Positions 1-64,000 of a DNA stretch of 64,000 bases are shown here, in pieces. Below the pieces are notes generated by a model. The model did no database searches. It saw only the letters and a list, made by a program, of their open reading frames with translations, and was not told the origin of the DNA. Source of the DNA: Terriglobales bacterium (lineage in GTDB: Bacteria > Acidobacteriota > Terriglobia > Terriglobales > Acidobacteriaceae). Each line of letters starts with the position of its first letter. Position 1 is the first letter of the stretch. The stretch covers positions 1 through 64,000 of the forward strand of contig DASRFG010000010.1 of the NCBI GenBank assembly GCA_035651655.1. The letters are read 5' to 3'. The position numbers and the translations under genes are program-made.

Positions 1-538
1 GCCGATTGGCTTCCGTAAGGATGGCGGAGAGCGCCTGATAGCGCTCAACCTGTTTGCGGTTCTCCATCACAAAGCGGTTCACCAGAAGCGCGGCGAAGAA
101 AAAGAACAGAATCCGGATCGCCAATTCTGAAATCCCGCTGGGGGTAAGTTCATACTGCTGAAGCGCAGGGAATAAATAAGAGAGATAGGCCAGCGACGCG
201 AGCGCCGTCCAGAGCAGCGTGCCGATGGGTCCGAAGTAGAGGGCGGCGGTGATAACTGGTATGTACAGCACGGGATAATAGCTGCTGTTAATCCCGACAT
301 CGCCAGTGTGGCCGAGCAGCAGCGTGGCCAGGCCGATCTTAATCAGGACAGCGTAGTAAGGGCCACGTTGGGGAAACAACGCCAGGAGCTGGCGTTCAAA
401 AAGTTGAAATCCACCTATGGCTAACAGGGTAAATTGCTTGTGGGGCTCACGGATGGGAGGGAGCAACGCCAGACCGCCAAGGAATAGCAACCAGAGAATG
501 TCAATCCAGCCGATGGCTGTTTCCTGCCGCTCCGCCAT
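1..538 (-). CDS. Membrane sensor histidine kinase, N-terminal part (runs off left edge)
   Basis: An open frame reads from an ATG at 536-538 to the window edge (179 codons) with an in-frame stop two codons before the ATG. The translation has five hydrophobic stretches, at about residues 11-29, 36-56, 61-79, 86-123 and 133-155. A polar, coiled-coil-like segment follows (ENRKQVERYQALSAI) that runs into the edge. This layout fits the sensor half of a multi-pass histidine kinase. The dimerisation and ATPase domains would lie outside the window, so the kinase call is inference; a multi-pass membrane protein is certain. It is divergent from the HEAT-repeat gene, with about 130 bp between the starts. 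Confidence 0.6.
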   Translation of the reverse strand, partial: MAERQETAIGWIDILWLLFLGGLALLPPIREPHKQFTLLAIGGFQLFERQLLALFPQRGPYYAVLIKIGLATLLLGHTGDVGINSSYYPVLYIPVITAALYFGPIGTLLWTALASLAYLSYLFPALQQYELTPSGISELAIRILFFFFAALLVNRFVMENRKQVERYQALSAILTEANR

Positions 539-672
539 AAATCAGTGTACCAATTGATTTAACTCCGCAAGAGTGATTTTCACTCGTGTCCGCGCCGGGG
601 CGCGACATTTCGGCACCTGAACTATCACGGAAGTAACTTGGAGTGTCGCGGAGTCGCACCTAGACTTGTAGT

Positions 673-1665
673 GTGGACAACACTTTTGATCGGCTAAAAA
701 ATTCGCCGGAGCCGCTTCACCCGACCGGAGGCGGCGCTAACTATCGCAAACTGGTGCTGGTTGCGATCGTGGGAGCGGGGCTGGCCTTCGCGGTTCGGTC
801 AGGGGCACTGGAAGGTGCCTGGGAACGGCTTACCGGGCAGCTGATCGGGGTGGCAGGAGAACCGGTTCCGGCAACGCACTCCAGACTTTCAGACCACAAC
901 ATTGAATGGCTGCAAAAACAGACACCGCAACGACAGATGGAATTCCTTTTGGGCGCAGCCATCAACCACGATAAGGGCGCCACCGAGATGATCGCCAATC
1001 GCGTAGACGGATGGCACGGAAAATTGCACCGTACAAAAACCTGGCAAAATCTGGAGATGACGGCCCTCTATTCGAACGATCTGCGAGTGCGGGCAGCGGC
1101 CATCGAGATCAATCTGGCAGTGAACCATTTAGCTAAAAATGAGGAAACCGCCGCTCGGTTGATGCGCCAGGCGGAGGCTGATCCCAGCGCGCGTCCCTGG
1201 GTGGAATGGGAAATTGGCATGCTCGCCAACCGCGGCGTGCGACCCGAGCGTACGCAGGGATGGCTGGCTGATCATCTTCACGATTCAAACGAGCAGGTAC
1301 GGTTTTGGGCGGTGGAGGGACTGGCGCACATTGGAACGGATGAGACGATCAAGACCTTGATTGAGGTTCTGGGAAGCGATCCCGCGGCTGCTGTGCGCGA
1401 GCGCGCCGGGTGTAGCCTGGCAAAATCTGGAATGCTGACGCGCGAGCAACGCGTGAAGGCAGTGCCCGGACTGCTTGACCTGGCTGACAATCCGTCGCTG
1501 GACGTAACTACTCGCTCCTGGGTGTACCAGGCATTGCGAGAAATTACGGACGAGGCGATGCCCAATGATCCCGCATGGTGGCGAAACTGGTGGTCAACTC
1601 AGGGGGAGAGGAAATTGGAAGAGGTTCGCCGCGGTGAACAGTGGTCAGTACTCGGGAACGGGTGA
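673..1665 (+). CDS. Membrane-anchored HEAT-repeat protein
   Basis: The 330-aa product starts at a GTG. One hydrophobic segment (about residues 27-44, KLVLVAIVGAGLAFAV) should anchor it in the inner membrane, leaving a large periplasmic or cytoplasmic domain. Residues about 90-300 are made of helical pairs. The clearest HEAT-like unit covers about 205-260 (EQVRFWAVEGLAHIG, then ETIKTLIEVLGSD, then AVRERAGCSLAKSG), which predicts a protein-binding scaffold. No catalytic motif is visible. No strong ribosome-binding site precedes the GTG, so the start is moderately sure. It converges on the glycosidase gene with a 23-bp gap. Confidence 0.7.
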   Translation: MDNTFDRLKNSPEPLHPTGGGANYRKLVLVAIVGAGLAFAVRSGALEGAWERLTGQLIGVAGEPVPATHSRLSDHNIEWLQKQTPQRQMEFLLGAAINHDKGATEMIANRVDGWHGKLHRTKTWQNLEMTALYSNDLRVRAAAIEINLAVNHLAKNEETAARLMRQAEADPSARPWVEWEIGMLANRGVRPERTQGWLADHLHDSNEQVRFWAVEGLAHIGTDETIKTLIEVLGSDPAAAVRERAGCSLAKSGMLTREQRVKAVPGLLDLADNPSLDVTTRSWVYQALREITDEAMPNDPAWWRNWWSTQGERKLEEVRRGEQWSVLGNG

Positions 1666-1688
1666 TCTTACCGGCAGCCTAGTTTTCA

Positions 1689-3059
1689 TCAGCGACCGGC
1701 GACTGTGTACGTTGCGGCGTTTGAAAAGTGATTCCTTACTGAGGCCACCCCCACCGCCTCCACGTAGAAGATGTATTTACCCGCTCCGAGACGAAGTTTG
1801 CGTAACTCAAACTCATGAACGCCTGAGGGAACCGAGCCGAGACGCATCAGGTTCTCGCCGTCGAGCGAAATGTAAATCACGTACTGGCTGATCGTGTTCT
1901 CCTTCGTGGTCTCGCGCCCGGAGATTTTCCACTTCAGGTCGTCGCCATCAGCGCGGGCGGAAATTTCGGCGCAGTTCTCAATACCGCTTTCGACTTCGGT
2001 ACCTTCCTCGTAGTCATTCCAAGTGACAATCTGGACAGCCGGCAACTGCTTAGAGGCCGAAAAGAATTCCTTGATCGCTCCGAAGGTGGCCAGCCACGTT
2101 TGCCCGCAGTTGCGGCTCATGACCCGATTTAGGCTCCATGACGCGAACCGATCGTTGAATCCGGGATACACAGAACCGATGATGTAAGCGCCAGATTTAC
2201 GCAGGCCCTTTTTATAAAAATCCTCCAGGTACTTCTCTCCCCAGTCGTTGGGGTCGTCCTTATTGTGTTTCAGCCAGGCGAAACTGCCAGCAGAATACGG
2301 GTGTTCGAAGCCTGAAGGGTGTTGAAAAATGTAAATCGGATTTCCCGGAACTTCCTTCACCACTTTCGACCAATCAATTTCGAAATGTTTGTCGAGTTCG
2401 AAGTTGGAGAGGACCGGACGCCCATCAATCTTCATGTATGCCGGGGAAGGAAAGTAGGTTTTGGCAACGTACTTCAACTCATGGATCAGTTCCTTGGTCC
2501 CGTTGTCGCCTTTCTTAAGCGAGCGGAGTGCCTTGGGATCCACCTGAATCTCGAAGGTGAAGCCGGGATGCCGCTCAGCCTCTCGCATCACAAGCTGAGT
2601 TGTGCGCTCGGTGGGTCCCTCGTCCGAAGAGCCGCGCCAGTCAATCATCACGCCTTCAATCCGGCGGCTGACCATGTCTTCCACCTGGCGATGCACCTGG
2701 GCAGGATCGTCGGAACGATAGCCGACGTTCATGTGCCGGGGATCTCCAAACCAGCCCATCAGGTGCGCATAGACCCGAGTGGTAGCGCCGGAATAGAGGA
2801 GCGAGCGAATCGGTTCCTTGCTGATGTTGCCGGCGGCAGCATTCCCGTTCGATTGGCCGTGAAAACTATCGGCAGCACTGGTGTTGTTTGCGCTTTCTGC
2901 CCGCAGGGTGGTGGTAGGAATGATTCTCAACTGGGATAAAGCCGAGCTGCTCGTAACCGTAACCAGAAGCAAAAAAAAGAAGATTTGTCTCACGAGATGA
3001 TTCAACACGAAAGAGGATGCTTCCACTCGCGGAAAGATTCGGGAAACAAGTAAGGCCAT
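1689..3059 (-). CDS. Secreted GH71/GH99-like glycoside hydrolase
   Basis: The 456-aa protein begins with a signal-peptide-like hydrophobic stretch (residues about 24-43, ending near SALSQ). The rest resembles the GH99/GH71-like (beta/alpha)8 fold found in bacterial endo-alpha-mannanases and related enzymes. Motifs include YAHLMGWFGDP, a segment EGVMIDWRGSSDEG in the place of an active-site strand, MKIDGRPVLSNF, GSVYPGFNDRF, and the late VTWNDYEEGTEVE, which is typical of this clan and holds acidic residues. A short beta-rich C-terminal domain (residues about 370-455) looks like a fibronectin-type appendage. Substrate is unknown; secretion suggests polysaccharide breakdown. Family placement is from motif memory. 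Confidence 0.75.
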   Translation of the reverse strand: MALLVSRIFPRVEASSFVLNHLVRQIFFFLLLVTVTSSSALSQLRIIPTTTLRAESANNTSAADSFHGQSNGNAAAGNISKEPIRSLLYSGATTRVYAHLMGWFGDPRHMNVGYRSDDPAQVHRQVEDMVSRRIEGVMIDWRGSSDEGPTERTTQLVMREAERHPGFTFEIQVDPKALRSLKKGDNGTKELIHELKYVAKTYFPSPAYMKIDGRPVLSNFELDKHFEIDWSKVVKEVPGNPIYIFQHPSGFEHPYSAGSFAWLKHNKDDPNDWGEKYLEDFYKKGLRKSGAYIIGSVYPGFNDRFASWSLNRVMSRNCGQTWLATFGAIKEFFSASKQLPAVQIVTWNDYEEGTEVESGIENCAEISARADGDDLKWKISGRETTKENTISQYVIYISLDGENLMRLGSVPSGVHEFELRKLRLGAGKYIFYVEAVGVASVRNHFSNAATYTVAGR

Positions 3060-3173
3060 GACGGATGCAAGTCACGCTCCAGAGTTGTCTTGCAATGAGG
3101 CACCGAAAGCGGTTTGTAGGGCCTCCCCTAATTCCGGCTTCGTGCATCCAATTTCCCTGAAAAGGAGCTTGGG

Positions 3174-3326
3174 ATGCGATTGATCTTAATTATTCTTTTG
3201 ATTTTGCTGCTGCTGGGAGCGTTACCGACCTGGCCCTACAGTTCGGGATGGGGATACTACCCGAGCGGCGGACTAGGACTGATCCTGTTGATCGTGATTG
3301 TGCTGCTGCTGATGGGAAGAATCTAG
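3174..3326 (+). CDS. DUF3309-family small membrane protein
   Basis: A 50-aa ORF has a good ribosome-binding site (AAAGGAG, about 8 nt before the ATG). It encodes two hydrophobic segments flanking a short aromatic/glycine turn: MRLILIILLILLLLGALP, then WPYSSGWGYYPSGGLG, then LILLIVIVLLLMGRI. This matches the compact DUF3309 family (about 50 aa, W-Y-S-x-W-G-Y-x-P-S-G-G core), widespread in proteobacteria and acidobacteria and of unknown function. It stands alone between the glycosidase (opposite strand) and bactofilin. Confidence 0.85.
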   Translation: MRLILIILLILLLLGALPTWPYSSGWGYYPSGGLGLILLIVIVLLLMGRI

Positions 3327-3655
3327 CCCCGCTCGCCTTAGAGGTATCGTTCAATGTGGCGCAGCGTCGCTAGGCTCAGTGAGTAACGCCTCCTAGGCCG
3401 CCATCCACCGGGTTGATCTCGCTGGCGGCGCTGCACAAATTCTTTGCTCACATTCATTGGTGGTCGGAATATTTCCTCGATTGTCAGTGCCCGAACTTTT
3501 TCTAAGGGCTTTTGCTGATGATTGAATCTCTCCCGAAAGGGTATAGTGGGGACAGCCAAGCACCCGAAATTACCAACCAACTTCTCGATCTGGCGGAAGC
3601 GACATGCCAGAATGAGTAAAACGGGATTCCTGAGTCCCCAACGGAGGACCCGATC
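3327..3655. other. Intergenic region upstream of bactofilin
   Basis: No convincing gene. A 33-codon frame (3518-3619, plus) exists, but its composition and lack of a ribosome-binding site give no support. The bactofilin promoter should lie here; I could not single out a strong -35/-10 pair. Confidence 0.5.
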
Positions 3656-4078
3656 ATGAGTACAGCTGCATCCACAGCACCATCGAAACCAATCCTGGCG
3701 CCTACTGGTTCCACCCACGCCACACCGCAGGAATACGTCAGCATTGGGAAAGGACTGATCATCAGAGGCGAGATTGCGGCCACGGAGTCGCTCTTCATTG
3801 AGGGGCAAGTCGAGGGTTCGATTAGCCTGGTGGGCGAAGGCAATCGAGTAACGGTCGGCAAGGGTGGTGTTGTGACTGCCAACCTGAGCGCGCGCGAGAT
3901 CGTCGTGATGGGCAAAGTGCGCGGCAACATCCAGGCCAGCGAGCGGGTGGACATTCGCAAAGACGGCTGGCTTTCCGGCGACGTGGTAACGCAGCGTATC
4001 ACCATTGAAGACGGCGCCTATTTCCAGGGCCATGCGGACATCCGCAAATCTGGAACAGAAGAGCCACGGCGGAGGTAA
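3656..4078 (+). CDS. Bactofilin
   Basis: The 140-aa protein carries a bactofilin (DUF583) beta-helix core at about residues 33-128, seen as repeating short strands with glycine turns (GLIIRGEIAATESLFIEGQV, RVTVGKGGVVTANL, VVMGKVRGNIQASERVDI, WLSGDVVTQRITIEDGAYFQG). Bactofilins polymerise without nucleotide into membrane-associated filaments that organise cell-shape or cell-wall enzymes. The N-terminus is Ala/Thr/Pro-rich and unstructured, and the C-terminus is short and basic, both usual for the family. The next gene starts 5 bp after the stop, so the two are probably co-transcribed. Confidence 0.92.
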   Translation: MSTAASTAPSKPILAPTGSTHATPQEYVSIGKGLIIRGEIAATESLFIEGQVEGSISLVGEGNRVTVGKGGVVTANLSAREIVVMGKVRGNIQASERVDIRKDGWLSGDVVTQRITIEDGAYFQGHADIRKSGTEEPRRR

Positions 4079-4083
4079 GGACC

Positions 4084-4818
4084 TTGTCTGAAGTTGACCA
4101 AGAAGCTCGCCTGCAGCGCGAGGTGATTGCCTCGAAGCTTGCAGAATGGACACGCTTAGCGGCAAAGGCGCTCACCACCGCGAGAACTGCAGCGGCGCCC
4201 AAGTTCGACGCTTTGAAGCGCGCATCAGTTCGTCAGGCACAGCGTGTGAAAGATTGGGGAGCCGCCAAGCTGGCGGAGATACGGGCCGACTCGCCCCAAA
4301 CTGTGGAAGCCGTGCCCGACGATTCTGAACGTTGGTGGCGTCAGGGATGGCAAAAGTTGACGCAGCCGGGCGTATCTGCAAAGACCGCGGCATTGATTAG
4401 CGAAATGGATGGGGTGGAGTTTCCCTTCCACAATTTGATTGAAGCAAAGACCCACGCTCTGTTGCAGCTCCGTACTGCCGCTCGCCTGGGTTGCGAAGCT
4501 GAGATTCAGTTGCACGCGCAGCAATGCGTCGCCCAGGGCTGGCCGATGGAGTTCATCCACGCCGCGCGCAACGGCATTCGCAATCCCGGCTTCAGCGAGC
4601 AAGAAAATCTCTTGCTGCGCTACGCCGACGACATCGCTAGAACACCCACCGACGTTGATCTGCAAACCTCGCGCGAGTTGCGGCGGCACTTCACGCAGCC
4701 GCAGATTGCCGAAATCACCGCTTCAATCTGCTACGAAAATTTCCGCGCCCGCTATCGCAACGCGCTTAGCTTTCAAACCGAATTGACCGCAGAACTGGAA
4801 GCGTTCAGCCGGCGCTAG
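4084..4818 (+). CDS. Carboxymuconolactone decarboxylase/AhpD-fold protein, atypical
   Basis: The 244-aa product uses a TTG start preceded by GGAGGTAAGG that overlaps the bactofilin stop. Residues 1-75 are basic and helical. Residues about 115-235 match the all-helical CMD/AhpD fold: LQLRTAARLGCEAEIQLH, then LLRYADDIARTP, then the family's ending pattern QIAEITASICYENFRARYRNAL. In redox-active members the first helix carries Cys-x2-Cys-x3-His; here it reads CEAEIQLH, so the second cysteine is replaced by Glu and disulfide chemistry is doubtful. A non-redox or binding role is inferred. Linkage to bactofilin suggests one operon. Confidence 0.72.
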   Translation: MSEVDQEARLQREVIASKLAEWTRLAAKALTTARTAAAPKFDALKRASVRQAQRVKDWGAAKLAEIRADSPQTVEAVPDDSERWWRQGWQKLTQPGVSAKTAALISEMDGVEFPFHNLIEAKTHALLQLRTAARLGCEAEIQLHAQQCVAQGWPMEFIHAARNGIRNPGFSEQENLLLRYADDIARTPTDVDLQTSRELRRHFTQPQIAEITASICYENFRARYRNALSFQTELTAELEAFSRR

Positions 4819-4982
4819 CCAGCGGTCAATCGCGGAGTCCAGGGCCTTCCCCATGGGAAGCAAAAGACAATCGCGGCGGTGATCAAGGCGCCCGACCCAG
4901 CGCTGCCGAAATCCCAAAACTACTAGGATAGGAAGTCCGCAATTTAACCGAGTCCATTCTCGACTTGAATCATCGGAACACT

Positions 4983-5483
4983 ATGACGATCAGTGACCTG
5001 CTACTGCCGGAATTTGATGTAGAGATGAAGAAGACGCGCACCACCCTGGAGCGCATTCCCCACAAGCCCGACTTCAAGCCGCATGCCAAGTCCATGCCCA
5101 TGGGGAAGCTCGCGCCTCATGTGGCGCAGCTTACCGGCTTCGGGTTGGGCATCTTAACCACCCCAGAGGTGGATTTCTCCAAGGGCAACTACAAGCCGCT
5201 GCCGTTCGAGTCGGCTGCGCAACTGGTGAAAGTCCTCGATGAGGGCGCGGCCAAGGTTCGCAGCGCGCTCGCCGGCCTGCCCGACGAGGCATGGAAGGAG
5301 AACTGGCGGCTCGCCTGGCAGGGTAAGACGATCTTCGAAGGGCAACGCTTTCTCGCGTACCGGGAGATGTTTCTCAACCACCTGGTGCATCACCGCGCCC
5401 AGCTCGGTGTGTACCTGCGTCTGAACGAGCAACCGGTTCCGGCAATCTATGGGCCGTCGGCCGACGACACAATGGGATTTTGA
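4983..5483 (+). CDS. DinB-superfamily protein
   Basis: The 166-aa product (ATG at 4983; a TTG 18 nt upstream is less likely) resembles DinB/YfiT four-helix-bundle proteins. These are metal-binding helical proteins, some of which act as thiol-dependent transferases. Visible marks are an N-terminal helix with KLAPHVAQLTG, a middle helix with AKVRSALAGLPDEAW, and a late helix FLNHLVHHRAQLGVYLR whose histidines would complete the metal site. The ending NEQPVPAIYGPSAD is typical of the family. No link to neighbours is evident. Confidence 0.82.
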   Translation: MTISDLLLPEFDVEMKKTRTTLERIPHKPDFKPHAKSMPMGKLAPHVAQLTGFGLGILTTPEVDFSKGNYKPLPFESAAQLVKVLDEGAAKVRSALAGLPDEAWKENWRLAWQGKTIFEGQRFLAYREMFLNHLVHHRAQLGVYLRLNEQPVPAIYGPSADDTMGF

Positions 5484-5576
5484 AGAATCTAGTTCTGCGA
5501 TGACCCCACGTTTGCCAAACGACGGAGTGCCCGACGTAACTTGGATGCCTGTTTCTGCGACGTTTAGCATTAGCCC

Positions 5577-6014
5577 ATGAGCAAACCGACCGCAAGAGAT
5601 CTGTTCGTCGTCATTGGACTGTGGACGTTTTCAAGAATGATGGCATTTTTTCTACTTGTTCTCATCGGGGCACTGCACGTTCGGATGACATTCACGGGAG
5701 ACGTGGGCATGGTGATGATGTGGCTCTCTCAGGGATTGCCCTACGACCTCTTTGCGGCTCTCGCAGCCATCACACTGGTTTGGGTGATTGAAACGAAAAA
5801 GGCTTTACTGTGGCTGGCTGTGCTTGCAGCCTTGTACCTGTATGGCGAGAGCATGTGGGTCTGGCGGACTCTCACGCACGGGTGGCACGAACCTCCACAC
5901 ACATCTGATTACATAGGAATTCTGGCGCGGGCGGTAATCCCAACGATCGTGTGTTTTGTTGCCGGTACTTGGTGGGCAAGGCGTTCCGCCGCGTCTGCGG
6001 ATGTCGCCTCGTGA
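5577..6014 (+). CDS. Four-TM hypothetical membrane protein
   Basis: The 145-aa protein is dominated by four hydrophobic helices, at about residues 9-32, 45-69, 74-93 and 113-133, with a short loop TLTHGWHEPPHTSDY between the third and fourth. No enzyme or transporter motif is recognised. It lies alone between DinB and selC. Confidence 0.6.
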   Translation: MSKPTARDLFVVIGLWTFSRMMAFFLLVLIGALHVRMTFTGDVGMVMMWLSQGLPYDLFAALAAITLVWVIETKKALLWLAVLAALYLYGESMWVWRTLTHGWHEPPHTSDYIGILARAVIPTIVCFVAGTWWARRSAASADVAS

Positions 6015-6059
6015 CTGATGCATATCCCCATTGCGCTCAAATAACTTGCGCGAGGCAAT

Positions 6060-6157
6060 TGGCGGAAGCGAGTGGGAGTCGAACCCACCGATGACGCCGT
6101 AAGACGCCGTCCGCCGGTTTTGAAGACCGGGATGATCACCGGACCACATGCGCTTCC
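6060..6157 (-). tRNA. selC: tRNA-Sec (anticodon UCA)
   Basis: Read on the minus strand, the acceptor GGAAGCG pairs with CGCTTCC (6151-6157 with 6064-6070). G73 and an encoded CCA end follow at 6060-6063. The anticodon stem CCGGT/ACCGG encloses the loop CTTCAAA, giving anticodon TCA, which reads UGA. The T arm is GTGGG-TTCGACT-CCCAC. A long variable arm, GC-rich with GACGGCGTC-like elements, separates anticodon and T arms. About 98 nt total length and the GGTCCGGTGA D-arm match bacterial selenocysteine tRNA rather than a tRNA-Ser or a suppressor. No selA, selB or selD is in the window. Confidence 0.93.
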
Positions 6158-6207
6158 GACCAGCATTAGCTTATCAAAGGCGGCATTGAGACCACTCTCC
6201 GAGCCAG

Positions 6208-6268
6208 ACTCCGGCCACTCTAACGACCCACACTCCGGCCACTCTAACGACCCACACTCCGGCCACTC
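6208..6268. repeat. 24-bp tandem direct repeat, about 2.5 copies
   Basis: The unit ACTCCGGCCACTCTAACGAC plus CCAC occurs perfectly at 6208-6231 and 6232-6255; the first 13 bases repeat again at 6256-6268. It lies between selC and the zinc-finger gene, 50 bp from the tRNA 5' end. No spacers, so it is not CRISPR. Confidence 0.95.
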
Positions 6269-6380
6269 CCTGAGAACACTCAAATGCTCTCTTCTTCCGG
6301 CACGCCGGCTCAGATTCAGTCGCCGTCACTCTGGTTCTCGATCCGCTGTGATTCGTCGCCGCGCAATATAGAATCAGGCC

Positions 6381-6668
6381 ATGGCCAACTTGCAGCAGAT
6401 GCAAGACGCTGACACCGGAGTCATAGTCTGGCAGTGTTTGGATTGCGGGTGGGAATCCCTGCCCATGGACACGACCGAGGTTCAAGCTCAGCCTGAACAC
6501 ACGTGTCCGCCCTGCGAGACCTGCGGCGGAACTGGCTATCTGGAAGAAGGATTGATCACCTCAAGCCGCTGCCCTGATTGTGAAGGCAAAGGCGCGCGCC
6601 GGGTTGACGCTGCATCGGCGGCGGATGCTGAGTCAGAAAAGTCCGAATCGGAAGAGCCGGAATCGTAA
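6381..6668 (+). CDS. Small zinc-finger protein with DnaJ-type CxxCxGxG motifs
   Basis: The 95-aa protein has CLDC near residue 19, then CPPCETCGGTG and CPDCEGKG (about residues 47-72). The last two are the Cys-x2-Cys-x-Gly-x-Gly knuckles known from the DnaJ zinc domain. It should bind zinc and may act as a small chaperone-like or scaffold protein. The tail is Ser/Glu-rich and acidic (ESEKSESEEPES). Its stop codon TAA is immediately followed by the ATG of the permease gene, so the two are translationally linked. Confidence 0.78.
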   Translation: MANLQQMQDADTGVIVWQCLDCGWESLPMDTTEVQAQPEHTCPPCETCGGTGYLEEGLITSSRCPDCEGKGARRVDAASAADAESEKSESEEPES

Positions 6669-7481
6669 ATGGTCAGCTTCTTTTCCATCATCGCACTGGG
6701 ATTTTTTCTGGGGATGCGGCATGCGACCGACCCTGACCACGTCATTGCGGTCACAACCATTGTGAGCCGGCAGCGCAGCCTGGCAAGTTCGGCCATGGTC
6801 GGAGTGTATTGGGGAATCGGTCACACGCTTACGATTTTCGCGGTGGGCAGCGCCATTATTCTCTTCGGCCTGGTCATTCCGGCGCGGGTGGGTTTGAGCA
6901 TGGAGTTGTCGGTCGGGCTGATGCTGATCTTGCTGGGATTGATGAACGTGGCGAGTTTCATACGCTCAATTCCCTCGGAACCGGCACATGCGAACGGCGA
7001 TTCTGGCGCGGAGTTGGCCCATTCGCATCACCACGCTCATGGGGATTACATTCACAACCATCGGCACGAACACGGGCCGGAGGCCCATCCCCACTCGGTT
7101 GAGCAGACGCCGGTGGCATGGCTGGACCGCGTGTGGGGAAAATCCGCGCTGTACCGGCCGTTGCGCCCGCTCGTTGTGGGGACGGTGCACGGTCTGGCGG
7201 GTTCGGCGGCGGTAGCCCTCCTGGTGCTGGCGACGATTCGGAACGCGCACTGGGCGATGGTTTACCTGCTGGTTTTTGGAGTGGGCACCATCGCCGGCAT
7301 GATGCTGATTACCATGAGCATTGCGTCGGGCCTTCGATTGCTCGGGAGCAACCGCCGCTTTTCGGGCCACTTGGGATTGGCTTCAGGGGTGCTCAGCCTC
7401 GGCTTTGGGACCGTGCTGGCGTATCAGGTCTTCGTTATGAATGGCCTGCTGACCGCGCATCCGCAGTGGATGCCGCGGTAG
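6669..7481 (+). CDS. NiCoT-like nickel/cobalt permease
   Basis: The 270-aa multi-pass protein carries the NiCoT signature His-x4-Asp-His in its first helix (GMRHATDPDHVIAVTTI, residues about 15-31). It has a cytoplasmic or periplasmic histidine-rich loop (HSHHHAHGDYIHNHRHEHG, about residues 118-137) that suits capture of divalent metal. Further helices include VGTVHGLAGSAAVALLVL and GVGTIAGMMLITMSIASG, typical of HupE/RcnA/NicO-like transporters. Direction (uptake or efflux) cannot be decided; the His loop also occurs in RcnA-type efflux proteins. It is coupled to the upstream zinc-finger gene. Confidence 0.82.
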   Translation: MVSFFSIIALGFFLGMRHATDPDHVIAVTTIVSRQRSLASSAMVGVYWGIGHTLTIFAVGSAIILFGLVIPARVGLSMELSVGLMLILLGLMNVASFIRSIPSEPAHANGDSGAELAHSHHHAHGDYIHNHRHEHGPEAHPHSVEQTPVAWLDRVWGKSALYRPLRPLVVGTVHGLAGSAAVALLVLATIRNAHWAMVYLLVFGVGTIAGMMLITMSIASGLRLLGSNRRFSGHLGLASGVLSLGFGTVLAYQVFVMNGLLTAHPQWMPR

Positions 7482-7482
7482 T

Positions 7483-7557
7483 TGGAGCACGCTGCAGGGA
7501 TCGAACCTGCTCGTAACCGGGTTGCAGCCGGTCGCGTTCCCACTTCGCCAAGCGTGC
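7483..7557 (-). tRNA. tRNA-Cys (anticodon GCA)
   Basis: On the minus strand the acceptor GCACGCT/AGCGTGC is followed by discriminator U73 (typical of tRNA-Cys) and an encoded CCA. The anticodon stem ACCGG/CCGGT encloses CTGCAAC, anticodon GCA. The T arm is GCAGG-TTCGATC-CCTGC. It starts 2 bp beyond the permease stop, on the other strand. Confidence 0.96.
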
Positions 7558-7613
7558 TTTCGTACGAAAAGATTTAACCCAGAGGCGCCACTGTTGTTAA
7601 ACCCAGGTCCCTC

Positions 7614-7647
7614 GGGCGTGCCTCGTCTTGATGTAGGCGGCACGCCC
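7614..7647. terminator. Hairpin downstream of peroxiredoxin gene
   Basis: GGGCGTGCC (7614-7622) pairs with GGCACGCCC (7639-7647) over a 16-nt loop. It lies just beyond the peroxiredoxin stop on its transcribed side. No T-run follows, so it may stabilise the 3' end rather than be a classic terminator. Confidence 0.4.
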
Positions 7648-7668
7648 TCGGGATGACAACGGAATGTC

Positions 7669-8352
7669 TTAGTCGGCGGCGGCAGCGAGTTTCTTCCGGC
7701 TCAAGTACCAGTCGGTGACCTCGAAGCCGTCTTTTGCTGCAGCGCGTTTTTCGGCGTCGGCTTGCGTGAGCGGTGCGGGCACGATGACCGGCTCGCCCGG
7801 ACGCCAATTCGCCGGCGTTGAGACGCCGTTCGCGTCAGTGGTCTGCAAAGCTTCGAAGACGCGAAGCAACTCGTCAACGTTCCGTCCGGTCTGCAGCGGG
7901 TAATAGAGCAGAGCGCGGATGGTGCCCTTGGGGTCAATGAAGAAAACCGCACGCACAGCCGCGGTGTCGCTGACCGCCTCGTGCACCATGCCGTAAGCGC
8001 GCGCAACCTTCTGGTCGAGGTCGGCGATCACGGGGAATGGCACCTTCTGCCCGGTGTGCTGCTCGATGTTGCGTACCCAGGCGATGTGCGAGTAGATGCT
8101 GTCCACCGAGTTGCCGATCAGCTGGATGTTGCGCTTTTCGAAGTCGGGGTTGCGGCGGGTGAACTCGATGAATTCCGTGGTGCAGACTGGGGTGAAATCC
8201 GCAGGATGGGAAAACAGCAGCACCCACTTGCCCTTGGATGTATAGTCGCTGAGGCGGATGACGCCGTGCGTAGACTTGGCTTCAAAGTCAGGCGCCGGCT
8301 CGTTAATACGGGGAATCCTGGTGGTGTTCGGTGTGGCTACGTCTGTGCTCAT
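7669..8352 (-). CDS. 1-Cys peroxiredoxin (Prx6/AhpC-TSA family)
   Basis: The 227-aa enzyme reduces hydrogen peroxide and alkyl peroxides. The peroxidatic motif P-x3-T-x2-C is clear (PADFTPVC, residues 50-57), and Cys57 is the only cysteine in the chain, so it is a 1-Cys enzyme needing an external thiol. Prx6-type features are the length (about 220 aa) and the C-terminal extension with NWRPGEPVIVPAP. The conserved arginine region is AAVRAVFFIDPKGTIRALLYYP. It is a single-gene unit. The ATG is preceded by AGAGAGGACATC, a usable ribosome-binding site. Confidence 0.92.
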   Translation of the reverse strand: MSTDVATPNTTRIPRINEPAPDFEAKSTHGVIRLSDYTSKGKWVLLFSHPADFTPVCTTEFIEFTRRNPDFEKRNIQLIGNSVDSIYSHIAWVRNIEQHTGQKVPFPVIADLDQKVARAYGMVHEAVSDTAAVRAVFFIDPKGTIRALLYYPLQTGRNVDELLRVFEALQTTDANGVSTPANWRPGEPVIVPAPLTQADAEKRAAAKDGFEVTDWYLSRKKLAAAAD

Positions 8353-8462
8353 GATGTCCTCTCTCCCTATTGAAATATTCGATGACCCGGCATTCTCCGG
8401 GACTCACAACCCACACGGGATATTTATCGGCTGAGAACGGGTGAGAGGGGGTCAGAAACACA

Positions 8463-8494
8463 AAACCCACCCGCTTGGGCCGCCGGGTGGGTTT
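8463..8494. terminator. Perfect 11-bp hairpin
   Basis: AAACCCACCCG pairs exactly with CGGGTGGGTTT over a 10-nt loop. The A/T ends of the stem could act on either strand. It sits between the SYLF gene and the peroxiredoxin promoter, beyond the stronger terminator at 8655-8687; it may be a back-up terminator or insulate the promoter. Confidence 0.55.
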
Positions 8495-8654
8495 GAAACC
8501 TAAAGACGAACTACGCCCACACCGGCATCCGGCAACAACACATACACATGCCGCACAGTGTGGAGGTTAACGTCACAGGCAGTAGGATACCTGCGGCCAA
8601 AGGTTGTGTCAAACCCGCGTAGCAGTGGGACAGCTGGTTGAACGGGCTTCTTTA

Positions 8655-8687
8655 GCAAAAAGAAAAGGCACGGCTTTTCGCCGTGCC
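8655..8687 (-). terminator. Rho-independent terminator of the SYLF gene
   Basis: Read on the minus strand, GGCACGGC and GCCGTGCC form an 8-bp GC-rich stem with a short GAAAA loop, followed directly by TTTTCTTTTT. It starts about 20 bp after the SYLF stop codon. This is a textbook intrinsic terminator. Confidence 0.9.
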
Positions 8688-8707
8688 CTCGCCTTCTTAA
8701 GAGCCGA

Positions 8708-9424
8708 TTACATCCCGCTGGGCTTGACTTCCTTGGCTTCTGCCTTGGAGCCGCGCACTGCAGCCAGGAAAACTTTGGCCTCTGGCGGTGCTGGTACCTG
8801 GCCCTCCAGCAGGGCCTGCGTCGGATAGTCACGTCCGTAGAACGCCACGGTTGAATCTTTGTCGGGCGTGATCCACGAGCCGCCCAGGTCGAGTCCGGCA
8901 AATGCTCCCTTGGCACGGGAGTAAGTCAGGATCTCGGTGGAGGCTTTGTAGTCAATACCAGCCGAGGCATGACGTCCAACCGGTCCGGCTGCAGCCGAAG
9001 CTTCGCCGCCGATCTGGAATTTGTTTTGCAGCAGGTGCTTCATGCCGTTCTCGTTCATGATCATCATGACCAGATCCACGGATTCCGCGCCGATCTGCGC
9101 GCCCCAGCTCCCGCCGGTGATGGTGAAGAACGCCGGCGCGCTCCACTGTCCGTTGGGAAGGCGACAAGTAGAGACGCCGCGTCCGTGCTTCGCGCCGAAA
9201 ATCAGTCCGCCTTTAATCATGTGGGGTATCACAGCAACGCACTTCGCGCCATCGAGCACTTCCGCCGGAACGCCCTTGTCCGGAGTTGCCATTATCTCGT
9301 GCAGCACGTTGGCGGCCGCGTTCAGGCGGTCAACCGCATCAACTTTGCTCTGGTCGGCCCACGTCAGGCTTGTCAGGCCGGTGGTCATGCCGAGCAAAAC
9401 CAGCAACATCATCAACTTTTTCAT
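8708..9424 (-). CDS. SYLF/YSC84-domain lipid-binding protein, secreted
   Basis: The 238-aa protein has a signal peptide (residues 1-23, MKKLMMLLVLLGMTTGLTSL, then cleavage after TWA). A SYLF domain spans about residues 40-210. Recognisable motifs are CVAVIPHMIKGGLIFGAKHGRG, TGGSWGAQIGAESVDLVMMI and KASTEILTYSRAKGAFAGLDLGG. SYLF domains bind phosphoinositides in eukaryotes; the bacterial ones are exported and probably associate with membranes. Single-gene unit with its own terminator. Confidence 0.9.
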   Translation of the reverse strand: MKKLMMLLVLLGMTTGLTSLTWADQSKVDAVDRLNAAANVLHEIMATPDKGVPAEVLDGAKCVAVIPHMIKGGLIFGAKHGRGVSTCRLPNGQWSAPAFFTITGGSWGAQIGAESVDLVMMIMNENGMKHLLQNKFQIGGEASAAAGPVGRHASAGIDYKASTEILTYSRAKGAFAGLDLGGSWITPDKDSTVAFYGRDYPTQALLEGQVPAPPEAKVFLAAVRGSKAEAKEVKPSGM

Positions 9425-9547
9425 ACGTCTCTCCTGAGAGACCCTCGCTGCGTCTGCAGCTCTCCCTCTGCGTAGCTAATTAGAAGCACTCCATGGGGGC
9501 CGGGTTCGCTCACTGATTTGTTGGTTGCAGGCCAGGAAAGTTGGATA

Positions 9548-9751
9548 ATGTTGAGAGCTATGCCGAAAATTCAGCAGACACTCACGTCAGCAGCTCCGGA
9601 TTCCGACAAAAAAGCAGAGCAGCCGGACCGATCCATGCCGGCGCTTACGATGCTTACTTGTCCGAATTGCTCGGCTGCTCTTGAGGAGCACCGCTGCAAG
9701 CTGACTTGTGGGCGCTGCGGTTTCTATTTGAGCTGTTCTGATTTTTACTGA
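9548..9751 (+). CDS. Small zinc-ribbon protein
   Basis: The 67-aa ORF (ATG at 9548, with AGGAAAG 8 nt upstream; another ATG lies 12 nt later) has a polar N-terminal half and a C-terminal zinc-ribbon-like knot: [13 protein letters not shown], then [14 protein letters not shown]. Two Cys-x2-Cys pairs support zinc binding. Function is unknown. It stands alone upstream of the ROK kinase. Confidence 0.65.
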
Positions 9752-9976
9752 AGCGCGCGTTCCATGAGAGGGTCGCACCGAATCTCTGAAACGCATCTAT
9801 AATTTGCGGAGACAAACGGCGGCGGCGACAGGTTTTTATCGTTTCCCTGTCCTCGGGCGCGGCCGAAGCACAACGATGTCAGGCTAGCCACGCCGCCCTT
9901 CCCCAACCTCCGCTTTCCCGAAAGAGCAAATCGCGATACATTAGTCCGGCTGTCTGAACCATAGTTAAATCCGAAT

Positions 9977-11071
9977 ATGCCTAACTTTGCCATTGGCGTG
10001 GATTTGGGCGGTACCAATCTGCGGATTGCGGTGGTGGATGAGGAAGGCCGCCTGCTTGAAAAGGTGACGCTGGGTACGCGCGTCAGCCTGGGGCGCGACC
10101 AGGTTATCGCCGATATGGTTACCGCCATACGCTCGCTCACGGCGAAGTTCCGCGACTTGGGCACCATTCTCGGAGTGGGCATCGGCGTCCCTGGAATCAT
10201 TGATCTGGAAACCGGCATGACGCGCGAATCGCCCAACCTTCCGGGCTGGAGCAACTACCCTGTGCGCGACGAGATCGAACGGGGACTGAATGCGCCCGTA
10301 ATTCTGGAGAACGATGCCAACGCTGCCGCCTTAGGTGAGAAGTGGCTGGGCGCCGCGCGCGACGTGGACGATATGTGCATCTTCACCCTGGGCACTGGCG
10401 TAGGTGGTGGCATCGTTCTGCGCGGGCGTATATGGCACGGCATGAGCGGAATGGCTGGAGAACTCGGGCACATGACGATTGACGTTAATGGCCCGCTTTG
10501 CAAGTGCGGAAATCACGGCTGCGTGGAGGTCTTCGCCTCAGCCACCGCGATTGTGCGCATGGCCCGTGAATTGATTGACAGCGGAAAGGCGCCGCAGCTG
10601 GCACGAGTGGCGGAATCGGAGCCCGAGTTCAGCGCCAAGATTGTTTACAACCTTGCGATCCAGGGGGATGAGCCGTCGCGGGCCATTTTCCGCCGCATGG
10701 GCGCCTCTCTGGGGACCGGCGTTGGAAACATGGTCAACGCGCTGAATCTGCCGATGTTCGTGATCGGGGGCGGTGTAGCCAGCGCGTGGGACGCATTCGC
10801 TCCCAGTATGTTTGCAGAGATGCTGAAACGCAGCATGGTGTATGCAGCAACTGCACCCGCCCAGCTTGATCGTAGCGGAGCCCAATCGCTTCCGGCAACG
10901 AAGCTGGAAGGCGCGGCGGCGCAGGTGGGTCCGCAGCGCTACGGCAAAACCACGATCGTTACCCGCGCACTACTCGGGAGCGATGCTGGTCTGTACGGCG
11001 CAGCTCGACTGCCCATGATGACCTCCGCTACTTCCGAGGATGCTGAACCGGCAGCACGACGGCGGGCCTGA
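9977..11071 (+). CDS. glk: ROK-family sugar kinase (glucokinase-like)
   Basis: The 364-aa cytoplasmic enzyme should phosphorylate glucose or a related hexose with ATP. ROK marks are the phosphate-binding VDLGGTNLRIAVVD (residues 8-21), the catalytic-Asp loop ENDANAAALGE (about 114-124), TLGTGVGGGIVLRG (ATP site), and the zinc/ROK signature CKCGNHGCVE (about 177-186) preceded by GELGHM. The C-terminus is about 45 residues longer than usual, rich in Ala and Arg. No regulatory HTH precedes the kinase domain, so it is an enzyme rather than a ROK repressor. The substrate is inferred from overall resemblance. Confidence 0.85.
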   Translation: MPNFAIGVDLGGTNLRIAVVDEEGRLLEKVTLGTRVSLGRDQVIADMVTAIRSLTAKFRDLGTILGVGIGVPGIIDLETGMTRESPNLPGWSNYPVRDEIERGLNAPVILENDANAAALGEKWLGAARDVDDMCIFTLGTGVGGGIVLRGRIWHGMSGMAGELGHMTIDVNGPLCKCGNHGCVEVFASATAIVRMARELIDSGKAPQLARVAESEPEFSAKIVYNLAIQGDEPSRAIFRRMGASLGTGVGNMVNALNLPMFVIGGGVASAWDAFAPSMFAEMLKRSMVYAATAPAQLDRSGAQSLPATKLEGAAAQVGPQRYGKTTIVTRALLGSDAGLYGAARLPMMTSATSEDAEPAARRRA

Positions 11072-11092
11072 CGGTTTTTCCCTGAACTGGAG

Positions 11093-11839
11093 TCAAGCAG
11101 GCGCTGCGGTGCGAACGGAATTTCTCAAGCGCTCGATCTCCGGCCTGGCAAGTGGACGGAATTGGCCTGGCTCGACGTCGAGCTCGAGTGGTCCATAGCG
11201 CACCCGCTTGATCTTTTCGACGTGGTGACCGATTTCCTCGAACATGCGGCGGATCTGGCGGTTGCGACCTTCCGTCAGCGTAATCTCATACCAGGGATTG
11301 GGAGCGTCCCGCACCAGGCGCAGCTTGGAAGGGGCAGTTTTAACCGGGCGCTTGCCGGGCCCGCGAAGGGTCACTCCGGAACGCAAACGGGAAAGACTTT
11401 CATTGCTCGGTTTGCCGCTCACTTTCACCAAATATGTTTTTGGCACGTGCGAGGCGGCGCGGGTGAGCATATTCGCGAGCTCGCCGTCGTTGGTCAGCAA
11501 CAGTAATCCTTCACTGGCATAATCCAGACGGCCGACCGGATAAACCCTCGCGTGTACTTTTCGCAAGAGGTCCATCACGGTGGGCCGGCCCTCAGGATCG
11601 GTGACGGTGGTCACGAATCCTTTTGGTTTGTTGAGCAGCAGGTAGACGTGGCGCTCGGGCCCGCGGAGAAGTCTTCCCTTGACGCGGATATGGTCGGTCT
11701 CCGGATCGGCCTTGGAGCCGAGCTCGCTGACGATCTGCCCGTTCACCGCGACCTGGCCGGAGGTGATGAGCTCCTCAGCTTTGCGGCGGGAGGCGATTCC
11801 AGCGGCGGCGATTATCTTTTGCAGACGTTCCGAAGGCAT
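11093..11839 (-). CDS. rluB: 23S rRNA pseudouridine synthase (RluB/RsuA family)
   Basis: The 248-aa enzyme isomerises a uridine in ribosomal RNA. It starts at MPSERLQKIIAAAG (ATG at 11839), where the S4 RNA-binding domain begins (residues 1-60). An upstream in-frame extension to 11905 carries no domain. The catalytic motif GRLDYASEGLLLLTNDG holds the nucleophilic Asp, and the late motif TEGRNRQIRRMFEEIGHHV is family-typical. It follows scpB with about 70 bp between, the common scpA-scpB-rluB order. RluB rather than RsuA/RluF is favoured by that synteny. Confidence 0.88.
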   Translation of the reverse strand: MPSERLQKIIAAAGIASRRKAEELITSGQVAVNGQIVSELGSKADPETDHIRVKGRLLRGPERHVYLLLNKPKGFVTTVTDPEGRPTVMDLLRKVHARVYPVGRLDYASEGLLLLTNDGELANMLTRAASHVPKTYLVKVSGKPSNESLSRLRSGVTLRGPGKRPVKTAPSKLRLVRDAPNPWYEITLTEGRNRQIRRMFEEIGHHVEKIKRVRYGPLELDVEPGQFRPLARPEIERLRNSVRTAAPA

Positions 11840-11908
11840 CAGGAAGATGATAGAGCATTGCGTCCAATCCCGCGCGGGCGGGAGCAGCCAGACTTGCGAG
11901 CGCAAGAT

Positions 11909-12703
11909 TTAGCTGAGGATCGGCGTCGCTTGCTCGGCTAGGTCGGACAAGATCAAATCGTCGTCAAAAGCTGGCGCCGATTTTGCCTCCGGATTTTCGC
12001 CTTCCAAGGCAGTGCCGAGTTCTGCCTGCGATTCGACCTCGGATGCTTCTTCGGGAATTTCGGGAACGCCGGTCGCGTCGGCAATTCCTCCGCCCGTGGC
12101 GCCACTGCCTTCGGCAGTCGCGGTATCCAGACCCAAGGCTTCGCCCGCCAGTTTCTCAAACTCTTCCATACTCGGAAGTTCGTTGATGTCACGCAATCCG
12201 AAGCGCAGCAGGAACTCCCGCGTGGTCTTATAAAGAATCGGACGGCCGATGACGGCCTTGCGTCCGGCGGTAGTTACCAGCTTGCGATCGAGCAGGGTGG
12301 CGATAACGCCGCTGGAATCCACGCCACGAATCTCGCTGATCTCAGGTATTGTGATTGGCTGTTTGTAGGCGATTACCGCCAAGGTCTCGAGCGACTGCAG
12401 CGAGAGCCGCACCGGCGGCTTTAAACTCTTGGCGAAGGCGCGGACCACGTCGTGGTGCTCAGGCTTGGTGGCCATGCGGTATCCACCGGCAACCTGGCGG
12501 ACTTCCATAGCGCGCTCGGCGGAGGCGTACTCCACCACCAGTTCCTCGATAGCTGCGCGAACTGCGGACTTAATATGAGCATCAGTGGGCTCAGCTCCAT
12601 CCACCAGCGGCACGGCTCCACGTAGTTGAGTAGCGATATGCTCCAGGCTGACGGGTTCGTCAGCCGCGTAAATGATGGCTTCGACTTTTGTTTTCAGGCC
12701 CAT
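11909..12703 (-). CDS. scpB: Segregation and condensation protein B
   Basis: The 264-aa protein is the kleisin-associated winged-helix partner of the SMC-ScpA complex that compacts and separates chromosomes. The ScpB core (residues 1-175) shows KVEAIIYAADEPVSLEHIA, GGYRMATKPEH, LSLQSLETLAVIAYKQPIT, EISEIRGVDSSGVI and VIGRPILYKTTREFLLRFGL, which are diagnostic. The C-terminal 85 residues are an acidic, low-complexity tail of variable length across the family. It lies between scpA and rluB on the same strand. Confidence 0.95.
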   Translation of the reverse strand: MGLKTKVEAIIYAADEPVSLEHIATQLRGAVPLVDGAEPTDAHIKSAVRAAIEELVVEYASAERAMEVRQVAGGYRMATKPEHHDVVRAFAKSLKPPVRLSLQSLETLAVIAYKQPITIPEISEIRGVDSSGVIATLLDRKLVTTAGRKAVIGRPILYKTTREFLLRFGLRDINELPSMEEFEKLAGEALGLDTATAEGSGATGGGIADATGVPEIPEEASEVESQAELGTALEGENPEAKSAPAFDDDLILSDLAEQATPILS

Positions 12704-12711
12704 GTGGAATT

Positions 12712-12739
12712 ATTGAATCATTTTAGTCATTGAATCATT
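12712..12739. repeat. Short direct repeat in the scpA-scpB gap
   Basis: ATTGAATCATT occurs at 12712-12722 and 12729-12739, within the 106-bp gap between scpA and scpB. It could be incidental; no hairpin or promoter was identified. Confidence 0.5.
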
Positions 12740-12809
12740 AAACCGCCCGGAGCACTCCTCAGCACCCATTCGATCTCTCAATCTCCAGATCTCTCAATGC
12801 GTCAATGGC

Positions 12810-13661
12810 TCATCTCCAGTCATCGCGAACCGCGCTCTGGGCGTTCATGATGGAATCAAACTCAATGTGCTTGCGCACCAGCACGTCGCCGAAGTGGTGC
12901 TCCTGCTTAACCTGAATGGCTTGCAGGCGTACCAGTTCTAAAAGTGCGAGGAACATGCAAATCAGCGCCTGACGAGTGTTCAGGCTGCGCAGCAACTGCT
13001 TAAGACGAACGGGCCGCTCTTCCAGTGCCAGGCGGCGTCGCAAAAAATCTATCATCTGGCCTACGGTGACGGTTTCTTCGTCAACCTGCAGCATGGGTTT
13101 CGACTTGGCGCGGCTGAGGATCTGCTGAAAAGTACGTACCAGGTCAATCACGTCGGCGGCGAGCTCGGGCTCGGTGCCCTCCGCGTCAATAAAGTCTTTC
13201 AGCGCCGGATTGGTCAGCGCCGCATCTTCGATCTGCTGTTTCTGGAGCAGCATCTGGGCCGCAGTCTTGAACTTCTCGTGCTCCAGTAGGCGATTCACCA
13301 GTTCGATCCGGGGATCGTCCTGCGCATCGGCCGGCGCATCGGGATCACGTGGCAGCAGCGTCTTCGACTTGATGTGAATAAGCACCGACGCCATGTAGAT
13401 AAAGTCAGCTGCGATGTTGACGTCGAGCTGGCGAATGCGCTCCACATACGTCAAATACTGGGCGGTAATCCGGGCGATGGGAATGTCGTAGATATCTATA
13501 TCCTGCTTGCGGATCAGATCGAGCAGCAGATCGAGCGGTCCATCGTAAATTTCGCCGACTGTAACCGAGAAAGGCGAGTCGCTCTGTTTCTTTGCTGCGG
13601 GCGGGGATGGAGGAGCAGTCGGTTGCGACGAGGCGAGTTCGAGTTTTTGTCCTTCGGACAT
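12810..13661 (-). CDS. scpA: Segregation and condensation protein A (kleisin)
   Basis: The 283-aa protein bridges the SMC dimer heads and binds ScpB. After a Pro/Ala/Ser-rich N-terminus (1-28), the kleisin domain runs to the end: YDGPLDLLLDLIRKQDIDIYDIPIARIT, then LDVNIAADFIYMASVLIHIKSKTLLP, both hallmark segments. The C-terminal winged helix has RQALICMFLALLELVRLQAI. It follows trpS after 16 bp and precedes scpB, so it is part of one minus-strand unit. Confidence 0.95.
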   Translation of the reverse strand: MSEGQKLELASSQPTAPPSPPAAKKQSDSPFSVTVGEIYDGPLDLLLDLIRKQDIDIYDIPIARITAQYLTYVERIRQLDVNIAADFIYMASVLIHIKSKTLLPRDPDAPADAQDDPRIELVNRLLEHEKFKTAAQMLLQKQQIEDAALTNPALKDFIDAEGTEPELAADVIDLVRTFQQILSRAKSKPMLQVDEETVTVGQMIDFLRRRLALEERPVRLKQLLRSLNTRQALICMFLALLELVRLQAIQVKQEHHFGDVLVRKHIEFDSIMNAQSAVRDDWR

Positions 13662-13677
13662 AAATATCTATCGCTGG

Positions 13678-14739
13678 CTACCGGTCGCCGCTGGCCTTAC
13701 GCGCGGGAGGCTCGTAAGCGAGCGACAGGTGCATGGCATCGCGCACTTCGTCCATGGTGGCGGAGGCGGACTTGCGCGCCCGCGTGGAGCCAGCCTCAAG
13801 AATATCCCATGCCATGCGCGGATTGTCCTCGTATTTTTTGCGGCGTTGCTGGATCGGGTTCAGCACACTAATCAGTGCATCCGCCGCCCAACTCTTACAT
13901 TCGATACAGCCAATGGCAGCGGTCCGGCAGCCCACGTCCACTTTCGTCATGGTTGCCGGATCACTGAAAATCTTGTGCAAATCTCCCACCGGGCAGACGT
14001 CAGGATTTCCGGGATCGCTTCGCCGGACGCGGGCCGGATCGGTGACCATGGTCTTGAGCTTCTGCCGCACTACCGGCTCAGGATCAGTGAGCAGAATCGT
14101 ATTTCCGTATGATTTCGACATTTTGCGGCCGTCAGTTCCGGGCAGTTTGGCTGCGGGAGTGAGCAACGGCTGGGGCTCGGGGAAAACATAAGTCCGCTTA
14201 CCGCTGTAAAACATGTTGAACCGCCGCGCCACTTCACGCGTCAGTTCGACGTGTGGGACCTGGTCTTCTCCCACGGGCACGTAATCCGCTTTGTACATCA
14301 GGATGTCAGCCGACTGCAGCAGTGGATACCCCAGGAATCCGTAGGTGCCAAGATCTTTCTCTTTGATATTGTCGCGCTGCTCTTTGTAACTCGGTACCCG
14401 TTCCAGCCAACCCAAAGGGGTAATCATCGAGAGCAGCAAGTGCAGCTCGGCGTGCTGGGGAACATGCGACTGAATAAAAAGTGTAGAACGATCTGGATCC
14501 AAGCCCGCAGCCAGCCAGTCGAGAGCTACTTCGAGTGTGTTCTCCTTCAGCCGGGAAGTATCGGCGTAATCGGTGGTGAGAGCGTGCCAGTCGGCGATGA
14601 AGAAGAAACAATCGTAGTCGTCCTGCAACCGTACCCAGTTATCCAGCGCGCCCACGAAGTTGCCGAGGTGCAGCTTGCCCGTTGGCCTCATGCCGCTCAG
14701 AATACGGGGTTTGCGTGAATGGTTCAGGCGCGGCGGCAT
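13678..14739 (-). CDS. trpS: Tryptophanyl-tRNA synthetase
   Basis: The 353-aa class Ic synthetase attaches tryptophan to tRNA-Trp. Visible motifs are SGMRPTGKLHLGNFVGAL (the HIGH-type signature is HLGN), YPLLQSADILMYKADYVPVGEDQVPH (tryptophan and dimer region) and KMSKSYGN (KMSKS loop). Length matches the bacterial family. Its ATG directly follows the S2P stop codon (1-bp boundary), so the two are translated as a unit with scpA downstream. Confidence 0.96.
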   Translation of the reverse strand: MPPRLNHSRKPRILSGMRPTGKLHLGNFVGALDNWVRLQDDYDCFFFIADWHALTTDYADTSRLKENTLEVALDWLAAGLDPDRSTLFIQSHVPQHAELHLLLSMITPLGWLERVPSYKEQRDNIKEKDLGTYGFLGYPLLQSADILMYKADYVPVGEDQVPHVELTREVARRFNMFYSGKRTYVFPEPQPLLTPAAKLPGTDGRKMSKSYGNTILLTDPEPVVRQKLKTMVTDPARVRRSDPGNPDVCPVGDLHKIFSDPATMTKVDVGCRTAAIGCIECKSWAADALISVLNPIQQRRKKYEDNPRMAWDILEAGSTRARKSASATMDEVRDAMHLSLAYEPPARKASGDR

Positions 14740-15438
14740 TCAGATCCTCATCAGGACGGATTCGAAGAGATAAATGAAAGGCGACATCATGCGGTTCAGA
14801 ATGTTTCCGCCGAGCGCGACCAAGAGAATCAGTCCCAGGATTCCCATACGATCATAAATGTTGCGCATGGACTCTGAGAGGATGTGCCGAAAAACGTGGC
14901 TGCCGTCGAGAGGTGGAACGGGTATAAGGTTGAAAACCGCGAGCAGGACGTTAATGATCATTGCCTGGTAGAGCAAAAGCGAAATAGGAACCAGTGGCGA
15001 ATTCCAGTTAACTGGCAGTCCGAAGGTTGAAGCCGGTGAGATTATGGCGTGCACGATCAGGCGCCCGTTATTCGGTGAAGCCAGCGAAATCACCGCCAGG
15101 CAAAGCACCGCGCCGCCTGCGACCAGAAAATTGCTGATCGGCCCCGCAATTGAAGTCAAAATGTCGTCGCGAATTTCGTGCTTAAAATTCCGAGGGTCAA
15201 CGGGCGTAGGCTTGGCCCAGCCAATCACCGGCAAATGAGTCAGCATCGCGATCAGCGGCAGCACGATGGTCCCGAAAGGATCAATATGGCGCAGCGGATT
15301 CAGGGAGACACGCCCCAGCATCTTCGCCGTTGGGTCGCCGCAACGCCAGGCGGTGAAAGCGTGCGCTGATTCGTGCACGCTAATCGCGAACAGGAACACT
15401 ATGACCTGAAAGACTATGACAACGTGCTGAAGGGTCAT
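14740..15438 (-). CDS. Site-2-protease family membrane metalloprotease (M50)
   Basis: The 232-aa multi-pass protein carries the zinc motif HExxH within the first helix (SVHESAHAFTAW, residues about 23-34) and the second S2P motif in the form NLIPVPPLDGSHV (about residues 168-180), where the Asp supplies the third zinc ligand. It lacks a PDZ domain, so it belongs to the short S2P group found upstream of trpS in many bacteria. Substrates are unknown. It is the first gene of the minus-strand set S2P-trpS-scpA-scpB-rluB. Confidence 0.92.
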   Translation of the reverse strand: MTLQHVVIVFQVIVFLFAISVHESAHAFTAWRCGDPTAKMLGRVSLNPLRHIDPFGTIVLPLIAMLTHLPVIGWAKPTPVDPRNFKHEIRDDILTSIAGPISNFLVAGGAVLCLAVISLASPNNGRLIVHAIISPASTFGLPVNWNSPLVPISLLLYQAMIINVLLAVFNLIPVPPLDGSHVFRHILSESMRNIYDRMGILGLILLVALGGNILNRMMSPFIYLFESVLMRI

Positions 15439-15505
15439 CCGGTTGGGTCGATTCTATCAGAGCAAGTGCGCTGGAAAGGCCTTGGGCGCTGCCCCCAGAA
15501 GCCGG

Positions 15506-16321
15506 TTATTGCCTCTCTGCTGAAGGCTTAACTTCTTCTGGGGCGATGGTCTTTACCTTAACGGTCTTTGCGGGAATTCCCGCGACCACGTTATAAGGCT
15601 CAACGTTTTTTGACGCGACGCCCATGGATCCCACCATCCCATGCTCCGCCACCTTGACCCCGCTGAGCACGGTGGCGTGATAAGTCACGCGAGCACGTGG
15701 GCCAATTTCGGTGCGCTGATTGTTCACGATCATGCCGTCGTTCAGGTCATGAGCGTGCGAATAGACATTGGCATAATCAGATATAGACGATCCCTCGCGA
15801 ATAATGATTTCGCCCCGATCGTCGAGCAGCACATATTTGTGGATGGTGCAGTTGTCCTCGACGGTAAGGTTGTAGCCGAATGAGACCTCCACGCCGTGAA
15901 AGATCTTCACGTTTTTTCCGATCCGCTTGAAGATGTGGCGGGCCAGCATGGCGCGGACGCGGAATCCCAACCAGTGATTCAGGCCCACGGGTGAACGGTC
16001 GTACATCATCCAGAACCAGATAAGCGGCTTGCGCTCAGCGTAGCGACCCGGATCAACGTCGCCGTAATACTCGGGCTCGAGGGTCGCGTTCCGCGGATCG
16101 AAAGAGTGAGCCAGGGTTTGTATAGCGAGGGATGAACTGCCGGCCATGCCCGGATCATAAGGCTGGCCAAGATAAAGCTGGTGCAAAGTATCGCGGACCA
16201 CTTCAGAGCGGTGGTTAGGATCCCGATTCATGAACTGTTCGTCCAGACGCTGGATCCATGCCAGGAAAGCCTGTTCAGCTACGGGCTGGGGAGCAAGGTT
16301 GCGATATTCATAACGCGGCAT
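15506..16321 (-). CDS. Hexapeptide-repeat acyltransferase
   Basis: The 271-aa protein has a helical N-terminal half and a left-handed beta-helix domain at about residues 125-255. The hexapeptide pattern is seen in NVKIFHGVEVSFGYNLTVED, IHKYVLLDDRGEIIIREGSS, ISDYANVYSHAHDL, VLSGVKVAEHGMVGSMGVAS and VVAGIPAKTVKVK. The His in the SHAHD loop fits the catalytic base of maltose/galactoside O-acetyltransferases. The acceptor sugar or lipid is unknown. No cell-wall or polysaccharide cluster surrounds it. Confidence 0.82.
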   Translation of the reverse strand: MPRYEYRNLAPQPVAEQAFLAWIQRLDEQFMNRDPNHRSEVVRDTLHQLYLGQPYDPGMAGSSSLAIQTLAHSFDPRNATLEPEYYGDVDPGRYAERKPLIWFWMMYDRSPVGLNHWLGFRVRAMLARHIFKRIGKNVKIFHGVEVSFGYNLTVEDNCTIHKYVLLDDRGEIIIREGSSISDYANVYSHAHDLNDGMIVNNQRTEIGPRARVTYHATVLSGVKVAEHGMVGSMGVASKNVEPYNVVAGIPAKTVKVKTIAPEEVKPSAERQ

Positions 16322-16400
16322 AGCGGCCTCGCGTAAAGACTAAAACGATAGCACACAGAGGATCGGCAGCAGGTGTGCGGTAGAATCGGCCCTCACTTCA

Positions 16401-17750
16401 ATGCCGACACTCGCCCGCAAGTTGCGCGTCACCGACTATTTCACGCTGGGCTTCGGGGCCATGGTGGGCGTGGGCTGGCTGGTGCTGATGGACGATTGGC
16501 TGGCCCGGGGTGGGCCGCTGGGCGGCATCCTGGGATTCGTGATTGGTGGATTGTTGCTGTTGCCCGTAGCGTACGTATACGGACAATTGGTAACGGCCAT
16601 GCCAGATGCCGCCAGCGAAATCGCATACACCGCGAAGGTATTTCCGCCGACGGTAAGCTATGCGACCGGCTGGATGATGCTGCTGGCGTACTTCATTGTG
16701 TGTCCGTGGGAGGCGGTGGCCATCGGGCGAATCGCGGCTTACATTTTCCCGCAGCTGGATGCTTTTGAGCTGTACCGGGTCGGAGAGAAGCCGGTCTACC
16801 TGCCGCAATTGCTATTGGGGCTGGCGCTCATTGCGCTTCTGGCGACATTAAATTATCGCGGCATCAGACTAAGCGCCACGTTTCAAAACTGGACGACCTT
16901 TGCGGTACTTGGCCTATTCGCGGTGTTCGTCACCTTCGGAGCCGCGCACGGATCAGTCAGCAACTTCCCACCCCTGTTCAGCCACACCCCATGGATTTCG
17001 GTGTTACTGGTCCTACAGATTGTTCCCTATTTTATGACGGGGTTCGAATCGGTGGGCAAAGCCGCGGAAGAGGCCAGCCCGGAGTTTCGCTCCCGCAGCT
17101 TCTTTCGCGCCATGGTAACGGCGATCACAGTGGCAATTTTGTTCTACGCAATTGTGATTGCCGCGGTGGCATACGCTTCGCCATGGAAGAACTTGTCAGG
17201 CGGATTCGTCACCCTGATCGCATTTGAGAACGCGTTAAAGTCGCGTTGGATCGTCAATGTGATTTTGACAGCCGCGCTGCTTTCATTGGTGAAATGCTTT
17301 AACGGGAATTTCATTGCTGCCAGCCGGCTGCTGTTCGCCATGGGACGGCGCGGCACGGTCAGTGCCAGTTTCGGTCTTGTGCACCCCGTAAACCAAACTC
17401 CGGCAAATGCGGTGCTAGGGGTGGCTACGGGCACGGCCGCCGCGATGTTCCTGGGACAAGCTCTTCTGGTCCCTATCACCGAAGTTGGTTCGGTTGCCTC
17501 GGCGATTGGCTGGATGGCCGCGTGCTCGGCATATTTCTGCATGCGTCCCACGATGTTCCGTCGTACAGTGGCCGGCATCGGCGCACTGGTGGCGCTGGCT
17601 TTGGTGTTGATGAAAATCCTGCCGTTCGTTCCCGGTCACTTCAGCAGGTATGAGTGGATTGCGTGCGCCGGGTGGGTAGCAGTTGGTGTAATCATGAAGC
17701 GGCGCGGGCGGGCAGCGCAGGGGAAGAGTGTGGGATCGGGAAAAGGGTAG
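16401..17750 (+). CDS. APC-superfamily amino-acid permease
   Basis: The 449-aa inner-membrane protein has about 12-13 hydrophobic helices. The first discontinuous helix carries the APC substrate/ion motif (TLGFGAMVGVGWLVLMDDWL), and helix 6 reads LQIVPYFMTGFESVGKAAEEA, typical of the amino acid-polyamine-organocation family. The late motif NGNFIAASRLLFAMGRRG also fits. Substrate cannot be inferred. It is divergent from the acyltransferase and converges with the secreted 196-aa gene. Confidence 0.88.
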   Translation: MPTLARKLRVTDYFTLGFGAMVGVGWLVLMDDWLARGGPLGGILGFVIGGLLLLPVAYVYGQLVTAMPDAASEIAYTAKVFPPTVSYATGWMMLLAYFIVCPWEAVAIGRIAAYIFPQLDAFELYRVGEKPVYLPQLLLGLALIALLATLNYRGIRLSATFQNWTTFAVLGLFAVFVTFGAAHGSVSNFPPLFSHTPWISVLLVLQIVPYFMTGFESVGKAAEEASPEFRSRSFFRAMVTAITVAILFYAIVIAAVAYASPWKNLSGGFVTLIAFENALKSRWIVNVILTAALLSLVKCFNGNFIAASRLLFAMGRRGTVSASFGLVHPVNQTPANAVLGVATGTAAAMFLGQALLVPITEVGSVASAIGWMAACSAYFCMRPTMFRRTVAGIGALVALALVLMKILPFVPGHFSRYEWIACAGWVAVGVIMKRRGRAAQGKSVGSGKG

Positions 17751-17755
17751 CGGTG

Positions 17756-18346
17756 CTATTTCTGCGTGACCATCAACTTGTGGTCCCCTACGGTGGCGCT
17801 GTCAATGTGGTCGGGGAGTTGGAAACGGCTGTCTATACCGAGGTTGGGATATTTGGGCTTCAAGTAGCGGTCCACGTAAAGCTGTAGCACGAATTGCGGT
17901 ACTTCGACCTGATCGAGCGTCACCGAATCCACGTGGACAATCCCTTGTCCGCCCGAGCCCCTTGCGTGCGTAGTAACGGCAACCTCGTGGCTCCCACGAA
18001 ACATGCCCAACAGAGGATTTGAATTGCGGCGGCTGGCATTGACTTGATCAAAGTTGACGCGCGAAACACCACTGATCACACCCGGAGTGCCGGCCAACCG
18101 CACTGATTGCACGCCCTCAGGCAGCTTAACGCGGCCCGAAGCAAGATATGCATTGACCTCTTCCTCAGTGAAGGTAGTCGTCATCGGTGCCGGTTTGGCG
18201 CGGGCGCCGTTCTGCTGAATGCGGTCGAGCTTGCGTTGCATGCTTTCTACGGCAGGGGTCTGGGACTTCGAAGAGGCGGTCGGAGGATTCTGAGCAACGA
18301 CGACGGACAGGAACAACGCAATTAGAGCTACTGAAAGCAATCTCAT
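17756..18346 (-). CDS. Secreted protein of unknown function linked to AsmA
   Basis: The 196-aa protein starts with a signal peptide (residues 1-18, cleavage near VVAQ). The mature part has a Ser/Thr/Gln-rich linker and then a beta-rich domain (about 70-196) with FTEEEVNAYLASGRVKLPEGV and HVDSVTLDQVEVPQFVLQLYV. The pattern of an N-terminal helix 'EEEVNAYL' followed by strands is seen in LmeA-like, tubular lipid-binding proteins, which would fit next to AsmA; this is a tentative inference. Its ATG overlaps the AsmA stop by 4 bp, so it is the last gene of that operon. Confidence 0.68.
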   Translation of the reverse strand: MRLLSVALIALFLSVVVAQNPPTASSKSQTPAVESMQRKLDRIQQNGARAKPAPMTTTFTEEEVNAYLASGRVKLPEGVQSVRLAGTPGVISGVSRVNFDQVNASRRNSNPLLGMFRGSHEVAVTTHARGSGGQGIVHVDSVTLDQVEVPQFVLQLYVDRYLKPKYPNLGIDSRFQLPDHIDSATVGDHKLMVTQK

Positions 18347-20871
18347 TTTGTGAGCGCGGCCTGGGTCTGCGGCCCAGACACGGCGACGACCTTGGGCGAT
18401 TCCAGCGTTCCCGTAATAGTAAAACTATGAGCGCCGTCGCGCACCAATCGGATATCTACTTTCTTGTCAGCGAGCGCTGTTCCGCTCACTTGATAGATGC
18501 CGCCCGGCGTTTGCAATTTGCCTGCTGTCACGGTGAATCGGCCGTCATGCAGGTTGAGATGGCCCGTAAACCGCTGCACGCGCAACGGCGGAGCTCCCTC
18601 AGCCAATGAGATTTGCTGCAGAACGCCGTTGCGCAGATCGAATTCTGCGGTTGCGGCGGCAGAGTTCAACAGGCCGGCTCGGTCCCAACCAACAGCCGTC
18701 AGCCGGTAGCGCAGCGAGATTGTTCCGGTGGCCCAGTCGTCTGCTATGGGAGCAGTGACCGGGGCGAGCTGTGCATTGTCAAGGGTTCCGCGAAGATCGT
18801 AGGCAGGCTCAGCGCCGGTAAAATCAGCCTGTAATTCAGCGCGATGCTCTCCGCCCCAGATTTCACTTTCAAGATTGGCAAGCCGCAGCTGGCCATGATC
18901 AAGCACAAGATCAGCGGAGCAATGGTTCGCGAGTGTGCGGCCGATGATTATCCGATTCGCGGTGATGTGGCCGCGAGCATTGACGCGTGCCAGGAACGAG
19001 CTTTGCTGGTTGGGGCCCAGCATGCGGTACCAGGGTCGCTTTAGAAAGCGGGGATTGAAGAGACGACCGAGCGTGGCGGTGTCAAGCTCGTCGGCATGAA
19101 GATCAACCCGTGCAGAGCAGCCGTCGATGGCGGTGCAGCGGCGAGGCAGATCAAGCCAGCCTGAAAGATGCATGTCGCTACCAGAAAACGTCGCCACGAA
19201 ATGGCGAACGCTTGATTGCCCGGGGGTGAGCAGAACATTGGCAGATTCGATTTCAAGCGGCGCCGAAATTCCGTCCATAGTTGCAGACACATCATGGAGC
19301 TGCGCCTTGCCGCTGATCTCAGGTAAGGCAAAACCTGCCCACAAGCCCGAGACCTGCAGATCCAATTTTGCGGCACCCTTTGCCGCCGGCTGGACGGCGT
19401 GCAAACCCACGTTCTTGGCAAGCTGTAGTATCCGTTCCACTCGAGCGTCGCCGCGCAGCGAAAGGAAATATCCGGACCTCGTTAACCAGCCTCTTACGGT
19501 CACCGGCTCGAGAGTATCCATTTCTATCGCAAATGGACCGAGGGTGACGAGTTGCTGCTCATCGGACACAAAAATATCCTGGCGTTTGTCCTGCGAGAGA
19601 ATGATGGGACGGGAAGCAATCTTGAACGGAACGGTACCAAGTTCAGTTTGCTTCTCCGGGCTGCCCAGTCGAAAACCGGTGGTGTGCCCGCTGCCCGACC
19701 ATTGTGGGGCCGATCCGGCCTGCCTGGAGAAATTGAAGACAGCGCTCAGCGTGCCTGCCGAAATAAGGTCGTCGGGAAGATCTCGTTTCGCGTGTCGAGC
19801 CGCGAACACTATCGCCGGCATAGGGACATTTTGCGCTGTAACTTGCCAACTAAATGGTCCGGATCGCAACGGATCTGACGCTCTTCCCGTAATTGTGACT
19901 ACTCCATTGCTGATGGGTGCCGTACAGTTAACGTCAGACCAGCTTTGGTCAGCCGCACTGAAGCGAGCGCCGCAGCGCATAGCCAGCCGCAGCGATGTGG
20001 GAGTCACAATGTCATAGCGCCGAAAATCCTGTACTTGAGCATCGCTACGGACGTTCAGCTCCGCCGGCGTGCCGGTAAGTCGGGCGGCAACGGTTACGGC
20101 GCCGCGCCAACCGCGATCGCGGCCATACATCATCTTGGTGAGCTGTCCCAATTGGGCATTCTGGAGCCGCAGGTTCAAGTTGAGGGGGGTGTTTCGCAGG
20201 GAGCTGGCGCGCTGGAATGAGCCACTGAGGCTGAGCGTTCCGGTATCGCTGAGATTGGCATCGGTGCGAACGGGCCGGGCTGAAACCCTTACTCCCCATT
20301 TGTCTTCTGACGCCAACCATAAAGAAAAGTCGGCATCGGTGAGCGCGTAAAACTTTTTTTCCTGACCGATCTTAAAGTTGATGCGACCGCTGCTGGCCTC
20401 AATGTACGGGAATCGTGGGCGGCCCTCAGGCTTGGTTTGACCTGTGGGCGCGGATGGAGTATCGGCGGCGCGCTGCAGCAGGGAGTAAACGTTCCAGATT
20501 CCATCGTCGCGGCGGACCAAATTCAAGCTGGGCTCACTCAAGCTGAGCCGCGCGATTTCCGGCCGTGCCCGCCACAACGAGCTAAAACGCAGGTACGCGG
20601 TCACATCATCCGCACGGAGCATCGGCTCGGCGCTAAACGACGGGTCATCAGCCACAACGAACTTGTGCAGATCAAATCCAGGTTGCGGCAATAAACGAAG
20701 GCTGACTGCCTCGACCGTAACCGTCCGGTTCAGCGCGTTGCTGATGGAATCCACAATGCTGGCGTGAAACCACCTGATGTGTACAAAGGGCAACAGCAAT
20801 GCTGCCACGAGGAGCAGTGCGAGGACGCCCACACTCCGACGCAACCCGCGGGAATGTGGACCTAGGCTCAT
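18343..20871 (-). CDS. AsmA-like inner-membrane-anchored protein
   Basis: The 842-aa protein has one N-terminal transmembrane helix (about residues 14-31, VGVLALLLVAALLLPFV). An AsmA N-terminal domain follows with RTVTVEAVSLRLLPQPGFDLHKFVV and ARLSLSEPSLNLVRRDDGIWNV. The remaining 600 residues are repeated beta strands, ending in an AsmA_2-like region (LRNGVLQQISLAEGAPPLRVQRFTGHL is split across it). AsmA-like proteins form long grooved bridges for phospholipid transport to the outer membrane. It overlaps both the upstream lepB (4 bp) and the downstream secreted gene (4 bp), a tight operon. Confidence 0.87.
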   Translation of the reverse strand: MSLGPHSRGLRRSVGVLALLLVAALLLPFVHIRWFHASIVDSISNALNRTVTVEAVSLRLLPQPGFDLHKFVVADDPSFSAEPMLRADDVTAYLRFSSLWRARPEIARLSLSEPSLNLVRRDDGIWNVYSLLQRAADTPSAPTGQTKPEGRPRFPYIEASSGRINFKIGQEKKFYALTDADFSLWLASEDKWGVRVSARPVRTDANLSDTGTLSLSGSFQRASSLRNTPLNLNLRLQNAQLGQLTKMMYGRDRGWRGAVTVAARLTGTPAELNVRSDAQVQDFRRYDIVTPTSLRLAMRCGARFSAADQSWSDVNCTAPISNGVVTITGRASDPLRSGPFSWQVTAQNVPMPAIVFAARHAKRDLPDDLISAGTLSAVFNFSRQAGSAPQWSGSGHTTGFRLGSPEKQTELGTVPFKIASRPIILSQDKRQDIFVSDEQQLVTLGPFAIEMDTLEPVTVRGWLTRSGYFLSLRGDARVERILQLAKNVGLHAVQPAAKGAAKLDLQVSGLWAGFALPEISGKAQLHDVSATMDGISAPLEIESANVLLTPGQSSVRHFVATFSGSDMHLSGWLDLPRRCTAIDGCSARVDLHADELDTATLGRLFNPRFLKRPWYRMLGPNQQSSFLARVNARGHITANRIIIGRTLANHCSADLVLDHGQLRLANLESEIWGGEHRAELQADFTGAEPAYDLRGTLDNAQLAPVTAPIADDWATGTISLRYRLTAVGWDRAGLLNSAAATAEFDLRNGVLQQISLAEGAPPLRVQRFTGHLNLHDGRFTVTAGKLQTPGGIYQVSGTALADKKVDIRLVRDGAHSFTITGTLESPKVVAVSGPQTQAALTK

Positions 20872-21659
20872 CGAACAACCTTGAGCATGCGGTTCCAGCG
20901 CGTCTGGTCGAAGAAGTGGATGATGATGTGCGCAATAAAGCTCAGACGTTCTCCAATGCCACGTTTCATGTACTGAAATTCGGGAGTTTGGAATGACCAG
21001 TATATGAAGAGAGGACGCCCGATTACATTTTCCCGCGGAATAAAACCCCAGTAACGGCTGTCGTAACTGACGTCGCGGTTATCTCCCATGGCGAAAAGAT
21101 GGTCGGGAGGCACAACTAAGTCTTCGCCTTGGATGTAGGAACTCATCAGCAGCCGCCACTCCGGAGTTACATTGGCTTCCGTGGGCGGAACCGCCGGAAA
21201 ATTATCGCGGTAAGAGTTGTAGTTGTCTTTGCGGACGACGTAGGGCTCATCCAGCTTCTTTCCATTGCGGTACACAATCCCATCACGCAGGTGAATGCGG
21301 TCTCCGGGTACCCCCATTACGCGCTTTACCACGTAAAGGCCAGGCTCGGCTGGCGAGAGAAAGACGATGATGTCGCCGTCGCGCGGGTCACGATAAGGAA
21401 TTACCGGTCCAACCCAGTGGGTCGGCGGCGCAAAAACTTCGCGATCAACAAAAACATGGTCGCCTATGAGCAGGGTGTTTTCCATGGAACTGGAAGGAAT
21501 TTCAAATGCCTGCACTACAAACGTGATAATGAAAAGTCCAGTGACCAGCACCACCGCGATGGAGGCGAGGAACTCAACCGTGGTCTCTTTTTTCTTGGCC
21601 TCTTCCGGTTTTTGCTTCTTGCTCAACTCTTGTTCGTTTTCTACCGCGGCGCGGGCCAT
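20868..21659 (-). CDS. lepB: Signal peptidase I (second of a tandem pair)
   Basis: The 263-aa enzyme removes signal peptides at the outer face of the inner membrane. A transmembrane helix (residues about 29-50) is followed by the catalytic Ser box IPSSSMENTLLIGDHVFVDR and the catalytic Lys box YVVKRVMGVPGDRI. The late box LFAMGDNRDVSYDSRYWGFIP is also present. The ATG at 21659 is preferred because AGGTG lies 8 nt upstream; an in-frame GTG lies 9 nt before. It follows its paralogue after about 17 bp. Confidence 0.95.
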   Translation of the reverse strand: MARAAVENEQELSKKQKPEEAKKKETTVEFLASIAVVLVTGLFIITFVVQAFEIPSSSMENTLLIGDHVFVDREVFAPPTHWVGPVIPYRDPRDGDIIVFLSPAEPGLYVVKRVMGVPGDRIHLRDGIVYRNGKKLDEPYVVRKDNYNSYRDNFPAVPPTEANVTPEWRLLMSSYIQGEDLVVPPDHLFAMGDNRDVSYDSRYWGFIPRENVIGRPLFIYWSFQTPEFQYMKRGIGERLSFIAHIIIHFFDQTRWNRMLKVVR

Positions 21660-21676
21660 GGTTTTCACCTGATCTT

Positions 21677-22486
21677 TTACTTTACCAGCCGGAGGGTACG
21701 GTCCCAGCGGGTAGCTTCCAGTAAGTGCGTCAGCACATAGCCGAAACGAGAAAGTTTATCACTCGCCGAAGTTGGCAGTGCGGAACTGGTCTGGGGACTG
21801 CGCACCGACCAGTAGATGACCAGGGGACGGCCGATGATGTTTTCGCGCGGCACAAAGCCCCAATAACGGCTGTCGAGGCTCTCGTCGCGGTTGTCGCCCA
21901 GCGCGAAATACTGTCCCGGTGGGACCAGCAGCTCACCGTCACGTACCAGGCCGCGCATCTGCAGCCACCAGTGCGCCTCCACCCCAGGAGCTACAAAATT
22001 TGTGTTAGGGAAGTTGTGGCGGTAGCCATCTTCGTCTGCGGACTTGTAAAGCGCATACGGCTCCGACAGCGCAACCCCGTTTACGAAAAGCCTATTGCCA
22101 CTGATGCGGAGGTGATCGCCAGGCAGGCCGAGCACGCGTTTCACAAAATGCTGCTCCGGACGCACTGGATAATGGAACACCACCACGTCACCGCGGTGGA
22201 TTTGGGTGTAAGGCAGCACATGGCCCCAGCGGCCGACGTCGCCGAAATGCACCTTGTCCACCAGCAGGTAGTCACCAATCAAGAGCGTGTCTTCCATGGA
22301 CTCAGAGGGAATCTGGAAGGCTTGCACCAGAAAGGTGATAACAAACAACGCAATCACTACCGTTGTCAGTAATGACTGGATGGACGCCGGCAGCGCAGAC
22401 CTGTTCCGTTCCGGCTGTCTCTGCGGAGGTGTTTCTAAAAGCTCATCCAACGCGGTGTTTCGGCTTGTACTTTGAAGCGTTTCCAT
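21677..22486 (-). CDS. lepB: Signal peptidase I (first of a tandem pair)
   Basis: The 269-aa enzyme has the same plan as the downstream copy: transmembrane helix, Ser box IPSESMEDTLLIGDYLLVDK, Lys box HFVKRVLGLPGDHL, and FALGDNRDESLDSRYWGFVP. The start METLQSTSRNT (ATG at 22486) is chosen over a longer frame because this is where conserved sequence begins; it overlaps the 3' end of rnc by 44 bp. A two-copy lepB behind rnc suggests duplication with divided substrates. Confidence 0.94.
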   Translation of the reverse strand: METLQSTSRNTALDELLETPPQRQPERNRSALPASIQSLLTTVVIALFVITFLVQAFQIPSESMEDTLLIGDYLLVDKVHFGDVGRWGHVLPYTQIHRGDVVVFHYPVRPEQHFVKRVLGLPGDHLRISGNRLFVNGVALSEPYALYKSADEDGYRHNFPNTNFVAPGVEAHWWLQMRGLVRDGELLVPPGQYFALGDNRDESLDSRYWGFVPRENIIGRPLVIYWSVRSPQTSSALPTSASDKLSRFGYVLTHLLEATRWDRTLRLVK

Positions 22487-23273
22487 TAGGTAAAGACGAC
22501 AGGTATTCCAATGCCTGACGGGCGGCATCCTGCTCGGCGCGTTTCTTTGTCGGGCCTGCGGCCCGGGCAACAAACTCCGACTCGCCTGGACTGCCTGCGC
22601 GATTCAGGCGCGTTTCCACGGTAAAAGTCTTGCGATGCTCTGGCCCCTCCTCCTTTACCAGTGTATAGGCGGGCGGAGCATGACCGGAGAGATGTACCGC
22701 CTCCTGCAAAGCTGACTTGTAATCCGTGATCGGTACTTCGTCTCCGGCCTGCGCCTGTAAACGCCGCAACTCTGGCACCAAAATGTTTTGCACAATGAAC
22801 TGCTGCGCTTTTTCGAAACCCGCATCCAGGTACACTGCAGCCAGCAGCGCTTCCAGTGCATTCACCAACAGGGCACTCTTGCCGCGTCCGCCACTCTTCT
22901 CTTCCCCGCGTCCGAGCGACAGGTACTTTCCCAGTTCCATCCCTTCCGCAACCCTCACCAGGTGACGCCCGCTAACCAGATGTGCCCGAAGCTTTGAAAG
23001 GTGACCTTCTTCAAACTCCGGAAAGCGCCGGTAAAGGTCTTCGCTGGTTACGAATCCCAGGACGGCATCACCCAGGAACTCGAGCTGCTCGTTATCACGG
23101 ACCTTGTCCGGAAGAGCATTCACCGGCGGAGTGCGGCTTTCGGGCACGTCAGCCGGCGCGGCTTCCAGCTCACGCGCGCGCGAGCTGTGAGTCAGCGCTC
23201 GCCGAAGCAGCTCGGGATCTCGAAAATGATGCCCGAGCCGCTGTTCCAAGGTGTCGATTTCCAGGGCTTTCAT
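22443..23273 (-). CDS. rnc: Ribonuclease III
   Basis: The 276-aa endonuclease cleaves double-stranded RNA such as rRNA precursors. The start MKALEIDTLEQRLGH (ATG at 23273) places the nuclease domain at residues 5-180. The catalytic signature NEQLEFLGDAVLGFVTSE is intact; a 20-residue insert before it (EAAPADVPESRTPPVNALPD) is unusual. The second acidic cluster is in NALEALLAAVYLDAGF. The dsRNA-binding domain is at about 190-270 (DYKSALQEAVHLSG to AAGPTKKRAEQDAARQALEYL). It heads the lepB-lepB-asmA run. Confidence 0.95.
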   Translation of the reverse strand: MKALEIDTLEQRLGHHFRDPELLRRALTHSSRARELEAAPADVPESRTPPVNALPDKVRDNEQLEFLGDAVLGFVTSEDLYRRFPEFEEGHLSKLRAHLVSGRHLVRVAEGMELGKYLSLGRGEEKSGGRGKSALLVNALEALLAAVYLDAGFEKAQQFIVQNILVPELRRLQAQAGDEVPITDYKSALQEAVHLSGHAPPAYTLVKEEGPEHRKTFTVETRLNRAGSPGESEFVARAAGPTKKRAEQDAARQALEYLSSLPNGNASKYKPKHRVG

Positions 23274-23351
23274 GACGAAAATCCACGGCCATCTGCCGCG
23301 GATCATCGAACTTAGCACGAGCGTCCCTCGTGGCGCCGTGCTACGAGCGTA

Positions 23352-24350
23352 TTACTGCTGCTGTTGCGGCGGTGTTGTACGTGGCTGAGAAGTTTGCGGC
23401 TTGGCTCCCGGAGCCGCGTTGCTGGCCCCAGTGCTGCCACCCGTCAACTGCTTCAAACGGTCCTGTTCCCGACGCGCCAGGGTGCCGACTTGCGTATTTT
23501 CCGGCGCCAATTCAGCAGCCTTATTAGCGGCGGTCAACGCGTCAGCGTACTTGTTCTGCTTGTCGAGCGCTACGGCGAGCCTTAAATAGTTCACCGGATC
23601 AGGCTGCGCCGCATTCAGGTCAATCGCCTGACGCAAGTCTTTTTCCGCAGCGGCATAGTCGTTTTTCGCCATCTCCAGGTTACCGAGCACAGAGTAGGAA
23701 GTCGAACGCAGCCAGTCCTTCGCCTGCTTGACTTTGTCCGGTGGCACCTGCGCGCTGAATGTCAAGTCAGTGTCAATGGTTTCGAGCGCGTGCTTTGCCA
23801 GCTTGGTAGCCTCAGCGTATTTTTCGTTGGCGTCCAGGTCGGTGGGGCGGGTGCGTTCAGAGAGCACCTCAGCCACGGAGACCAAGGCCTGCGGGTCGTC
23901 GGGGTCAATGCCGAGAACCTTGTGGCCCATGTCCACCATTTTGTCGGCGTTGTTGGCGTTCTGATATTCGATCATCGCCTTGCGATAAAGCAGAATGCGC
24001 AACTCGCTGTTCGGGAACTTCGTCGCGAAGTCATCGGCCGCCTTTTCGATTGCAGCCGGATCGGTGAGAGCGTTGGCATCGTTGAATGCCTTGAACTCCT
24101 CTTGGGACTTGGCTTGGGGCGGATGCTTTCCGGCCGGCGCAGCCTGGTCCGCTGCGGCGCCGGGTTGCGCGCCCTGTTGACCCTGCGCGGCGCCCGGTTG
24201 TGAATTCGGCTGCTGCTTTGAACCGGGCTGCGTACCCTGCGATGCTGCCGGCGGGGTCTGCTGGGGTGGCGTCTGCTTCTGATACTGCGGTTGCGCCCAA
24301 CTCGCGCTAACGACCAGCAGCGCGGCTAACACAAAAAGGACTGGTTTCAT
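23352..24350 (-). CDS. Secreted TPR protein
   Basis: The 332-aa product (ATG at 24350 with AAGGAGAG just upstream) has a signal peptide (MKPVLFVLAALLVVSASWAQ). A Gln/Pro/Ala-rich low-complexity region (about 20-75) is followed by tetratricopeptide-like helices (about 80-300). Clear units are LGNLEMAKNDYAAAEKDLRQ and DPVNYLRLAVALDKQNKYAD. It ends in a Gln/Pro run (TTPPQQQQ). TPRs predict a protein-binding scaffold in the periplasm. It lies 80 bp after the larger TPR gene and 78 bp before rnc. Confidence 0.75.
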   Translation of the reverse strand: MKPVLFVLAALLVVSASWAQPQYQKQTPPQQTPPAASQGTQPGSKQQPNSQPGAAQGQQGAQPGAAADQAAPAGKHPPQAKSQEEFKAFNDANALTDPAAIEKAADDFATKFPNSELRILLYRKAMIEYQNANNADKMVDMGHKVLGIDPDDPQALVSVAEVLSERTRPTDLDANEKYAEATKLAKHALETIDTDLTFSAQVPPDKVKQAKDWLRSTSYSVLGNLEMAKNDYAAAEKDLRQAIDLNAAQPDPVNYLRLAVALDKQNKYADALTAANKAAELAPENTQVGTLARREQDRLKQLTGGSTGASNAAPGAKPQTSQPRTTPPQQQQ

Positions 24351-24429
24351 GCTCTCTCCTTGCCTGCTCGGCAGATCTCCACTGCATTCGTCTCCCACAA
24401 TCTTGTCACCACACCGGCGCCTCTAAAAG

Positions 24430-26055
24430 TTACTGAGGACGTGCCGGAGGCTCGTACGCTTTCCTGAGTCCACGCTCGGCCGCCGCCTTGACCTCCGGCG
24501 CCGGATCGCCCGCACTCATGGCTGCCCGGTAGTGTCCCACGGCAGCGTCCCGGTTCTCCTGCAGATCGCAGATTCTGCCCAGGTAAATGTGCGACCAAGC
24601 CAGTAACTGGGGCTGATGCGCCACCTCAAGAGTACGCTCGAAGTACTTCCGGGCGCCGGCCATATCCTTATTCAGGGTTGCCGCCTTGGCGAGCACAAAC
24701 AGCGCCCGCCCCTGATCCTCCTGTGAGGCACCCGGCTGCGAGGCACCCGCCTGTGAGGCGCCCGGACCAGCAGCTTGCCCTTGAAGCGCCTGCTCGGCGA
24801 GTTTTTGGGCAGTGACAGCATCGCCGTCCGCCAGGCTCTTTTCCGCCTTATCCAACAAACCCGGCTCTGTGCGAGTAGATGCGCGCATCACCTCGGGAGC
24901 GGCCTTCTCGGCAAACTGAATGTTCTCGGCGCGCTTCTTTTCGCGGTCAACGTTAAGCTCATAGATCCAGTCGGGATAGGCGTCTTTCAGCCCGGTGGGC
25001 CCCTGCTCAAACTTTATCAGCTGATCGTAGAAATATTGTGTCAGCACGAAACCCTGAGCCATGGCAGCATTCACCGCCGCCAGGTGCACCGACTCTGGCC
25101 CCTTGGTTCCCCCTTTGGTGCGCGCTTCAATGGCCTGAATCAATGACTCGGTCAGCAGCAATGACATGTCATTCTTGAACGCGTCGTCCATGGGCGCGGT
25201 GCGCACGGCTATCAATAGCGGCGCCAACCGTTTCATGGCAACCGGCCGTTTCTCGGCAAGAGGGTCCAGCATGTAATGAAGGTAGGTGTGGCGGATCTGG
25301 TCCGTTCTGAGGGTGTTGCCCGACGGGCTCACCACAACGTAGTAATCCGCGCCGTAATTGCGCGCGTTGGTCTGGCCAGGAGCTCCCATCGGCTCGAGAT
25401 AGATCACGAATTTGCGTCCCAGGTACCCGCTGAACGGAATGCGCACATAGAGGTCGGTATCCAGGAGCATCTTGGCGACCGATTCGTGATAGCGCTCGAT
25501 CAGATTCTCGTAGGCGGCCTGATGATGCTGCCAAATGGAGTGCAATCCCGCTTTGCTGTAGAACCGCTGCAGCAACGGCACCAGGCCTAAAACGTAACTG
25601 GCATCGGGTGGAACATCGGCCTCTTTAATTGCCGGAGTAAAAGTCGGAGGTGCGGTGAGAGTCAGCGCCAGCGAAACGTACTGGGCCAAATCGCGCGACG
25701 GCTCCGGTTGCTGATGATCGCGATAAAACCGGCATAGCTCAGCGGCCGCGGCAGTCGCCTCTGGCGATGCTTGAATTGCCTGGGTTACCTCACTTCGCAC
25801 TTGGCTGCGCAGCGGGTCGGATGCACCAAGCTCCTGATCGTAGCCACAGGCGTTGATAGCAGCCAGTACGCCAAACAATGTTTCGCTGGTATCCACCGTG
25901 GCTTTGGGCGTCATTTGTGCCAGACAGAGCTGGACACCACAGACGCTCACCGCGCCGCACGCCACCACGCAGAACACTACGCTACGCCAGCACCGAAAAC
26001 GCTGCTTCAGGGGAAAAACCTCCTGCGGACGGGCCAGAAACGCCAGGGAATACAA
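24430..26055 (-). CDS. Large secreted protein with C-terminal TPR repeats
   Basis: The 541-aa protein has a basic N-terminus and hydrophobic export segment (about 25-46, VVFCVVACGAVSVCGVQLC). The middle region (about 60-370) is helical and unrecognised, with strings such as CGYDQELGASDPLRSQV and FAEKAAPEVMRASTRTEPG at its end. The C-terminal 150 residues hold TPR-like pairs (KAEKSLADGDAVTAQKLAEQ, ALFVLAKAATLNKDMAGARK, IYLGRICDLQENRDAAVGHY). A short Gly/Ala/Ser/Gln repeat (GASQAGASQPGASQ) breaks it. It likely acts with the smaller TPR protein that follows. Confidence 0.68.
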   Translation of the reverse strand: MYSLAFLARPQEVFPLKQRFRCWRSVVFCVVACGAVSVCGVQLCLAQMTPKATVDTSETLFGVLAAINACGYDQELGASDPLRSQVRSEVTQAIQASPEATAAAAELCRFYRDHQQPEPSRDLAQYVSLALTLTAPPTFTPAIKEADVPPDASYVLGLVPLLQRFYSKAGLHSIWQHHQAAYENLIERYHESVAKMLLDTDLYVRIPFSGYLGRKFVIYLEPMGAPGQTNARNYGADYYVVVSPSGNTLRTDQIRHTYLHYMLDPLAEKRPVAMKRLAPLLIAVRTAPMDDAFKNDMSLLLTESLIQAIEARTKGGTKGPESVHLAAVNAAMAQGFVLTQYFYDQLIKFEQGPTGLKDAYPDWIYELNVDREKKRAENIQFAEKAAPEVMRASTRTEPGLLDKAEKSLADGDAVTAQKLAEQALQGQAAGPGASQAGASQPGASQEDQGRALFVLAKAATLNKDMAGARKYFERTLEVAHQPQLLAWSHIYLGRICDLQENRDAAVGHYRAAMSAGDPAPEVKAAAERGLRKAYEPPARPQ

Positions 26056-26210
26056 GCTAAGTTTACGGGGTGGCAGAGGCGAGGGTCAAACCGAGCACGG
26101 GATAGCTATTGAGGCCGTGAAAATCCAGCCACTCCCGTAAGGGAAATGAAATTATCAACCTAGGTGGAGAGTAGCTGCGGGCCGCTCTCATTTGTGCTAC
26201 AAACACCAGC

Positions 26211-26945
26211 ATGCGTTTGGGAGCCATTTCGCTTCTGTGTTTCAGTTTTGCTTCACTGCACATTTGGGCGGAAAACTCCGACACATCAATTACAGTGGTG
26301 GCACATCGCAGAGTGTTGGGAACGCCCTGCTATGTCAGCCAAGTAGGTTCGATGCAACGCCGCAACGGTGAGGCGGTTGTAATCCTGGGAACACCGTCCG
26401 AGAAGGTACTTTACTCGGCGGCTTTTCTGGGACCTTTTGGGTACGTTGAGTATGCCCTCGCAAAGCCGTCACACGATGAGTCAAAACTGCTCAAAATGGC
26501 CAGCGACGAGGGCTACAATCTGCGTTTGGTGCACTGGGATTCAAGCAGACCGATAACACCCTGGGTGCATCCTGAGGATAGCAATGCACCCGCAGATGAG
26601 TGCAACGACAGTGGGCGCATTATGGAACAGCTTCAGAATCAACACCTGCCCGAGCATGTCTATCGAGTCGGGAAAGGCGTGACTGCACCTCGGGCGGTAA
26701 TTACACCGGACCCCGACTACCCGCTCAACATACGCAAGAAAAACATACAGGGCACGGTGGTGCTCTGGGTAATGGTTGTTGAAGACGGCGGTGTCGGTGG
26801 AGTGACGTTAAAGAAGAGTTTGAGCCCGGAGCTAGACAGAAACGCTATCGAGGCAGTTAAGAAGTGGAAATTCAAACCGGCGCTACTGAATGGGAATCCA
26901 GTCGCGGCTCAGGTGACCATCGAAGTAAACTTTCGGCTTTACTAA
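26211..26945 (+). CDS. TonB C-terminal-domain protein, exported
   Basis: The 244-aa protein has a signal peptide (MRLGAISLLCFSFASLHIWA). The C-terminal 85 residues match the TonB_C fold: PDYPLNIRKKNIQGTVVLWVMVVEDGGVGGVTLKKSL, then DRNAIEAVKKWKFKPALLNGNPV and a final strand VTIEVNFRLY. The first 155 residues are not recognised. It lacks the N-terminal transmembrane anchor and Pro-rich spacer of energising TonB, so it is likely a periplasmic TonB-like partner. It lies just before, and convergent with, a giant TonB-dependent receptor. Confidence 0.78.
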   Translation: MRLGAISLLCFSFASLHIWAENSDTSITVVAHRRVLGTPCYVSQVGSMQRRNGEAVVILGTPSEKVLYSAAFLGPFGYVEYALAKPSHDESKLLKMASDEGYNLRLVHWDSSRPITPWVHPEDSNAPADECNDSGRIMEQLQNQHLPEHVYRVGKGVTAPRAVITPDPDYPLNIRKKNIQGTVVLWVMVVEDGGVGGVTLKKSLSPELDRNAIEAVKKWKFKPALLNGNPVAAQVTIEVNFRLY

Positions 26946-27054
26946 TCGAAAAGTGCACCATCCGCTCGTGGTTAGGGAGTAGGCGCCGCCGATACAAAAG
27001 AGAATATGTTTTTCTTACTGGGTATCTTATGGTTTACGATCTGTGCAGAGGCCC

Positions 27055-30000
27055 TTACCAGATTACCTTCACCGCAAATTGAATCTGCCGCGACGGAGTT
27101 TGGGTTGATGTAATCAATCCCGCGTTCGATAGTTTTCGCCCACTTGCGTCAAACAGGTTGCGATTGTCCAGCGGGGGCGCGAAGTTAGCCCGATTGAGAA
27201 CATTGAAGAATTCTGACCGGAATTGCACATTGAAGGCATCGGATACTTTTTTGATGTACGTGTTCTTGATCAGTGAAAAATCGAGGGTGAGCAATCCCGG
27301 CCCGATAAGCGTGTTGCGGCCCAGGCTCCCACGCCGGTTGGCAGGACTGGGAAAGGTGAAGCATTGCGTTTTGATGTAATTGATGGGATTGTTGGGGTTT
27401 ATCAAAGACCCGCAAGCTGGGCCAGGGACCAGGTCTGGAACATCTATGCTGGGATCTGTACTTTTCAGGCCCAGAGCATCACCGCCAATCCCGGGAGTGA
27501 ATGGCACACCCGTGCTGGCATCGAACACTCCCCCTAATTTCCATCCGCCTAACACTTGTCTCCCAAGCGAATTCCAGTTCGGTGTTCCGAGTTCCCAGTC
27601 GTAATTCACTTCCAGGTTGTGTGCAACGTTGAAGTCGGCCAGTCCGCGATTTAGGCCAGGGTTGAAGAACAAGGGGCTGGAAATGGAATTGGAGTATTCA
27701 TCGCCCACAATGCTGCCTGACGACGTATCTATGGTCTTTCCGAAGGTGTAGGAAACTTCTCCCCCGGCCTTGCCTATTTTCCCCTGGAATTTTGCTTCAA
27801 GCCCATGAAAGTACGAGTCGCTTCTCCAGAAACCTGCGGTGATGCGACCGGCGTTTAGATTCAGGCGCTGGCCGGTTCCAGCGGGAGGCCAAAAATATCC
27901 CTGCGCTATTTGCATGGGAAGCACTATGTCGGCGTCTTCCACTCGAAAGGGCTGGTGTATGCCGCGAGACCCCACGTAGGAGGTGGTGACACTCACTGCC
28001 TTTGCGAGTTCCCGTTGAACGGTAAGATTCCACTGCATCACATAGCTGCGGGGTGGGTGCGGCTCAAAATATGCCTGCCTGAATTCATTGGAAGACGCGG
28101 CGAAACTTGAGAAAGCGGCCACGGGAAAGGAACCAACAGGCAAGTTAGTTGCATTGCCTGATTCAGTAAATGGGGCGGAATTGACTTCGTTAAACTGCAC
28201 CAGATAAGGAAGTGGCAACACATCAAAGATGCCGAATCCCGAGCTGATAATAGTTTTCCCGTCGCTCGACGGATTCCATGCGGCACCGATACGCGGTTCG
28301 AGGTTGCGCAAAGTCGGATTGGAGAACAATGGCGAGCCTAGATGCGGGGCGGCATCTGTAAGGTTCCTGAGGACCGTGAGCTTGTTGTTCACTTCGCTAG
28401 GTACCGTGGACGCTTCATAGCGCAAACCGAGATCGAGACTTAAGTTGGGTCTCAAGCTCCAGTGGTCCTGCACGTAGACAGAGGCAATGGTCTGGCGAAG
28501 TCTCCGTTCCGATTGTGTCCCCGGTATCCCTGCTGACAAGGAAAAAGGTTTGTTTTCTAAAAAGTCCGCCAATGAGTTAAATGCAAATACCCCGGCAGGA
28601 TCGGAACGAGCAAAGATATTGTCTCGAACCCGTTCCAGTCCCATACCGAATTTTAAGGAGTGATGGCCGGTAACCAACGATGTGTCATCGTAGACTTGAA
28701 TTGAAGTCCAATGGAACTTATAGCTGCTGAGCGAATCCAGCCCTCCTGTAAAAGCCGTAATTCCTGTGACGTTGACACCGGCAGCATTAAGACCCGGAAT
28801 AGTCCCAAAAGTAGGATCGGCAGCCAAAGGGTTACCGCTCAGAAAAGTAAGGCCCGTGGTGGCGACGACGCGGTTAACACCCAATCGAAAGGAATTTATC
28901 CAATTTCCTCTGGTGTGTACCTCATTTCCAGTCACCAGCTGCCGGTGAGAGTCGTAACCCGTTCTCTTGTCGTTCAGTTCATCGGGCTGCCTGGCACTCG
29001 CATTGTCCAACATATAGGTGCCGGAGATCACGTCGTTTGCCGCCATCCGGTGATCTACTTTAACGGTGTAATAATTGTCAGGAACAACTTGTTGTCCCGC
29101 AAAGTTGAAAATGCCGGCATCTCCATTCGACAGAATTGAACCGTTTGGCAAAGGGTAAAATGCGTTCAGGAACCGCAACACACCTGGGTCAACATTAATT
29201 TGCCCGCTAGAAAGCTTTCCACCGCGGGCGGCGGCTGATGGAACCGTGCTTACCTGTGAAATGCCCAGAGATTGGCGAAAGCCCTCGTAAGCACCGAAGA
29301 CAAACGTCTTCTTCTTCCACAGCGGCCCGCCCAGCGTTCCGCCAAATTGATTACGCCTGAAAGGCGGCTTCCTGATGTCGAAGAAATTTCGCGCGTCTAA
29401 AGCACTGTTCCGGATGAACTCGAAGGCACTTCCATGCCACGCGTTCGAGCCTGAACGGGTGAACGAACTGACAATTCCCCCCGAGGACCGCCCATATTGC
29501 GCCGGGTAGTTGTTCGAAAGCACAGATACCTGTTCTACCGCATCCACGCCCAGGTTGACTCCTGCGGCGCTTCCGGGTGGACTGTTCGCATAATCGTTGA
29601 CGCTCATTCCCTCGAAGCGCGAATCATTCTGCCGCGGGCGGCCGCCTGAAATCGTGATCTGCGTTCCAAAGCCGCGCTGGGCTGCCCCTCCGGCAGACTG
29701 GGTTCGAGTTGTTGCGACTCCCGGCTCTAGCGTCGCAACGTCCGTCGCCGAGCGCCCGTTCAGCGGTATATCGCGAACGTTTTGCGATCCAGCTTTGGCT
29801 GGTGGTCCTGCGGAGCTGGCCACAGGTGAGGGCATTACCACATTCGCAACAGCTCTAGAATTCGCAGCCACTGTAACGTGCAACATTTTCGCTGGAAATC
29901 CCGAGGCGGATACGGCGAGTTCGTACTCACCAGGAGGAATGTTTCGTAGGACGTACAGGCCGTCTCTATCGCTCAAAAGAGTTTGTGCAGTGTTCGCCTG

Positions 30001-30186
30001 TAGATTCCTGACGGAGATGCGTGCGTTCGAGACAGGCAGGCCAGAAGAATCAATAACTTTGCCTTGGATGGTGCTGCCGTTGGTCTGCGCATCGAAGGCT
30101 GCGGAGGCGCAAATACAGAAGATTAGTACTGCAATCACACTGAATCCCCGCCAGCTACTCCACTTCGAATCAGTCTCCGCGCACAT
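27055..30186 (-). CDS. Oar-like TonB-dependent outer-membrane receptor with carboxypeptidase-regulatory domain
   Basis: The 1043-aa protein has a signal peptide (residues about 15-34). A CarboxypepD_reg domain (about 37-115) follows, with TIQGKVIDSSGLPVSNARISV and DGLYVLRNIPPGEYELAVSA. The plug (about 135-260) contains RDIPLNGRSATDVATLEPGV and GRSSGGIVSSFTRSGSNAWHG. The rest is a 22-strand-type barrel ending in an aromatic (VKVIW), as outer-membrane proteins do. Such Oar/OmpA-related receptors are very abundant in Acidobacteriota and are thought to bind large substrates such as glycans or peptides; the ligand here is unknown. Confidence 0.9.
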   Translation of the reverse strand: MCAETDSKWSSWRGFSVIAVLIFCICASAAFDAQTNGSTIQGKVIDSSGLPVSNARISVRNLQANTAQTLLSDRDGLYVLRNIPPGEYELAVSASGFPAKMLHVTVAANSRAVANVVMPSPVASSAGPPAKAGSQNVRDIPLNGRSATDVATLEPGVATTRTQSAGGAAQRGFGTQITISGGRPRQNDSRFEGMSVNDYANSPPGSAAGVNLGVDAVEQVSVLSNNYPAQYGRSSGGIVSSFTRSGSNAWHGSAFEFIRNSALDARNFFDIRKPPFRRNQFGGTLGGPLWKKKTFVFGAYEGFRQSLGISQVSTVPSAAARGGKLSSGQINVDPGVLRFLNAFYPLPNGSILSNGDAGIFNFAGQQVVPDNYYTVKVDHRMAANDVISGTYMLDNASARQPDELNDKRTGYDSHRQLVTGNEVHTRGNWINSFRLGVNRVVATTGLTFLSGNPLAADPTFGTIPGLNAAGVNVTGITAFTGGLDSLSSYKFHWTSIQVYDDTSLVTGHHSLKFGMGLERVRDNIFARSDPAGVFAFNSLADFLENKPFSLSAGIPGTQSERRLRQTIASVYVQDHWSLRPNLSLDLGLRYEASTVPSEVNNKLTVLRNLTDAAPHLGSPLFSNPTLRNLEPRIGAAWNPSSDGKTIISSGFGIFDVLPLPYLVQFNEVNSAPFTESGNATNLPVGSFPVAAFSSFAASSNEFRQAYFEPHPPRSYVMQWNLTVQRELAKAVSVTTSYVGSRGIHQPFRVEDADIVLPMQIAQGYFWPPAGTGQRLNLNAGRITAGFWRSDSYFHGLEAKFQGKIGKAGGEVSYTFGKTIDTSSGSIVGDEYSNSISSPLFFNPGLNRGLADFNVAHNLEVNYDWELGTPNWNSLGRQVLGGWKLGGVFDASTGVPFTPGIGGDALGLKSTDPSIDVPDLVPGPACGSLINPNNPINYIKTQCFTFPSPANRRGSLGRNTLIGPGLLTLDFSLIKNTYIKKVSDAFNVQFRSEFFNVLNRANFAPPLDNRNLFDASGRKLSNAGLITSTQTPSRQIQFAVKVIW

Positions 30187-30559
30187 AAGGTAATCTCAGG
30201 GGATGAGTGACGATGGGCGGGTCATAATATACGACTCTCGCATGACGATTAGCTTAAGCGTACATTAAATTACATTTATTTCTGCTGACGGAGACCGTCT
30301 GTACCCGATACTTGAAACTGTCAATGCTGCACGGTTGATTGAGCTTTACGAAAGTGAAGTGCACTCCGACAGAGTACCCACAGTTGCCGATTTTGGATAG
30401 CAGTCAATGGGCCGCTTGGGATTCGCTCCTTCATCCATGAACTTGGGCATGAGCTGAGCAACATCACTGGATTCGTAGAGAGGATGCGGGGTCGAGTCGG
30501 TTGAATATCAACCTGCGGCAGAGTCAGAAAGTAGTTGACAATAGCTTCTAGGAGAAATT
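30187..30559. other. Intergenic region, divergent promoter zone
   Basis: No gene supported. It carries the upstream control region of the giant receptor and of the plus-strand gene at 30560. A stretch at 30377-30391 (CCCACAGTTGCCGAT) is repeated exactly at 32560-32574 near the tRNA-Ser; see findings. Confidence 0.5.
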
Positions 30560-31231
30560 GTGAGAAGCACCTTTTTGGTTGTAATCGGCATGCTCTCATT
30601 AGGATCAACTTTGATGTGCAACGATCACAACAGCGGCAGCCTGTTATCAATCACACATCCAGGAACGGCGTCGGATGTAAAACTGACTGTGTCAGTTCAG
30701 GGAATGAGGTACTGCAAAGGAGATAACGATGTATATACGGCCCATCTGCGGCTAGCGTTGCGCTACATCAACGCGGGCTCCGACAAAGCGATTCTTTACA
30801 AGTCCAAACAGCCCATCGAAATCGTGGTTGGGGCAATTGCTGACAACGCGAAGGACATTGAGGAAGAACACTACGAGACTACGCTTCAGTACGACCAATT
30901 TATCGAACCTCCCCGCGCTCCCGATTCCGAAAGACCCAATGCCAGCGAGTTCACAATCCTCGACCCGGGCAGCACACACGACCTGCCCGGTCTTGTTGCC
31001 GTCGCCGTTCGTTTCAAACCTACTTCCGCCATCGCGGGGACGATTCCGCCCGGCGATCATGCAATGACAGTTGAAGTGGTTGATTGGCCTTTTCCTCCTG
31101 ACGATGGAAGGCGACTAAGGATTAAGTGGGCAAATATAGGGACGCTACACTACGAAGCAATAGAAACTCCCGCATTCCAGTTCTCTATACCGACTGCCCC
31201 TAAGTTGGAGGAATGCTCTGACCCGAAGTAG
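30560..31231 (+). CDS. Exported hypothetical protein
   Basis: The 223-aa product starts at a GTG with AGGAG close upstream. An N-terminal hydrophobic stretch ending LGSTLMC resembles a lipoprotein or export signal. The mature domain is beta-rich with SDVKLTVSVQGMRYC, YTAHLRLALRYINAGSDKAIL and GDHAMTVEVVDWPFPPDDG, the last suggesting an immunoglobulin-like fold. Not recognised as a known family. Its stop lies about 70 bp before the next small ORF on the same strand. Confidence 0.6.
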   Translation: MRSTFLVVIGMLSLGSTLMCNDHNSGSLLSITHPGTASDVKLTVSVQGMRYCKGDNDVYTAHLRLALRYINAGSDKAILYKSKQPIEIVVGAIADNAKDIEEEHYETTLQYDQFIEPPRAPDSERPNASEFTILDPGSTHDLPGLVAVAVRFKPTSAIAGTIPPGDHAMTVEVVDWPFPPDDGRRLRIKWANIGTLHYEAIETPAFQFSIPTAPKLEECSDPK

Positions 31232-31300
31232 TCAGACCGGCACTCTCAACGCAGCTTGCTGATTTTGGAAAATCTCAGTCTTGGCGGTCCCGAAAAAATA

Positions 31301-31501
31301 ATGTTTGCGTACCGCTGTCCGAACAAGCAGTTTTTGCCTTGCTCAGGGACTATGTTTAACTTCCCCCAGACGGTAACCGGACATCTCACCTGGAATGGAA
31401 ACGGTACACTGGCGGCGCTGAATATGACGGATCTGAGCAAAGAGGAAGTCGAACAGATTGCGAAAACTTTGCCCAAGGTTGGGGGTTGCATTCAAAATTG
31501 A
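31301..31501 (+). CDS. Small hypothetical protein
   Basis: The 66-aa ORF from ATG 31301 (an upstream TTG at 31256 is possible) reads MFAYRCPNKQFLPCSGTMF with beta-prone TVTGHLTWNGNGTLAALNM and a helix LSKEEVEQIAKTLPKVGGC. Composition looks coding, and its end overlaps the TTG start of the DUF4279 gene by 16 bp, which supports translational coupling. Function unknown. Confidence 0.4.
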   Translation: MFAYRCPNKQFLPCSGTMFNFPQTVTGHLTWNGNGTLAALNMTDLSKEEVEQIAKTLPKVGGCIQN

Positions 31502-32286
31502 TTAACGGAGCAAACTTGGGCACTACTCACACGTGCGAGTTCAAGTTGAGTATACGGCTGTTTGGTCGAGGTCTTGATTTTAATGAAATCGAGGCGGAGA
31601 CCGGGATATCGGGGACACAAAAACATGTTATGGGTGAAGTTGCGCGCACGGGCAGGGCCTACAAACGTGATATTTGGATCGCAGAATCTCCGTTTTCCTC
31701 TGAAGAAGCGCCAGCAGTGCACTTGCGCTGGTACGAGCAGATTGTGAATAAACAGCGAGTTCTTGACCTGCTGCGCAAGAGCAAGAATGTGGAAGCATTT
31801 GACTTATTTTGGGAGATCACAGGCGAATCGGATACTTGTATTCTCTACTTAGCACCCGAAGACCTTCGTGTTATGTCCTTAACGAATATCGATGCCGAGA
31901 TGAGTTACATCCTTTTTGGTGAGCCTCCAATTTCTGAAGTCGAGTTGAACCTTAAGGCTTGGATTCCTAATGAAAGTAACAGCAACAATCCGAGAGTTGT
32001 TATTCAGCTTGTACAAAACGGCTCTAGGGAGCTGCTCCCGGATCAACACGAACTGGAGCGCCACGAGATTCAAGACGAATTATCTCAAAAACTGGAGTGG
32101 GCAGGGCGCAAATTGGCACGCGAGCGTTCAATGGGATCATCCCAGCTTTTAAAGTACCCGAATATCCGAGTCCGAGCCGAACTTATTACTCCGCGACAAT
32201 GGGGCAGCGCTGTACTGCGAGGAAAGAGCCTTGTGGACTTAGTGAGGTTAGAAATACCTCTTGAGGTGTCGTTTCGCCTTGAGTAA
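31486..32286 (+). CDS. DUF4279-containing hypothetical protein
   Basis: The 266-aa product (TTG start, uncertain) begins with a DUF4279-like domain at about residues 15-135: FKLSIRLFGRGLDFNEIEAETGI, then the conserved basic/Trp spacing AYKRDIWIAESP. DUF4279 is a small alpha-beta domain often in immunity-type proteins of polymorphic toxin systems. The second half (about 135-266) is rich in beta strands and carries RVVIQLVQNGSRELLP; no family recognised. Together with the preceding 66-aa ORF it may form a two-gene unit. Confidence 0.55.
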   Translation: MHSKLINGANLGTTHTCEFKLSIRLFGRGLDFNEIEAETGISGTQKHVMGEVARTGRAYKRDIWIAESPFSSEEAPAVHLRWYEQIVNKQRVLDLLRKSKNVEAFDLFWEITGESDTCILYLAPEDLRVMSLTNIDAEMSYILFGEPPISEVELNLKAWIPNESNSNNPRVVIQLVQNGSRELLPDQHELERHEIQDELSQKLEWAGRKLARERSMGSSQLLKYPNIRVRAELITPRQWGSAVLRGKSLVDLVRLEIPLEVSFRLE

Positions 32287-32342
32287 TAGGACTCAGCACT
32301 CGCGGGTTTGCATAAGTGACAGCGCCATCGTGACACAACTGG

Positions 32343-32540
32343 TTTAAACAACAAAACGGCAGCCGAGCGGTGGAAGCAATCCGTAAGGCGGAACTGGCAG
32401 AAGGACGGGCAGGTTTGTTTTTGCGGAAGAATTGTCCGACATTTGGTGAGTTTCTCCAAACGGAGTTCTTTCCGTGGGACAAAAAACAACATTCGGCACA
32501 CCCGGGTACTCACAAACGTTACCAAGTGAGCTCGAACGCG
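32343..32540 (+). pseudogene. Tyrosine-recombinase (integrase) N-terminal fragment
   Basis: An open frame reads NGSRAVEAIRKAELAEGRAG, then a core-binding (SAM-like) segment NCPTFGEFLQTEFFPWDKKQH with HPGTHKRYQVSS. That pattern (P-T-F-x-E-F ... W ... P-x-T-x-x-x-Y) is typical of phage-type integrases. It breaks off before any catalytic R-H-R-Y residues and continues in frame only into tRNA-Ser. This is a decayed integrase directly beside its likely attachment tRNA. Confidence 0.62.
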
Positions 32541-32619
32541 AGGGGTCCCCACAAAAGTCCCCACAGTTGCCGATGTGAGGGTGATATGAATACTGCTAAA
32601 CTACTGATCAGACAAGCCC

Positions 32620-32709
32620 GGAGGGATGCGTGAGCGGTTGAAACGGGCGGTCTTGAAAACCGCTGTACCTGAAAGGGTACCGGGGGTTCGAATCCCTCTC
32701 CCTCCGCCA
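32620..32709 (+). tRNA. tRNA-Ser (anticodon UGA)
   Basis: The 90-nt gene has acceptor GGAGGGA/TCCCTCC, G73 and encoded CCA. Anticodon stem GCGGT/ACCGC encloses CTTGAAA, anticodon TGA. A class II variable arm (TGTACCTGAAAGGGTAC) and a T arm GGGGG-TTCGAAT-CCCTC follow. The 3' half is duplicated downstream at 32893-32924, as expected for an integration target. Confidence 0.96.
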
Positions 32710-32892
32710 TACAGTCAGGAGGTTCCCGTTCTCTGGAGTGCGTTTCGGCGAAAACATGCGAATTTCGGCCGAATTCTATACATTCTCATTCATATTCCAG
32801 ACCGGAGAACGGGACCGCTTCGGCCTGTCGCTCAGAAATGGTCGGTTTTTCTCCGGCTCTGCTTTTCACGGTGCGCTTTGCCGTAGCTAAGA

Positions 32893-32924
32893 GTACCGGG
32901 AGTTCGAATGCGTCTTCCTCCGCC
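32893..32924 (+). repeat. Degraded copy of tRNA-Ser 3' end (possible att site)
   Basis: 32 bp match the last part of tRNA-Ser (32677-32708) at 28 positions, including GTACCGGG, GTTCGAAT and CCTCCGCC. Such a direct repeat is the mark left by tyrosine-recombinase integration into a tRNA. Only 216 bp separates the copies, so the element between them is a remnant or this is an internal tandem site. Confidence 0.7.
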
Positions 32925-33365
32925 CTACCACAAGCCACAAATAAAACCTATTTCATGTGTTCCATGACTTCCAGGCAGCCCGTGTGTTTATTCACTCACA
33001 CCCCGAAATTACCGCCAGGTCCATGGACTCCTTGAAGAGTCCCTTGAACCAGCCAAAGCTCTTGCTGGTGGCTGAAGCGCGTAATGGCAACTGAGCAGTA
33101 AACCGTTCTTGACCGAACTGGGCAACAAGTTTGGAGCCTTACGAGCGCCGGGGAGAGTCTCTTCGTTTTCAGGCCACGCTAGCTGACGGCCGATTAGCGG
33201 GACGCTCTTTCGTCCGCAACGTGACAGCTAATCGCTGGAGTTGGCTGTGTGCGAGTTGTGTGCCGGATTTCAGATTCGGACAGTCGCAAGGCGGCACTCA
33301 CCCGCATCCTGATCATGAATGATAAAGGACGTTATCTTCGCAAAATATAGTGTTACTCTGCGGCT
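32925..33365. other. Region without recognisable gene
   Basis: Several short frames exist but none has a ribosome-binding site or protein-like composition. Probably degraded DNA at the edge of the accessory region, including the promoter of the GNAT gene. Confidence 0.5.
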
Positions 33366-33869
33366 GTGAATCTCCAGGCTGAAAAACCGGCTGATAGAGA
33401 CGCTGAGTACAACGTCACTTCCTGCGACCCCAAAAATCTGAGCGACGCGGATGTCGGAGTTTGCTTTGCCATCATAGAAAAGGGCGAGGCGGTGGATGTT
33501 CAGACCATGAAGAGGGATTTTCCGAAATCCACTGTACTAGCAATAGCTTGTAGAGGCGCGCAAATCGTCGGCGTCGGTGCAATTAAGCCTGTTCGAGAGC
33601 GATACGCAAGGAAGGTCGCCCGTAACAGCGGAGTTGATTTTCCATCGAAGACACAGGAATTGGGTTACGTCGCGGTGGATGAACATCATCGGCAACGTGG
33701 GTTGTCATACAGACTGGTTGAAAAGCTGCTGTCGAATTATGCGAAGCGGCTCTTCGCGACTACGGATGCTGAATGGATGAAGAAAGCCCTCTCGAAATAT
33801 GGATTCTCCCAAAAAGGAAAAGAGTGGCAAGGCGAGAGAGCAATGCTTTCGTATTGGGAGCAGCTGTAG
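33366..33869 (+). CDS. GNAT-family N-acetyltransferase
   Basis: The 167-aa enzyme has the GNAT fold: an N-terminal beta-alpha unit, VLAIACRGAQIVGVGAIKP (strands 2-3), and the acetyl-CoA pyrophosphate loop in ELGYVAVDEHHRQRGLSYRLVEKLL (motif A, consensus Q/R-x-x-G-x-G/A reduced to QRGLS). The tail ALSKYGFSQKGKEW is the usual C-terminal strand. The first 25 residues are extra. Acceptor unknown; no antitoxin-like partner adjoins it. Confidence 0.78.
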   Translation: MNLQAEKPADRDAEYNVTSCDPKNLSDADVGVCFAIIEKGEAVDVQTMKRDFPKSTVLAIACRGAQIVGVGAIKPVRERYARKVARNSGVDFPSKTQELGYVAVDEHHRQRGLSYRLVEKLLSNYAKRLFATTDAEWMKKALSKYGFSQKGKEWQGERAMLSYWEQL

Positions 33870-33980
33870 CTACATGAGGGTCGGACGATGGAATTTTGCC
33901 CTCCGGCAACGAATGAAATCGTCTGTAAAGAAGCGCTGCTATTAGGCTTGATTCCGAACTCGATAAAAACCATTATCGCG

Positions 33981-34949
33981 TTAAGAAAGAGCCCGGATTT
34001 TCGCAATCAAACTCAAAAACTTCTCGTTGTCTGAGGCGCCCTTCCAGCGGTTAGCAAATTTGCAGACTATCTGCAGATTTCCTCGCTCATAGTGTGCGTT
34101 CGAATCGATTCGATCGAGAGAACAAGCAAGTTCGGTGTCGCCGTCGTCACCGTCCAATGACATGCGCAAGCCCGTCAAGGCACAAGCTCCATCCTGGGCG
34201 GTCATCAGTTCGTCGATATACTTTTCTAACTCAAATTGGTCGCGAAAGCCGAGCGCTTTGTCTTTTTTGACGACCACCGAGATATCACCGCTTTGAGCGA
34301 TAGTACCCATAGCGGTCATGGCCATCCGGACAATCGTTTTCCGGCGGGAATCGAAGTACGTTACTGATGCCCTTTTTGCACTCTCCGCCTTCGCCTTCCA
34401 ATCGGGTCTAGCGTGCCAGGCGGAAAGATCTTCACCAGCTATGAGCGCTTTCGCATAAGCCGCGTTGTCGTCTGAGAGCTTCTGAAAAGTACCTTCAGTG
34501 AAGAGAAACTCCTTAGCCTTTGGGTGGAGGCCGTCCCAGCCAAGAAGTGCACCCTTGCCATTACGGTCGGACCAAGCGGAACATTTCTTGTGGTAGAGAT
34601 AAATCCTCGCCGGTCCGGAGGTCGGGTTGGGATCATCGATGAACTGACTGTCAGCCTTGATGGAGTTAGTCCACCAAAGCTCGTGCTTCTCTCGATGTAT
34701 CCATAGATCCCCCTCTGTCGTCGCCAGTATCGTGTTCAAATTGAACCAGCGGGACGCGACCGGCGTGGGGACTGGCCCCCCTGAAGAGAGGCGCAACAGC
34801 TTCTGCGCTTCCTTTATGTAGCCCTCCCGGTCATTACTTAGCCAGAATGGGTGTACGCGCACGTCATCCATTACGGCGAGAGAGCCGGTCTGCAAGCACT
34901 CGGGCCAGGCCCAATTGCCTCTGCCGAAATTTGCGATGTAAACGGTCAT
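33981..34949 (-). CDS. HNH-endonuclease-like protein
   Basis: The 322-aa protein (start taken at MTVYIANFGRGNWAWPEC, ATG at 34949; the frame extends upstream 29 codons without support) has a C-terminal HNH module: CALTGLRMS, then CSLDRIDSNAHYERGNLQIVC and a final helix. In this family the residues HR/DRID and GN-x-Q mark the metal-binding fold. The N-terminal part (about 1-120) resembles an EVE/PUA-like start, YIANFGRGNWAWPE, of the kind that recognises modified bases. A restriction-type role against modified DNA is inferred. Confidence 0.6.
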   Translation of the reverse strand: MTVYIANFGRGNWAWPECLQTGSLAVMDDVRVHPFWLSNDREGYIKEAQKLLRLSSGGPVPTPVASRWFNLNTILATTEGDLWIHREKHELWWTNSIKADSQFIDDPNPTSGPARIYLYHKKCSAWSDRNGKGALLGWDGLHPKAKEFLFTEGTFQKLSDDNAAYAKALIAGEDLSAWHARPDWKAKAESAKRASVTYFDSRRKTIVRMAMTAMGTIAQSGDISVVVKKDKALGFRDQFELEKYIDELMTAQDGACALTGLRMSLDGDDGDTELACSLDRIDSNAHYERGNLQIVCKFANRWKGASDNEKFLSLIAKIRALS

Positions 34950-35036
34950 AGAAGTTCCATCAGCTAGCTGACGGGCGCGGAAGCGCATGTTAAAGGCCAG
35001 CAATTTCCGCTTTCGCAGCGGGGTACTATAGCTCAT

Positions 35037-35334
35037 CCCGCTACCAGAATGTGCATTCCTAACAGGAACTTAACGAGCCTTATTTTCCATAATAAAAGTT
35101 ATACGATAATCAATGGCACGAGAAGCATAGGGTCCCGAAGGCCCCGCCCGCGGCTCAATCCCCTACCTCATAAACCGGATTATCACGTGCTGAGGATCAT
35201 GACAAGGGACATCCGAAATGTGAATGCGATTCCAGGAATGACTAATGCAGGTATTACGCCTGATCTTGACTTCTGAACCCCGTATCAAAAACATTAGCTG
35301 ACCTACGCACGCAGGGCGATTCAGGACAGGCTAA
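35037..35334. other. Intergenic region
   Basis: Divergent gap between the HNH gene and the plus-strand gene at 35335. A 75-codon frame is present but has no support. AT-rich pockets (35080-35110) may hold promoters. Confidence 0.4.
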
Positions 35335-35934
35335 ATGCAGAGAACGAGACAGATGCAAAACATGACAGTGTTTCTCTCAATGAAGAACGGCGGTAAGGGA
35401 ATACCTTATGGAGGGGCCGACGAAGACCGTCCCGATGGTTCCAGGAACCACGGCTTCAAATCCCTAAAATCAAACCCAGCAGAAGCGATTCCAGAGGCGC
35501 AGGGGATTACGGCTCTGAAGAATGCGCTAATTGCGCTGAATGCGGCGGACTCTCCATTTTTCACGGTGGGGTGCGAGAAGGCTTTCGGCAAGAACGATTC
35601 AGGTCACTGGGTTAGCGGTTATCTGGAATTTGCCTTGAACTATGGTGAGTTGGTTGCTGATGCAGCATTCTATTTCAAATTGTTTTTTCTCTTTAACCAA
35701 TGGTATTGGCAGCAGAAGCAGGAAGTCGGTGTCCGATACCAGTTTGAGCTGGAAGGTGCCACTTTCTTGGATGCCAACCTCAGCGGGTTCACAATCACTG
35801 CGTGGATATCTGCAGGCACTTATCCAACCAAGGAATTGGCGCAGGCTTCATGGGAGGAAGCGCTCGATACCCTTGTGACGTTTCTGAGACAACAGCCCGC
35901 TCCGCCCGAGGGGCAATACACGGAAATCTACTGA
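35335..35934 (+). CDS. Hypothetical protein
   Basis: The 199-aa product has no recognised family. The N-terminal 50 residues are polar; the middle has FALNYGELVADAAFYFKLFF and WYWQQKQEVGVRYQFELEG, an amphipathic, aromatic-rich stretch; the end is a helix followed by PAPPEGQYTEIY. The composition is coding-like. It converges on the caspase-helicase gene (94-bp gap). A cargo gene of the accessory region. Confidence 0.5.
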   Translation: MQRTRQMQNMTVFLSMKNGGKGIPYGGADEDRPDGSRNHGFKSLKSNPAEAIPEAQGITALKNALIALNAADSPFFTVGCEKAFGKNDSGHWVSGYLEFALNYGELVADAAFYFKLFFLFNQWYWQQKQEVGVRYQFELEGATFLDANLSGFTITAWISAGTYPTKELAQASWEEALDTLVTFLRQQPAPPEGQYTEIY

Positions 35935-36028
35935 TGCTTGCCAGAAAGGCACAACTTCCGCGAGGTGGCGTCTGCGTCACAGAATGGACCGCGTAGGTGA
36001 TGCGTGATGCAGCTTTGCTCATATCGAG

Positions 36029-39000
36029 CTAGGCGGACTGCACTTGCGATTTCGGACGCTTTGCGGATAGAAGGCGCCCGACGAGTGGACCGAGTATCTG
36101 TGAGAGTTGCGCGTCCGAACGCTGCCAAACTTGATCGGGATTCTGAATTCCAGCGCCCAGTAGCGCCAGATAGTCTCCGCGAGTCAGATCGACCGGAATA
36201 TCCACGAGCCCGAGCGCCTGAGCAGGAAGCCCTATCTCAAGCTGCCGCAGCAGGCGGTCTATGGTTTCCTCAGTTGGGCCGCCAGAAACAAACAGGATGT
36301 TTGTCAACCGGTGCGCGGCGCTCAGATGAAACCGTGTGGAATCCGCAAATTTTCTTATGTCGCCATATCCGATTTTCCCCTGGAAGGGGTTTGCGCTATA
36401 CGCTTCTTCGATCGTTTCGACGGGAACGCCGTTAATCCAGTCCCAGAGTATGCAGGCGCGCTTACAGCGCGCATAGTACGCGAAATAATCATCCACAAAC
36501 TTCTGCAGCGCATTTGTGACTGGCATACCGAACCGGCTGGCAGCCTCACGCGGGCGCACAGTTTCCTTGTTGCCTCTCTTGAACATTGGTGTGTAATTGC
36601 CGTCCGACTCAGGTAGTGCCTGAACCAATGCCATCAACTGTTCCGCTGTGATGCCTTGCGCCCCAACACTTTGCACAAGATCAACGAGGCGCATCGCCGA
36701 ACGAAAGGACAGTGATGATTCGCCACAGGCGCGTCCCAGCAATGTCAACTGCACGTTGTCCAGTTCCTGTTCTACGAGTTTCAGGCGGATCATCTCAGTC
36801 AGAAGTGCTTGAAGGTGGTGCTCCATTTCACTCTGCCAACCGGGATGCTGCCGATTGGCAAGGTAACCTCCGAACGTGTTGAGAAGAAGCTGCAGCACCT
36901 GGTCTTTGTGGACTTGTTTCACCTGGGCTAGAAGGCGAATGATCCACGTCTCCAGTTGATCCGCATCGAAAGACGATTGGAGTGGCTCCAATGTTCCGCG
37001 GACATACCGGTTGAAGAGCCGCTGGCGCTCCAAATAATCTGTCGCGAGAATTATCGACTTGCCTTGTTCGTTGTAGCCGAGGCGCCCTGCTCTTCCCGCC
37101 ATGTTCTTGTATTCAGCAACCGTAAATTGTCGCCCGTCCTCGCCGATGAACTCTTGTTCGGCAACAATGACCGTGGAGGCAGGCGTGTTGATTCCTGCTG
37201 CTACCGTCGTGGTTGCGCCAAGAATGCGAAGGTTGCTATTTGGATCGCGGTACGCCCTCTCCACTATCTGCTTTTCTTCACGAGTCAGATTTGTGTTGTG
37301 GAAGGCCGTCCCGCCATTGAGACACCGTCTCAGGTCCGTCGAGGTGCTCGATAAATCGCGGTTCGGTAAAAGTGCCAGAGCGTCGGTTGCTGGTGGGAGG
37401 CCTACATCAGCCGCGAGGTAGCCCGCGCATCCTTCGGCAGGTCCCCGGCGATTGCGGAAGACGATGATTTTTTCGGTCGTTCCACGAACGAGTTTCTGTA
37501 CTAGGGGAACGATTACGTCCTGCGCACTTGGCTTGTCTCGACGAACCTGTATGGCATGGTAAGGAAGGAGTTGCTCAAGTTGCTCGTTCCCATCGACATC
37601 CACGAACTGAAATTGGCCGGATCGATCGAGAACGCCCTCAATCAACGGTACTGGGCGAACGGAGGTTACAAGGGTTCTACAGGCGAGCCACTCATCGAAA
37701 TGATTGATGTTGCCAATGACAGCGGAGAGCGCAATCAATTGGGGTTCGACACCCTGCTGGCGAGCTGCGAGTAAGTGAGTGAGAAGCAACTCCACAACAA
37801 TCCCGCGCCCTGGGTCGGTGATAAACTGCGCCTCGTCGAGGACAACGAGCCCTATCTGGCTCAGAACACCCGCATTTCGTAGGACGAGATTCAGGAACAT
37901 CTCGTATGTCAGCACTGCGATCTCGTACTTGCCACGGACAAACTGGCCGGTTTCATCTGTGTGATCGCCGGTGCAGCGGATGACTCTCATCCCCAGTTTT
38001 TCCCCGTAAATGCTGACAAAAAGATCGTATTTCTCGTTTACGAGTGCACGGTACGGAAGGAGGAACACCGCCTTGCGGCCATCAAGAATCGCTTTGGTTG
38101 CGGCCAACTCTCCAATGAATGTTTTTCCGGAACTTGTTGGCGCGACGACCAGCAGCGACTCACCGTCAAGGATTCTGTAATCGTTGATCGCAGATAACTG
38201 CAGAGCGTTAAGCCCGCCTCGAAATCGTGCGGTCCATTCGTCGAGCACAGAGGAAGGGATGCCGAATCCTTTGAGATCATCGACGGCGGCACTTACCGTG
38301 ATGCCAGCCGCTTCCGGAAATGCCGCAAAGAATTTAGTGCCTCGCATCAATCTTGGAAGTGCAAGGCCACCTTCCACATGGCCGAGCAACACCGGCGTTT
38401 GCGTGACGCCAAGTTGGCCGGCGGCAGCTCTGACGTTCTGCATCACAGCTGCCATGGCCGCGGTGAGATCGATATTTGCTTCTTCACCCTCCTGAAGCGC
38501 ATGCATCAGAGCGAACGTGAATAAACCGTGCCTATGCGTCGGGGATTCATATGCAACCTCATTGATATGACAGGCTGAAATTAGGATTCGCCCAGCTCCG
38601 GCCAGTTCGTCGAGCGGAAGACCTGGGTCGCGCGAAACGGGTGAGTCGTCAAGAACACGAGCTGGTGCAGCCCCGCTGAAGCAGCAATCGATCACGCAGA
38701 GAATAGCTTTTGCCTTGGATGCCTTGAAGATGGCAGCAAGCTCATCCATTCCGATTGTCGTGGCATCAAGGTTGTTGCGAAAGGTATCGTGCGTTACAAG
38801 CCGTTGATTTCTGGTCCCGTGTCCAGAGAAGGTAAGAATAACTGTATCGTCTTCCTCCGCTGTCGTTAGTGTGCCGTTAAGAGCCGAGCGAATGTTGGCG
38901 GCGGTTGCATCCGCGTTCGTGAGCAAGCTAGCTGCGGCACTGGGCATCGAATCCGATATCAGTGCCCAGAGTGCCGTTGCGTCGCGCACAGCACCAGTCA

Positions 39001-39058
39001 GTTCCCGCACTGTGCCGTCAGCGTATTTGTCGATGCCAATAAAGGTGGCTTTAAGCAT
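36029..39058 (-). CDS. Caspase-like (C14) protease fused to Ski2-type DExH helicase
   Basis: This 1009-aa fusion has an N-terminal caspase-fold domain (residues 1-235). Its catalytic His lies in FSGHGTRN (His80) and the Cys in VIDCCFSGA (Cys126), with GIDKYADG at the start and TQTPVLLG near the end of the domain. A Ski2-like superfamily-2 helicase follows (about 255-1000): Walker A APTSSGKT (306-313), DEAQ box (408-411), motif III SAV (445-447), motif VI NMAGRAGR (652-659), then winged-helix and ratchet-like helices. The protease and helicase are usually separate proteins. The likely role is nucleic-acid-triggered proteolysis in defence (inference). It is downstream of the HTH regulator by 30 bp. 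Confidence 0.9.
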   Translation of the reverse strand: MLKATFIGIDKYADGTVRELTGAVRDATALWALISDSMPSAAASLLTNADATAANIRSALNGTLTTAEEDDTVILTFSGHGTRNQRLVTHDTFRNNLDATTIGMDELAAIFKASKAKAILCVIDCCFSGAAPARVLDDSPVSRDPGLPLDELAGAGRILISACHINEVAYESPTHRHGLFTFALMHALQEGEEANIDLTAAMAAVMQNVRAAAGQLGVTQTPVLLGHVEGGLALPRLMRGTKFFAAFPEAAGITVSAAVDDLKGFGIPSSVLDEWTARFRGGLNALQLSAINDYRILDGESLLVVAPTSSGKTFIGELAATKAILDGRKAVFLLPYRALVNEKYDLFVSIYGEKLGMRVIRCTGDHTDETGQFVRGKYEIAVLTYEMFLNLVLRNAGVLSQIGLVVLDEAQFITDPGRGIVVELLLTHLLAARQQGVEPQLIALSAVIGNINHFDEWLACRTLVTSVRPVPLIEGVLDRSGQFQFVDVDGNEQLEQLLPYHAIQVRRDKPSAQDVIVPLVQKLVRGTTEKIIVFRNRRGPAEGCAGYLAADVGLPPATDALALLPNRDLSSTSTDLRRCLNGGTAFHNTNLTREEKQIVERAYRDPNSNLRILGATTTVAAGINTPASTVIVAEQEFIGEDGRQFTVAEYKNMAGRAGRLGYNEQGKSIILATDYLERQRLFNRYVRGTLEPLQSSFDADQLETWIIRLLAQVKQVHKDQVLQLLLNTFGGYLANRQHPGWQSEMEHHLQALLTEMIRLKLVEQELDNVQLTLLGRACGESSLSFRSAMRLVDLVQSVGAQGITAEQLMALVQALPESDGNYTPMFKRGNKETVRPREAASRFGMPVTNALQKFVDDYFAYYARCKRACILWDWINGVPVETIEEAYSANPFQGKIGYGDIRKFADSTRFHLSAAHRLTNILFVSGGPTEETIDRLLRQLEIGLPAQALGLVDIPVDLTRGDYLALLGAGIQNPDQVWQRSDAQLSQILGPLVGRLLSAKRPKSQVQSA

Positions 39059-39088
39059 GAGAACGAGGTCCTTACGTCAACAAACCAT

Positions 39089-39658
39089 TCAAGCAGCCTC
39101 AGGTAAGGTGCGCAGATAAACAAACTGGGCGTTTATTGGTTGGCCTACGGACGACCTGACAGTGAGCGGCCCAGAATTCTGCTTTGGATTGAAGCTAGTT
39201 GTGACATCGAAGGCCCACTCATATGGGTTTGAGATACCAAACACGGCACGGACATTCGGCGGAAAAGTGACTTTGATTTTCACATCGGCCAGCCCTGTGC
39301 TTTCGCTGTACAGATACTCTCCGTCGTACCGAACTCCTTGAGTGTCGGTGCCATAAACTCGACCGTTCTCGAAAATGAGCACTCCCATCCCGACACCTTG
39401 CTGCCCTTGAAAACTGATTCCATACATGCCGTCGCGCATTTCTGTTCCTTTCCGTTTGAGCCGATTGAGTTCCACCTGTCGGAGATTTTGCGGGAGGAGC
39501 TGCAGGACACGTAGATATGCCTCCGCGGGTCCTGGAATTGAACGCTGCTCTGCTACCCAGAGCGTGATTGCCCTGGAAGTTACACCGATCAGGCGTGCGA
39601 AATCGGCTTGGGTAATTCCAAGCTCCGCCAATGCCGCCTTCAGCTCATCACTTGTCAT
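39089..39658 (-). CDS. HTH regulator with C-terminal GrlR-like domain
   Basis: The 189-aa protein starts at MTSDELKAALAELGITQ (ATG 39658). The upstream in-frame extension runs through an operator and is rejected. Residues 4-50 form an XRE-type helix-turn-helix (TQADFARLIGVTSRAITLWV). After a short linker a beta-rich domain (about 70-185) resembles GrlR, the small lipocalin-like regulator: MYGISFQGQQGVGMGVLIFE and DGEYLYSESTGLADVKIKVTF. The GrlR-like part may bind a ligand or a partner protein. It sits 30 bp before the caspase-helicase gene, so it likely controls that gene and itself. Confidence 0.75.
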   Translation of the reverse strand: MTSDELKAALAELGITQADFARLIGVTSRAITLWVAEQRSIPGPAEAYLRVLQLLPQNLRQVELNRLKRKGTEMRDGMYGISFQGQQGVGMGVLIFENGRVYGTDTQGVRYDGEYLYSESTGLADVKIKVTFPPNVRAVFGISNPYEWAFDVTTSFNPKQNSGPLTVRSSVGQPINAQFVYLRTLPEAA

Positions 39659-39661
39659 AGT

Positions 39662-39690
39662 ACAATGTTCTGATATGTATAGAACATTGT
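39662..39690 (-). promoter_or_regulatory. Perfect inverted-repeat operator upstream of the HTH gene
   Basis: ACAATGTTCT and AGAACATTGT (10-bp perfect arms, 9-bp spacer) lie 4-32 bp before the HTH start codon, across the expected promoter and leader. A TTGACA (minus strand, 39688-39693) overlaps the outer arm. The site fits a dimeric XRE-type repressor binding its own promoter. Confidence 0.85.
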
Positions 39691-39703
39691 CAACCATAAA
39701 CAA

Positions 39704-39967
39704 TAGAACTATGAGAGTGATTGATTATATTGGCTTTAGTGGACTCGCAAGATGGCCCGTCAAAGGTGCTGGCGCCCATGCTGGCACCCTTGGATCAGCC
39801 CAACCCCGGCTGCCGGCTCTACCATTTTGTCGGGGGTTTCAGAGATGAACCGACGTTCGGTGCCTGCCATCCGGAATGCTTGTTTCCATCTTTCATTGCC
39901 CGAGGCGATTCATCCGGAATAGCTACAACTGTAGAGCGACAAACCCGCGATAAACTCTACGCTGACG
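39704..39967. other. Gap between PLD gene and HTH promoter
   Basis: A 264-bp stretch with an 84-codon plus-strand frame (39721-39975) that has no ribosome-binding site and no recognisable domain; not called. It separates the PLD gene from the regulator, so the two may be transcribed separately. Confidence 0.4.
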
Positions 39968-40807
39968 CTAACTAGCGTGAATCGGCGTTGCCATCGTAAG
40001 CACTACCCTGAGAATCCTGTCTAACTCAGAGGCTGTTCGACCGCGAAGTATGACTCCTAACTCCATCCGCGATCGCAGGCTCGAGAACGTCATATTTGCA
40101 CTGCCCAGATAAGCTCGCTCGCCACGGTCGGCGCTTATTGCCTTGAAATGAAATGTCTGCGTTTCCCTACCCTCGCCTTCGAACCACGAGAGGATCGCGC
40201 AGCGTGGGTCGTACCTGAGTTTCTCCAACTCTGCTCTAACCTCAGGTGGCAATTCCTGCGAAAATCTTCCCAGCAGGGATACTTGCACACCAGATGCGAG
40301 TTTCTTACTCACAAGAGCGACCATTTCGGCTGTGGTCGACGCGTCCCAGAAGGGGGAAGCCACGATCAGAGATTGCCTCGCCGATGCGATCACATCCAGC
40401 AAACTACTGCGCAGATCCGTCGAGGTCTCGTGTACTACATGTTCGGCTGCAGGAGGAAGCGCGGGAGGGAGGGAGACACACAATTGTACATCCGCTGAAT
40501 CGGAAGAGCGTTCACTGATGATCTGAAGGGCCGCTTGAATGCCGGTTCGCATTTCCTCAGTCGCAGCAAATCGGTCCCTGTCGTGGGTGTATCGAATCCC
40601 TTGTCGTTGCAGAATTCCAAGGTCGGACAAGGCGTTGAGCGCAATTATGGCGTCGCCATCAGTAAGAGGGCGTCCACCATCACCGCGAACGGTTTTGAGG
40701 ACTTTGGATACATCGTCCCCGCCGCTCGCAGGTAGCTGCCTCAACGCGTCCTCGACCGCGGGGAGCAACCACGGATACTGCTTTAATGTGAGGACGTAGG
40801 CTTTCAT
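39968..40807 (-). CDS. DrmC-like phospholipase-D superfamily nuclease
   Basis: The 279-aa protein starts at MKAYVLTLKQYPW (ATG 40807); a longer frame to 41305 is rejected because the opposite strand there is an ATPase relic. Residues 1-90 form a small helical/winged domain. The PLD domain (about 125-279) has SPFWDASTTAEM and one HKD motif with H220-x-K222-x4-D227, in HFKAISADRGERAYLGSANMT. This resembles the DISARM-associated DrmC. Single-HKD enzymes act as dimers. It precedes the HTH/caspase-helicase genes on the same strand. Nuclease activity is inferred. Confidence 0.8.
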   Translation of the reverse strand: MKAYVLTLKQYPWLLPAVEDALRQLPASGGDDVSKVLKTVRGDGGRPLTDGDAIIALNALSDLGILQRQGIRYTHDRDRFAATEEMRTGIQAALQIISERSSDSADVQLCVSLPPALPPAAEHVVHETSTDLRSSLLDVIASARQSLIVASPFWDASTTAEMVALVSKKLASGVQVSLLGRFSQELPPEVRAELEKLRYDPRCAILSWFEGEGRETQTFHFKAISADRGERAYLGSANMTFSSLRSRMELGVILRGRTASELDRILRVVLTMATPIHAS

Positions 40808-40819
40808 GTTGCCGCGGGG

Positions 40820-41412
40820 CTTTGTATTTCCCAATACCCGATAAGGCGAGTTTCCGACGCTACGCCGGCCCAGCGCCAGGTCATCGTTTTCACGCACAAC
40901 ATCTGGTTTACGACGGAACTGCTCGCGCGGTTTGAAAAACGTCCGCAGGACTGCTCGTACTATGACGTGGCGCGTGACGGTACGAAAATCGGGATCGTGA
41001 GTAAGGGCACGCATCCACGTTCCGATACCTTCTCCAACTTGCGCGGCAGGATCAATACATTGATTCAATCGGCCGAGAAAGCAACGGGAGAAACGCAGGC
41101 GGCACTCATTGAGAAGGCGTACGAGCTGATCAGAAATATCTGCGAGGTCATTGTGGAGCAGGAACTGCTGCAGGGAGTAACCCAGCGATACCAGCCGAAT
41201 GTCATGATGACCAAGCTTCCCAAAATAAACTTCGCAGGCCTCGAAGGGGCAGTAGCCGCTATCAATCCGATTTTCGAGGATTGCTGCCGTTATATCGGGT
41301 CGCATTCACAGCCCATGGAAACGCTCAATGTGCGGCCAACGCTGGACTCGCTGAAAGCGCGGACTGGAAGAAGATACAGGACGCGCGGGATGCCTATGCG
41401 AAAAAGAACTGA
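40820..41412 (+). pseudogene. C-terminal relic of a large AAA/SMC-like ATPase
   Basis: The frame reads RQVIVFTHNIWFTTELL (Walker B/H-loop region of SMC-like AAA ATPases), then RINTLIQSAEKATGETQAAL, ICEVIVEQELLQGVTQRY, and the conserved ending CCRYIGSHSQPMETLNVRP. Near 41360 the frame shifts: the rest of the family ending (DWKKIQDARDAYAKKN, stop at 41410-41412) reads in another frame. Its N-terminal ATP-binding half is missing. Such ATPases are common in phage-defence loci. Its 5' end abuts the start of the PLD gene on the other strand. Confidence 0.7.
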
Positions 41413-41438
41413 AAGAGGGCCGGCCCAGATCCATCTGA

Positions 41439-41591
41439 GCGTTCTTCAGCACGAAAGCTACAGGTAGCGGTATGGGATTGTCGCTCGTCAAAGACATCGT
41501 GCAAAAGCATCGGGGTTCGCTGCGCGTCAGGAGCAGCACACAAGCGGGCCGACACGCTACTGTGTCTAATTTGTTCCTACCAGCGGCATAG
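41439..41591 (+). pseudogene. Histidine-kinase C-terminal fragment
   Basis: A 50-codon frame reads AFFSTKATGSGMGLSLVKDI, then VQKHRGSLRVRSSTQAG and a stop: the G2-box and last strand of a histidine-kinase ATPase domain. It has no start and nothing of the kinase before it, so it is a relic, directly after the ATPase relic in a different frame. Confidence 0.75.
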
Positions 41592-41679
41592 GAAAATCGC
41601 GGGAAGCTCCTCTCCTCTGCTCCTGCGATCAGCGTAGAATTTGTCAATGGCCCTGTTTGGGTCTCCCGGAGGTACCTGC

Positions 41680-41838
41680 ATGAAGCAACTTGGAATCAGC
41701 TTGTTCTTGTTCGTACTATGGCTGTCGCTCTCAGCGATTGCCCAAGACACGGGACAGCAGTCAGGTGCTAGCGATCAGCACAAGGAATTCGACGTCGCGC
41801 CTTCTCCGTTTCTGATCTGGCCGGGAACGGCGACATGA
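41680..41838 (+). CDS. Small secreted protein
   Basis: The 52-aa ORF has a good ribosome-binding site (GGAGGT, 8 nt before the ATG) and a clean signal peptide (MKQLGISLFLFVLWLSLSAIAQ). Only about 30 mature residues follow (QHKEFDVAPSPFLIWPG). The short mature part may mean a truncated gene whose remaining part is lost. Confidence 0.45.
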   Translation: MKQLGISLFLFVLWLSLSAIAQDTGQQSGASDQHKEFDVAPSPFLIWPGTAT

Positions 41839-41945
41839 GTCAGGCCTGCGGCCCTATGAACCTGGATTTCGCAGTTGAGCTCGACGATATCCTGTGCCGC
41901 TTTCGTTCTGCCCTCGTGCGCGTGTTTCGTGATTAAAGCTAAGTC

Positions 41946-42761
41946 CTACGATTTTCGTTTTGGTTTAGGCAGATGTACTTCCCCAACGATCTCTAGAATT
42001 TGGGGGTATCTCGGATTCTCATTGAATCGAACTCTGTACCCATTGCCTCGATGCAACTGTGAAATCAGAGCAGTTGGTACATAGGCGTAACAGGATTCCA
42101 TGTACGTTTGCGTATTCTCCGAGAACGTATTGAATCGGATTTTTTCCTCGCCCCGCGCCATTGGAGTTTTACGATATGGGCGGATCACGGCGAGTTGCCC
42201 TTCTGCCTTGTACCGCGCGGCAGCGCCTTTTACCATTGATCGTGCTACAGTGCCCGGTCGGTAGCCGCGATCGACATCAGTCCCGCCACGATCAGCAGCC
42301 GCCTTCGCAGCCTTGTCAACCAATTTCAAGATCGGAGTCTTCTTGCCCAAGTTCCATTCAAAATCTACTCTGATCCCGGCTTTCGCGTGCGCTGAAATCA
42401 GTTGGTTCCACAAGTCCGCATTCTCTCTCGGCTCGTCATATTGATTTCTCCAATCGTTTTTCTTCCACTCCCTAGCTCGACCAAGATTGTCCTTCACATA
42501 TTGTGCATCGGTGAAGATTTGCACGCGTGTCACATCGTCCCATGGAACATTGTCGCGGACCCATCTGAGCGCACAGATGCAGGCGAGTAGCTCCATCCGA
42601 TTGCTGTTGCTTTCCTCACACCCGAAATCAACGATCTGCTCATCCTGAAGCTGCAAGTGATCTGGGTAATGGACGATGGCGGCACAGCCAGACTTCCCTC
42701 CCGGATTCTTGTAGCAAGAGCCGTCCGTGAAAATGTGAATAGCGCGAGGGTCTGCCGACAT
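41946..42761 (-). CDS. RNase H-fold protein with C-terminal extension
   Basis: The 271-aa protein has an RNase HI domain at residues 5-165. The catalytic acids are in place: FTDGSC (Asp13), NRMELLAC (Glu57), FTDAQYV (Asp85) and LKLVDKAAKAA (Asp149). The flexible loop that normally carries the catalytic histidine (G-H-x-x-x) is replaced by NLGKKTPIL. Residues 165-271 are an added domain with VRFNENPRYPQILEIVGEVH. It would cut RNA in RNA-DNA hybrids; specificity is unknown. No partner adjoins it. Confidence 0.78.
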   Translation of the reverse strand: MSADPRAIHIFTDGSCYKNPGGKSGCAAIVHYPDHLQLQDEQIVDFGCEESNSNRMELLACICALRWVRDNVPWDDVTRVQIFTDAQYVKDNLGRAREWKKNDWRNQYDEPRENADLWNQLISAHAKAGIRVDFEWNLGKKTPILKLVDKAAKAAADRGGTDVDRGYRPGTVARSMVKGAAARYKAEGQLAVIRPYRKTPMARGEEKIRFNTFSENTQTYMESCYAYVPTALISQLHRGNGYRVRFNENPRYPQILEIVGEVHLPKPKRKS

Positions 42762-42880
42762 TGTGAGGTTCCAGGCCGATTATATGTTCAAAGGAATGAG
42801 ACCGGAGTGCTCACGAGCCAGAACTGAATCCACGCGTCACACGTTGCATCCAAAGCAGAGCGTGTTGGAAGGACGATCAG

Positions 42881-43494
42881 ATGAGCAAACGTGTCTCGGA
42901 TGACGCGATTGATATGCTGTTTCGCACTGCCCGGACCTACAACGGGTGGCTTGATTAGCCCGTAACAGATGAGTCTCTACGTCAACTCTATGATGTGCTG
43001 AAATGGGGACCAACAAGCGCCAAGCAAGTCCTGCGCGGTTTCTGTTCCTGCGAAGCAAGGATGCAAAGGAGCGCCTGCTCCCGGCACTTTCACCGGGGAA
43101 CTTAGAGAAGACAATGGCAGCACCGGTAACGGCCATCGTCGGGTATGACGTGCGTTTCTATGAGAAGCTGCCAAAGCTCTCGCCGCACAACCCGAATTTT
43201 CGGGACATGTTTGCAAACAACCCCGAACTGACAGAGAGCACGGCAAGACGAAACTGCACGCTGCAAGGCGCTTACCTGATCATGGCTGCGCGTGCCCTTG
43301 GGTTAGACTGCGGACCAATGTCAGGTTTTGACAATGGGAAGGTTGATGAGCAGTTTTTTGGAGCAGGCGTTGAGCGGGAGGACATGTGCGAAGAATACGT
43401 ACCCGGTACTATCAAATCGAATCTTCTGTGCAACATTGGGTACGGTGATCCTACATCGCTTCGTCCGCGTTTGCCACGCCTCGACTTTGAATAA
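42881..43494 (+). pseudogene. rutE: Nitroreductase / malonic semialdehyde reductase (RutE-like), disrupted
   Basis: The ATG at 42881 begins the family pattern MSKRVSDDAIDMLFRTARTY, NGWLD, then an in-frame TAG where Lys is usual, then [22 protein letters not shown] frameshift follows; from about 43020 a second frame carries [69 protein letters not shown] and the end [22 protein letters not shown]. RutE reduces a toxic aldehyde in uracil breakdown. The stop codon plus frameshift make it non-functional unless they are assembly errors. Confidence 0.85.
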
Positions 43495-43656
43495 GCGTGT
43501 CGCCTGCTCTAGATCGCAGAATGTGAGTCCTAGACTTCCGCGTTATGCGTTGTTGCCGCCTACCGCCGCCGTCTTCGGTGCCCTTTCTATCTGTTCCTGT
43601 ACTTGCCGCCTAAGCTTTGCCAAGCGAAGCTCCCCAAATACCCACCCGGGCGGGGA

Positions 43657-44583
43657 TCACTTATGCTTAGCGGCAATATCAACGGTCAAAGTGTACTGGT
43701 GCTGCAAAAACACGTATGCAGGAGGAAGCGAGCCCCATTTGTATTCGGGTTTTATTGCAAAGAAACCAAAAATTGGAATTCGCAAGGCCGCATTGAAGTA
43801 ATGACGTGGCTTTGACGATAGATACAGGACCTGCGGTTTGTCCAGTTTTGTGGTAAAAATCTCGTCTCGGAGCGGACCTCTATACTGGTATGAAAGTTCC
43901 AAAGAGCTGCCCTTGATTCCGGTTGAGTTCAGACTGTCACAGTCGTCCCGTGTTCCTGAAGCACTTCTTGAACAATACCAAAACACCGCGTCAACGGAGG
44001 CATACACTCGGCCAATTCGGCCTGACCCTACTTTTTGCAGTCCGTTGCTATAATTTTGCCCATTCTCAAAACCAATCTCAGCTAAAGGTGACAAATTGAC
44101 AAGGCCTGGATGCATCGGTGGCACGTTGGGGAAAATAAATCGCCCAAAGGAGGCAGTGACGAAGTTACGCGTATCGAACTTGCGATCGAATTCACCTCGA
44201 GGATTTGCGACGATCTCAAAGGACGTCGCCTTCAGTCTTTCGAAGCCTTTCGCAGATCGGTTCCGTGTGAGCTGCCGAAAAAGCCCGACTTCACCCCCGA
44301 GATTGACCTTGTCCGGACTCGCTCGGGTACCCTTATTTGTCACGAACTCCAGCAGCGGTCGGGCTTGAAAGTACCACTTACTGTCAGGTGGACCGATGTG
44401 ATGTTTGAACGTTCGATACGCATACTTCAGATCGAAGGCATATATCGTTTGGGCATTCTGCGCGCCTACTAGGCTGGCACTCGCATAAATTTCAGCATCA
44501 GATCGGCTTGTTGCCTTCTGTAGGCTCTCCCCGAACGAGGCAACCGACAAGAAGATCGCGATAACCAGATAGATCAATTTCAC
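43657..44583 (-). CDS. Exported beta-rich (outer-membrane-like) hypothetical protein
   Basis: The 308-aa protein starts at a GTG (44583) with AGAGAAG upstream, and has a signal peptide (KLIYLVIAIFLSVASFGESLQ, split after FG). The mature part alternates strands and turns like a small outer-membrane barrel: ASASLVGAQNAQTIYAFDLK, YFQARPLLEFVTNKGT, SGRIGRVYASVDAVFWYC and ALRIPIFGFFAIKPEYKWG. No family recognised. The GTG overlaps the stop of the 99-aa gene upstream (GTGA). Confidence 0.6.
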   Translation of the reverse strand: MKLIYLVIAIFLSVASFGESLQKATSRSDAEIYASASLVGAQNAQTIYAFDLKYAYRTFKHHIGPPDSKWYFQARPLLEFVTNKGTRASPDKVNLGGEVGLFRQLTRNRSAKGFERLKATSFEIVANPRGEFDRKFDTRNFVTASFGRFIFPNVPPMHPGLVNLSPLAEIGFENGQNYSNGLQKVGSGRIGRVYASVDAVFWYCSRSASGTRDDCDSLNSTGIKGSSLELSYQYRGPLRDEIFTTKLDKPQVLYLSSKPRHYFNAALRIPIFGFFAIKPEYKWGSLPPAYVFLQHQYTLTVDIAAKHK

Positions 44584-44879
44584 TTCTCTTTCCCCGGCTC
44601 GAAATGGGCGTGCTGCTGAACATGTGACTTTACGGTACTCACTGTCGTGCCAGCATCGTTGGGAATTCCCGCGACGTCTTGCATAATGTAATGCCTGTCC
44701 CGACACGCAATATCAACAGCGGGCTGGAAGGCATCCCGTTTCTTGTCGGTATTGAGGCCGGCTTTCTGCAAGGTTCGAGTATCAGGATGTGGTCCTTCAA
44801 AGCCGCCAGCCTGGAATATCGCCTCCTGCACAATTGCATTCGAAGTTTCGATTGTCGGGGGGGCGCCTTTGCTCGGCAT
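44580..44879 (-). CDS. Hypothetical protein coupled to the exported gene
   Basis: The 99-aa product is polar with no recognised domain. It contains QEAIFQAGGFEGPHPDTRTL and ends HAHFEPGKEK. Its stop codon overlaps the GTG start of the downstream exported gene (shared GTGA), which argues that both are real and co-translated. Confidence 0.5.
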   Translation of the reverse strand: MPSKGAPPTIETSNAIVQEAIFQAGGFEGPHPDTRTLQKAGLNTDKKRDAFQPAVDIACRDRHYIMQDVAGIPNDAGTTVSTVKSHVQQHAHFEPGKEK

Positions 44880-45299
44880 CTCGCCTCCTTCGGCGCGTTA
44901 AACTCGCACTAATGGTCCCCACCGCTTGTTTGAGGTGATGATGTGTCTCCTTTGTGGATTCCAACAAGGACACAAATACCGATAATCGACATTGCAGTTA
45001 GACATGGTCGCTACCTTAGTTCGACATTGTGTTACAACTTAGAACAGTAACAACAGTTCTCGATTTGTAAACTGCCCAATCGGCTTTGTTACAAAATCCG
45101 AACGGATCAAAGTTTTGTGCTTGACTTCTACAAAAACAGAGAGAAAATGCGCGCCACAGATTGGGGCCTCGACGGTCATTGACCGGTTCTCGGAAGTGTG
45201 TCTGCTGGGCCATCGGCTGAGTGGCTGTAGCGCCACAGCCTTCGCACTAGCGAAACAAGCGAGTGCCGGTGGATGAGCGTTATCGTTGCGAGGAGGAGC
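44880..45299. other. Intergenic region before the oxidase operon
   Basis: No gene supported. AT-rich at 45000-45130. The promoter of the cytochrome/LodA/LodB operon should be in the last 100 bp. Confidence 0.4.
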
Positions 45300-46739
45300 A
45301 TGAAGGCGAGCAAGCTCCAGGGCAAATTCGGTTTAATCGTCGTTGTGGCGTTGCTGGCGGTTGTCAGTGCATTCGTCGCTCAGTCGCCTGTCGCGAACGG
45401 ACAGGAGGGCACCCCGCGTACCACTCCCGCGCCGAACGAGGAGGCCGAGTTCGCGAACGCCTATTGCAAGACAAATGTGAAGACTGCGATTCCGTCGGGT
45501 AGCGAGCCAGAAGCCCGCAGATACTACCAGGACCTCGCTTCGAAGATCGGCTTTCAGGTCCAGGATCCCCGCGCCAATGAGCCCGGACCTACGACAACGC
45601 TCGTGGATGTGGCGGTTTACTTGGGCTACACCCCGAAGCCTCCCGCTCCGCCGCTCACAGCCAAGGATCTTGAGGGTGGGTCCCCGTCGGAACTGATGGA
45701 TCCTGCCGCGCTCGGGAGCCGTCTGGGCGGCATCTCACTCTCCGCCGGTGACGTCTTGGTCGCACGGTTCTTCGCCCCGAAGATTTCCGATCTGAGCCAA
45801 CCCTCGATTACGAAGGCCGGCTGGCGCAAACTGTTGCGGTTACGCGCCCAACCGGGCTCTGCCGCCGCCGCGCATGGAATTCAGTATGGGATAATGCTGT
45901 TCAATTTCTTCGCACCGATCGAGCAGCTCGACCCCTTCACTGGAAATGATTCCGTAAATACGCAAACAATCCTTGTGGGGAACGACTCCCGCAAGTCTCT
46001 CTATTGGATCGATTTTGGAAAAACGAGCGAGGGGGCCAAGCTGAGTCACCAACTCAATGCATTTTTCGATGCAGGGCACATCCCGGCCTCGGCGACGGCA
46101 CAGAATGGCGGGGTCGCGGGGTACTTTGTACCGTGTTCCTGCATCTCGTGCCATGGAGGACTACGGCTGGATTTTACGACTACCCCGCCAGCACCTGACA
46201 ATCATTTTCGTGCGCCACTCCTCGACTACCTCGATACGGACCATTGGCAGGACCGAACGGTGAAAGGCGACGACTTCACAGCACTGAAGGCACCCGTGCT
46301 CTTCGATGCGGGGACCTTTGGAGTCATTCTGCTGATAAACGAAGAAATCCAACGACAGAACGCGGCAGCGCAGCCCGACAGTGTGCTGCGGAGAGCTGCG
46401 GAGCACTGGCTTGCGTGGCACCTTCAGCAAGGCGCAGGGGCCGAGCCTCTGTTCGGCCGGGCTCTTCGCACCTCCGCCAACTCACCCGTCTGGAATCCAA
46501 GCGACCCGACTGACGCTGAATTGCTTCCGAAGTTCAACAGATTCTGCTTTCGGTGCCATGGCTCGGTGAAATTCGACGTGCTTGATAAAGAGATGGTGCT
46601 CGCGCTTAGGTCAAAATTGAACGCGGCGTTATACCCAAAGGATCAGATTTCTGATCCCCGATCCGCGATGCCCCCCGATAGAGACCTTCCGCCTGATGAT
46701 CTAAAGAAGCTCCGCGATCTGATCCTCAGGTTGAAGTAG
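45300..46739 (+). CDS. Exported di-haem c-type cytochrome
   Basis: The 479-aa protein starts at an ATG with AGGAGGAG just before it. It has a signal peptide (LIVVVALLAVVSAFVAQSPV, residues about 12-31). Two haem-binding CxxCH motifs are present: CISCHG (Cys281-His285) and CFRCHG (Cys416-His420). The rest is not recognised beyond a periplasmic fold. As first gene of the operon with LodA- and LodB-like genes 20 bp further on, it is a plausible electron acceptor for the oxidase, which would make that enzyme a dehydrogenase in practice; this is inference. Confidence 0.8.
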   Translation: MKASKLQGKFGLIVVVALLAVVSAFVAQSPVANGQEGTPRTTPAPNEEAEFANAYCKTNVKTAIPSGSEPEARRYYQDLASKIGFQVQDPRANEPGPTTTLVDVAVYLGYTPKPPAPPLTAKDLEGGSPSELMDPAALGSRLGGISLSAGDVLVARFFAPKISDLSQPSITKAGWRKLLRLRAQPGSAAAAHGIQYGIMLFNFFAPIEQLDPFTGNDSVNTQTILVGNDSRKSLYWIDFGKTSEGAKLSHQLNAFFDAGHIPASATAQNGGVAGYFVPCSCISCHGGLRLDFTTTPPAPDNHFRAPLLDYLDTDHWQDRTVKGDDFTALKAPVLFDAGTFGVILLINEEIQRQNAAAQPDSVLRRAAEHWLAWHLQQGAGAEPLFGRALRTSANSPVWNPSDPTDAELLPKFNRFCFRCHGSVKFDVLDKEMVLALRSKLNAALYPKDQISDPRSAMPPDRDLPPDDLKKLRDLILRLK

Positions 46740-46759
46740 TCGAATAGGAGAGCCAACTG

Positions 46760-48553
46760 ATGCCATCCACGTTCAGAATTCATCCGGCGCTCGGCATCGC
46801 TCGTGTCGGCGATGCTGACGGACCAGGGTTCATCGGACCGGAACAGCCTGACATGCCCGCCAACTGGAACTTAGACACGGGAGGATTTGGGAACTTTAAG
46901 GTTGCGGGTCGCATCAGGCGCCAGGGAGTGCGTTTTCGAGTCTTCGAATTTGCTGCGGACGGGTCGCTGGTCGGGGAGGCTCTGCCCGGTCAAGGCGCTG
47001 TAGTAGCTATCGAGTGGACAGTCCATGTCGCAAACCGCAAGGCGTCGTTTTTCAAATTTGACGGCCCTAGGGGAGAGAACGGCGACTTTAGCAAAAACGG
47101 CGCGCGTAACGATGACGTAATCGGAAACGATGCCCGATCACAACTCGACATCGATCCGGGTCCCAAGGCGGTGTCAGGCCAATCGGCGACCCCTATTATC
47201 CTCGCGAACCCGAATCCCAAGACGAACCAAACGATCAAGGACTTGGGCGACATCAGCACTGACGACGCCGGACGCCTGATCTTCTTCGGGGGTCATGGGA
47301 AGACCCTCCAACTCTCCAACGCAGCCGAGATCCAAAACTACGTTAACAATGACGGATGGTTCGACGATGTCAGCGATGGGCCGGTCTCCGCTGTCATAGT
47401 CTTGAAAGACGGCAACCGAGTGGAGGCGATCGGGGCTTGGGTTACAGTCGCTCCACCGGACTTCGCCCCTGCGGTTGGAAACGTAGTGTCCCTATATGAC
47501 ACCATCTGGGACGTATTGGTTCGGAATCCAACGATCCCGATCCCGAATCTAGCGATGTTCCGACCCGGGGGCACGCTGGCCCGCCTCCAGGAGCAGCGCG
47601 ATGACTGGAATCCTGCGGCGAATCGATTCAAGTCCTACCAGCCCTCCTATGTCAATGACATCGCAGATGTGCTTCAGCGCGCGTTTAGTGCGACATTTCT
47701 GCACGATCCACCCGACCTGAAGAGCCCTTTCCATAACACGATCGCTCCTCATGTCTGGGCTGAGCTCGGGGACCCCGATACCGTGAAGGATATCCTTCGA
47801 ACAGACGTGTTCAAAAAGATGAGGGACCCCGACTCCACTAGCCCGGCGGACTGCAGCCAAATGCCAAGAGGTCTCGGGGACGAGTACTGCGACGAAAGTG
47901 AACACCCGGAGGCCGGTTCCGCCGAGCGGACGAATCCTAAACGCTTCTTTTCTCTAACGCGTACCCAGTACGCGATGTTCGCCCAGTGGGCCGCTCGCAA
48001 GTTCAAGCCGGACGGCACTTCGCCCCCTTCCATCCCAACAGCACCACCCGCGATCACGCCAGACGGTCTAGATCGGGCGGCACTGGAGAACGGTGTCGGG
48101 GGCCCATTTTTCCCGGGTATCGAAGTCAGTTGGATTATTCGAAATCCAACGATCTACATAGAGGCATTTCGTTTTCAGCTAGGTAAGAAAATCGCGGCTG
48201 GAGATGAGAGCGTCGGAATTCCAGATGTAACCGTGCGCCCCGGCTTTCTCACACAGCATATGGCTCTTCCATGGCAGGCGGACTTTCGTGACTGCAAGAG
48301 GGAGCCTCTTACTAACCCTGCTACAGGCGCGCTTACCTTTGCGATGTGGTGGACGGGGCAGCGCCCGGACGACGTCTTCCCCGAGGCAACTCCAGACGAA
48401 CAAGTGCCATGGACACGGCCCCCCGACTTCAATGCGTTGGACGGCGACCCGGCGCGCTTCAAGGAAATGGTAGCCGGTTGGGCCAAGTTGGGGTTCGTGG
48501 CTCGGCAAGGTCTGAACCGCAAGAAACCGTGGCTAGAGACAGAACGATCGTGA
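46760..48553 (+). CDS. LodA/GoxA-family quinoprotein amino-acid oxidase
   Basis: The 597-aa protein matches the LodA/GoxA family of cysteine-tryptophylquinone enzymes that oxidise free amino acids (lysine, glycine). Family features are the start FRIHPALGIARVGDADG, GRLIFFGGHGKTL, and the quinone region LPWQADFRDCKRE (Cys512) with FAMWWTGQRPDDVF (Trp530). Cys and Trp would form the cofactor. Only 18 residues separate them, against 65 in LodA. A ribosome-binding site (AGGAGA) precedes the ATG. No signal peptide, as in LodA. Substrate is unknown. Confidence 0.85.
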   Translation: MPSTFRIHPALGIARVGDADGPGFIGPEQPDMPANWNLDTGGFGNFKVAGRIRRQGVRFRVFEFAADGSLVGEALPGQGAVVAIEWTVHVANRKASFFKFDGPRGENGDFSKNGARNDDVIGNDARSQLDIDPGPKAVSGQSATPIILANPNPKTNQTIKDLGDISTDDAGRLIFFGGHGKTLQLSNAAEIQNYVNNDGWFDDVSDGPVSAVIVLKDGNRVEAIGAWVTVAPPDFAPAVGNVVSLYDTIWDVLVRNPTIPIPNLAMFRPGGTLARLQEQRDDWNPAANRFKSYQPSYVNDIADVLQRAFSATFLHDPPDLKSPFHNTIAPHVWAELGDPDTVKDILRTDVFKKMRDPDSTSPADCSQMPRGLGDEYCDESEHPEAGSAERTNPKRFFSLTRTQYAMFAQWAARKFKPDGTSPPSIPTAPPAITPDGLDRAALENGVGGPFFPGIEVSWIIRNPTIYIEAFRFQLGKKIAAGDESVGIPDVTVRPGFLTQHMALPWQADFRDCKREPLTNPATGALTFAMWWTGQRPDDVFPEATPDEQVPWTRPPDFNALDGDPARFKEMVAGWAKLGFVARQGLNRKKPWLETERS

Positions 48554-49614
48554 GTAAGGCGCCTGCGGTGGCGGTATTTGGTGCAGGCCCAGCCGGGACT
48601 ATGGCCGCTCTGCAGCTCGCCCGGGCAGGACTCAACGTCCAGATCATCGCCCGCCAACTGCAACGGCGCTGCGGTTTTGCCGAGACGCTCTCGCCCGAAG
48701 GGCGGAGCGCACTCGCACTTGCTGGGCTCTGGGGTCGGCTCCCGAGGGGCGTTGCCGTCCCGTGTCCAGTTGTCGTTAGCGCATGGGAGCGGCCAGAGCC
48801 ATCATACCGATCCTTCATCACCAATCCGTATGGTTGCGCCTGGCATGTCGACCGCCCCCGATTCGACAGCTGGCTTCTATCGGAAGCGGAAATAGCCGGC
48901 GTAACCCTGGTGACGGGTACTGTAATTGGCATTCGACGTACCAACGGTCACTGGGCATTCGATGTCCGCCATACAGATGGTAAAGCATGGGCTGCGAATG
49001 CGGATTTCTTGGTCGTAGCTACGGGACGGTACGGTCCCGCCGTGAGACTGGGAAACCGTGAGCGGATTGATGCGCTTTGCTTAATCGGCGGCTTGTCCGA
49101 ACCCATGGCGGATGCTGGAAACGCGCTCCTTATAGAAGCAGCGGCGGACGGATGGTGGTACTCGGCACCGGTACCCGGTGGTCGAATGTTCGCCGGTTGG
49201 ATGATGGATGCAAATCTCATGGCAGGCAAGCGATATGGCGAGGCTATGGAGGCCGCCTTCTCTCGCGCGCCACTCACTCGAGCGAGATTGGCGAATCCAC
49301 CCGAGGCGTGTTGTGTCGGAGTGGCGAGCTCGGCCATGAGGCCCTGCGCTGGTAAGGGCTGGATAGCCGTCGGCGACGCCGCGCTAGCCCGTGATCCCCT
49401 TTCAGGGGAGGGGCTGGCCTATGCGCTCCGCTCGGCGCGGGAAAGTGCAGAGACCATCCTCAGCGCGCTAGAAGGGGATCCGTCTGCTTGGCAGGCGGCG
49501 TCGATCCGAGGAGCCGCAGCTGTTGCTCAGTATCGGAACCAGAAGGCCTTCGCGTACCGAGCGGCCCAACATCGGTGGCCAAGGGAGCGGTTTTGGGCTC
49601 GTAGGCTAAGCTAA
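48550..49614 (+). CDS. LodB-like FAD-dependent oxidoreductase (CTQ biogenesis)
   Basis: The 354-aa protein starts at GTG 48550, overlapping the LodA-like stop by 4 bp (GTGA). It has an N-terminal Rossmann motif AVFGAGPAGTMAALQLARAG and a second FAD motif GWIAVGDAALARDPLSGEGL, the pattern of the flavoprotein monooxygenase / tryptophan-halogenase group to which LodB belongs. LodB is needed to hydroxylate the tryptophan during tryptophylquinone formation in LodA. Coupling to the oxidase gene supports that role. Confidence 0.85.
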   Translation: MSKAPAVAVFGAGPAGTMAALQLARAGLNVQIIARQLQRRCGFAETLSPEGRSALALAGLWGRLPRGVAVPCPVVVSAWERPEPSYRSFITNPYGCAWHVDRPRFDSWLLSEAEIAGVTLVTGTVIGIRRTNGHWAFDVRHTDGKAWAANADFLVVATGRYGPAVRLGNRERIDALCLIGGLSEPMADAGNALLIEAAADGWWYSAPVPGGRMFAGWMMDANLMAGKRYGEAMEAAFSRAPLTRARLANPPEACCVGVASSAMRPCAGKGWIAVGDAALARDPLSGEGLAYALRSARESAETILSALEGDPSAWQAASIRGAAAVAQYRNQKAFAYRAAQHRWPRERFWARRLS

Positions 49615-50150
49615 TTTAAACCTCGCCCCGTTTCGTACAGTCTGTCCTTTTGACTCCGGGAATGCGAAATCGAGTAGATGCACGTTTCCAATCAAGGAAC
49701 GGCTCCTTCGATTGCCCCAGTTCGACTGCCACGCTTCGATGAACTTAACCGGGTTGTAACCAGACTTCGTAAGATGGCGAACTTGCTTGGGCACTGGCGA
49801 AGCCGTGCTTGCGACAATCTCTATATGGGTAAGCCTTGCTACAGTTCAGAACTCGTGTCAACTTTGTCTTGAGATGACTCTTCTGACTGGCATCTACCTT
49901 CGTCTCCACATCGGACAGTTGGGGTCTGGCTACGGCATCTCAAACATTTTGCGGAACGTCGTGAAAAATCACGTGTCTTATAACAACAGTGGCAAGATCA
50001 TCTTGTGTGATCACACTCAGGGTTCTCTTTTCCGGGGTATGGGCTGTGACGGCGTCTGCCAACAACGCCCTCCAAGTCGCGCTCGCAGACCAGATTGAAA
50101 AGCCGCTATCCCTCTAATGAAACATTGGTCGGATGGCTCCCGGTGAAGTT
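49615..50150. other. Intergenic region after the oxidase operon
   Basis: No gene called. A minus-strand frame (49606-49794, 62 codons) has coding-like composition (SGYNPVKFIEAWQSNWGNRR), but no homology or start could be supported. No strong terminator hairpin seen. Confidence 0.4.
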
Positions 50151-50507
50151 TCAACGTGTCATCGTCCTTACCCTTAATTTGGGCGTATTCTGAAAGTCTC
50201 TGGGCAGAATAAACCTGACAATCTCTTTTGTCTGTTCATTCTTGTATTGACCGCTAGCGAGCATCGCAGTAAGTTCGGGCCCGATAGGATCATCCTCCGA
50301 CCGGTAAACTCCCATAATCGTTGAAAGAGCCCAATTTTTAAGAGCGAGAAGTCTTTCTTCTTTATCGCTTATAGAACGCAAGTGGTCGGGCTTGTCAAAA
50401 CATCCGGACACAATTTGTCCGTCCTGGTATCCGCATACTGCCAACTGGTCATCATTGCATGTAACGCTTCCGCCTGGTGGGTCGGGACATTTGCAGACAT
50501 TGCTCAT
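50151..50507 (-). CDS. Hypothetical Cys-rich protein
   Basis: The 118-aa product begins with cysteines (MSNVCKCPDPPGGSVTC, then VCGYQDGQIVSGC) that could bind zinc. A helical middle (LLALKNWALSTIMGVYR) and a basic end follow. Family unknown. A good leader (GAGGGCACTATG) precedes the ATG. It follows the membrane-protein gene by 10 bp, so the pair is probably one operon. Confidence 0.55.
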   Translation of the reverse strand: MSNVCKCPDPPGGSVTCNDDQLAVCGYQDGQIVSGCFDKPDHLRSISDKEERLLALKNWALSTIMGVYRSEDDPIGPELTAMLASGQYKNEQTKEIVRFILPRDFQNTPKLRVRTMTR

Positions 50508-50517
50508 AGTGCCCTCC

Positions 50518-51060
50518 TCATCGAACTGTGAGACGATACACCGCGCCCTCGCGAGTCACGTCATACGGACGAACCGCGTCTGGTGTGACCGTCATCAACC
50601 GCAACTGGCCAATGGCGTCGCTTAGTGACTCTGATGAGATTTGTCTTCTCTGTATCAGAGCACTCATCTCCTGAGCTGTGAATCCCCGCCATTCGCTAAC
50701 GCCGTGTCTGGTTTGGGCCATACGATCCACGGTGTCTCGAAATGTCCATCCATTGGGGATGCTGAATTCGAATCCATCATCGAGCTTAAATACTCGGGGA
50801 TAGAAAAACCAAACGACTAGAAAGAGTGCACATCCTGCCGTGCCGGATATGCCAAAGGTCGTGGTCCCAGCCGTCTTATGCATTTCGAAAAGTGCACCAC
50901 CGGTCAGGAACCCACCGCTGAATCCAGCGCATAATGATGACAACAGTTTCAAGGTGCCACGCTGGTCATCTGTCAACCTGGGCGCGAAGAAGAAGGAGCA
51001 GATCAAGAAGATGACCAGCAGGGCGAGAAAGCTGAAGCCTATCCAAAGCGGCGTTGTCAT
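50518..51060 (-). CDS. Hypothetical three-TM protein
   Basis: The 180-aa protein has helices at about residues 7-27, 42-60 and 70-90 (SGTAGCALFLVVWFFYPRVF). A cytoplasmic tail (about 95-180) follows with FTAQEMSALIQRRQISSESL and DVTREGAVYRLTV. The tail may be a small effector or regulator domain, but it is not recognised. Upstream member of the two-gene unit with the Cys-rich gene. Confidence 0.5.
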   Translation of the reverse strand: MTTPLWIGFSFLALLVIFLICSFFFAPRLTDDQRGTLKLLSSLCAGFSGGFLTGGALFEMHKTAGTTTFGISGTAGCALFLVVWFFYPRVFKLDDGFEFSIPNGWTFRDTVDRMAQTRHGVSEWRGFTAQEMSALIQRRQISSESLSDAIGQLRLMTVTPDAVRPYDVTREGAVYRLTVR

Positions 51061-51465
51061 ATTTCGCCTCGGGCTACAAGATCACGACCCAAAGTACCGG
51101 CTCCGCTGTTTGGACTCATACAGCGCCTCCGTGAATTGCGAAAATGTAGCAATATTTACACTCCGGCTGCGTTAAATTCAAGCGAGATGTCAACCCTGTT
51201 TCAAAATCCGGAATACCGACTCCTACAATCTGAAAATTGGTTGTGAGGTGTACGATTCGTCCCCTTCGTGGAGGTTCAAATGTCGCTGACTGGCGCTTGT
51301 ATGACCGAGCTGAACTCAATCGTGCTGCTCGCCGACGCGAGCGGTGCCTGAGCAGAAAGTATCGGTCGAGCGTTAGAGCGGAAAGCAGATGCTAGCTCTT
51401 GCTGTCTATTTCGAGATCGAGATTTTGTGGGACTTTGAAGGGACAAGACGCGTGTGAGCGCCCCG
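51061..51465. other. Intergenic region
   Basis: No gene supported. It holds the promoter of the 180-aa membrane gene (minus) and the downstream side of the phosphoesterase gene. No convincing hairpin was found. Confidence 0.4.
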
Positions 51466-52827
51466 TCAGAGGCGCCCGGCCTTTTTGTGCAGAAAAAAAC
51501 GTTCAAATCTCTCGGCGGCAGTCGCAAACTGTGCAGCTGGTCCCTCCAAAACATGGAGCGCGCGCCGCGCGACATCTTCGAGAGGCTCAACCTTAGCAAG
51601 TTCTTGTTCGAGGAAGTGGCTGAAAGACACTAGGGCTTTTTGATGCTCATTAACCCGCTTACTTGGATTCGCGATTGGCGCGGGCATAGTGCCCTCGTCA
51701 ATGTGCTCAGGCGTATTAGTCCGGGGAGCTTGCAGTTTGGTCAGATCCGAACCGAATGAGGCGGCTTTTGCAGTCCTGTTACCCAGCGGACCTAAACCCC
51801 ATTTGTCGGAAACATACTTGAGCAAGCTCGTGTGATCAAAAATCGTTGGTATGACTCCTGGTTGAACCCAGGGTGAGACGAGAAGCGCGGGAACGCGCAC
51901 TCCAAGCTGATTGAAAGCGTATTCGAATATCTTGTCATCTGGGGGCTCAGCGGCAGGAGGGGTCAGATGATCGTAAAATCCACCGTGTTCATCGTACACA
52001 AATAAGAAGAGCGAACTGTTCCATAAATCTTTATTAGCGCGCAACGCATTATAAACCTGTGCCAGCAGCCGTTCTCCGGCCATGACGTCCGAGGGAGGAT
52101 GTTGGTCATTTTGCTCAGCGCCTTTGTATGCTGGCTCGATAAAACTGAACTGAGGGAATTCTTTGGCGGCGCCCGTGACATCGCTAAAGAATGTATCCAT
52201 GGAATGATAGTGGAGTGCATGCTTCAACTGGTGGATCATCACGAGAGACTGCGGAAGCCCATGGTGATAAATCTTCCAGGAAATGCCTTTCATTGATAGA
52301 TGATCGTAGACCGTCGTTTGGTCATAACAGTGCCAGTTTTTGTCGAAAACGCCGGACGGCATCTTGACGTGTCCATTCGAAGTACCGCTGTGAACAAAGA
52401 ACCGGTTTGGCCACGTAGGTCCTGGTAATGAAGAGAACCAATGATCGCAAATGGCGAAATGTTCGGCGAGCGTGTGGAGAACAGGCAAGAATCCGCGGCG
52501 GTAAATACCCATTACTTCTGCCTTCCGCTCTAACGGTACATGCGGATATGACTGTACGTAATCGGACACGTACCCGTATTTCGGATTGAGTTGCCTCAGC
52601 ACGTTTACGTGCTCGTGCACGGGGTCAGGATCTGTCGTACGTTCGTTGGTGTGTAGCTGCGCTATTTCGTGGGTAGTATCTGGATAGTCGGTGGCTGTGT
52701 AGAGGGTGGGGCCGCTGATATCGACGCCTTCTAATTCGGGATAGACCTCCTTCATGCAGCCGAGCATCTGATCGAACGAGTGGTTCTCAAGCATTAAGAC
52801 AATGACATGTTGAATCGGATCTTCCAT
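51466..52827 (-). CDS. Phospholipase C / acid phosphatase-type phosphoesterase
   Basis: The 453-aa enzyme belongs to the phosphoesterase superfamily of bacterial phospholipase C (PLC) and AcpA. It shows the nucleophile region VIVLMLENHSFDQMLGC (residues 8-24), HFAICDHWFSSLPGPTWPNR (metal site), and LFLFVYDEHGGFYDHLTPPA. Late VRVPALLVSPWVQPG and IFDHTSLLKYV are also typical. It has no clear signal peptide, although most relatives are exported by Tat. It would cleave phosphodiester or phosphate ester bonds; substrate not known. A truncated paralogue lies nearby at 53634. Confidence 0.88.
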   Translation of the reverse strand: MEDPIQHVIVLMLENHSFDQMLGCMKEVYPELEGVDISGPTLYTATDYPDTTHEIAQLHTNERTTDPDPVHEHVNVLRQLNPKYGYVSDYVQSYPHVPLERKAEVMGIYRRGFLPVLHTLAEHFAICDHWFSSLPGPTWPNRFFVHSGTSNGHVKMPSGVFDKNWHCYDQTTVYDHLSMKGISWKIYHHGLPQSLVMIHQLKHALHYHSMDTFFSDVTGAAKEFPQFSFIEPAYKGAEQNDQHPPSDVMAGERLLAQVYNALRANKDLWNSSLFLFVYDEHGGFYDHLTPPAAEPPDDKIFEYAFNQLGVRVPALLVSPWVQPGVIPTIFDHTSLLKYVSDKWGLGPLGNRTAKAASFGSDLTKLQAPRTNTPEHIDEGTMPAPIANPSKRVNEHQKALVSFSHFLEQELAKVEPLEDVARRALHVLEGPAAQFATAAERFERFFLHKKAGRL

Positions 52828-53057
52828 CGACTGCTCTCCTTTACACGGTTGTTAGGATACATATGAACGAAAGCGACCGGAAGCGATTTTCCGACATCAG
52901 AACGACGTGCAGGGGCAAGGACAGATTCACGGGCCGCGCAGTTCCCGTTCGAGCAAGCCGCAAACTGCTGCCCAAGCTTTAGGAAAGCCCTGGGTTCCCT
53001 TGCAGTGTGCTGGAGAGCTAAGACTTGTTGTTTCTCTCTTCGTTCAAGACATTGGCC

Positions 53058-53090
53058 ATGCCCACGGAGGCTACAAGCCTCCGCGGGCAT
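53058..53090. repeat. 15-bp inverted repeat (hairpin)
   Basis: ATGCCCACGGAGGCT and AGCCTCCGCGGGCAT pair with one mismatch over a 3-nt loop (ACA). No T-run follows on either strand, so it is not a typical intrinsic terminator. It lies just before the repeats at 53114-53160. Confidence 0.85.
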
Positions 53091-53113
53091 CAATGTCCCG
53101 GACGCTATCTTCG

Positions 53114-53160
53114 TTGGCCGGTTTTCAGGTGATACTCATTGGCTAGTTTTGGGTGATCGG
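53114..53160. mobile_element. Two imperfect repeats resembling an IS21-type end (scar)
   Basis: TTGGCCGGTTTTCAGGTGAT (53114-53133) and TTGGCTAGTTTTGGGTGAT (53139-53157) are two near-copies spaced 5 bp apart. IS21-family ends carry similar repeated G-G-T/C-x-x-G-T-T-T-T-x-x-G-G-T-G-A-T blocks. No transposase is nearby, so this would be a solo end. The interpretation rests on memory of such ends. Confidence 0.4.
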
Positions 53161-53575
53161 TGAGGCTCGAAGTCAGCTGACGTTTAACGCGAGTGCCACG
53201 CTTTTCAGTTCTCTTCCATCAAAGAGCCGGAGTGGCTCGGTACGCGATTATAGGTTCTCAAGCCAGCTCGAGATTCCAGTGTCGGATATCCCTCAGCTCG
53301 GAAGGTCGACGCTTGCCTTTTCTGGGTTATCTTTATGCCTATTAGAGGAGCCCCTGAGCCAGCAGGTTCTGGTAAATGGCATTTCTGAGAGCCGGAGGGG
53401 CAATATTGGGGTTTTTCAGGCGACATTCACAGTCCCGATGAAGGGTGCCGGAGTAAAGATTCCAATTTCGCTAACAGCTTCCAATCGGACTGAGCTTATC
53501 AAGGAAAAAGATGTGCATGGGAGTATTGGGGTAACGCTCGACCTCGACTCATTGTTTGCGAAGCCATCTCAGTGA
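53153..53575 (+). pseudogene. C-terminal fragment of an unknown exported protein
   Basis: The frame has no start and is open through the upstream repeat. It reads beta-rich protein: TFNASATLFSSLPSKSRSG, STLAFSGLSLCLLEEPLSQQ, QATFTVPMKGAGVKIPISLT, then the end SNRTELIKEKDVHGSIGVTL. This final pattern looks like a conserved C-terminus of acidobacterial hypothetical proteins. The 5' part was probably lost at the mobile-element scar. Confidence 0.5.
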
Positions 53576-53633
53576 ATCCACCAGCACCGAACTGCCTGCT
53601 CGCAATTCCGTGCGGAGACGCTTATGTTGACTC

Positions 53634-53747
53634 TCACCGTAAGGATCGCGGATCCATGGCCCTCAGAGATCCCAGCATGTGGTCAAAGGACCGGTTTTCC
53701 ATCATCAAGACGACGATATGCCTATGGCTCTCCAGTCCGGTGGGCAT
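53634..53747 (-). pseudogene. N-terminal stub of a phospholipase-C-type phosphoesterase
   Basis: An ATG at 53747 with GGAGGGAA just upstream starts a 37-aa frame reading HRHIVVLMMENRSFDHMLG and SLRAMDPRSLR, then TGA. This equals the first 35 residues of the intact phosphoesterase at 51466-52827 (VIVLMLENHSFDQMLG). The rest of the gene is gone. A deletion or insertion left only the promoter-proximal stub. Confidence 0.7.
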
Positions 53748-54486
53748 AGTTCCCTCCAGTCCCCGTTTGCTGATTAACTGTTGTGTTGACGTCTCAAGTC
53801 CGCCCAGCCTTGTCTTTACCGACCTGTCTATACAGGGTGACTACTACCGCGCCGGAAGCAAAGCGCCTTAAATTTGGTAGTCAGGTAATGCAAATAGCCA
53901 GAAAACGAAAGGTATCTGGCGGAGAGGGAGGGATTCGTTCCTTCGGGCCATGTTGGTAGCACGTAGCTTATTGATTCTTTAAAGTGCGTTTTGGGCATGA
54001 TGTGCAAGATGTGTATTCTCATGGCACAAAAATGGCACAAATGTCTCCTCCGTTTTCCACGCAAGACGAGATTCTGGCTCACGTCCACGTTAAATTATTC
54101 GAGTTTGCCGGACCTAATTCGCCCCCGGCGTGCCCTAAAGTTCAGCAGCCCTGCCGAGCCGTGTGCCCTCATAGTCGCTGGCAGGGGCCGGTCCTTCGCT
54201 GATAATCGGCAGAAAATCCTAGAGAGAGCCTTTTTTGCACACTTTAACCCGATTTCTGCGAATGAGGTCCATTTCGGAAACGCCGGAGTGTGTAGAACGA
54301 AACCCATTTCAGCACCCCGAGAGCAAGTAAGACGACCAGTTTGAAAATAACCAGCTCTGTTCGCACTCACCATTTTTCAGTAATTTAGCTTGCGATAGGC
54401 AGCTCTCATTTGCAGCAAATCCGGCTCATTTACTTGACAGAGTGCAGCACTCTCTCCCCAAACTCAATTGCCGCGATCTCTGAGAT
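53748..54486. other. Long non-coding or decayed stretch
   Basis: No gene is supported over about 740 bp. Short frames exist on both strands (for example 53991-54344), but none has a recognised domain or a ribosome-binding site. It probably includes promoter DNA of the phosphoesterase stub and decayed sequence. Confidence 0.5.
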
Positions 54487-54843
54487 TCAAGAACTTGATC
54501 CTAAGCCAAGTCCCTGGAATGGAGAAGCAGGGGGCGTGTTTTTCTCCAACTTTGGAGGAATGAGATATTTCCCTGCATAGGTCCACGTTCCGGCTAAGAA
54601 AGATGACACAGGAATCCAACAAAGCAAGGCTATCCATATCTTCATACCCGATAGCCACAGCACTGGCAATGTCAATAAAAGAAAGACCCATCGCATCACG
54701 GATTCATACGTTTGTGAAACTCTGATGTCCTTATCACAATGGGGACAGCTGAAGAACGGAGTAAACCGGACATCCTCCAGCCTGACCCTCGTGCAACACT
54801 CGGGACATACGGTTCGCGCGGAATAGGTCGCCGGATAGATCAC
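54487..54843 (-). CDS. Zinc-ribbon membrane protein downstream of RHS
   Basis: The 118-aa protein has an N-terminal zinc ribbon (CPECCTRVRLE, then CPHCDKDIRV; two Cys-x2-Cys pairs). Two membrane helices follow at about residues 50-66 and 68-88 (VFLLLTLPVLWLSG, IWIALLCWIPVSSFLAG), then a Pro-rich tail. It lies 26 bp after the RHS gene on the same strand, where immunity genes sit in RHS toxin loci. That role is an inference; it could be unrelated. Confidence 0.65.
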   Translation of the reverse strand: MIYPATYSARTVCPECCTRVRLEDVRFTPFFSCPHCDKDIRVSQTYESVMRWVFLLLTLPVLWLSGMKIWIALLCWIPVSSFLAGTWTYAGKYLIPPKLEKNTPPASPFQGLGLGSSS

Positions 54844-54869
54844 TCAAGACCCCAATTCATTAAGCGAAG

Positions 54870-57800
54870 TCACTCAGTTAAGCGCTTAATTCCCCATTCT
54901 ATCCCCTTCTGGGCGTTCCGAAGGTACTGCCAGTTTCGAACGAAGTTCAAGGTCATCGCGGTTGCCGGAATTCCATAGGACTCCGCGTAAGAATACACTG
55001 CCCTCCAAGCACTCACGCCTAACGTGTTCAGACCGGGAACGGCGGTGGGGGCTGCCGCCATCGCAGTCCACGCAGCCCAAAAGGCGGGCTTTGTAATCGG
55101 TGCTGCCCTCCGGTATACCTCGGGCAACACACCTTGGCCTATGGAGCCGATCGGCTGGTCCCCGGGTGCAAGACCCGGGTACATACCGTTAATTCTATGC
55201 GACTGGTCACCGTTCACAACCCAAGAGAGACTGAAAGGGTCCCAGGAACATCCCATATCGATGCGCTGGCCGACACAATTCAGAGTTAGTTCAGGAGTCG
55301 GCGTCTTCGTAATATAGTTACCCCCGGTTGCATACGTTGAATCATTCCAACTCTTCCCATTTGCAACAGGGGACCCAAAGGGTCCTATTCCGCCATTTTG
55401 TCGGCAGAAAGGATCAACGCCGCAAGCGGAGAGGCTTGCTCCGCCACGATCGCTTTGATCAAAACTATTTGAGCCGTAGAACTCACTAAATACCCGATCT
55501 CCTCCCTGGCTGGCCGCGCCTGCTCCGCCTCCATCGCAGGGACCTCCTCCCAGTGTTGCTACTATGCAATCCAGCATGCCCAAAGGATCGACCGCATTTA
55601 CTGAATTGTTGCGCACATAGGCATATCGATTCCATGTCTGAGGGTTTTGAAGATCAACAGCGCCCAATCCGGCTGGATCAGGGGAGGTCCAGCGACCTAG
55701 TGCGGAATTGGACATTCGCGCCAAGCTGTAGTCCAGACCTGTCTCCGTGTCACGTTTTTTGCCAGTAAACTTTAGGTCATTGGCCACGGTATTCGTGATC
55801 ACCCGCTCCCCACCAAACGGATAATAATCAGATTCCTGCTGCGTGACGCCCGTCGCATTTGTCATGACCCGCCCGGATCCCAATGCATCAGCAAAATAGT
55901 AATACACTGATCCATTGCTATCCCGGCGAGCCACTCGCAAGCTGCCGAACCAGATGTACTCCTTGGTTACATTTCCGCTGAGATCACTCTCAAATAACAA
56001 CGAGTGACCGCCGTTAAACCAATCCAACTCACCATTGCTCTTTTGGACGCGCCAGCCGAGCCCATCATAGGTGTAGTTCACACCGGCAGCTGACTTCTGC
56101 TTTCCTTCAGCATCGAAAGCATAAGATGTCCCAGTGCCATCCGCCGTCATATTCCCGGCAGCATCGTAAGAAAACCCGGTATTTGTGATCCTGTTGCTCG
56201 TGTTTACCGATAAGCTCAGTGATGGTGCGGAGCATTGTGTCACATTTGCGTTCAACAAATTCGCGTAACGGTCGTATCCGAAACTTTGTCCCCAGCAATC
56301 TGTTCCTGAAGTCGCTTGGGTCTTTGCTGTGGCGACTCGGTTCATGTAATCGTAAGTAAATAGTTGTGTGCGGCCTGCGTTGCGATTGTTGGTAATGGAT
56401 GCTACATTGCCGTTATTACTTCCACCGCCTAGATCGTAGTTATAACTTAGATCTAGAACGGTTCCGTTTGATGACATTGCCTTGGTTGCGCTCAGCTGTA
56501 GCCGATTATTGTATCCGTACGTGAGCGTGATTCCGGCAAACCCGCCGTTCACCTTGCCGTAAATGAGAGAAGCCAGTGCTCCCTGTGGAGCATAGATCGC
56601 TGTAGCGGAATAATTTATCGCGTTCGCTGTGTCCGTTGCCGAGATCAGGCGGGCTGCGTTGCTGTATGCATACGTTACAATTCGTCCGCTTGGGTACGTC
56701 TCAGAAGCTAGCGACCCGTCCAGATTGTAGCTGTAGGATATGGTTTTCGTAATGCCAGCAACAGTTCGTCTCTCACTGAGAATTCTTCCGCAGGTATCAT
56801 AGCTCCAGGCGGTTTGTCCTGAACCGTCGCTCATCCCTGTGCGTCGACCTTTGCCATTGGTGATTGTCAAGCCGTTATAACTTGTCTGGTCGTAAAAATA
56901 TGAAACAGCTGGGGTCGTGTCTGAATACGTCTTGCCAGTTATACGATTCTCCGCATCGTACGTGAAAGTAATCGTAACCCCTCGTGAATCCGTTTTGCGG
57001 CACAGAAGACTTGGATCGCCACTGCACAGCGCCCCCGCTGACGTCGTGTAGTAGTAATTCGTAACACCGGACTCAGGATTAGTTTCTGAAGTCATGCGAG
57101 ACAGCGCATCATAGGTGTAGCTTCGCGTCTCGCTTCCCTGAACAACGTTAATGAGATCGTCCAAACCGTCATACCCGTAGCAGGTCGCCACAGTCAAATT
57201 ATTGCTCGAATCCGCCTCGTCCACTTCGATCAGTTTGTCATGGTCATTCAACCACTTTTGCCGCTTTTTACCTGCCTCGTCTACGGCCAAAACTGGGTAG
57301 CCGATACCATATGTGGCGGTTGAACACAGCTGCGAACTCGCCCCGCCATTGCTCGATACTGCCGTCCCGTAGTACGTATGTGCGACATTGCCGTCCGTGT
57401 GCTGCAATGAAGCGACATGATCGATCCCGTCGTACGTAGTCGTGTCGGAGCCGTATGTGGGATCAGATGTGGAACGGTAAGGGTTCGTCGTTACCTGAAG
57501 CCGCCCGGTCGTATCGTAGCTAGTATCTGAGTTGGTTGCACCATCAGGATCGCTTAGCAAGGTGGTCCGACTAGCACGTCCCCATGTGTCGAGCAATTGT
57601 TGATCGTGACGGCAACTCGTGCACGAGCTTGAGGCAGTGGTCGACGTGATGCCCGTGTAGGTATCCACTTGTGTTTCCGAACTCGCGGGATACGTTAAGA
57701 GGGTCCACCCACGGTTACCATTGGTCAGAGGCAGGTATGTATGTGTTGGGCGTTCCATGGAATCCATGAAATGCGAATACGAGTCAGCAAGGTTTTGATC

Positions 57801-59723
57801 CTTGGCCATCGCCTGCTTGCCGGTGCCAAAATAGTAACCATACGTGGTCGCCCCTGATAGAGGCCGTGTCATTTGCGTCAGGTAGGCATTGGATGGGTTC
57901 GAACCAATTGAAGACGGAGGATTGGAACCGTTGTCGTTGTAGAACCTATCAACAAAACTGAACGTAGTTGCTGGATTATTTCTCGGATCAACTGTCTGCA
58001 CCAATTGTCCAGTGGTGTCGTAGAAATTAGTTGTGCTCAGAAATGTTGATCCCGTCAACCAGCGCTGGACCAACGTTACGTTTCCTCGAATGGTGTTCCC
58101 TGTCCCATAATTTGTATCGTCATGCTGGACAATGCCCGTCTTTGAGGTCAGAGCGGTGGAATCATAAGTATTTCTCGTTTGCGCAAGTTGGGTACTAGCG
58201 CCATCCTGCACAGTGAAGACTGCGACTTTATTCAGAATGTTCTTTGCCACGTACTGCGTATAATTCGTATAGCCAGAACCCGATACAAACGACCAAAAGT
58301 ATTTCCTGTCCGGATTTGGCGGCTGGGTTCCGATGTAATATTTCCACTCAAGAACTGAGGTGATATTTCCGAACTGTGCGCTGTCGTAGGAATATGTCTT
58401 TCTAGTGTTGACGTTTCCTGCAGGCGTAGGCAGCATTACGACAGAACTGGTAAGCCGAATGAATGAGGGCTGGGACATATCGTAATTCAGAGTGGTGTCC
58501 CGAAGTACCGTTCCAGTGGGTGGGCCAGAGTATTCGACAGTGTGAGTGTTCCAGGCACCATAACTGTTAAGCGTGAAGGTATAGACAGTGGCATCGCCAC
58601 TCGGCTTGGTAACAGTCACCTTTTGTTTGCAATTTTCCGTGCCCGGTGCACAGGTAGTGATCACGGCGGGAGTATAGGACCATGTGCCACCGGCAGCAAT
58701 GTAGCCGGTAGCCCAACGATTTATGTTACCTTTTGCATCCTGGAAGTTCGTATAACTGAACGTAACCGTCCCTCCTGTGGGCAAAACCATACTAGTAAGC
58801 TCGCCGTAGGAGTCATAGTGAAACTGATAGCTTGTCCCATCAGGCAATGCGATCGATTGAGTCTGCGCTACTGTGCTTGAGCCTTCGGTAACTCCTGACT
58901 GTCCAAAATTAGTAGTGATGACAACGCTTGTGAATGGTTCCGAATAATCATTCGTCGTATTTTGTGAATTTGAAAGTGAGTAGGTGCATACACCGCTCAA
59001 GCAAACAGCAGGGTGTACGGGTTGCCGGTATAAGGTATCTATCACATAAGTAGTGCCATCGTTTGGGTCAAAGCTGATGAAGTTGCCATTGGCATCTCCC
59101 GTAATCGAGAATCCACTAATTGGATCTGGAGGCGTGAACTGGGTCCCATCGGGATAGTATACAGTTGAAGAAGTTGGACCAACCGAAATCATGAATCCAG
59201 ACGAATCGTTTGCGTATGCGGTGGGAGTTGAAGGCGGAAGTGTGCAACCACTAGGGGGATTGCCGTCTTCCACAATCTGCGCGGCAAAGGTGTGCGTAGT
59301 GCCGTTTTCGTCTATCCAGGTGTAATTCGATAAGATATAGTACCCGGACGCGCCGCAGGGGACAAATGTTACCGAGTTGTTAACGGAAACGTCGGCGTAG
59401 CCATTGGAAAAGCGCCAGCCATCAGTACTCGCTCTCCAAATTTTAGAGGGACCGGAGCTATCGATGTACCATATGCGGCTGTTATATACGAACTTCTCCT
59501 GAAGTGTCCTGCCTCCCCGTTGAGGAAAACCCCTCACAGGAATCTCGATATGGAGGTTTCCATTGGCCACATTGATGACGCCATTCTTCACCGGCAAGGC
59601 TGTAGTGAATGTGGGAAGCCCCGTAGAGGAAAGATAGTTTTGAGAATGGGCGCTCGGCAATATCATACAAAGCGTAACCATGAGAACAACCAAGCGAATG
59701 TGTTGCTGACAAATCGTATTCAT
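54870..59723 (-). CDS. RHS-repeat protein
   Basis: The 1617-aa protein starts at ATG 59723 with AAAGGAC upstream, and has a signal peptide (IRLVVLMVTLCMILPSAHSQ). It contains dozens of YD/RHS repeats (TYSYDSAQFGN, TFTYDAENRITGKTY, NYTYDGLGWRVQKSNG). The RHS core near residues 1305-1390 reads TGLDYSLARMSNSALGRWTS and NRYAYVRNNSVNAVDPLG. The last about 230 residues after the core are variable in such proteins and may be the toxin tip; here they are not recognised. RHS shells enclose a toxic C-terminus or mediate surface contact. Confidence 0.9.
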   Translation of the reverse strand: MNTICQQHIRLVVLMVTLCMILPSAHSQNYLSSTGLPTFTTALPVKNGVINVANGNLHIEIPVRGFPQRGGRTLQEKFVYNSRIWYIDSSGPSKIWRASTDGWRFSNGYADVSVNNSVTFVPCGASGYYILSNYTWIDENGTTHTFAAQIVEDGNPPSGCTLPPSTPTAYANDSSGFMISVGPTSSTVYYPDGTQFTPPDPISGFSITGDANGNFISFDPNDGTTYVIDTLYRQPVHPAVCLSGVCTYSLSNSQNTTNDYSEPFTSVVITTNFGQSGVTEGSSTVAQTQSIALPDGTSYQFHYDSYGELTSMVLPTGGTVTFSYTNFQDAKGNINRWATGYIAAGGTWSYTPAVITTCAPGTENCKQKVTVTKPSGDATVYTFTLNSYGAWNTHTVEYSGPPTGTVLRDTTLNYDMSQPSFIRLTSSVVMLPTPAGNVNTRKTYSYDSAQFGNITSVLEWKYYIGTQPPNPDRKYFWSFVSGSGYTNYTQYVAKNILNKVAVFTVQDGASTQLAQTRNTYDSTALTSKTGIVQHDDTNYGTGNTIRGNVTLVQRWLTGSTFLSTTNFYDTTGQLVQTVDPRNNPATTFSFVDRFYNDNGSNPPSSIGSNPSNAYLTQMTRPLSGATTYGYYFGTGKQAMAKDQNLADSYSHFMDSMERPTHTYLPLTNGNRGWTLLTYPASSETQVDTYTGITSTTASSSCTSCRHDQQLLDTWGRASRTTLLSDPDGATNSDTSYDTTGRLQVTTNPYRSTSDPTYGSDTTTYDGIDHVASLQHTDGNVAHTYYGTAVSSNGGASSQLCSTATYGIGYPVLAVDEAGKKRQKWLNDHDKLIEVDEADSSNNLTVATCYGYDGLDDLINVVQGSETRSYTYDALSRMTSETNPESGVTNYYYTTSAGALCSGDPSLLCRKTDSRGVTITFTYDAENRITGKTYSDTTPAVSYFYDQTSYNGLTITNGKGRRTGMSDGSGQTAWSYDTCGRILSERRTVAGITKTISYSYNLDGSLASETYPSGRIVTYAYSNAARLISATDTANAINYSATAIYAPQGALASLIYGKVNGGFAGITLTYGYNNRLQLSATKAMSSNGTVLDLSYNYDLGGGSNNGNVASITNNRNAGRTQLFTYDYMNRVATAKTQATSGTDCWGQSFGYDRYANLLNANVTQCSAPSLSLSVNTSNRITNTGFSYDAAGNMTADGTGTSYAFDAEGKQKSAAGVNYTYDGLGWRVQKSNGELDWFNGGHSLLFESDLSGNVTKEYIWFGSLRVARRDSNGSVYYYFADALGSGRVMTNATGVTQQESDYYPFGGERVITNTVANDLKFTGKKRDTETGLDYSLARMSNSALGRWTSPDPAGLGAVDLQNPQTWNRYAYVRNNSVNAVDPLGMLDCIVATLGGGPCDGGGAGAASQGGDRVFSEFYGSNSFDQSDRGGASLSACGVDPFCRQNGGIGPFGSPVANGKSWNDSTYATGGNYITKTPTPELTLNCVGQRIDMGCSWDPFSLSWVVNGDQSHRINGMYPGLAPGDQPIGSIGQGVLPEVYRRAAPITKPAFWAAWTAMAAAPTAVPGLNTLGVSAWRAVYSYAESYGIPATAMTLNFVRNWQYLRNAQKGIEWGIKRLTE

Positions 59724-59759
59724 TGCCAATGTCCTTTCCACAAAACAATCTCAGAACGC

Positions 59760-60554
59760 TTAAAAGCGAAAGTCCGCATCAGTTAGTCCGGTGTTGAAGG
59801 TGACACTATTTAGCTGCAAGGACCAAGTGCGGTTTGTATCGAGCGTCTCGGCAATGGAGAACGGTACTAGGCTCCCGTTTACGACTCGGAAATCGGAGTA
59901 GTAGACGGCATGTGGAATATCCCGCGTCATCGTTTCGTTCGGGTGTGTCTGATTGTGAACAGCGACGATGGCGAAAGTGTTCGGGTCGATGAAGTAGTTC
60001 ATGGCAGCAAGATGGCTCAGTTTGTTATCGGGAAGCTGCGGTTGGACAGCGACCTCGTGAAACTTCCCGCCGCGCATAGCGATTGTCTTGGCAGAGATCG
60101 TGAGGTTATGCCCGAGAGCCGCCTCCATCATTCTCAGCCCGGGAAACGTTAGCGCTCTTAGGCCTATGGCATTGTGATAAGGAATTTGCGAGATGGTACC
60201 GTCGATTTCTTTCACCTGACCGAAGTCATTGCTTACGGCCCAAGAACGCACTCCTCCAGCCACTTTGGCATCTAAGCGAAACTGGGCTGTGCCCCGGCCT
60301 CGGATTGTGGCCTCACCCTTTACCTCCTTGCCCGCCCAATAGTAGGTGATAGTGCCGACGCCCACGTAATCTCGGATTTGACTCAGCGCAGCGGTTCCTC
60401 CGGCGGCAGCTAAGCTTGCTTGTAGGACCTCGGCCGCTTGCGCACGGGTCATGGGCGTGGCTGAAAATGTGCTATGCGAGGATTTCTTTGCAGTCTGAGC
60501 AATTGCCAAGCTGGCAAAGGGCAAGAGAACCGCGAGCAGCCGTAAAGCTCTCAT
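59760..60554 (-). CDS. Exported LolA-like or related beta-rich protein
   Basis: The 264-aa product has a signal peptide (MRALRLLAVLLPFASLAIAQ). A helix with RAQAAEVLQASLAAAGGTAAL follows, then an open beta sheet (YVGVGTITYYWAGKEVKGEA, RSWAVSNDFGQVKEIDG, LAAMNYFIDPNTFAIVAVHN). The architecture resembles the LolA/LppX or DUF4292-like lipoprotein-carrier fold; identity is not certain. It lies between the RHS gene and the receiver gene on the same strand. Confidence 0.55.
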   Translation of the reverse strand: MRALRLLAVLLPFASLAIAQTAKKSSHSTFSATPMTRAQAAEVLQASLAAAGGTAALSQIRDYVGVGTITYYWAGKEVKGEATIRGRGTAQFRLDAKVAGGVRSWAVSNDFGQVKEIDGTISQIPYHNAIGLRALTFPGLRMMEAALGHNLTISAKTIAMRGGKFHEVAVQPQLPDNKLSHLAAMNYFIDPNTFAIVAVHNQTHPNETMTRDIPHAVYYSDFRVVNGSLVPFSIAETLDTNRTWSLQLNSVTFNTGLTDADFRF

Positions 60555-60577
60555 ATTTTCACCTCAGATCAATCTGG

Positions 60578-61006
60578 CTACGCAGCCGCGATGGCTGCTT
60601 TGGTGTCGGGCAGGGGAACATTTGCCGTCGTGGGACTTGGAGACATAACCGGTGTGGCAGCGCCAGCCAGTACCTCCACGAGCGTCGCCAGCTCTTGCGG
60701 GTTCACCGGCTCGTCCAAATACAAGTCGGCATATGGGTCACCAGCCTGGAATGCCTCCGCCAATTTTCGTGAAATAACAACAACCGGCGCACTGCCGATC
60801 TGCTTCGCGGCACGGAGCACACGCAATCCATGCTTGTGTTTCGTGTTGTAGTCAGTGACGACAACATCGAAATGGTCGTTTCCGAGCTGCCTGATCGCCT
60901 CTCGTATGGAGTAACAGCCAGTCACTTGGTGATGAGCTGTCTGCAAAATGCGGGAGATCTGTGATACGTGACTCCGTTTTTCCGCGAAACAAAAGACCGT
61001 AGCCAT
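60578..61006 (-). CDS. Degenerate response-regulator receiver protein
   Basis: The 142-aa protein has a CheY-like fold (residues 1-120) with phosphoacceptor Asp52 in FDVVVTDYNT and helix-strand spacing as usual (PVVVISRKLAEAFQAG). The acidic pair near the N-terminus (FCFAEK replaces the usual V-V-D-D) and the conserved Lys of strand 5 (LDEPVNPQEL has Glu) are missing. It may be a phosphorylation-independent pseudo-receiver. No partner kinase is adjacent. A short Pro/Ala tail has no output domain. Confidence 0.72.
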   Translation of the reverse strand: MATVFCFAEKRSHVSQISRILQTAHHQVTGCYSIREAIRQLGNDHFDVVVTDYNTKHKHGLRVLRAAKQIGSAPVVVISRKLAEAFQAGDPYADLYLDEPVNPQELATLVEVLAGAATPVMSPSPTTANVPLPDTKAAIAAA

Positions 61007-61480
61007 CGAACTGCCTCCGGTTTAGCGCACACTCCAAGCGCGACGCGTGTTTGCTTTGGTTGCGTGGTCCCAGATCTGAATTAGGAACTCAAGCTTCTAG
61101 GCGGAGATTTGCTCGGGCGGACAACTGTGGAAGACAAATTGGAACGCAGATTACAGAAAGAGTTCTGGCGCTGAGCGTTCATTGGGACTGCCTCCAGGAT
61201 TACGGGGGCCCGTTCGTTATGGCGGGGAGCGCGGCAGGGGAAGCCACAACCAGGTACTCTGGCGAGCAACTCTGGTTCCAACTGTTGGTGGATTTCAAAA
61301 TACGTCGATATGTTATTTCTTCTTAACAACTTTCAGCACAAGTCGAATCGGTGACACTGGCATCCGGCGGGTCGTGCCTTCACACATTTGTGGCATGAAA
61401 GTGCTCATCTGTGGAATGCGTTCTGTTTGTAGAATTCTAATGTGTCTCACAAGAAGACGACAACAATGTGTACGCCTTTC
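61007..61480. other. Intergenic region at the phage-module boundary
   Basis: No gene supported in 474 bp. It separates the receiver gene from the terminase gene, both minus strand. No tRNA, clear attachment repeat or terminator was identified. Confidence 0.45.
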
Positions 61481-62950
61481 TTATGCGGGGACCGACGGCG
61501 AACGGCGCTTGTCTATTTGCTGCTCCCAAAATTGGATCAACCCGCGGCCCGGCCCCAGATAGCGCTGTTTCGCCCAATCTAACGCCTGCGAGGTAGAATC
61601 GGTCTGATCGTCGTGCTTGCTTTTAGGGAACGTGGTTAGTTCATGAAGGTATTCAGCTAGCCAAACTGCTTTTGGAGGCAGGAACACAAATCCGTTCTCA
61701 ATGGTGGCGGAGGCCGAGTGCAAGCGCATGATTTTGTCCATGGTGGGTGCGTAGCGAGTCACGCCATGCACCCGTTCGTAGACCAGCTCCTGAATCAATT
61801 GGGTTCCCGAGGCTTTGTCCTCAATTAAGACGTTGATGGGACGAAACTCTTCCGCTTGGGCATGCACAGCCCGTTTGAGTTCGGGATAATCCATGCGTTT
61901 GCGCAATACATGCAGGAGGTAAAGCTGTCTATTTTGCATTCCCCAAGTGGTACAGACGCTAAAATCGCTCAATTCAGTGTTCTTGTTTGCGGTATCCCAA
62001 CTCTGAAAAACCAGCTCAAACGTGGGAGGCAGATCAGCGGGAGTGTAGTACTGGAACCAGGACTGTTTTATCATGCCCCCGCCGAGCGGAGCGGGCGCCT
62101 GCTGATACTGACCAGCAAAGTTGTATTCACCTTGGGTTTCGCGCAAATGCTGGAGTAGCTCTAATGGTTCCCGCTGGGGATGGAGTGCTTCTCCAAGCCT
62201 GCGTCGGACCGTTCGACTCTTGAACAGCGTAGGAATCACGTGGATCTCGTCTTCTTCCGCAATGGCTGGAAAGCAAAGCGATTCCCACGATTCTTGAGCT
62301 TTGACATGCCCCACCAGGTCATCTTCGTGGAGCCGCTGCATGATAAGAATGATGCAGCCGTTGCGCTTGTCGTTGAGGCGGCTGTAAAGGGTGTGATCGT
62401 ACCAATCGTTTACCGCCGTGCGTTGAGACTCCGATAAAGCTTCATCGGGTTTGAGCGGATCATCGATAATGAGGAAATCTGCACCTCGACCCGTTAGCAC
62501 GCCCCCGACAGAGGTCGCCAGTCGGAAGCCCTTCTCGGTAGTCATAAACTCCTGTACAGCCTGTCTTTGTGGGGAGAGTCGTGCCCCCGGAAAGAGCCGT
62601 TGGTACCAGTCGCTGGCCAGCAGGGCGCGGCAGTCAATGGCGTGCTTGTTGGCCAGATCTTGCGCATAACTGGCGCAGATCACCTGAGTGCTGGGGTTAT
62701 GGCCGAGGAGCCAGGCTACGAAAGCGACCGATGCGCAGTGCGATTTTAGCGAGCGAGGCGGAACATTGATGATGAGCCGCCTGGTTTCGCCGCGACGGCA
62801 GGACTCCAATCCGGCGGCGATCTTCTCGATGTGCCAATTGGGCCAGAAAGTAGTTTGAGGATTCAGCTCATGGAAGCTGCGCTCCAGGAAGGTAAAGAAG
62901 TCCCGGCGCAGAATGACACGGTATTCCTCGGGGGTCACTTCAGGATTCAT
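61481..62950 (-). CDS. Phage terminase large subunit
   Basis: The 489-aa protein packages phage DNA. The ATPase part shows NVPPRSLKSHCASVAFVAWL (Walker A-like), ICASYAQDLANKHAIDCRAL, and DFLIIDDPLKPDEALSESQR (Walker B with catalytic acid). The C-terminal RNase H-type nuclease domain has VFQSWDTANKNTELSDFSVC and INVLIEDKASGTQLIQEL, whose Asp residues bind metal. The length is typical of TerL. It is the last of three minus-strand genes with DUF5681 and a methyltransferase, which is a prophage or gene-transfer-agent packaging block. Confidence 0.92.
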   Translation of the reverse strand: MNPEVTPEEYRVILRRDFFTFLERSFHELNPQTTFWPNWHIEKIAAGLESCRRGETRRLIINVPPRSLKSHCASVAFVAWLLGHNPSTQVICASYAQDLANKHAIDCRALLASDWYQRLFPGARLSPQRQAVQEFMTTEKGFRLATSVGGVLTGRGADFLIIDDPLKPDEALSESQRTAVNDWYDHTLYSRLNDKRNGCIILIMQRLHEDDLVGHVKAQESWESLCFPAIAEEDEIHVIPTLFKSRTVRRRLGEALHPQREPLELLQHLRETQGEYNFAGQYQQAPAPLGGGMIKQSWFQYYTPADLPPTFELVFQSWDTANKNTELSDFSVCTTWGMQNRQLYLLHVLRKRMDYPELKRAVHAQAEEFRPINVLIEDKASGTQLIQELVYERVHGVTRYAPTMDKIMRLHSASATIENGFVFLPPKAVWLAEYLHELTTFPKSKHDDQTDSTSQALDWAKQRYLGPGRGLIQFWEQQIDKRRSPSVPA

Positions 62951-63464
62951 GCGTTCCGCCTTTTCCCTCGTCTTCTCGAGTGCTTACTAAGCGCTTGCGA
63001 ACACCTTCCAGTACCTTTAAATCGGCATCTTCCATTGCAGCGGGTTCCGATTCTTGCCCCTGCGGAATTGGCATTTCCTCCGCCGATCTTTTTACTTGCA
63101 AAACCTGCATGATGGCCCGGAGATCGCCGGACGCCGCCTTATTGGTTAGTTGTTTGATTGTCGCTTCAAACTTGGTAATCCTCTTCCGTTGACCGTTTTC
63201 GTTGATGAGGACCCTTTCATTAAGCGTTTTGGTAAGCACTTTCGAGAGGTTATGCTTACCCTTGGGACGGCCTTGCGGGTTGCCCGACTTTCCTTTCTGG
63301 AAGCGGGTGTGCGTCGGAGGATTGCAGTAGCCGATAACTTCGGGGATCGAACCTTCCTTGCGCTTTGGAGCGGCAGTGCGGTCTTTGTTTTCTGGCCCGG
63401 ATAGAGATTGTTCTTGTTGTCCACGCTGACGATCCGGGATCTGGCCTTCAATCTTTCTGGGCAT
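62940..63464 (-). CDS. DUF5681 protein (putative terminase small subunit)
   Basis: The 174-aa product starts at ATG 63464 with AGGAGGT 8 nt before it; a longer frame is rejected. The DUF5681 core reads TRFQKGKSGNPQGRPKGKHN followed by EATIKQLTNKAASGDLRAIM. In phage genomes DUF5681 precedes the large terminase and may be its DNA-recognition partner; that is inferred from synteny. It overlaps the terminase start by 11 bp and lies inside the 3' end of the methyltransferase frame. Confidence 0.8.
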   Translation of the reverse strand: MPRKIEGQIPDRQRGQQEQSLSGPENKDRTAAPKRKEGSIPEVIGYCNPPTHTRFQKGKSGNPQGRPKGKHNLSKVLTKTLNERVLINENGQRKRITKFEATIKQLTNKAASGDLRAIMQVLQVKRSAEEMPIPQGQESEPAAMEDADLKVLEGVRKRLVSTREDEGKGGTHES

Positions 63465-64000
63465 TGTGTGACCTCCTGGGCAGCGGTTTCCTCCAATTCC
63501 GTGAAGCTCCGGCCCGAATGGCCGTGTAACGCGCTTTGTCCGCTGAAAGACTGCCAGCGACGAATAATGGCGTCGACGTAGACAGGGTCGAGTTCGATTC
63601 CGTAGCAAATGCGGCCGGTCCGTTCCGCTGCGATTACCGTGGTACCGCTACCCAGAAACGCGTCGAGAACGATCTCGCCCCTTGCTGAGCAATCCATGAT
63701 GGCATCCGCTACTAAGGCGGCTGGTTTGACGGTGGGATGCAGGGCAAGCAGATTACCTTCCGAAGTTGATCGTGAGAAGGAGTTCACGCCCGGGTAGCGC
63801 CAGACATTGCTACGATAGCGACCGTACTGGCCCAGTTGGACATTGTTGCGGTGAGTCCCTATGCCGCTCTTGAATACGAACACCAGCTCATGCTGGCTGC
63901 GGTAAAGCGAACCCATCCCGGCATTGTTCTTGGCCCAGACACAAACGTTCTTGAGCTCAGAGTAGACCTGAGCGCCAGCACTGAGCAGCTCGCCCATATG
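63146..64000 (-). CDS. Site-specific DNA methyltransferase (C-terminal part; open at right edge)
   Basis: The frame is open through the window end, so the N-terminus (with the D/N/S-P-P-Y/W motif) is outside. The visible part has VCVWAKNNAGMGSLYRSQHE, HPTVKPAALVADAIMDCSA and the SAM-binding motif DAFLGSGTTVIAAERTGRIC. That order (target motif before SAM motif) is a beta/gamma-type N4/N6 enzyme of the kind found beside phage terminases. The last about 105 codons overlap the DUF5681 gene in another frame and look like frame read-through, not conserved protein. Confidence 0.82.
   Translation of the reverse strand, partial: HMGELLSAGAQVYSELKNVCVWAKNNAGMGSLYRSQHELVFVFKSGIGTHRNNVQLGQYGRYRSNVWRYPGVNSFSRSTSEGNLLALHPTVKPAALVADAIMDCSARGEIVLDAFLGSGTTVIAAERTGRICYGIELDPVYVDAIIRRWQSFSGQSALHGHSGRSFTELEETAAQEVTQCPERLKARSRIVSVDNKNNLYPGQKTKTALPLQSARKVRSPKLSATAILRRTPASRKESRATRKAVPRVSITSRKCLPKRLMKGSSSTKTVNGRGLPSLKRQSNN

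Follow-up and report, generated by a model that had tools for sequence, protein, structure and literature searches.

A di-haem c-type cytochrome gene linked to lodA- and lodB-like genes in a Terriglobales bacterium and in one clade of LodA proteins

Enzymes of the LodA type are described as amino-acid oxidases that use oxygen and produce peroxide. The gene for an exported di-haem c-type cytochrome that precedes lodA- and lodB-like genes in a Terriglobales bacterium (assembly GCA_035651655.1, contig DASRFG010000010.1; the 64,000 nucleotides analyzed are referred to here as the window) raises the question of whether some members of this family pass their electrons to a cytochrome instead of oxygen. 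In a literature search largely confined to papers available without subscription, no published link between LodA-like and cytochrome genes was found, and the word "cytochrome" is absent from the main text of a survey of the LodA family (PMC4417212).

The operon and the predicted cofactor residues

The initial annotation of this stretch described a three-gene operon, and this layout was confirmed: three open reading frames (ORFs) lie on the same strand (Table 1), with a gap of 20 nt between the cytochrome and LodA genes and a LodB gene that has a GTG start and overlaps the stop of the LodA gene. The description of the first product as an exported protein with two CxxCH motifs was also sound, in that both motifs are there and the N terminus is strongly hydrophobic. 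Promoter and terminator scans of the operon yielded about the same as shuffled sequence. Elsewhere in the window are a nitroreductase-family ORF of 163 amino acids (43003-43494), perhaps truncated, for which the match starts at profile position 38 of 167, and, downstream of the operon on the other strand, a Phosphoesterase-family (phospholipase C-like) gene (51466-52827).

Table 1. Features of the operon and of related loci (positions in the window unless a locus is named)
Feature	Location	Strand	Basis or comment
Di-haem cytochrome c gene, predicted exported	45300..46739	+	ORF
Alternative start of the cytochrome gene	45273	+	9 residues longer
Haem 1 motif CISCH, residues 281-285	46140..46154	+	C281, C284 and H285 invariant in 31/31
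Haem 2 motif CFRCH, residues 416-420, class I-like cytochrome c domain	46545..46559	+	C416, C419 and H420 invariant in 31/31
Met457, probable distal haem 2 ligand	46668..46670	+	M457-P458 invariant in 31/31; putative role
LodA/GoxA-family CTQ protein gene	46760..48553	+	Pfam, match to solved LodA, trees
Cys512, expected CTQ cysteine	48293..48295	+	Aligned with LodA Cys516
Trp531 (not Trp530), expected CTQ tryptophan	48350..48352	+	Aligned with LodA Trp581; motif comparison
LodB-like flavoprotein gene, predicted CTQ maturase	48550..49614	+	Matches to GoxB, QhpG and LodB models
Five-haem ORF	L127:8134-11289; also L129-L134, L142, L146-L152, L154, L155		Next to lodA-lodB
Small-protein genes	L044:9280-9606, L045:9251-9646, L046 around 5241, L047:9262-9654, L052:5853-6278		Just downstream of the di-haem cytochrome

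The second protein matched the Pfam domains LodA_N (193.1 bits; cut-off, 26.3) and LodA_C (118.1 bits; cut-off, 25) as well as the solved LodA structure (E = 1.2e-46). Its scores on the NCBI equivalog models, 235.2 bits for LodA (cut-off, 600) and 215.5 bits for GoxA (cut-off, 750), do not place it in LodA proper or GoxA proper. Nothing in its sequence speaks against the use of oxygen.

Cys512 and Trp530, 18 residues apart, had been named in the initial annotation as the quinone pair. The cysteine stood, but its expected partner is Trp531, to which the distance is 19 residues. Trp531 is the second tryptophan of the sequence MWW; it lies opposite W581 of LodA, in a short stretch that alone scores only 2.4 bits, and relatives with a single tryptophan ahead of the motif (FWPARVP) retain the second position. 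For these two reasons it is preferred to Trp530 as the quinone residue. The short spacing had further been taken as the mark of a distinct subgroup. That argument fails because the distance from the cysteine to the equivalent tryptophan runs from 5 to 37 in 36 rows outside the window clade described below (5 in many, 8 to 26 in most others, including two rows at 18 and 19, and 35 to 37 in three) and from 17 to 25 within it. The distance is 15 in a protein above the NCBI GoxA cut-off and 37 in one with a score of 1131.7 bits for the NCBI LodA model (cut-off, 600). With such overlapping values outside the clade, spacing was rejected as a subgroup mark. Judging from the alignment, a better mark is the residue after the CTQ tryptophan, which is T, A, S or C in 20/20 clade members and P (33) or G (3) in the 36 outside rows, the lower-scoring Myxococcota proteins lying outside this comparison.

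The LodB-like protein scored 159.5 bits on the GoxB model, 158.7 on the QhpG model, and 134.9 on the LodB model, against equivalog cut-offs of 400, 240, and 400, respectively. Its QhpG score, as high as that for GoxB and above that for LodB, sets it apart from most of the LodB-like proteins compared. A special likeness to QhpG was rejected, given that all nine LodB-like proteins score 121 to 209 bits on this model.

The di-haem cytochrome

The cytochrome belongs to a family of exported di-haem proteins, defined here from its sequences, for which Pfam has no name or model. Two CxxCH motifs in one protein occurred in 0 of 20,000 shuffles of the window cytochrome, and 47 residues, including both motifs, K161, H374, and M457, are invariant in an alignment of 31 members, many of which are close Myxococcota relatives. 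A hydrophobic stretch is present near the start of 28 of the 29 cytochromes measured, as judged by a crude measure and with some starts uncertain. The commonest Pfam match is a C-terminal Cytochrome_CBB3, detected at E ≤ 5 in 13 of 15 members and scoring 23.3 bits (cut-off, 27) on the C-terminal part of the window protein. Neither the single sequence nor a profile matched any solved structure at E ≤ 10.

Members of this family are found with and without LodA. A tblastn search of plasmids detected the cytochrome on pSymA of Sinorhizobium meliloti (four records; ∼31% identity), and LodA was absent from the 17 kb examined there. When the window cytochrome alone was searched against 396 genomes of its phylum, it found itself and two low-scoring local matches (E = 2.8e-4 and 5.1e-4; <21 bits), which were taken as chance. 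A two-row profile search of genome contigs yielded 14 cytochrome loci; LodA and LodB lie downstream of the cytochrome in six (L041, L042, L043, L046, L049, and L050), and the other eight have no adjoining LodA. Both of the genomes with a free cytochrome that were examined gave zero LodA matches.

A cupredoxin gene (L048:7521-7868) precedes one of the free cytochromes, and another (L054:7971-9866) has a probable cupredoxin-like C-terminal extension. A copper-binding domain was detected in 1 of 15 cytochrome members, which, judged by that extension, is probably L054. Genes for small proteins of about 108 to 141 amino acids with the pattern FADIQ/FSDIQ...FW...MP are located just downstream of the di-haem cytochrome at several loci (Table 1), among them the free cytochromes of L044, L045, L047, and L052. 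These small proteins form two groups that were not connected by phmmer, and no Pfam family was found for them.

The AlphaFold model of the whole cytochrome (pLDDT, 72.1; pTM, 0.77) has a beta-rich part that ends in haem 1, followed by a helical part with haem 2. When the haem 1 part was modeled alone (pTM, 0.80), cytochrome P460 was its first Foldseek match, at a poor E value of 0.15, and P460 or c'-beta proteins took ranks 1 to 4 in VIA with Z scores of 5.0 to 3.9, which fall in the noise range, as a Z score under 8 possibly reflects just a common arrangement. Unrelated fructose bisphosphatases came next at Z 3.8. With the whole model, Foldseek was uninformative and the VIA matches were led by P460 at Z 4.7. 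The alpha subunit of quinohaemoprotein amine dehydrogenase (QHNDH), MauG, and peroxidases were not among the fold matches listed, in a search that cannot rule out such folds. A P460-like fold of the haem 1 part is a lead, not a result.

Cytochrome P460 and c'-beta have catalytic or ligand-binding five-coordinate haems. The weak first matches of the haem 1 domain to these proteins would fit an arrangement in which the LodA-like protein is an ordinary H2O2-making oxidase and the di-haem protein handles the peroxide, with haem 1 as the catalytic site and haem 2 delivering electrons. Catalase-like fusions on other LodA proteins, described in PMC4417212, are also in line with peroxide handling, as is the DHOR-type putative di-haem peroxidase gene of Azospirillum brasilense (L038:1341-3290), which is divergent from an operon of ferritin-like, LodA, and LodB genes. 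However, the di-haem peroxidase and MauG families of Pfam gave no match at E ≤ 1 for the window cytochrome and none at E ≤ 5 in 15 members, haem 1 could be six-coordinate through the invariant H374, and the fold scores are at noise level, next to those of the fructose bisphosphatases. It seems unlikely that peroxide handling is the function of the cytochrome.

Linkage of the cytochrome to one LodA clade

In a 40-row tree, from which two fragments (L033 and L040) and the window itself (L034) had been removed beforehand, the window LodA formed a clade with those of L041, L042, and L043 (support, 100/100) that spans Acidobacteriota and Myxococcota. The LodA proteins of L046, L049, and L050 fell outside this clade, and the starred branches of the tree force at least two changes of label; a second LodA group is also paired with the same cytochrome family. 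At L046, the cytochrome and LodA are separated by a small gene and one of ferritin-like type. Ferritin-like genes are found at some other LodA loci, and tyrosinase and multicopper oxidase genes at another. The cytochrome family was not detected in the flanks of 33 other LodA loci, taken from the phylum of the window and from plasmids (21 of 37 LodA-bearing plasmid records were used), a sample in which the upstream DNA of L032 was not covered.

LodA is present in 2 of 99 relatives of the window's genome, itself excluded, and in 8 of 395 other genomes of the phylum, and those placed on the tree all fell outside the window clade. A search of genome contigs with the window LodA alone found zero relatives. 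This rarity of LodA near the window genome, with none in the clade, suggests horizontal acquisition.

Because the first clade members had come through the cytochrome, a search was made by clade LodA alone. A profile of four clade LodA proteins matched 39 of 195 genomes of the Myxococcota, the phylum of L043; two of these (G482 and G483) were sources of profile rows. Forty other Myxococcota places were examined, the 20 best and 20 of the weaker. The cytochrome was detected by HMM directly upstream of LodA in 15 of the 16 places that scored at least 728 bits, and at the sixteenth (L112) the last 60 residues of the cytochrome are present at the contig edge, which brings the count to 16/16 close Myxococcota relatives. 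It was upstream in none of the 24 lower-scoring places (one-sided Fisher test, 1.6e-11, which ignores kinship). Missing linkage in other genomes was one of the observations by which the initial annotation could have been refuted, by its own account, and this comparison did not refute it.

The window clade comprised 21 rows (support, 99) in a 78-row tree made by a quick method after removal of L135 and L142, in which LodA is partial or split. The distinct subgroup that had been claimed is thus a well-supported clade in both LodA phylogenies. The cytochrome was found by HMM in 19 of the 21 rows, the other two being L112 and L119, so that 20/20 intact members have it upstream, one of the genes being partial at a contig edge. 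L119 (5947-7710) is a decayed LodA without the N-terminal 70 residues, the cofactor region, or the cytochrome. Downstream of lodA-lodB at L112 is an open-ended ORF with six CxxCH motifs (4474-7360). The same 19 LodA-linked cytochromes grouped together, separate from the free ones, and branched similarly to the LodA tree in a cytochrome tree for which the tool gave a long-branch warning.

It is possible that these genes are regulated together or serve a common envelope function, for example in competition or biofilm formation, with zero electron transfer between the two proteins, and the different compartments predicted for LodA and the cytochrome, together with the cytochromes that are free of LodA, would agree with this. 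Against it are the short gap between the two genes (7 to 20 nt in the 11 loci measured), the constant cyt-lodA-lodB order shared by Acidobacteriota and Myxococcota, and the matching tree groups in these two phyla. Furthermore, just one other gene family recurred in at least 4 of the 20 clade loci, namely in 4, in a clustering that put the cytochrome and LodA ORFs together and was used solely to show that further genes are lacking. We regard an association of this kind as improbable. In two clade members, the LodB-like gene is on the strand opposite to LodA (L109:4422-5597 and L110:4380-5561).

In studied relatives, LodB- or GoxB-type flavoproteins suffice for maturation, and LodB was present at all 40 Myxococcota places, with or without the cytochrome. 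Both points, and the unmatched MauG and peroxidase families noted above, argue against a di-haem protein that aids CTQ making much as MauG assists with TTQ in methylamine dehydrogenase, for example by carrying out the final oxidation step on the modified tryptophan. Such a role would be consistent with the di-haem nature of MauG itself, with the loss of cofactor region and cytochrome alike at L119, and with the proposal, in PMC7876137, that the haems of QHNDH carry out the final oxidation to CTQ. On balance, a maturation function is very doubtful.

A different haem protein is encoded at other LodA loci. An ORF with five CxxCH motifs and 1,021 to 1,066 residues is located directly after LodB at 8 of the 24 lower-scoring Myxococcota places, and one of 1,022 to 1,119 residues is present at 9 of 10 further places, the tenth of which (L153) stops at the contig end; these 10 were picked for a match pattern resembling the five-haem group, and the position of LodB was not rechecked there. 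The five-haem protein has weak multihaem Pfam matches only and no match to the di-haem HMM, and it represents a second haem-protein linkage, unrelated to the di-haem cytochrome. Haem proteins have thus joined LodA operons more than once.

Proposed electron transfer and comparison with known systems

The gene set, the residue alignment, the clade, and the gene linkage are best read, with a probability of roughly 0.45, as a CTQ dehydrogenase for amines or amino acids that is linked to a cytochrome. By analogy with known families, the LodB-like protein would make CTQ from Cys512 and Trp531 in the cytoplasm, and the LodA-like enzyme, which may leave the cytoplasm for the envelope or the exterior with no classical signal, as is reported for Marinomonas LodA, would oxidize a primary amine or an amino acid. 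The di-haem cytochrome would then reoxidize the reduced quinone, and haem 2, of the His/Met type, would hand electrons on towards respiration. Electrons would most likely pass from quinone to cytochrome as they do in QHNDH, but with different proteins.

This electron-transfer reading is favored because the linkage within the clade is strict, because other LodA groups have repeatedly recruited haem proteins, and because the LodA-linked cytochromes form one group that branches like the LodA tree. The decayed L119, without both cofactor region and cytochrome, points in the same direction, as do the cupredoxin beside a free cytochrome, the cytochrome c assembly genes present in the window's genome, and the precedent of QHNDH, in which CTQ is combined with two c haems (PMC7876137). 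The pairing of the genes in distantly related bacteria suggests, without proving it, that this clade passes electrons to the cytochrome instead of oxygen.

Some observations weigh against electron transfer in its simple form. The cytochrome family is also found without LodA at many loci, and the 33 LodA loci mentioned above have no such cytochrome in the flanks examined. In addition, the clade LodA proteins seem to have no visible signal peptide, whereas the cytochrome has one: by a crude hydrophobicity measure, and with some starts uncertain, these LodA proteins have no hydrophobic leader and begin directly with the fold. The missing signal peptide is not fatal, because Marinomonas LodA is reported, in PMC2855505, to be secreted while LodB stays inside.

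A broader and more tentative proposal is that the operon represents a new kind of quinohaemoprotein dehydrogenase, in which a LodA-fold CTQ enzyme passes electrons to its own di-haem cytochrome, one from a new family in which a P460-like haem domain is joined to a class I cytochrome c. Such a system might have arisen separately from QHNDH and, if the five-haem group is counted, on more than one occasion in the LodA family. The clade-wide di-haem pairing across phyla and the five-haem group make the existence of cytochrome-linked dehydrogenases in this family directly testable. If the proposal is true, there would be a second natural way to join CTQ with c-type haems, and some members of a family known for oxidases that make peroxide would be respiratory.

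Among known systems, LodA (lysine epsilon-oxidase) and GoxA (glycine oxidase) have in common with the window protein the LodA_N and LodA_C domains, the cysteine and tryptophan of CTQ, and a LodB-like gene downstream. The window protein differs in its scores under both equivalog cut-offs, its separate clade, and the di-haem cytochrome gene upstream. MauG and the di-haem peroxidases resemble the cytochrome as exported two-CxxCH proteins near a tryptophylquinone enzyme; the cytochrome matches none of their Pfam families, so that identity with MauG or bacterial cytochrome c peroxidase is not supported, and its family and invariant residues differ. Cytochrome P460 and c'-beta ranked first when the haem 1 domain was compared with known structures by two programs, but with weak scores and without a sequence match; that part has 280 residues compared to about 145, and the window cytochrome bears an attached second haem domain. 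QHNDH, encoded by the qhp operon, likewise combines CTQ, an exported two-c-haem protein, and a flavoprotein maturase. However, the CTQ protein of QHNDH is a small gamma subunit and that of the window has the LodA fold, the QHNDH operon has further maturation genes whereas the conserved window unit has three genes, and the window cytochrome is without a sequence match to solved structures. The LodA-type CTQ protein and the three-gene unit do not fit QHNDH proper.
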